Assembly: GCA_030043435.1 (NCBI GenBank)
Contig: JASHXR010000096.1
Span: 1-18,891, forward strand
Origin: Microcaldota archaeon
GTDB lineage: Archaea > Micrarchaeota > Micrarchaeia > Micrarchaeales > CABMGC01
Length of the DNA stretch: 18,891 nucleotides
Reading direction: 5' to 3'
Below, piece after piece: positions 1-18,891 of the stretch. Position 1 is the first letter of the stretch, and every line of letters begins with the position of its first letter. A model generated the notes under the pieces. That model saw only the letters and a list, made by a program, of their open reading frames with translations. It made no database searches and was not told the DNA's origin. The position numbers and the translations under genes are program-made.

Positions 1-1
1 C

Positions 2-916
2 CTCTCATACACTACTGTGACGACGCAGCAGCAGGTGCCGCAGAGCCAGGCTGTCGCATACGCGCTGGAGCTGATCAACATGGACAGGGCCAACTACAGC
101 CTCGCCCCTGTCACGCTCTCGAACGAGACCTCTGGGCAGCAGCACGCAGACTCCATGCTCGCCGGGGACTACTTCAGCCACTGGGACCTGTATGGGATGA
201 AGCCGTACATGCGCTATACGCTCCTGGGCGGGAACGGGGCAGTTGATGAGAACATCGCCTACATGTACAACAGCAGCGGCATAAACGTGCTCAACTCCGT
301 CAGCCAGATGGAGTACGACTTCATGTACAACGACTACATATGCTGCGATAATGGGCACAGGATCAACATACTTACGCCGCAGCATAACCAGGTGAGCATA
401 GGGGTGGCGTACAACGCGACCTCGATCTACCTCGTAGAGGACTTCATAAACAGCTATATCTCTTGGCAGCCCGGGAGCCCTGCCATCTCCAGCGGCAACG
501 AGGTGACGCTGAGGGGCGCGATCTCACGCGGCTACAACCTGACAGGAGTGCTCATTGCATATGAAGCGCCTGTATCAAACCACACCGCAGCGCAGCTCGC
601 AGAGGCGCCGTACAATAGCTCGTACAGCTACCCGCCGACAGTGGCGGGCATAGGCTACACCTCCGGAAGGGAGCACTACTACTACGATACCATAAAGACG
701 ATAAACGCGACAGAGTATGTGATGCAGGGGAGCGACTTCGACGTGCAGTTCAACATGAGCGGCCTGGTGTCCAGCTACGGCCCTGGCGAGTACACCGTCA
801 TGCTGGGCCTCGTGAACTCCACTACGCCTGACGCGACGAACAGCACCTTCATCGCCTCGACGCACACCTTCTTCATAGGCGCCAACGGGACGGCTTTCAT
901 ACCTGGTGTAATCTAG
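2..916 (+). CDS. CAP-domain (SCP/PR-1-like) secreted protein, 5' end outside window
   Basis: The frame is open to the left edge of the window, so the gene starts upstream and any signal peptide is not visible; the GTG at 17 is only an internal codon. The first ~150 visible residues look like a CAP domain: an N-terminal helix (ALELINMDRANYSL), an early His (QQHADSML), FSHWD, an ENIAY motif, and the C-terminal GHRINILTPQHNQVSIGVAY block followed by YLVEDF. CAP domains use conserved His and Glu residues around a cavity and are usually secreted. The second half (about 150-305) is β-rich, with many Asn-X-Ser/Thr sequons, and resembles an extracellular β-sandwich appendage; I do not recognise it. 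The gene ends in TAG and converges with the HAD gene across a 107-bp gap with no clear terminator. The CAP assignment is fairly secure; the biochemical role is unknown. Confidence 0.8.
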   Translation, partial: LSYTTVTTQQQVPQSQAVAYALELINMDRANYSLAPVTLSNETSGQQHADSMLAGDYFSHWDLYGMKPYMRYTLLGGNGAVDENIAYMYNSSGINVLNSVSQMEYDFMYNDYICCDNGHRINILTPQHNQVSIGVAYNATSIYLVEDFINSYISWQPGSPAISSGNEVTLRGAISRGYNLTGVLIAYEAPVSNHTAAQLAEAPYNSSYSYPPTVAGIGYTSGREHYYYDTIKTINATEYVMQGSDFDVQFNMSGLVSSYGPGEYTVMLGLVNSTTPDATNSTFIASTHTFFIGANGTAFIPGVI

Positions 917-1023
917 GCTTATGAGGGATGCGAGTCGGCAGATTGCATGGACTCCTCGGGGCAGGGCAGTTATGGCGCCGTCTCACTGCAGCGCAGCGGC
1001 CTCCCATGTCCTTACATGCGGCC

Positions 1024-1689
1024 TTACTTTGAGCGGGTCGCACTGGCCGCAACACCGGTGCGGCCTCGGCGCAAAGCCGACGTGATACCAGTAAGGTCGC
1101 TGAAGAGGTACTCGGGCTTTAGCTCTTTCAGGAGCGCGTATGGGTCGACGCCGTTAGCGACGGTGCAGACGTCCATGCCGGCGAACCTAGCTGTCAGTAT
1201 GTCCGAGGCCATGTCGCCTATGTAGAGCGTGCTCTTGCGCGCCACCCTGAAGCGCCGGGCCAGCGCCAACAGGCCCTCGGGATTGGGCTTGTACCTGCCT
1301 ATCGACTCTGCGCTCAGCATAAGGTCCACTCTGGGAGCTATGCCGAGCATCCGCGCCTCCCTCACCAGCCGGTACCTCGCAGAGTCGCTGAAGATGGCAG
1401 TGGTCTTGCCCCTCTTCCTGAGCTCTGCGAGGAGCTCCGCGGCCCCTATCTGGAGCCTGGGCCTCACGAACCTGGCGTAGAGGTCGTAGAGCCACGCATA
1501 GGCCCTATTGACCTCCTCCTTCTCCTTGATGGACCTCGAGGCCTTGGCGTCATACTCGCTTACATGAGACCTTATGTAGTCTATGTTGTACCTCCTCTTA
1601 AGGAGCCTGCTCAGCCTGACGATGGGAGTGGAGGTGGAGAGCGTGCCGTCCCAGTCGAAGATGAAGAGCCTGTAGTCGCCGATGGGCAT
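1024..1689 (-). CDS. HAD-superfamily hydrolase (phosphoglycolate phosphatase-like)
   Basis: A 221-residue HAD hydrolase with all four motifs. Motif I is FIFDWDGTL (nucleophile D12, acid/base D14). Motif II is the Ser in AIFSDSARY. Motif III is the Lys in GRYKPNPEG. Motif IV is YIGDMASDILTA. An α-helical cap lies between motifs I and II, as in subfamily IA phosphatases such as phosphoglycolate phosphatase. The substrate cannot be read from the sequence. The open frame extends upstream to 1968, but I chose the ATG at 1689: a TATA-like TTTTTATGTG lies about 26 nt before it (leaderless transcription), the HAD fold begins at once, and the upstream translation is Arg/Pro-rich with no family resemblance. 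A second ATG at 1725 is possible but would lie upstream of that TATA box. The gene is divergent from alaS. Confidence 0.88.
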   Translation of the reverse strand: MPIGDYRLFIFDWDGTLSTSTPIVRLSRLLKRRYNIDYIRSHVSEYDAKASRSIKEKEEVNRAYAWLYDLYARFVRPRLQIGAAELLAELRKRGKTTAIFSDSARYRLVREARMLGIAPRVDLMLSAESIGRYKPNPEGLLALARRFRVARKSTLYIGDMASDILTARFAGMDVCTVANGVDPYALLKELKPEYLFSDLTGITSALRRGRTGVAASATRSK

Positions 1690-1710
1690 AGAGTTAAGAA
1701 TACTCTCCAA

Positions 1711-1721
1711 CACATAAAAAG
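1711..1721 (-). promoter_or_regulatory. TATA box of the HAD gene (leaderless)
   Basis: On the minus strand the sequence reads CTTTTTATGTG, an archaeal TATA-like element centred about 26 nt upstream of the ATG at 1689. This spacing puts transcription start at or next to the start codon. The call rests on composition and spacing only. Confidence 0.5.
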
Positions 1722-1722
1722 G

Positions 1723-1784
1723 CATATGATGAGACCGGTGATCGCTGAGCAAATTGCGATGACGATCGGTAGGCGGTCTGATAC
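1723..1784 (+). ncRNA. Candidate box C/D sRNA (2'-O-methylation guide)
   Basis: All four boxes of an archaeal dual-guide C/D sRNA occur in order on the plus strand. A perfect C box ATGATGA is at 1726-1732. A 12-nt guide GACCGGTGATCG (1733-1744) leads to D' CTGA (1745-1748). After a 7-nt spacer comes C' GCGATGA (1756-1762), one base off consensus. A 15-nt segment (1763-1777) then leads to D CTGA (1778-1781). The ~60-nt size and 12-nt first guide fit the family, which directs fibrillarin/Nop5/L7Ae to methylate rRNA or tRNA. By the box+5 rule the first guide would target the C at position 5 of CGATCACCGGTC and the second the C at position 5 of ACCGCCTACCGA; I did not match either to a specific RNA. 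The terminal stem is weak. A TATA-like TTAAGAATA at 1695-1703 would place the start near 1724. Confidence 0.55.
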
Positions 1785-1800
1785 AGTGTGAGACGGTGGC

Positions 1801-1829
1801 GCGCCTGCATGGCCCTGCCATGCACGCGC
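1801..1829. repeat. GC-rich inverted repeat in the alaS upstream region
   Basis: The arms GCGC-c-TGCATGG (1801-1812) and CCATGCA-c-GCGC (1818-1829) pair with one C/C mismatch around the 5-nt loop CCCTG. It lies about 130 bp before the alaS start, in a GC-rich stretch with no internal TATA-like sequence. It could be a hairpin in an alaS leader, or a terminator/processing element for the sRNA candidate just upstream. There is no oligo-T run after it. Confidence 0.5.
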
Positions 1830-1957
1830 CTGCGGCAGCGGCCTGCACAACGCGACGGAGCGTGAGATGAGTGCGCGCAGGCGCCGGGCCGGAGTTGAGG
1901 CGCAGGTACCTGGTAGAGGCGCGGTGCGCTGGTGTTGTGATGCTTGGTGGAGGCGGA

Positions 1958-4612
1958 GTGCTCAGCAAGAGGTCGCTAGGAGACGAGTTCTCTAAGGACG
2001 CAGACAGGTACTACAGGGTGGAGCTCTTCAAGCGCGAGGGCTTCTCCAGAAGGACCTGCACAGCGTGCAAAAAGCACTTCTGGAGCGTCGCGGAGAGGGA
2101 GAGGTGCGACGACTCGTCGCATACGGAGTACAGCTTCTTCAAGGAGAGGCCTGTGAAGATAGGCTATGCCGAGTTCTGGAGGAAGTTTGCGGACTTCTTC
2201 AAGGCCAACGGCCACACTGAGATAAAGAGGTATCCGGTAGTGTCCAGGTGGCGGAAGGACCTCTACTTCACCATAGCCTCGATACAGGACTTTCAGAGGA
2301 TAGAGGCGGGGAAGATGGGCTTCGAGTACGCGGCCAACCCGCTTGTGGTCCCGCAGATATGCCTCAGGTTCGGTGACATAGAGAACGTCGGGGTGACGGG
2401 CAGGCACTTCACCGGCTTCATGATGGCAGGCCAGCACTCGTTCGACTACCCGAAGAGCGGATACTGGAAGGACCGCTGCATAGAGCTCAACTACGAGTTC
2501 ATAACCAGGGTGCTGGGGGTGAGGAGGGAGAGTCTCGTCTATTCCGAGGACGTCTGGGCGATGCCAGACTTCTCGGAGTTCGGCCCGTCGCTCGAGAGCT
2601 TTGCGAACGGCTCGGAGCTCGTGAACAGCGTCTTCACCGAGTTCGAGTCAGTGGATGGAAGGATAGGGGAGCTCGACGGCAAGACGGTGGACGTGGGCTG
2701 GGGCTTCGAACGGCTCCTCTGGTTCTATACCGGATACGAGAGCGCCTACGAGGCCGTCTTCCACAACGTCCTGGAGAGGGTGAGGAAGGAGACCGGCAAC
2801 GCGTTCGAGACTGCTGCGTTCAGCAGGTTCGCAAGGGTGGCTGGCGAGCTTGATGTCGACGTGCTGAAGAACGCGCGGGAGAGGGAGAGGGAGCTGCTCA
2901 GGCAGGTGGGCATCACTGCAGACGATTACGAGAGGAAGGTGAGGCCGGTCCAGGGCCTTTACGCGGTCTGCGACCACACGCGCACCCTCATGTTCGCCAT
3001 CGCAGACGGAGCGCTCCCTTCGAACATAGGCGGCGGGTACAACCTCAGGATAATACTCAGGAGGGCCCTCGACTTCATCGAGAGGTACGAGCTCGGCATC
3101 GAGCTAGGCCAAGTGGCGAGGCTCATAGCGGAGGACCTGAAGCCCATGTATCCCGAGCTGCTCGAGAGCCTTGACGCAAAGGAGTTCGAGACGGTGATAG
3201 GGATAGAGGAGGAGAGGTACGCGAAGAGCAGGGAGAACGCGAGGCAGATAGTCAGCAGCGTGATAGCCAAGGGCACGCCTATAGGCGCGCAGCTGCTCAA
3301 GACGCTTTACGAGAGCAACGGCATAACCCCCGAGTTCCTCACCGGCGCAGCTGCCTCGAAGGGAATCGAGCTGAGCCTGCCCGAGAACGCATACAGTGGC
3401 ATAGTCCAGGGAGACCTGGTGAAGAAGGAGAAGCAGAAGAGGTCTGAGGTCAGGCTGCCCGAGGGCCTGAAGCCGACTGTGGCGCTCTACTATGACTTCA
3501 AGACTGAGGCAAAGGCAAGAGTCGTGTTCGTGCAGGGAAGGCACGTGGTGCTGGACGAGACGCCTTTCTACCCCGAGGGAGGAGGCCAGGCTGCAGACAG
3601 GGGGAGCATAGACGCTGTCAAGGTCGTCGACGTGCAGAGGCACGGCGACGTGATAGTGCATACGATGGAGAGCGAGGCGCCGTTCAAGGTCGGTTCTGTC
3701 GTCGATGCGCAGGTGGACAAGGAGGTGAGGATGCGCCTGACGGCGCACCACACCGCGACGCACCTCATCAGCGCAGCGTCGAGGAAGTTCCTCGGCAGGC
3801 ATGTGTGGCAGGAGGGCACGAGGAAGGAGCCAGAGAAGGCGCACATAGACATAGCACATTACGAGCGCCTAAGCGATGAGGAGCTCGGCTCCATAGAGGC
3901 GATAGCGAACTCATGGCTCTTCTCCGGCATAAAGGTCGAGGCCGTATATATGGAGAGAGGCGATGCGGAGTCGAGGTTCGGCTTCGAGATCTATCAGGGC
4001 CACGGAGTGCCGGCAAGGACGATGAGGATAGTCACGATAAAGGACAGCAGCGGCAGGGTACTCGACGCGCAGGCGTGCGGAGGCCTGCACGCCGTCGGGC
4101 GCGAGTCGATACTCGGCATAATAAAGATAATCAACTCGTACAGGTCTCATGACGGCATAGTCAGGCTGGAGTTCGTGGCAGGCCCGGCGAGCCTCGAGTA
4201 CTTCGGGAGGGAGGACGCGGAGCTGCACGAGGACTCCAGGCTGCTCAACTCGGAGCTCTTCAAGGTGCACGAGAAGATACTCGAGGCGAGGAAGGAGCAG
4301 CAGGAGTCGAGGGATGCTGCCGGAGCGCTCGTCGGGACTGTGGCGAGGGAGATCTCAGCAGCGTCAAAGGGCGTGGCCGAGGTGGAGAGGGAGCTGGACC
4401 TGCCGATGGAGTCGCTGAGGAAGATAGCGGACATGCTGGTGAGAGAGGAGAGGGGAAGGGTCGTGCTGTTGAGGAACAATGACGGAGGCGTGCTCTGCAT
4501 AGCAGGCGATAAGTCTGGGAGGAGCGCAATTGAGCACCTGAGGGCGAAGGCCGCAGGCAGGCCGTTCTCTGGCGGGGGTTCGGAGAGATACGCCGAGGGC
4601 AGGCTGGGATAG
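1958..4612 (+). CDS. alaS: Alanyl-tRNA synthetase, archaeal type
   Basis: Charges tRNA-Ala with alanine in the cytoplasm. It is 884 residues from the chosen GTG. The archaeal N-terminal Cys motif is present (C34-x2-C37 ... C50, around KHFW), followed by the class II core with RYPVVSRWRKDLYFTIASIQ... and the GWGFERLLW motif. The editing domain has H598-x3-H602 (HHTATHLI) and C707-x3-H711 (CGGLH), the usual zinc ligands. A coiled region and a short DHHA1/C-Ala domain follow, ending in a GGG-S-E-R-Y motif. The frame extends upstream to 1871, but GTG at 1958 gives LSKRSLGDEFSKD, which aligns with the usual archaeal N-terminus, and has GGTGGAGG at 1946-1953 (spacing 4). An ATG at 1940 is the alternative. 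carS follows 10 bp downstream, so the two are probably co-transcribed. Confidence 0.97.
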   Translation: MLSKRSLGDEFSKDADRYYRVELFKREGFSRRTCTACKKHFWSVAERERCDDSSHTEYSFFKERPVKIGYAEFWRKFADFFKANGHTEIKRYPVVSRWRKDLYFTIASIQDFQRIEAGKMGFEYAANPLVVPQICLRFGDIENVGVTGRHFTGFMMAGQHSFDYPKSGYWKDRCIELNYEFITRVLGVRRESLVYSEDVWAMPDFSEFGPSLESFANGSELVNSVFTEFESVDGRIGELDGKTVDVGWGFERLLWFYTGYESAYEAVFHNVLERVRKETGNAFETAAFSRFARVAGELDVDVLKNARERERELLRQVGITADDYERKVRPVQGLYAVCDHTRTLMFAIADGALPSNIGGGYNLRIILRRALDFIERYELGIELGQVARLIAEDLKPMYPELLESLDAKEFETVIGIEEERYAKSRENARQIVSSVIAKGTPIGAQLLKTLYESNGITPEFLTGAAASKGIELSLPENAYSGIVQGDLVKKEKQKRSEVRLPEGLKPTVALYYDFKTEAKARVVFVQGRHVVLDETPFYPEGGGQAADRGSIDAVKVVDVQRHGDVIVHTMESEAPFKVGSVVDAQVDKEVRMRLTAHHTATHLISAASRKFLGRHVWQEGTRKEPEKAHIDIAHYERLSDEELGSIEAIANSWLFSGIKVEAVYMERGDAESRFGFEIYQGHGVPARTMRIVTIKDSSGRVLDAQACGGLHAVGRESILGIIKIINSYRSHDGIVRLEFVAGPASLEYFGREDAELHEDSRLLNSELFKVHEKILEARKEQQESRDAAGALVGTVAREISAASKGVAEVERELDLPMESLRKIADMLVREERGRVVLLRNNDGGVLCIAGDKSGRSAIEHLRAKAAGRPFSGGGSERYAEGRLG

Positions 4613-4622
4613 CGGTGCGGCC

Positions 4623-5129
4623 ATGTCTTCTCTACTCTACCAGCTCATCCTCTACCCGATCCTCTACATCCTGCCAGCCTATGTGGCCAACGGCGCTCCG
4701 GTCATCTTCGGCAGGGGCAAGAGGAGGGCCCTGGACAACGGCGCGAAGCTCTGGGGCAAGCCCATCTTCGGCAGGCACAAGACGGTGCGCGGCCTGGCCG
4801 GGGGGATAGCCGCAGGGGTCGCAGTCTCGGCGATAGAATCGCTCTTCGCCCCATACATGCTCGTGGTCGGCATCGCGCTAACTCTCGGAACCCACGCGGG
4901 AGACCTACTCGGCAGCTTCGCCAAGAGGAGGATAGGCGCGAAGGAAGGGGCGCGGCTCTTCCTCCTCGACCAGTACTCGTTCCTGGTCCTTGCGCTGCTC
5001 TTCGCTCTGCCGTTCGGGCATCTGCCCACGGCATACGGCATACTCTTCATAATAGTACTCACCGGTGCGCTGCATCCTCTGACCAACCTGGCCGCGCATC
5101 GCCTGCACATAAAGGAGGTGCCATGGTAG
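4623..5129 (+). CDS. carS: CDP-archaeol synthase (CarS)
   Basis: A 168-residue integral membrane protein of the CarS/DUF46 family, which transfers CTP to unsaturated archaeol phosphate (2,3-di-O-geranylgeranylglyceryl phosphate) to give CDP-archaeol, the branch point to archaeal polar lipids. The recognisable N-terminal block is PAYVANGAPVIFG, followed by KLWGKPIFGRHKTVRG, the family's conserved cytoplasmic loop. Later blocks are GTHAGDLLGSFAKRR and LLDQYSFL. About five hydrophobic segments are visible, including residues 3-25, 59-90 and 117-155. It starts 10 bp after alaS with a GGTG-type ribosome binding site, so it is probably in the same transcript. Its stop is 58 bp before the predicted 5' end of the SRP RNA. 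Length and motifs match the family well. Confidence 0.95.
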   Translation: MSSLLYQLILYPILYILPAYVANGAPVIFGRGKRRALDNGAKLWGKPIFGRHKTVRGLAGGIAAGVAVSAIESLFAPYMLVVGIALTLGTHAGDLLGSFAKRRIGAKEGARLFLLDQYSFLVLALLFALPFGHLPTAYGILFIIVLTGALHPLTNLAAHRLHIKEVPW

Positions 5130-5158
5130 GTTGGCGTGGGGATGGGAGTCTTGAGTAC

Positions 5159-5168
5159 CTTTTTAAAT
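5159..5168 (+). promoter_or_regulatory. TATA box of the SRP RNA / tRNA-Ser transcript
   Basis: CTTTTTAAAT, centred about 24 nt before the 5' strand of SRP helix 1 at 5188. The spacing agrees with the predicted RNA 5' end, so the box and the RNA boundary support each other. Confidence 0.65.
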
Positions 5169-5187
5169 GCCAGATGTGCATGTATAC

Positions 5188-5480
5188 TGCAGCAGATAGG
5201 CGGGAAGCTAGGGGTTTCCCTCGCCGCAAACCCCCTTAGGCGGGCCAATGCTGGTAGAGTGTCGTGTGTCGCATACAAGATCCATGCCGAAGCGTTGAGG
5301 TCCTGCCTCCAGTGGTAGTTACGTATATGAACCGGGCCAGGCCGGAAGGAGCAACCCTAAGTATATTGCGGCCGTGGACATCACTCCCGCGTACAATCGA
5401 CTATGCTTTGGAGATACAGGGCTGAGTAGAGGCATGGGAGCCTTGTATGAGTGCACGGCGCAATGCCAACTTCTGCTGCA
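5188..5480 (+). ncRNA. ffs: Signal recognition particle RNA (7S RNA), archaeal type
   Basis: RNA scaffold of the SRP, which targets ribosomes making secreted or membrane proteins. Helix 8 has the signature CAGG (5338-5341), GGAA tetraloop (5344-5347) and AGCA (5350-5353), within a context resembling the conserved ACCGGG...CCTAA. The ends are set by a perfect 9-bp helix 1: TGCAGCAGA (5188-5196) pairs with TCTGCTGCA (5472-5480), which is typical of archaeal 7S RNA. Helix 5 is supported by CATACAAG (5272-5279) with CTTGTATG (5442-5449) and TCCATGCC (5281-5288) with GGCATGGG (5431-5438). The 5' Alu-like domain has AGGGGTTT pairing with AAACCCCCT around 5210-5237. The length of ~293 nt fits archaea. 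Helix 6 is less clear: GAGG/CCTC near 5297-5309 would close a UCCUG loop, not the usual GNAR loop. The apical helix-8 stem is 2 bp. Boundaries are accurate to a few nt. Confidence 0.92.
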
Positions 5481-5487
5481 CCCACAT

Positions 5488-5570
5488 GCTGGGTTCGCCT
5501 AGTGGTAGGGCGGCAGGTTGCTAACCTGTTTGGTCGCAAGACCTACACGAGTTCGATTCTCGTACCCAGC
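5488..5570 (+). tRNA. tRNA-Ser (GCU anticodon)
   Basis: An 83-nt tRNA reading AGC/AGU serine codons. The acceptor stem is GCTGGGT (5488-5494) with ACCCAGC (5564-5570), a perfect 7 bp. The anticodon arm is CAGG-TT-GCT-AA-CCTG. A long variable arm (TGGTC-GCAA-GACCT) confirms the class II, serine type. The T arm is ACGAG-TTCGATT-CTCGT. CCA is not encoded and no intron is seen. It begins 7 nt after the SRP RNA, so both are probably cut from one precursor. It also marks the left boundary of the AT-rich segment. Confidence 0.97.
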
Positions 5571-5642
5571 GTTTGCATAAAAGCATAGCCTTGGCTCGCT
5601 TGCCCTGTGGCATCTCGCCCATATAATAGATAACACGACGCA

Positions 5643-5702
5643 CAATACAGATAGGCTCTCAGGTCATTCATGAGGGCACCATCTCTTCATAAGTCTGTAT
5701 TG
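5643..5702. repeat. Inverted repeat with 9-bp perfect arms
   Basis: CAATACAGA (5643-5651) and TCTGTATTG (5694-5702) are perfect inverted arms separated by 42 nt. The repeat lies between the tRNA-Ser gene and the palindrome array, in an otherwise featureless gap (5571-5720). It could be a long hairpin, a terminator-like structure or chance; no oligo-T follows. Confidence 0.4.
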
Positions 5703-5720
5703 CATGACGGTATTCTTGTG

Positions 5721-5785
5721 ATGTTTAAAAATATTAAACATAATGTTCATTTTTCTTGAACATACCGTTTAAATAGCTTAAACAT
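5721..5785. promoter_or_regulatory. Three tandem 21-bp palindromes at exact 22-bp period (probable operator)
   Basis: Palindrome 1 (5721-5741) has arms ATGTTTAA / TTAAACAT around 5 nt. Palindrome 2 (5743-5763) has ATGTTCA / TGAACAT around 7 nt. Palindrome 3 (5765-5785) has GTTTAA / TTAAAC around 5 nt, with the right arm again extending to ACAT. The starts are 22 bp apart, about two helical turns, so three dimeric proteins would sit on the same DNA face. Palindrome 3 contains TTTAAATA (5768-5775), a good archaeal TATA box, so binding there would block transcription of the ATPase gene that starts at 5851. The repressor is not identified; the ATPase's own C-terminal winged helix is one candidate. 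Confidence 0.65.
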
Positions 5786-5813
5786 AAGCTTATTAACCTC
5801 TAGGTAAATATGT

Positions 5814-5841
5814 TACTTAGTATAGGATTATACTTAGTATA
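5814..5841. repeat. 11-bp direct repeat before the ATPase gene
   Basis: TACTTAGTATA occurs at 5814-5824 and 5831-5841 (17-bp period), just before the GTG at 5851. The second copy is followed by AAGTGATACT, giving a small AGTAT/ATACT inversion. It may be a second regulatory element or part of the promoter (TTATAC at 5828-5833). Confidence 0.45.
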
Positions 5842-5850
5842 AGTGATACT

Positions 5851-6870
5851 GTGAAACTATTCGATACAAAACCCAAAACAGATCCAGATTTCCTGTATGG
5901 AAGAGAGAAGGAGTTGGAACTGCTTGCGCAGTATCTCGGCCAGAAGGATTGGGTCATATTACTAGGTCCGCGTAGGATAGGCAAGACGTCGCTGGCTAAA
6001 TGCGCTATAACCAGACTAGGCTGCAAAAGTCTCCTTATAGATGCTAGAGACACCACTAATTTTGAAGAGGCGCTTATCAGCTCACTTAAAGAATATCAAA
6101 GCTCATTGAATATAAAAGCAGAGGTTAAAGTGCCGCATATTCCAGTGAATCTAGGGGTAAATTATAATAGAAGGTTGTCATCGCATACCTTGGATGCCGT
6201 GCTGAAAAGGATTAGCAGGCTAATAATCCTGATAGACGAGGCACAATGGTTGCATAACCCACGCAGGGTCAACATGCTGCTTGCATATTTATACGATACC
6301 TACTATGATAAGATAACTTTCATAATAACCGGATCAATGATAGGAGTTATGAAGTCCATAGTTGATCCTGGGGCAAAGAGCCCTCTGTATGGCAGGGCAA
6401 TGACCAAGATGGAGATAAAACGATGGTCCTCTTCAACCAGCATAGGTTTCCTAAAAGCAGGAAGCAAGGAGATAGGATTAGATATGGATGATAAGACAGG
6501 AGTAGCAATTGAGGGAAAACTGGATGGGCTTCCTGGATGGTTGACCCTTTTCGGATACAATTACAACCACACAAAAAATCCAGATACCGCCATGGCTGAG
6601 ACTGTAAAAGAGGCCAAAAAGGTTGTTTCTGAAGAATTGGGAAGCATAGAAAATTTAGGCATTGATACGGAACGGCCCATAATAATATTGAAGGCGCTGG
6701 CCAAGGTACCAAGCAGATTTAGCGAGCTCTTAGATCTAACTGGCTTTGGCAATGCTGTGCTGTCAAGGCATCTTGATACGCTAGAGAGGCTTGGTTATGT
6801 TGAAAAGGATAAAGTTGGCGAATATTTCATAAGTGACCCCATTCTAGCTGCTTATATCAAAGAAGGCTAA
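5851..6870 (+). CDS. Archaeal AAA/STAND-type ATPase with C-terminal winged helix
   Basis: A 339-residue P-loop NTPase of the archaeal ATPase group (PF01637-like). An N-terminal YGREKELELL motif is typical of the family. Walker A is GPRRIGKTS (residues 39-47). Walker B is IILIDEAQW (D129, E130). Sensor 1 is FIITGS (157-162). An Arg-containing SPLYGRA loop follows at about 177. The C-terminal ~90 residues (SRFSELLDLTGFGNAVLSRHLDTLERLGYVEK region) form a winged-helix domain that could bind DNA or a partner. Family members are scattered, often linked to mobile DNA, and their roles are mostly unknown. The start is GTG with no strong ribosome binding site. Composition is AT-rich and codon use differs from the neighbouring GC-rich genes, so recent acquisition is likely. 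It stands alone, preceded by the palindrome array and followed by a hairpin-rich non-coding stretch. Confidence 0.88.
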   Translation: MKLFDTKPKTDPDFLYGREKELELLAQYLGQKDWVILLGPRRIGKTSLAKCAITRLGCKSLLIDARDTTNFEEALISSLKEYQSSLNIKAEVKVPHIPVNLGVNYNRRLSSHTLDAVLKRISRLIILIDEAQWLHNPRRVNMLLAYLYDTYYDKITFIITGSMIGVMKSIVDPGAKSPLYGRAMTKMEIKRWSSSTSIGFLKAGSKEIGLDMDDKTGVAIEGKLDGLPGWLTLFGYNYNHTKNPDTAMAETVKEAKKVVSEELGSIENLGIDTERPIIILKALAKVPSRFSELLDLTGFGNAVLSRHLDTLERLGYVEKDKVGEYFISDPILAAYIKEG

Positions 6871-6908
6871 CTGGACGTTGGTGTGAGGTTTACCGATTCT
6901 CCATAGCC

Positions 6909-6989
6909 CCATAAACCAGGAGGTTTATGGTGAGGATGACGCCGGCTCGTGCCCGGCAGTGTCTATCTACTAGTTAGCGAATGCTAACT
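6909..6989 (+). other. Cluster of three hairpins, possible structured RNA or terminator
   Basis: Hairpin A: CCATAAACC (6909-6917), loop AGGA, GGTTTATGG (6922-6930), a perfect 9-bp stem. Hairpin B: GCCGG (6941-6945) with CCGGC (6953-6957). Hairpin C: AGTTAGC (6972-6978), loop GAAT, GCTAACT (6983-6989), a perfect 7-bp stem. They follow the ATPase stop by 38 bp. Three stems in 81 bp is more than expected by chance. They could be an ncRNA, a 3' UTR structure, or subterminal hairpins of a lost transposon of the IS200/IS605 kind. The strand is uncertain because hairpins are symmetric. Confidence 0.45.
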
Positions 6990-7290
6990 GTACAGCACTA
7001 TATTCAAATGCGGTTGATAACGACGTCATTCTGAGATATAACCTATAGGCATTGTTCCAAACTCTTGAGACTTTTGGGCTATCGACGTTTCGTTTGTTTG
7101 AAAACGCACAATTTTCGGATAAGTCGCCATCTTTCATCAACCGTATTCAGCGGCAGTGCCAACTGTACCGCATCTCTTATTTAGTGCATAACAAGATTAC
7201 AACAGGTCTATTGAAAGAGTGAAGAAGTCTCTGACCCTTGGTAGAGAAACCTAGTTTTGTTGTTTTAGAAGAAGGTAAGATATCTGAGAA

Positions 7291-7305
7291 TATATTATTT
7301 AAAAG
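7291..7305 (+). promoter_or_regulatory. TATA box of the island HAD gene
   Basis: TATATTATTTAAAAG at 7291-7305. The part ATTTAAAAG would start transcription near 7325, shortly before the ATG at 7336. The part TATATTAT would start it near the TTG at 7318. Confidence 0.5.
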
Positions 7306-7335
7306 CTTGGAAAGACATTGAATATATGGGATGTA

Positions 7336-7953
7336 ATGATAGATACAATAATATTTGATTTGTCCGAAGTCCAGATGACCGGATTGGTAGGAGTAGAGAA
7401 AAGATTATCGGCCATATTAAATCTGCCTGCATCTGAAGTGTTGCATAAACTTTCAGGACCTGATATTGTTCTCTTTTTTAATGGTAGGATAACAGAAGAG
7501 GAATATATATCCAGAATAACCAGCAAAAATAAATGGCCTGTAGAAAGTGCAGTCATAAAAAAACTTATTAGAGAGAATTTTAGAGAGATCGAAGGTATGA
7601 GGGCCATTGTAAAACGACTCCGCGACAAAGGGTACAAATTAGGTTTACTTTCAGTACATGGAAGAGAGTGGGTGGAATACATATCAAGAAAGTTCAAACA
7701 CCATGAGCTATTCCATGTTGTATCTTATTCATTCGAAAACGGAATATCCAAACCAAATAGAAGAGCATACACAGATATTTTAGATAAACTAGGATCAAAG
7801 GCAGAGAATACTGTGTTTATAGACGATAATGAATCAAATCTCGTACCTGCAAGAGAATTGGGGATGATGGTAATCCTATTTGCTGATACTGCTAAGCTAA
7901 TAAATGAGTTAACAGCTCTGGGGATTGAAGGGCTGGGCCAAGACACGAAATGA
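7336..7953 (+). CDS. HAD-superfamily protein with DxS motif I
   Basis: A 205-residue HAD fold protein from the ATG at 7336 (a TTG at 7318 would add six residues). Motif I is IIFDLSEV: the nucleophile D8 is present, but the second Asp of DxD is Ser10. Motif II Ser is in LGLLSVHGREW, motif III Lys in NGISKPNRRAY, and motif IV Asp pair in FIDDNESNL. The FDLSEV form resembles the FDLGGV/FDLGNV group of HAD-IA proteins (YihX-like), some of which remain active phosphatases, so loss of activity cannot be assumed. Composition is AT-rich like the ATPase gene and unlike the flanking housekeeping genes. It stands alone between a long non-coding gap and a convergent gene. Substrate unknown. Confidence 0.85.
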   Translation: MIDTIIFDLSEVQMTGLVGVEKRLSAILNLPASEVLHKLSGPDIVLFFNGRITEEEYISRITSKNKWPVESAVIKKLIRENFREIEGMRAIVKRLRDKGYKLGLLSVHGREWVEYISRKFKHHELFHVVSYSFENGISKPNRRAYTDILDKLGSKAENTVFIDDNESNLVPARELGMMVILFADTAKLINELTALGIEGLGQDTK

Positions 7954-8032
7954 ACAAGCGCGGTTGAATGCGTACCAGTCTTTTCCTTTTGGCGGCACCA
8001 ATTAACGTAGATATTTGCCATAGCCAAGCGCT

Positions 8033-8077
8033 TCACAAACTCAGCTACTTTCGCTCTCAGCGTTCTTCTTTTTGTGA
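8033..8077. terminator. Inverted repeat between convergent genes, possible bidirectional terminator
   Basis: TCACAAA (8033-8039) and TTTGTGA (8071-8077) are inverted, with a T-rich run TTCTTCTTTTT just before the right arm. It lies between the ends of the HAD gene (7953) and the DUF763 gene (8087). Archaeal termination depends on oligo-T more than on hairpins, so the T-rich run is the stronger hint for the plus-strand gene. Confidence 0.35.
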
Positions 8078-8086
8078 GCTCTCTTC

Positions 8087-9157
8087 TTAATGTAGGACGC
8101 CCCTCCCCGCGGAGACGCTGGCAGCCAGTCTCCTTAGCGCTTTGTACCTCTCGCCATGATCCATTCTCGCCCTGTCTATGATCAGGTTCATGGAGTCCAC
8201 CACAGAGTCGTAGGTCTTCCTGTTTATCTCGAATGGTATCCTGTCCTTTCCGCCGAGGTTGTATGCATACGCGACCGGGTCCCTCTGCGCGAGCTCCTTC
8301 TCGAAGATGAGGCTTGAGACGAACGCCAGCGACCTCAGGGTAGACCTGCCCACTCCCTTTACCAGCAGGAGCTCCCTGTAATCCGAAGGCTTGGCCTCGC
8401 TTGCCGCCCTTATAAGCTCAAGGCCCTTCTTCCCTATGTCAGCCTGCGGATGTATCCAGTGCCTTGACGGATAGCTCAGCTCCCTTGCGATTCTTGGATA
8501 GTCAGAGAGCGCTTCTACGCTTCCCGTTCTCGCCCACTTATTCCGCTCGTAGGTGAGGTCAACGGTGGCCTGGCGCATGTCAGTGCTCACAGCGCTGTGC
8601 GGCTCGTTTGTTATGTCGCCCTGGTCGACGAGGTCGCCGTTCCACTGGAACCTCACGGCCATGTTGCTGCCATCTGACATCCCCTGCTGCACTACGGCCC
8701 ACTTCGAGTCCTTTGTGAAGATGAACGTGTGGTGGTAGATGCCGAGGTTGTCGTAGACCATGCCGCTGTCGATCTTTGCAGAGAGCCTGCTGTACTCGGT
8801 GAACCTCTTGTCCATCGAGGGAATGGAGAGCAGGTCGACTCCCCTTATTATCTCTTCGGGAGTCTTGAGGCCTGCCCTTCCCTTGCCCCCGGCGATATAG
8901 ATCTCGCCGGAATCGTTGAGCGCCTCTTTCAGCGCGCCCATAGTTACAGTGGTAGTGCCGCTGCTGTGCCAGTCGTATCCTATGGCACAGGAGAGCGCCT
9001 GGAACCAGTTGGAGTCGCTGAGCCTGGCAAGCAGCTCGTTGGCCCCATATTCGTCTATGATGACCGTGCTTATTGCCTTGCTGAGCCGCACCATCCTTGG
9101 GAAGAGCCAGTGAGGGGCTCTTCCGCCATGCAACGGAAGCCGTGTTGCAGAGTGCAT
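8087..9157 (-). CDS. DUF763 family protein
   Basis: A 356-residue member of DUF763. Diagnostic blocks are TRLPLHGGRAPHWLF near the N-terminus, YDWHSSGTTTVTMGALKEAL at 61-80, a central GMVYDNLGIYHHTFIFT block, and a C-terminal NEPHSAV / RHWIHPQADIGKKGLE region. Residues ~258-285 (RELLLVKGVGRSTLRSLAF) form a helix-hairpin-helix, a common nonspecific DNA-binding element, so a DNA-related, perhaps nuclease, function is plausible but unproven. The family occurs widely in archaea and thermophilic bacteria. The ATG at 9157 gives the family-typical start and has a GGTGG just upstream. The composition is close to the GC-rich genome, so the island ends before this gene. It is divergent from the EamA operon, sharing a 56-bp promoter region. 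Confidence 0.85.
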   Translation of the reverse strand: MHSATRLPLHGGRAPHWLFPRMVRLSKAISTVIIDEYGANELLARLSDSNWFQALSCAIGYDWHSSGTTTVTMGALKEALNDSGEIYIAGGKGRAGLKTPEEIIRGVDLLSIPSMDKRFTEYSRLSAKIDSGMVYDNLGIYHHTFIFTKDSKWAVVQQGMSDGSNMAVRFQWNGDLVDQGDITNEPHSAVSTDMRQATVDLTYERNKWARTGSVEALSDYPRIARELSYPSRHWIHPQADIGKKGLELIRAASEAKPSDYRELLLVKGVGRSTLRSLAFVSSLIFEKELAQRDPVAYAYNLGGKDRIPFEINRKTYDSVVDSMNLIIDRARMDHGERYKALRRLAASVSAGRGVLH

Positions 9158-9170
9158 GATGCCACCATAA

Positions 9171-9199
9171 CGTATTATATTGTACCGGGATATTTAAGT
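9171..9199. promoter_or_regulatory. Divergent promoters (DUF763 / EamA operon)
   Basis: The 56-bp spacer 9158-9213 holds two TATA-like elements. On the minus strand, CAATATAATAC (9173-9183) serves the DUF763 gene, giving a nearly leaderless transcript. On the plus strand, ATATTTAAG (9190-9198) serves the EamA operon, with a start near 9220. The boxes are only ~10 bp apart, so the two promoters may compete. Confidence 0.5.
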
Positions 9200-9213
9200 A
9201 CCGAGCCCGGCCT

Positions 9214-10098
9214 GTGACCACGGGTAAACGCGGTGTCCACTTGAATCCGTTAACAGGAGTTATGTTCGGCATAATAGCCATGCTCGGCTTTGGGCTACAG
9301 AACTTCTTCACCATAGGATTGGCAAGAAGGCTGGGAGGCTTCAGGTCTGGGACCTGGATCGAGATTCTGGTGCTGATAATAGTACTCTGTCTTGCCGTCT
9401 TCTTCTTCAGATATACGGCCATCACTCTCGAGGAGGTGTTGGCCATCGTAGCGGCAGGGTTCGCCTCAGCAGTGGCGATCTTTGCGCTGAACAAGGGGTT
9501 CCAGGCAGGGAATGCGTCGGTAGTCGTCACCATATCAGGTGCATGGGGGCTGGTGACCGCGCTGCTTGGCATCCTGCTTCTTGGGCAGGGAATAACTTAT
9601 ATCGAGGCTTTTGCGATAGGGCTAATAGTCATAGGCACGCTACTCGTCTCGTTAAACCTCAGGAGCCATATGCCCGGATCCAGGGCAGGGGGCCTGGGCG
9701 TGAACTATGCGCTCGTCTCGCTGCTTGGTTTTGGGGCGTTCTACTTTCTCCTTGACCTTGTGGTGAAGAGCATAGGCTGGTTCCCTGCCACGGTGCTCAT
9801 CCTTATCCCTGTAGTGCTCTTCCTGCTGCTTTTTGGCAGGCTGACGAAGAACAAGCTGGTGATACCGAGGCACGACCTCCCGATGTTCCTGTTTATAGCG
9901 TTACTGAACCTGGCCGGGTTCGTGGCTTATAATCTCGGGGTCAGCTACAGCTTCTCGATAGCGTTAGCGCCGATAACAGCCGCGAATCCGGTGATAGTGG
10001 TTCTTCTCGCATATATAGTCTTGAAGGAGAGGCTCGGGAGGAACCAGCTGGTAGGCATTGCGATGGTTTTAATAGGCTTGATATCATTATCGATATGA
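9214..10098 (+). CDS. EamA-type (DMT superfamily) membrane transporter
   Basis: A 294-residue, highly hydrophobic protein with about ten transmembrane helices in two repeated halves of five, as in EamA/DMT transporters. The first helix starts at GVMFGIIAMLGFGLQNFF. The second half begins near NYALVSLLGFGAFYFLL. The C-terminal half has the typical AAxPVIVVLLAYIVLKERLGRNQLVGIAMVLIG block (the last part reads ERLGRNQLVGIAMVLIG), and the first half the parallel SGAWGLVTALLGILLLGQ. Substrates in this family vary (amino acids, sugars, metabolites) and cannot be predicted. Start is uncertain: GTG 9214 is listed, but TTG 9241 (GGTG upstream, better placed after the TATA box at 9190) or ATG 9262 could be used. 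It heads an apparent operon with the Cys-rich peptide, a methyltransferase and an M16 peptidase. Confidence 0.85.
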   Translation: MTTGKRGVHLNPLTGVMFGIIAMLGFGLQNFFTIGLARRLGGFRSGTWIEILVLIIVLCLAVFFFRYTAITLEEVLAIVAAGFASAVAIFALNKGFQAGNASVVVTISGAWGLVTALLGILLLGQGITYIEAFAIGLIVIGTLLVSLNLRSHMPGSRAGGLGVNYALVSLLGFGAFYFLLDLVVKSIGWFPATVLILIPVVLFLLLFGRLTKNKLVIPRHDLPMFLFIALLNLAGFVAYNLGVSYSFSIALAPITAANPVIVVLLAYIVLKERLGRNQLVGIAMVLIGLISLSI

Positions 10099-10111
10099 GA
10101 CAGGAGATATT

Positions 10112-10261
10112 ATGGCCAACCAGGGAGCAGGCGGAGGATGCGAGTGCGGAGGGGGGTGCAGGTGCGGCTGCGCGACTGGATGCAGGTGCAAGGAGAACTG
10201 CTTCTGCGGATGCACGTGCGGAGAGAGGCGCAAGGAGAGGAACGGAGACCTCGCTTACTAA
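10112..10261 (+). CDS. 49-residue Cys-rich, metallothionein-like peptide
   Basis: A short ORF of 49 codons with 11 cysteines, at positions 10, 12, 16, 18, 20, 24, 26, 30, 32, 34 and 36. They form repeated C-x-C units (CxC, CxCxC, CxC, CxCxCxC) separated by short Gly/Arg/Lys turns, the pattern of metallothioneins, which bind Zn, Cu or Cd through Cys thiolates. There are no His residues and no signal peptide, and the tail is charged (ERRKERNGDLAY). It has a clear ribosome binding site (GGAG at 10103-10106), starts 13 bp after the EamA stop, and ends 12 bp before the methyltransferase start, so it is translated in an operon. Low-complexity Cys/Gly composition makes homology calls unreliable; I do not recognise an exact family. 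A role in metal storage or detoxification is inferred from composition and context. Confidence 0.8.
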   Translation: MANQGAGGGCECGGGCRCGCATGCRCKENCFCGCTCGERRKERNGDLAY

Positions 10262-10273
10262 GCGTGCGTACTG

Positions 10274-10969
10274 ATGGGAGACGATGCGGAGCTGTGGAAC
10301 AGGGAGTATTCGCGTGAAGGCATACCGTCCTCTTTCAGGACAAGGCCCTCTAGTCCGGTGGAAGGCCTCTTGCCGCTCTTGAAGAGGAGCAACGCAAGGA
10401 AGATAGTCGACATCGGCTGCGGAGCGGGAAGGAACTCGTTGTTCCTCGCCAGCAATGGATTTGAGCTCTACAGCATGGACTTTGCCAGCGACGCGGTAAA
10501 GAGGATGAGGCAGAGGGCGAGGTCCGATGGCCTGTCGAGGAAGCTGCATGCGATTTGTCAGGACGTTGGCACAAAATGGAAGCTCGGGACAGGCAGCCTC
10601 GACGCTGCAATAGACACGTTCTGCTATAAGCACCTGATAGGCAGGAAGGAGCAGGAGAGGTACAGGTCGGAGCTTGGGAGGGTGCTGAAGCCTGGCGGCA
10701 TATACCTGTTAAGCCTTGCCGACGTGAATGACTCGTACTATGGCGCCCTGCCAAAGAAGGAGCTCTACGGAAACATGGTGGTGAGAGACCCTGGAAATGG
10801 GATAAGGTCGGTCCTTTACTCGAAGAGAGAGGTCGAAACGGTTTTCTCAGGAAGGTTCAAATTAGTCGCGTACAAAAGGAAGGTGCAGAGCAATACCATG
10901 TACGGAAGGCGCTACAGACGCAGGGTCACCCATGTCTTCGTCTTCCGCAAGAGGGAGAAGAGCCAATGA
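10274..10969 (+). CDS. Class I SAM-dependent methyltransferase (TehB-like)
   Basis: A 231-residue Rossmann-fold methyltransferase. Motif I is VDIGCGAGRNSLFLA (45-59), the SAM-binding glycine loop. The acidic end of β2 is D69 in YSMDFASDAV. Motif post-I/II region includes GSLDAAIDTFCYKHL, and motif III is LKPGGIYLLSL. The GCGxGRNSLFLA form is shared with TehB and related enzymes that methylate metalloid or thiol substrates, but the same motif occurs in other small-molecule methyltransferases, so the substrate is open. The C-terminus is very basic (MYGRRYRRRVTHVFVFRKRE). It starts 12 bp after the Cys-rich peptide and overlaps the next gene by 4 bp (ATGA), so translational coupling is likely. 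A metal(loid)-related role is an inference from the neighbour. Confidence 0.88.
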   Translation: MGDDAELWNREYSREGIPSSFRTRPSSPVEGLLPLLKRSNARKIVDIGCGAGRNSLFLASNGFELYSMDFASDAVKRMRQRARSDGLSRKLHAICQDVGTKWKLGTGSLDAAIDTFCYKHLIGRKEQERYRSELGRVLKPGGIYLLSLADVNDSYYGALPKKELYGNMVVRDPGNGIRSVLYSKREVETVFSGRFKLVAYKRKVQSNTMYGRRYRRRVTHVFVFRKREKSQ

Positions 10970-12195
10970 GACCTGTCGCGCTGACATTGAAGAACGGGAT
11001 GCGCGTCTGCATCTACCCTACGCCAGGCCTAGAGAGCGTCGGCATAGCGGTCGGGGTCAACTACGGCTCGATAGACGACAGGAAGGAGATAAACGGGGCC
11101 GCGCACTACCTTGAGCACATGCTTTTCAAGGGCACAACTGGGAGGAGCGCGCAGGACATAAAGCAGGAGATACGCGACATAGGGGTGAGCTGGAACGCCT
11201 TCACCACCTTCGAGACCACGGTATACTATATGCAGGGCTACTCCGGCTACTTCGAGGAGATGGCAGACCTTCTCTCAGACATGACGACAAACTCTACGCT
11301 CCCTGAGAAGGAGTTCGAGCTGGAGAGGGGCCCTGTGATAAACGAGAAGCTGATACACCAGGACAACCCGCGCTTCTTCTTCTACGACACGTTCGGAAAG
11401 GTCCTCTACAAGCGCCATCCTGCGATGAGGCCTGTGGGCGGCTCCAGGGAGTCTATCGAGAGGACTACCAGGAAGGACCTGCTTGGCATATACGGCTCGT
11501 ATTACACACCTAGGAACATGATGGTAGTGGTGTATGGGAAGGTCGAGGCGAGGAAGGCAGCGCGGACGGTAAAAGAGCGCTTCGGTGCTTTCAGCAGGAG
11601 GTACGTCGAGCTCAAGAGGCCGGTAGCAGACGAGGCACAGAGGAAGGAGGAGGTCACGATCCGGAAGGAGAACATAAAGCAGGCGCGGATAGGCATAGGC
11701 TTCAAGACCATGCCATACCTGGAATCTACGACAGGCGAGTTCCTCTCCATGCTTATAATCAGCAAGATGCTCTCATATAGGCTCTTCGACGAGGTGAGGG
11801 ACAGGAACGGCCTCTCCTACGACCCGTCAGCAGCATACTATCCGTTCAGCACCTTCAGCTTCATAGGCGCGCAGGCGGGAGTCGAGCCCAAGGATGTCGG
11901 AGCCGCAAAGGATATCATGCTGGACGAGCTGCGAAAGCTGGGGAGGGGCGAGATTGGCAGGGAGGAGGTGGAGAGGGCGAAGGAGGGGCTCGCCATACAG
12001 TACATGATGCAGAGGGAGAACACGCTCAGCATGGTGAACTCCATAGCCTCGTACGCGCTTATAACTGGGGAGTACCACTTCGCGGAGAGGCTTCCAGGCA
12101 TGGTAAGGAAGGTGGGGCTTGACGCAGTCAGGAGGTACTGCAAGCGGTATATAAGGACGGAGAGGCGCAGCGCTGTCGTGCTCAAGCCTGCCTGA
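10966..12195 (+). CDS. M16 family zinc metallopeptidase (pitrilysin / MPP-like)
   Basis: A 409-residue peptidase with the inverted zinc motif H47-Y-L-E50-H51 and the third ligand E127 exactly 76 residues after H51 (in VINEK), matching the HxxEH...E rule of M16. The N-terminal active half is followed by a second half carrying the substrate-binding R/Y pair in FDEVRDRNGLSYD. Single two-domain M16B proteins of this length act as homodimers or pairs and degrade short peptides or cut presequences. There is no signal peptide, so it is probably cytosolic. It overlaps the methyltransferase stop by 4 bp and ends the operon; a hairpin with a following T run lies 28 bp downstream. The substrate is unknown. 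M16 proteins are less common in archaea than in bacteria. Confidence 0.93.
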   Translation: MRPVALTLKNGMRVCIYPTPGLESVGIAVGVNYGSIDDRKEINGAAHYLEHMLFKGTTGRSAQDIKQEIRDIGVSWNAFTTFETTVYYMQGYSGYFEEMADLLSDMTTNSTLPEKEFELERGPVINEKLIHQDNPRFFFYDTFGKVLYKRHPAMRPVGGSRESIERTTRKDLLGIYGSYYTPRNMMVVVYGKVEARKAARTVKERFGAFSRRYVELKRPVADEAQRKEEVTIRKENIKQARIGIGFKTMPYLESTTGEFLSMLIISKMLSYRLFDEVRDRNGLSYDPSAAYYPFSTFSFIGAQAGVEPKDVGAAKDIMLDELRKLGRGEIGREEVERAKEGLAIQYMMQRENTLSMVNSIASYALITGEYHFAERLPGMVRKVGLDAVRRYCKRYIRTERRSAVVLKPA

Positions 12196-12222
12196 TCGCT
12201 AGGCTAGACCGGCTCTGCACAG

Positions 12223-12241
12223 AAAGCCTTTCCCGGCTTTT
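12223..12241 (+). terminator. Hairpin terminator-like element after the M16 operon
   Basis: AAAGCC (12223-12228), loop TTTCCC, GGCTTT (12235-12240), followed by one more T. It lies between the M16 stop and the L1 promoter, where a transcript end is expected. Confidence 0.45.
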
Positions 12242-12288
12242 AGCGCTCTGCAACGCATATATGGGCATCCGGGTTGGAAGCAGCAGCC

Positions 12289-12297
12289 TTTTTATAC
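12289..12297 (+). promoter_or_regulatory. TATA box of the L1-L10-L12 operon
   Basis: TTTTTATAC at 12289-12297 predicts transcription start near 12319, giving a ~45-nt leader. The leader contains a small hairpin, CTGCA-GCTT-TGCAG (about 12338-12351), directly before the strong ribosome binding site GGAGGGAGGAG. Archaeal L1 is known to autoregulate its operon in Methanococcus; a site cannot be assigned here by eye. Confidence 0.55.
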
Positions 12298-12362
12298 CTA
12301 TCCTGAGCAAGTATACTGCTTATTTTCCCGTCAGCACTGCAGCTTTGCAGGAGGGAGGAGTT

Positions 12363-13001
12363 ATGGCACAGGATTACGAGCAAGTGGCCAAGTTCATCGG
12401 CGAGAACAAGGGAAAGAGGAAGTTCAGGCAGAGCGTAGAGCTCGCCATAAACTTCAAGGACCTCGACTTCGCCAAGCAGGAGAACAGGCTGAACATGGAG
12501 GTGCTGCTGCCGAACAGCAAGGGCAAGGCCAGGAAGATCTACCTCTTCGCAGGGGAGAAGAACCTAATAGCCGAGGCCGAGAAGAATGGCATCGGGATAA
12601 TACGCGATACGGAGATACAGTCGACAGCGTCGGATGGGGCCAAGATGACTGGCCTTCTCGACTGCGAGCTCGTGGCGCAGCCGAGCCTCATGCCGGTGAT
12701 AGCGAAGGCAATGGGCCAGTTCCTGGGGCCCAGGAACAGGATGCCGAAGCCGCTCATAGGCAACATCAACTTCGCAGGGCTTGTGGACGAGCTTGGCAGG
12801 AGGGTGGTGCTCAAGAGCACGGGAAAGCACGTGCCGACTGTGCACTGCGTGGTAGGCAGCGAGGCGATGGAGCCAGAGAAGATATATGCTAACATAACCG
12901 AGGTGCTCGACTCGGTGTCGAAGAAGGTCGGGAAGAACCACGTGAGATCCGTGTATGTGAAACTCACTATGTCAAAGCCGATGAGGCTGGTGCTGGCATG
13001 A
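12363..13001 (+). CDS. rpl1: Ribosomal protein L1 (uL1)
   Basis: A 212-residue L1, the large-subunit protein of the mobile L1 stalk that binds 23S rRNA near the E site. Recognisable blocks are FRQSVELAINFKDLDF at the N-terminus, the domain II region around LLDCELVAQPSLMPVIA, and GPRNRMPKP, the conserved family motif. The C-terminal strand is YVKLTMSKPMRL. Start: the frame is open from an ATG at 12261, but the ATG at 12363 has a near-perfect ribosome binding site GGAGGGAGGAG and gives the normal length, and the TATA box at 12289 lies downstream of the earlier ATG. The gene overlaps L10 by 4 bp (ATGA), so coupled translation is expected. Order L1-L10-L12 is standard for archaea. Confidence 0.97.
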   Translation: MAQDYEQVAKFIGENKGKRKFRQSVELAINFKDLDFAKQENRLNMEVLLPNSKGKARKIYLFAGEKNLIAEAEKNGIGIIRDTEIQSTASDGAKMTGLLDCELVAQPSLMPVIAKAMGQFLGPRNRMPKPLIGNINFAGLVDELGRRVVLKSTGKHVPTVHCVVGSEAMEPEKIYANITEVLDSVSKKVGKNHVRSVYVKLTMSKPMRLVLA

Positions 13002-13897
13002 CGATGCAGAAGAAGGAGAAGATAGCGTTCGTTAAGGCGCTCTCCAAGGAGCTCAAGGCGCACAAGACATGCGCGGTGCTGGAGCTCGGCGCGACCCCTG
13101 ACAGGCTGGTCCAGCGCCTCAGGAAGCAGCTCGGGCAGAGCGCGAGGATAGTCGCCGCCAGGAAGACGCTGATGGTGAGAGCGCTCTCGGCAGACCCTGT
13201 CCTCGCGAAGCTGGGGCCGAGCCTGGACGGTAACGTCGCGCTGATACTCACGGATATGGAGCCTGCTGAGCTAGGCCAGCTCGTCGCGTCGAACAGGACG
13301 AGGCTCTCGGCCAAGCCGCACCAGCTCTCGCCAGACGACATAACGATAGAGGCTGGCGAGACCGCGATAGCGCCTGGCCAGGCGGTCACAGACCTCAAGG
13401 CCGCGGGCATAGACGTCAAGATAGAGAAGGGCAAGGTGGTGATCTCGAAGGGCAAGGTGCTCGTGGCGAAGGGCGTGCGCGTCACCGTGCCCGTCTCCAA
13501 GGCCCTGAAGATGCTCGACATAATGCCGTTCTCGGCAGCCACTAGGCTGAGGACCGCGTACAGCTCCGGCCTGCTCTTCTCCGAACAGGCGATAGCGATG
13601 GACAGGATGGCTGCTGAGCGCGCCCTGGCCGAGGACTTCGTGCAGGCGCACCTGCTCTCCACTGCGATAGGGTTCGTGACCCAGTACAACGCGCCGGAGC
13701 TGGTGAAGCGCGCATACCTCTCTGCGCTGGGCCTGGGAGTCGAGAGGAACATATACGAGCCCGAGATAGTGGAGAGGCTCCTCGCGAAGGCGGTGCTCGA
13801 GGCCATGCAGGCGAACAGGCTCGTCAAGCCTGTTGAGGCGGAGAAGAAGGATGATGGTGCGGCTCCTGATGGAGCCGAAGCGAAGAAGGAAGGTTGA
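12998..13897 (+). CDS. rpl10: Ribosomal protein L10 (uL10 / P0)
   Basis: A 299-residue archaeal P0, the base of the ribosomal stalk, binding 23S rRNA through its N-terminal domain and L12 dimers through C-terminal helices. N-terminal KEKIAFVKALSKEL and an RKTLMVRAL motif match the family. The archaeal insertion domain (about 110-180) includes PDDITIEAGETAIAPGQ. Helical L12-binding segments follow (about 215-275). The C-terminus ends in a charged tail, EKKDDGAAPDGAEAKKEG. The hydrophobic GLxxLFG-like end usually found in archaeal P0, and present here in L12, is absent. It overlaps L1 by 4 bp; an internal ATG at 13004 is a possible alternative start. L12 follows 24 bp later from its likely start. 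Confidence 0.95.
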   Translation: MTMQKKEKIAFVKALSKELKAHKTCAVLELGATPDRLVQRLRKQLGQSARIVAARKTLMVRALSADPVLAKLGPSLDGNVALILTDMEPAELGQLVASNRTRLSAKPHQLSPDDITIEAGETAIAPGQAVTDLKAAGIDVKIEKGKVVISKGKVLVAKGVRVTVPVSKALKMLDIMPFSAATRLRTAYSSGLLFSEQAIAMDRMAAERALAEDFVQAHLLSTAIGFVTQYNAPELVKRAYLSALGLGVERNIYEPEIVERLLAKAVLEAMQANRLVKPVEAEKKDDGAAPDGAEAKKEG

Positions 13898-13921
13898 TAC
13901 TGAAGAAAAAGAGGAATGAAA

Positions 13922-14230
13922 ATGGAGTACATATACGCCGCTCTCCTGCTGAACTCAGCGGGAAAGGAGGTAAGCGAACAGAACCTGGTAAGCGTAGTGA
14001 AGGCTGCGGGAATGTCGCCTGACGAGGCCATGGCCAAGTCGGTGGCGAGCTCCCTGAAGGGCGTCGACATAAAGGAGGTCATAAAGAACGCCCAGTCTGC
14101 CAGCGTCGCCGCGCCTGCAGCGCATGCAGCACCAGCAGGAGGAGAGGCAAAGCCGAAGAAGGAGGAGGCAAAGGAGGAGAAGGTCAGCGAGGAGGAGGCT
14201 GCAGGCGGACTTGCAAGCCTGTTCGGCTGA
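13922..14230 (+). CDS. rpl12: Ribosomal protein L12 (P1, stalk protein)
   Basis: A 102-residue archaeal P1-type stalk protein that recruits translation GTPases. The N-terminal dimerisation domain begins MEYIYAALLLNSAGKEV, the standard family start. An Ala/Pro hinge (VAAPAAHAAPAGG) follows, then a charged segment rich in Lys/Glu, and the conserved hydrophobic end GGLASLFG that contacts the GTPase factors. An ATG at 13916 is two codons upstream, but ATG 13922 places GAGG (13911-13914) at 7-nt spacing and gives the canonical N-terminus. It is the last gene of the L1 operon. No clear terminator is visible in the 117 bp after it. Confidence 0.95.
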   Translation: MEYIYAALLLNSAGKEVSEQNLVSVVKAAGMSPDEAMAKSVASSLKGVDIKEVIKNAQSASVAAPAAHAAPAGGEAKPKKEEAKEEKVSEEEAAGGLASLFG

Positions 14231-14321
14231 TTCGTTGGACCCTGCACACCTCTGCAATGCGGATGCGAGCTCCGGCATAGCGTCAAGCATGCGGATGCAG
14301 GGATACCGGAACGGCCTCAGC

Positions 14322-14334
14322 GAATATAAATATT
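14322..14334 (+). promoter_or_regulatory. TATA box of the ferredoxin gene (leaderless)
   Basis: GAATATAAATATT at 14322-14334, with its core about 22-26 nt before the ATG at 14348. The spacing predicts a leaderless mRNA. There is no ribosome binding site before this ATG, which agrees. Confidence 0.55.
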
Positions 14335-14347
14335 TGCATGCACAGAT

Positions 14348-14722
14348 ATGAGCAGGTTGTTGATTATGCAGGTATATGTAGAGAAGCCGAAGTGCACAGG
14401 GTGCTCCCACTGCTTTGACGTCTGCCCTGTCGCAGTCTTCCAGATGCACGAGAGGAGCTCTGCCGACGTGAACTCCGATACCGCTCCTGACGAGTGGAAG
14501 TGGAAGGGCAGCCACCTGCCCGAGGTCACGGCGAAGTGGGCGAACGTCCAGGACGGCCACCACCACTTCGCAGACAAGTACGAGGGCGGCTCCGGAGGCA
14601 TCTCCGTGGCGATACAGGGCTCGGCATGCATCCTCTGCCAGGCGTGCCTCATCGAGTGCGAGGGCGAGTGCATCGTCATAACAGACGACAGCAACAACGT
14701 CTACCGCTCGATATACAAATAA
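14348..14722 (+). CDS. Dicluster 2[4Fe-4S] ferredoxin with long insertion
   Basis: A 124-residue ferredoxin-like electron carrier. The first cluster motif is C16-x2-C19-x2-C22-x3-C26-P. The second is C94-x2-C97-x2-C100-x3-C104, with an extra C108. In classical dicluster ferredoxins the two motifs are about 25-30 residues apart; here 67 residues lie between C26 and C94. This insert contains W-rich (EWKWKG) and His-rich (GHHHF) patches and a Gly-rich turn. It could hold an extra metal site or bind a partner. It may serve as electron carrier for an oxidoreductase, or be a small subunit of one; no partner gene is adjacent. The start ATG 14348 fits a leaderless transcript; ATG 14366 is an alternative. 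The gene stands alone with its own promoter. Confidence 0.85.
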   Translation: MSRLLIMQVYVEKPKCTGCSHCFDVCPVAVFQMHERSSADVNSDTAPDEWKWKGSHLPEVTAKWANVQDGHHHFADKYEGGSGGISVAIQGSACILCQACLIECEGECIVITDDSNNVYRSIYK

Positions 14723-14837
14723 GAAGACGCGCTGGCGCAATGAGGTCCTGCAGGGCAGGATACTTATTACTGCGTCGCTCTCGCTTCAGGCGCGCCGTCT
14801 GGTTCTGAGTCCAGATTTTGCTTCCTGGGAGTTCGAA

Positions 14838-16163
14838 CTACGACTCGCTGAGCAGGCATGATGGATTGCCCGACTGGTACCATGTAAGAGTTACGCTTCC
14901 TCCATTGCCCCCTGAGCCACAGGCGCCTGAGACTGCACCTCCTCCAGTCCCGCTGTCGCCGCCTGTGCCGCCGGTGCAAATACCATGCGATACACCATTA
15001 GCTCCGCTGCTCCCACCTGCTCCTGCGCCGCTTGCGCCGCCTGAGCCACCTCCGCCTCCTCCTCCGTACCCGCCGCCGCCGCCTCCGCCGCCGCCTGAGC
15101 CGCCTGAGATGGTGTTGCCGCCATAGCCTCCGTTGGCGCCTCCTGGAGAGTCGCCATTCCCATTGCCTTCGCCTGAGGCGCCGCCGCCTCCGCCGTAGCC
15201 CAAACCGCCTGACGCACCTGCATCATATCCCTCTGAGGCGCCTCCTGCGCCGCCGCTTGAGCACCCTGCGCCACCGCCGCCGGCGCCGTCTACAGTGTTG
15301 GCCCCCTCGCCCCCTGAAGCGCATTGCACCACAGTTGCCCCGTCCAATATCGCGGAGCTTCCTCCTCCGCCTGAGCCTCCGACATAGTAGCCGTTGCCTC
15401 CGCCGCCTCCGTAGTACCCGGATCCACCACCACCGCCGCCATAGTATCCCCCACCTGCGCCGCCTCCGCCTACGTACACTGTCAACGTGCTTCCTGCTGT
15501 AGCCATGAAGTTTCCTGTAGCTGAAGACCCACTTGAGCCTGCGAGGCCGTCGGTGCCACCGCCTCCGCCGCCGTAGAGGGTGTAACCGAAGGACATGGTG
15601 TTGGATATTGTGCCTGAGAAGTAGCTGATGATGGTGTTGGTGCATAAGGTCTCCGGCACTGTAGAGGTCTCAGTAGAGAGCGATATCGGAGCCCCTGTGG
15701 CAGTGGTCTCAAAGGAGCCGTATACAGTGGAGAGATAGCCTGTGAACGTGTTGGTGTAGCGCAGGTCGATACTTCCCTTGTAGACGGATCCTGCTGTGCC
15801 AGAGTATGCGCTGCCTGACTGGGTGTAGCACTGCACAGTGTAGGTCTGCGACGAGCCGGAGTTCTGCGGAGCCGACTCTAGGGTCTGGAACTTCGGCGTG
15901 GTGTTCTCGGTGCATGCGATGCCTGTCACGTTTATCTGGCTGGACGTAGACTGGAGTATGGTCACCGAGAGCACGCCGTTGGAGCCGAGGAAGTAGTCCT
16001 GGCACGAGAACGAGGCGCTGATGTCGCAGAACGAAGGAGTAGTGTTGAAGAATCCGAAGGTGTATAGCGCCACGAGCACGACCGCGAGGATGAGGACCAT
16101 CCACCCGTAGGTGGTGAGGTACTCCATCGCGCTCTGCGCCCTTGCGCCGCGGCCGGGTTGCAT
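14838..16163 (-). CDS. Pilin-like (class III signal peptide) protein with polyglycine domain
   Basis: A 441-residue secreted or surface protein. The N-terminus MQPGRGARAQSAMEYLTTYGW followed by VLILAVVLVALYTF is a class III signal peptide, cut by a prepilin peptidase probably after Ala9 to expose QSAMEYL, followed by a pilin-like hydrophobic helix. Residues ~45-190 are Ser/Thr/Asn-rich, with β-strand character and a few Cys. From about 195 to 425 the sequence is dominated by runs of Gly with Tyr, Ser and Ala, containing STLTVYVGGGGAGG and SSAILDG, and ending in GSVTLTWYQSG. This pattern matches glycine-rich domains of phage tail and surface adhesins that may form polyglycine-II bundles. The start at 16163 is chosen because a TATA box lies ~26 nt upstream and the signal peptide begins there; an extension to 16280 is possible but unsupported. 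The function is unknown; surface adhesion or filament tip is an inference. Confidence 0.85.
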   Translation of the reverse strand: MQPGRGARAQSAMEYLTTYGWMVLILAVVLVALYTFGFFNTTPSFCDISASFSCQDYFLGSNGVLSVTILQSTSSQINVTGIACTENTTPKFQTLESAPQNSGSSQTYTVQCYTQSGSAYSGTAGSVYKGSIDLRYTNTFTGYLSTVYGSFETTATGAPISLSTETSTVPETLCTNTIISYFSGTISNTMSFGYTLYGGGGGGTDGLAGSSGSSATGNFMATAGSTLTVYVGGGGAGGGYYGGGGGGSGYYGGGGGNGYYVGGSGGGGSSAILDGATVVQCASGGEGANTVDGAGGGGAGCSSGGAGGASEGYDAGASGGLGYGGGGGASGEGNGNGDSPGGANGGYGGNTISGGSGGGGGGGGGYGGGGGGGSGGASGAGAGGSSGANGVSHGICTGGTGGDSGTGGGAVSGACGSGGNGGSVTLTWYQSGNPSCLLSES

Positions 16164-16184
16164 GAGCGTATATATTACAGTATG

Positions 16185-16199
16185 TATTAAAAACCCGTC
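16185..16199 (-). promoter_or_regulatory. TATA box of the pilin-like gene, overlapping T-run terminator of the ribosomal operon
   Basis: On the minus strand GGGTTTTTAATA lies just after the S5 stop (16222) and ~26 nt before the ATG at 16163. The T run can end the ribosomal transcript, and TTTTTAATA serves as TATA box for the leaderless pilin-like mRNA. Confidence 0.5.
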
Positions 16200-16221
16200 G
16201 CGGACTGAGGCGTGCATGCGC

Positions 16222-17088
16222 CTATGCAGGTGCGTTGGCCGGAGCTGCCCCTGCCTCTGGAGCCGGAGCTCCGCCTTCATGCTCCCTCTTCGGCGCGCTG
16301 GTTGCGCCTGGCTGCGCAGCCTCTGCCTGACGTTGAGGAGCTTGATGCTGCTGCGCTTCGGAAGCCTCTGGCGCAGGCCTGGCAGGCTGATGTGGCGCTG
16401 CTGCAGGAGGAGGCAGAGGCACTGAGATGTGCATAGCCTCTATGTTCTTGAGCTCGTAGAGCCCTGCCAGCGCAGTATAGGTAGCGAGAGCCATGTTGTA
16501 GACGTCGCGGGTGCGGCCGCGCGAGAAGGTCCAGACGTCCTTGACCCCCGCGAGCTCGAGCACCACCCTGACCGTCTCCGACGCAACGATCCCTACGCCC
16601 CTTGGCGCTGGCTTGAGTATTATCTCGGAGCTCCCGCACTTGCCCCTTAACCTCAGCGGCAGGCTGTGCGGCGCCTTGCAGTCGCACTCCTGGGAGCCGC
16701 AGCCGAGGTTAACTGAGATCACGTGCTTCTTTGCATCGCGTATCCCTGTCTCGATGGCAGGCCGCGCCTCGACGTCCTTGCCGACCCCGAGGCCGATGTG
16801 CCCGTTCCTGTCGCCCACGGCAACAGTGGCCCTGAACTTCTGCTTCCTGTTGTTCTTGGTCATCCTCTGCACCGAGGCGATCTCGAGCACCTTGTCCTCT
16901 ATGCCGGGGAGGAGCGTCTCCACCACCTCCACCTCCTTTATGGGCTTGCCTGTGGAGAAGATCTGCTCTATCGAGGTTATCTGGCCAGCCCTGACCTGCT
17001 GGCCTATCTTCGTCTTCGGGTCCCATGTGGAGAGCTGTGACTCGTCCCTCTCGTACCTGCGCCCGTAGCCCCTGCGGTCATTGTCCAT
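16222..17088 (-). CDS. rps5: Ribosomal protein S5 (uS5) with Ala/Pro/Gln-rich C-terminal extension
   Basis: A 288-residue archaeal S5, a small-subunit protein of the mRNA entry site and translational fidelity. The core (1-225) has the N-terminal dsRBD-like part (IASVQRMTKNNRKQKFRATV, GHIGLGVGKD) and the archaeal Cys segment (GCGSQECDCKAPHSLPL, C130, C135, C137) followed by KPAPRGVGIVASE and WTFSRGRTR. After about residue 225 there is a 60-residue low-complexity tail of Ala, Pro, Gln and Glu (PPPAAAPHQPARPAPEAS... ending APANAPA), which archaeal S5 normally lacks. The gene overlaps the end of L18 by 11 bp. Usual neighbours L30 and L15 do not follow; the operon ends here. Confidence 0.96.
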   Translation of the reverse strand: MDNDRRGYGRRYERDESQLSTWDPKTKIGQQVRAGQITSIEQIFSTGKPIKEVEVVETLLPGIEDKVLEIASVQRMTKNNRKQKFRATVAVGDRNGHIGLGVGKDVEARPAIETGIRDAKKHVISVNLGCGSQECDCKAPHSLPLRLRGKCGSSEIILKPAPRGVGIVASETVRVVLELAGVKDVWTFSRGRTRDVYNMALATYTALAGLYELKNIEAMHISVPLPPPAAAPHQPARPAPEASEAQQHQAPQRQAEAAQPGATSAPKREHEGGAPAPEAGAAPANAPA

Positions 17089-17662
17089 GTTCGATCATCT
17101 CGTTTACCTTCGTGAAGAGCGCAGAGAGCGACTCAGGCGCTATGCCGGCCTTTATGTAGCCCGAGTACTGGCGCCTGTACCGCTCCGGCTCCTTATCCTT
17201 AAGCGCTGCTATATGTTTTGCATCAGCGCAGTTATATACCTTGGCGTCTATCTCGATGCTGTTCCTTATCCTGAGCCCGCCGTCGATGCAGCCCTTGGCC
17301 AGCGCGAACGGTATGGAGTTCCTCACAGGCGAGGAGAGGCCTATGTCCAGCACCAGCTCGGCCTTGAGGTCTGGCCTCGCCCTCGCCTTCCTCGCGAGGA
17401 GCCTGCCGACGAGGTAGGCGGTGGAGCGGTTGGCCCTTGCAGGCCATCCCAGCCCTGCGAGCTCGGCAGAGTCTGCGTACGCGAGCGTGATGTCGCCCTT
17501 CTCCGCGTACCTGGAGATCTGGCCGATTATACGTGTGTTCGTCTTCCTGGCGACGACGCGGTCGAGGCCTCCCTTCACGCAGGCGATCCTCTTTCTGTAG
17601 TCGGTCTTAGCCTCGCGCCTGCGCCTGAACCGCATCTGCCTGATAACCTTGTGCATAGCCAT
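17078..17662 (-). CDS. rpl18: Ribosomal protein L18 (uL18)
   Basis: A 194-residue archaeal/eukaryal-type L18, which binds 5S rRNA in the central protuberance. The N-terminus has a basic block (MRFRRRREAKTDYRKR) followed by VARKTNTRIIGQISRY, and the central motif GWPARANRSTAYLVG leads to the LDIGLSSPVRNSIPFALAKG block. The C-terminal extension (KDKEPERYRRQYSGYIKAGI) is typical of the archaeal form. The ATG at 17662 is preceded by a GAGGT-like ribosome binding site and lies 3 bp after the L19e stop. It overlaps S5 by 11 bp. The position in the order L6-L32e-L19e-L18-S5 is standard for the archaeal spc operon. Confidence 0.97.
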   Translation of the reverse strand: MAMHKVIRQMRFRRRREAKTDYRKRIACVKGGLDRVVARKTNTRIIGQISRYAEKGDITLAYADSAELAGLGWPARANRSTAYLVGRLLARKARARPDLKAELVLDIGLSSPVRNSIPFALAKGCIDGGLRIRNSIEIDAKVYNCADAKHIAALKDKEPERYRRQYSGYIKAGIAPESLSALFTKVNEMIEHGQ

Positions 17663-17665
17663 ACC

Positions 17666-18157
17666 TCAGATGTACCGCTTCCTCGCCTCCTCGTTGATAG
17701 CCTTGAGCTCCTCGTCGCTTACGCGTATGCCCCGCTCGGCGAGGTGGAGCAGCAGCGTCGCCTTGTCCGCATAGGCGTTGCCCTTGACCTGGCCGTAGAG
17801 TGCAGTGAAGGTCTTCCGGTCTATCCTGCCCATGGCCTTCAGCTTCTTCAGGAGTGCGCGCTGGGACCGCACCTTCTTCTCCCAGCTCACGCCCTGCCTC
17901 ACCTTCCTCGTGCCGCGCCTCCTGCCCGTGCCGCGGCTCCTTCCCTCGGACCTCTTCTGCCTCCGCCTCTTCGAGCGCGCCGAGACGTTGTGCTTCTCCT
18001 TCAGCGCCAGGACCGCGCCGCTCTTTATCAGCTTCCTCACGTCGTCGCGCGTCAGCGCCTCCTCGACCTCCTTGTACGAAGCAGGGGCTATCCTTATGGA
18101 GTTGACGCCCCTGTGCATGAGGTCTGACGCGACCCTCTTGACGAATGCTATGGTCAT
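17666..18157 (-). CDS. rpl19e: Ribosomal protein L19e (eL19)
   Basis: A 163-residue protein found only in archaea and eukaryotes, binding 23S rRNA at the inter-subunit face. The N-terminus carries VKRVASDLMHRGVNSIRI, followed by RDDVRKLIKSGAV and the basic, Arg-rich linker (SRGTGRRRGTRKVR) that inserts into rRNA. The C-terminal helical part (LLKKLKAMGRIDRKTFTALY, KGNAYADKATLLLHL) is normal. It overlaps the L32e stop by 4 bp and is followed after 3 bp by L18. Length is normal for the archaeal family. Confidence 0.96.
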   Translation of the reverse strand: MTIAFVKRVASDLMHRGVNSIRIAPASYKEVEEALTRDDVRKLIKSGAVLALKEKHNVSARSKRRRQKRSEGRSRGTGRRRGTRKVRQGVSWEKKVRSQRALLKKLKAMGRIDRKTFTALYGQVKGNAYADKATLLLHLAERGIRVSDEELKAINEEARKRYI

Positions 18158-18513
18158 CTGCTCACCCTGTTTACTATGCGTATGCCGCTCGACTCAGCGA
18201 GCTCCTGGAGCGCGAGCCTCTTCCTAACCGAGAGCGAGTGCGAGAGCCTGACAGCCCTTTGCGACTTCGCGCCTATCAGCGCCACAAGCTCCGGCATGTT
18301 GGAGACAAGCACCTCGAAGGTGCCGTCGGGACGCGCATACCTCACCGAAGCCGGGTTCTTGTAGCCTATGGACGGCGAGGCGCCGCTCTCCCTCTTGCCC
18401 ACCCTCTTCTTGTTGTCTATGCCGCGCTGGCGCCTCCATCTGGCCCTGACGCGCTTCCTGTTCGGCGCGCCGAAATTAGGCACATTGAACCTCGGATGCT
18501 TTCTCTTCATCAT
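18154..18513 (-). CDS. rpl32e: Ribosomal protein L32e (eL32)
   Basis: A 119-residue archaeal/eukaryal large-subunit protein. Signature blocks are KRKHPRFNVPNFGAPNR at the start, RVRARWRRQRGIDNKKR, and PSIGYKNPASVRY, followed by VLVSNMPELVALIG and the C-terminal SVRKRLALQELAESSGIRI. The start is one of two adjacent ATGs (18513 and 18510). It lies 4 bp after the L6 stop and overlaps L19e by 4 bp. Some archaeal L32e carry a longer N-terminal extension; this one is the compact form. Confidence 0.96.
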   Translation of the reverse strand: MMKRKHPRFNVPNFGAPNRKRVRARWRRQRGIDNKKRVGKRESGASPSIGYKNPASVRYARPDGTFEVLVSNMPELVALIGAKSQRAVRLSHSLSVRKRLALQELAESSGIRIVNRVSR

Positions 18514-18517
18514 GCGC

Positions 18518-18891
18518 TCACTCCTCCCTCGCCGGGTAGATGCCGTCCTGGAAGACGCGCGTGTCCTGGCCCCTCGCGTGGCACGCGTGCATTATGTTGG
18601 CAACTGTCTGGCCCACGTCGTACTTGTCCACGCCGCTCACCTTGACGTCCTGGCCCTTCACCTCCACCTTGGTCTCGCCCACTATCCTGGCCTTCCTCGG
18701 CACCTTCTCGCCGAAGATGTTCTTTATGTGGAGGTCGTGGCCCTTTATCTCTGTAGACATGGGGAAGTGTGCGAAGATTATCGTCATCTTACGCTCTATG
18801 CCCTCGTTGACCGACTTGAGCGCGTCCCTCAGCTCTGTGGAGAGGGCCATCTCCGCCAGCTCGGCCTTCCTCCTGAGCTTCGCGTTGTCGT
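18518..18891 (-). CDS. rpl6: Ribosomal protein L6 (uL6), N-terminal part outside window
   Basis: The last ~124 residues of L6, a large-subunit protein near the GTPase centre. The visible C-terminal domain contains MTIIFAHFPMSTEIKG, IFGEKVPRKARIVG, VDKYDVGQTVANIMHA and the family's end motif DTRVFQDGIY. The frame continues to the window's right edge through DNAKLRRKAELAEMA, so the gene starts beyond it; the internal ATG at 18850 is not the start. It is followed after 4 bp by L32e, the usual archaeal order. Confidence 0.95.
   Translation of the reverse strand, partial: DNAKLRRKAELAEMALSTELRDALKSVNEGIERKMTIIFAHFPMSTEIKGHDLHIKNIFGEKVPRKARIVGETKVEVKGQDVKVSGVDKYDVGQTVANIMHACHARGQDTRVFQDGIYPAREE

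Follow-up and report, generated by a model that had tools for sequence, protein, structure and literature searches.

Results

A cysteine-dense gene in a tight run of genes

The window, by which we mean the whole 18,891-nucleotide stretch of DNA analysed, carries a short gene on the forward strand at positions 10112..10261, with an ATG start at 10112 and the stop codon at 10259-10261. Its 49 aa translation, MANQGAGGGCECGGGCRCGCATGCRCKENCFCGCTCGERRKERNGDLAY, holds 11 cysteines, at residues 10, 12, 16, 18, 20, 24, 26, 30, 32, 34 and 36; because all of them occupy even positions, only CxC and CxxxC spacings occur. A Shine-Dalgarno-like AGGAG site (10102..10106, + strand) stands 5 nt upstream of the ATG. 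Protein scans and neighbourhood comparison identified the flanking genes, on the same strand, as an EamA-family transporter (9214..10098, + strand), which ends 13 bp upstream, and a class I SAM methyltransferase (10274..10969, + strand), which starts after a 12 bp gap and is itself overlapped by 4 bp by the gene for an M16 peptidase. The original prediction had described a 49-residue, 11-cysteine ORF with a ribosome binding site, close spacing on both sides and an ordered C-x-C pattern between residues 10 and 36, and the locus is exactly as described.

Further features of the window include a partial CAP-domain protein (cysteine-rich secretory protein family) at its edge (2-916, + strand), a tRNA-Ser (GCT) gene (5487-5572, + strand) and, at 14838-16280 on the minus strand, a 480 aa protein with no Pfam match, in which a long glycine-rich domain follows an N-terminal segment, AQSAMEYLTTYGWMVLILAVVLVALY, that in our estimation resembles the N-terminus of an archaeal type IV pilin.

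Other open frames overlap the 10112..10261 region, and the conserved frame is that of the peptide. We made a census of Met-started frames in 426,344 bases, comprising the window and 40 stretches fetched around relatives of the peptide. Among the 3,415 frames examined, 37 had at least nine cysteines within 30 residues, and all 37 are members of the peptide family: 36 carry its CECGG motif and the last is a divergent relative (L075). The ORF is therefore not a chance occurrence. Three of the 41 stretches (L075, L078 and L079) were missed by the Cys-spacing search and were left out of the comparisons of neighbourhoods and codons, for which 38 loci were used. Matches of at least 5 nt to AGGAGGTGATCC, which we take to be the 16S tail and used for Shine-Dalgarno matching, were present at 8 of these 38 loci (2.8 expected), and matches of at least 4 nt at 23 (12.1 expected). 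The peptide is presumably translated. The start codon is ATG at 35 loci, TTG at L045, ATA at L054 (G240:C28) and GTG at L064, where an ATG lies three codons further upstream.

Conservation of the cysteine pattern and the N-terminus

The Cys pattern, whose persistence in related genomes had been proposed as a check on the prediction, is kept: all 11 cysteines are invariant among 31 aligned members. The full set of invariant positions is M1, N3, Q4, G7, C10, E11, C12, G13, G14, C16, C18, G19, C20, C24, C26, C30, C32, C34, C36 and R39, where M1 was entered as M for two of the members, which start with TTG or GTG. Alignment and codon comparison delineate a conserved N-terminal block, ANQGAGGGCECGG, spanning codons 2-14 (10115..10153, + strand). 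Non-synonymous difference is 0.096 over N3-G9 vs 0.19 over C10-C36, making the N-terminal block the more conserved of the two. The tail past residue 40 varies in length and charge; in many members an ERRKxR-type basic stretch directly follows the last cysteine, and in some the tail is acidic.

Across 36 distinct coding cores (two of the 38 rows were identical to others over the core and were collapsed), pooled pN/pS is 0.26 uncorrected, with 0.71 synonymous and 0.18 non-synonymous differences per site, a ratio biased downward because members were found by protein similarity, though synonymous sites are near saturation. The 10112..10261 ORF is thus a real gene, conserved and under purifying selection.

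Two divergent members retain the overall design with altered spacing, one with 11 cysteines (G185, locus L075) and one with 10 (G190, locus L113); with these included, the N-terminal block loses its invariance. One copy, L078 (G290:C3, 2363-2506, + strand), has an in-frame TAA within the Cys region and is either a decayed gene or an assembly error. Two assemblies hold two peptide genes each, clearly different from one another in G015 (L043 and L050) and on contigs resembling strain variants in G261 (L069 and L070).

An AlphaFold2 model of the window peptide has a mean pLDDT of 65.8 (low); its one helix begins at residue 36, and the part preceding that residue has no regular structure. Such low order is what one would expect of an apo-metallothionein, though it proves nothing.

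Relatives have so far been found in Micrarchaeota alone

With the window peptide as query, matches were obtained in 14 of 40 relatives and in 39 of 295 genomes of the class, its own genome included. Searched with a family profile, 41 of the 301 Micrarchaeota genomes, again counting that of the window, gave a match, and so did 29 of the 79 genomes of the window's own family. Two weak matches were rejected as members, G192 being a short fragment that ends in a stop and G145 a stretch with no family-like Cys-rich frame, so that 39 of 301 is the solid count. All profile matches among the 301 genomes of the phylum fall within one order, in two families (f1 and f2).

Archaea outside Micrarchaeota were reached with exact short patterns and through predicted proteins. 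The patterns, run against bacterial and archaeal species genomes (84,980 stated), found 571 stretches, seven of which encode a relative, and all seven come from records titled Candidatus Micrarchaeota, in line with the archaeal origin that had been predicted. Among viral contigs, 46 stretches matched a pattern and none encoded a relative; plasmids gave no relative, nor did PHROGs with 36 members as queries. A search of 5.8 billion predicted proteins returned eight matches, none with a named function and none from outside the Micrarchaeota family. The window peptide matched no Pfam family at E values up to 10 and no NCBIfam model. As these searches require shared short words or predicted genes, distant relatives elsewhere may be missed. 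The family is so far known from Micrarchaeota alone and is nearly unannotated: the eight database proteins compare with 41 genomes containing a match, so the suspicion that so small a gene would escape automated annotation was largely borne out.

Within f1, presence of the gene clusters by genus, with nine minority genomes vs 20 expected, a value reached in 0 of 2,000 shuffles. The gene is missing from all 12 genomes of genus g11, all eight of g3 and all six of g2, and is present in five of six in g4 and five of seven in g14. Mean completeness is similar in genomes with the gene (83.7) and without it (82.5), which together with the clustering suggests that its absence from those genera is probably real. 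The peptide gene is probably an accessory trait, kept or lacked genus by genus.

The peptide gene keeps no fixed neighbours

We compared the window with 37 other neighbourhoods, the resulting 38 being fewer than 38 independent cases since they include close relatives and variant contigs (for example L046/L059, L048/L077 and L068/L069). The methyltransferase gene is present only in the window and has no relative in the other 37. The M16 gene is found in two of the 38 and directly follows the peptide gene in one other genome (L076), while EamA relatives lie directly upstream of the peptide gene in L040 and L076, from the same genus, and are not family-wide. Elsewhere the neighbours encode a PheS-like synthetase, eRF1, isocitrate/isopropylmalate dehydrogenase, UbiA, a HerA-like protein, an amidohydrolase and others. 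These unrelated neighbours suggest that the peptide gene is an autonomous unit, and a conserved operon was rejected as an explanation of the gene run in the window. Conservation in relatives, as originally proposed, therefore applies to the ORF, matched in 41 of 301 genomes, and not to its position before the methyltransferase, seen in 1 of 38 neighbourhoods.

One setting recurs in three genomes, representing both families: a 2-oxoacid dehydrogenase operon in which the peptide gene has the E2 gene on one side and the E3 gene on the other (L063, 2426-2578, - strand; L066, 3834-3980, + strand; L067, 6848-6994, + strand). E3 also neighbours the peptide gene in L061, at a distance of 691 bp, and in L071, on the opposite strand. 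The E3 proteins of L063, L066 and L061 score over the dihydrolipoyl dehydrogenase cut-off and not over that of MerA. This recurrent placement could mark an ancestral site, or else reflect a functional link with lipoyl thiols.

Proteins encoded no more than two genes from the peptide and at least 90 aa long were reduced to 80 cluster representatives, and 76 of these were scanned, 18 singly and 64 as a group, with six in both sets; the large cluster c1 was among the four left out. No metal transporter or metal regulator was found among the 20 proteins scanned singly (the 18 plus two more from the window), three of which represent other genes of the window or paralogous clusters, and no metal-resistance family among the 25 listed of the 107 families matched by the 64 proteins of the group scan. 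The window methyltransferase matches the Pfam model of the tellurite resistance protein TehB (34.2 bits, cut-off 20.4); general methyltransferase models fit it better, and it falls far below the cut-offs of the NCBIfam TehB and ArsM models. This is the one possible exception among the neighbours scanned, in a gene that is not a conserved neighbour.

Metal handling in the window's family

Heavy-metal P1B-ATPases score over cut-off in 48 of the 79 genomes of the family, or 65 of 79 when weaker matches are counted; the window's own genome (70.59% complete) has a weak match only. The eight ATPases that we read (L106-L112 and L115) share the motif CPC and, in their N-terminal part, a DPVCGM/DPICGM...FCS..C stretch, which we take to be a YHS domain, and have no HMA domain. 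Two of them were scanned and scored above cut-off both with the copper model TIGR01511 (569 and 560 bits) and with the cadmium-subfamily model (398 and 393 bits). HMA is the usual domain of copper chaperones and copper ATPases, and it is present in 1 of the 79 family genomes vs 13 of 14 control genomes. CDF (cation-efflux) exporters are over cut-off in 4 of 79 vs 14 of 14 controls. SmtA-type metallothioneins (PF02069) are over cut-off in none of the 79, with one sub-cut-off match in a genome that lacks the peptide. A copper exporter operating in cells with few HMA chaperones would leave a niche that a Cu(I)-binding peptide could fill. Presence of the peptide and of the ATPase are not significantly associated (the ATPase is over cut-off in 21 of the 29 genomes that carry the peptide vs 27 of the 50 that lack it, p = 0.15), and the direction is positive.

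Discussion

A putative metallothionein-like metal binder

We consider it probable, from the features of the sequence, that 10112..10261 encodes a small, autonomous, cytosolic, metallothionein-like metal-binding peptide. Its 11 cysteines, in CxC/CxxxC spacing, would enclose a metal-thiolate cluster in which the metal is most likely Cu(I), so that the peptide could buffer or sequester a thiophilic metal and complement the copper-type P1B-ATPase in cells that mostly have no HMA-type copper chaperones. Metal binding, the thiolate cluster, a preference for Cu(I) and a role in metal tolerance are what we infer from this design. On copper as the main metal we would put roughly even chances; this choice draws on the Neurospora crassa metallothionein, Cup1 and CxC-rich proteins of Tremella and Cryptococcus, which are described as Cu-thioneins in the relevant section of a published study (PMC4755600).

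The N-terminal block would not be needed for chelation, and it counts against a plain metallothionein. Since it looks unlike part of a simple metal sponge, it suggests a partner, and the conserved M-x-NQG-x-G N-terminus together with Arg39 may serve a second role, such as partner docking or N-terminal processing. A more ambitious scheme would join all of these elements: a first archaeal metallothionein family, acting as a Cu(I) buffer that replaces HMA/CopZ-type chaperones in tiny host-dependent archaea, with the NQG arm delivering copper to the CPC-type ATPase at its YHS-like domain. As a whole we regard that scheme as rather unlikely.

Other explanations of the sequence differ mainly in what they make of the cysteines and the N-terminus. 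A Zn/Cd-type metallothionein or zinc reservoir in place of a copper one is a possibility that we rate as somewhat doubtful. It gains from the scarcity of CDF exporters and from the ATPases that also pass the cadmium-family cut-off, and the bacterial protein SmtA is said, in an excerpt on bacterial metallothioneins, to sequester Zn and Cd (PMC7558416); it has to contend with a Cys region that lacks histidine in 36 of 40 members, with CxC/CxxxC spacing in nearly all of them, and with the failure of all 79 genomes to reach the SmtA Pfam cut-off. It is improbable that the peptide is instead a small regulator or nucleic-acid binder, whose fold is shaped by a metal cluster and which would reach DNA, RNA or a protein partner through its basic ERRKxR tail or its NQG arm. 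Copper-fist regulators offer a precedent, and the conserved N-terminal block, Arg39 and the basic region found after the last cysteine in many members would fit; however, the tail past residue 40 is variable and in some members acidic, and the density of cysteines is far above that of a single zinc finger, with CxxC in just 1 of 40 members.

The gene run of the window might also suggest a Cys-rich RiPP precursor, with the methyltransferase, M16 peptidase and EamA transporter serving its maturation and export. M16 peptidases and methyltransferases do occur in RiPP clusters, the four genes form one tight run on the + strand, and the methyltransferase matches a RiPP methyltransferase model, although far below its cut-off (29 vs 175 bits). 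The neighbourhood comparison led us to reject this reading, as the putative modification genes are not conserved across the 38 loci (methyltransferase in one, M16 gene in two); in addition, a conserved Cys region followed by a variable tail differs from the usual leader-core layout, and we now see very little chance of a RiPP. A defensin- or conotoxin-like extracellular peptide held by disulfides is the most far-fetched of the candidates: a conotoxin was the sole match among PDB sequences at E values up to 10, at a non-significant E = 0.3, and both the odd number of cysteines and the lack of a hydrophobic signal segment speak against it.

Metallothioneins have been regarded as missing from archaea. 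A passage in a review of haloarchaeal metal resistance, citing another work, states that 'MTs are absent in archaea' (PMC3600143), a part of the report on Thermococcus gammatolerans notes that it encodes no metallothionein orthologue (PMC3407056), and the relevant portion of a study that reports genes for heavy-metal resistance in both Micrarchaeota and Parvarchaeota does not name metallothionein (PMC5864196). In the literature searched, which was mainly open-access so that an earlier report is possible, we found neither the term 'archaeal metallothionein' nor a co-mention of metallothionein with DPANN, and the excerpts in which metallothionein, archaea and Micrarchaeota occurred together concerned only smtB and a list of phyla. 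Set against the review's statement, the peptide family would be a new and directly testable one, mostly missed by annotation owing to its small size. A clade-restricted family with so strict a signature would bring archaea within the range of metallothioneins, or of the same design invented independently, and a defined peptide of this kind can be made and assayed directly.

Comparison with known metallothioneins

The metal-binding part of metallothioneins contains few or no aromatic residues, and among 40 members of the family the Cys region has none in 25, one in 13 and two in two. Small archaeal zinc-finger proteins of the CPxCG type use CxxC zinc knuckles, a spacing found in the single member mentioned above. 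The 40 members are 41-60 aa long (3.9-6.1 kDa) with 18.3-26.8% cysteine (11 of 49 residues in the window peptide); CxC is used throughout, CC occurs in none and the cysteines are all at one parity in 38. These values agree with the corresponding points of the definition set out in part of a metallothionein review, which asks for fewer than 100 aa, about 15-30% Cys, CC, CxC or CCC motifs, transition-metal binding and no enzymatic function (PMC9781358). The architecture is metallothionein-like, and the length of the sequence, its share of cysteines and its CxC units support the label first given to it.

The likeness is one of design. Homology to known metallothionein families was considered and rejected, since neither Pfam nor NCBIfam matched the peptide; Metallothio_5 was touched by 1 of 31 members at a non-significant E = 0.97. 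On present sequence comparisons the family lies outside every metallothionein sequence family tested. It shares with bacterial SmtA/BmtA (PF02069) the character of a small, Cys-rich prokaryotic metal binder of the cytosol, binding and location being predictions here, and differs in having no match to that Pfam family, no zinc-finger half and almost no histidine in the Cys region. Mycobacterial MymT, tied to copper, was likewise a short, formerly non-annotated Cys-rich ORF according to part of a published account (PMC7558416); we compared the two by description, and the profile of the present family picked up no outside relative in 5.8 billion proteins. The beta1 domain of mollusc metallothioneins, [CxC]x3[CxC]x3Cx5[CxC]x3[CxC] in the section of the review describing it (PMC9781358), also sets CxC units three residues apart, although it has nine cysteines in another spacing and belongs to a two-domain animal protein.

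Fungal sequences were scored with the family profile, with composition correction off, against 500 shuffles of each. Their own score was reached by 8 of 500 shuffles for the N. crassa metallothionein, 1 of 500 for Candida glabrata MT1 and 6 of 500 for Cup1; C. glabrata MT2 stood modestly above its shuffles (22 of 500) and Yarrowia lipolytica MT3 did no better than them (163 of 500). These scores reflect alike CxC spacing and are not evidence of common descent. The N. crassa pattern of fungal family 8, with seven cysteines as CxC-x5-CxC-x3-CxC-x2-C, differs from the 11-cysteine CxC-x3-CxCxC-x3-CxC-x3-CxCxCxC of the window peptide, with no demonstrable homology, and all five fungal sequences compared are without the NQG block of the Micrarchaeota family. 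In its general build the peptide is nevertheless like the fungal Cu-metallothioneins N. crassa MT (family 8), C. glabrata MT1 and Cup1, which are short and have their cysteines mostly in CxC units, and the CNCGSGCSC of N. crassa resembles the CECGGACMC of the window peptide.
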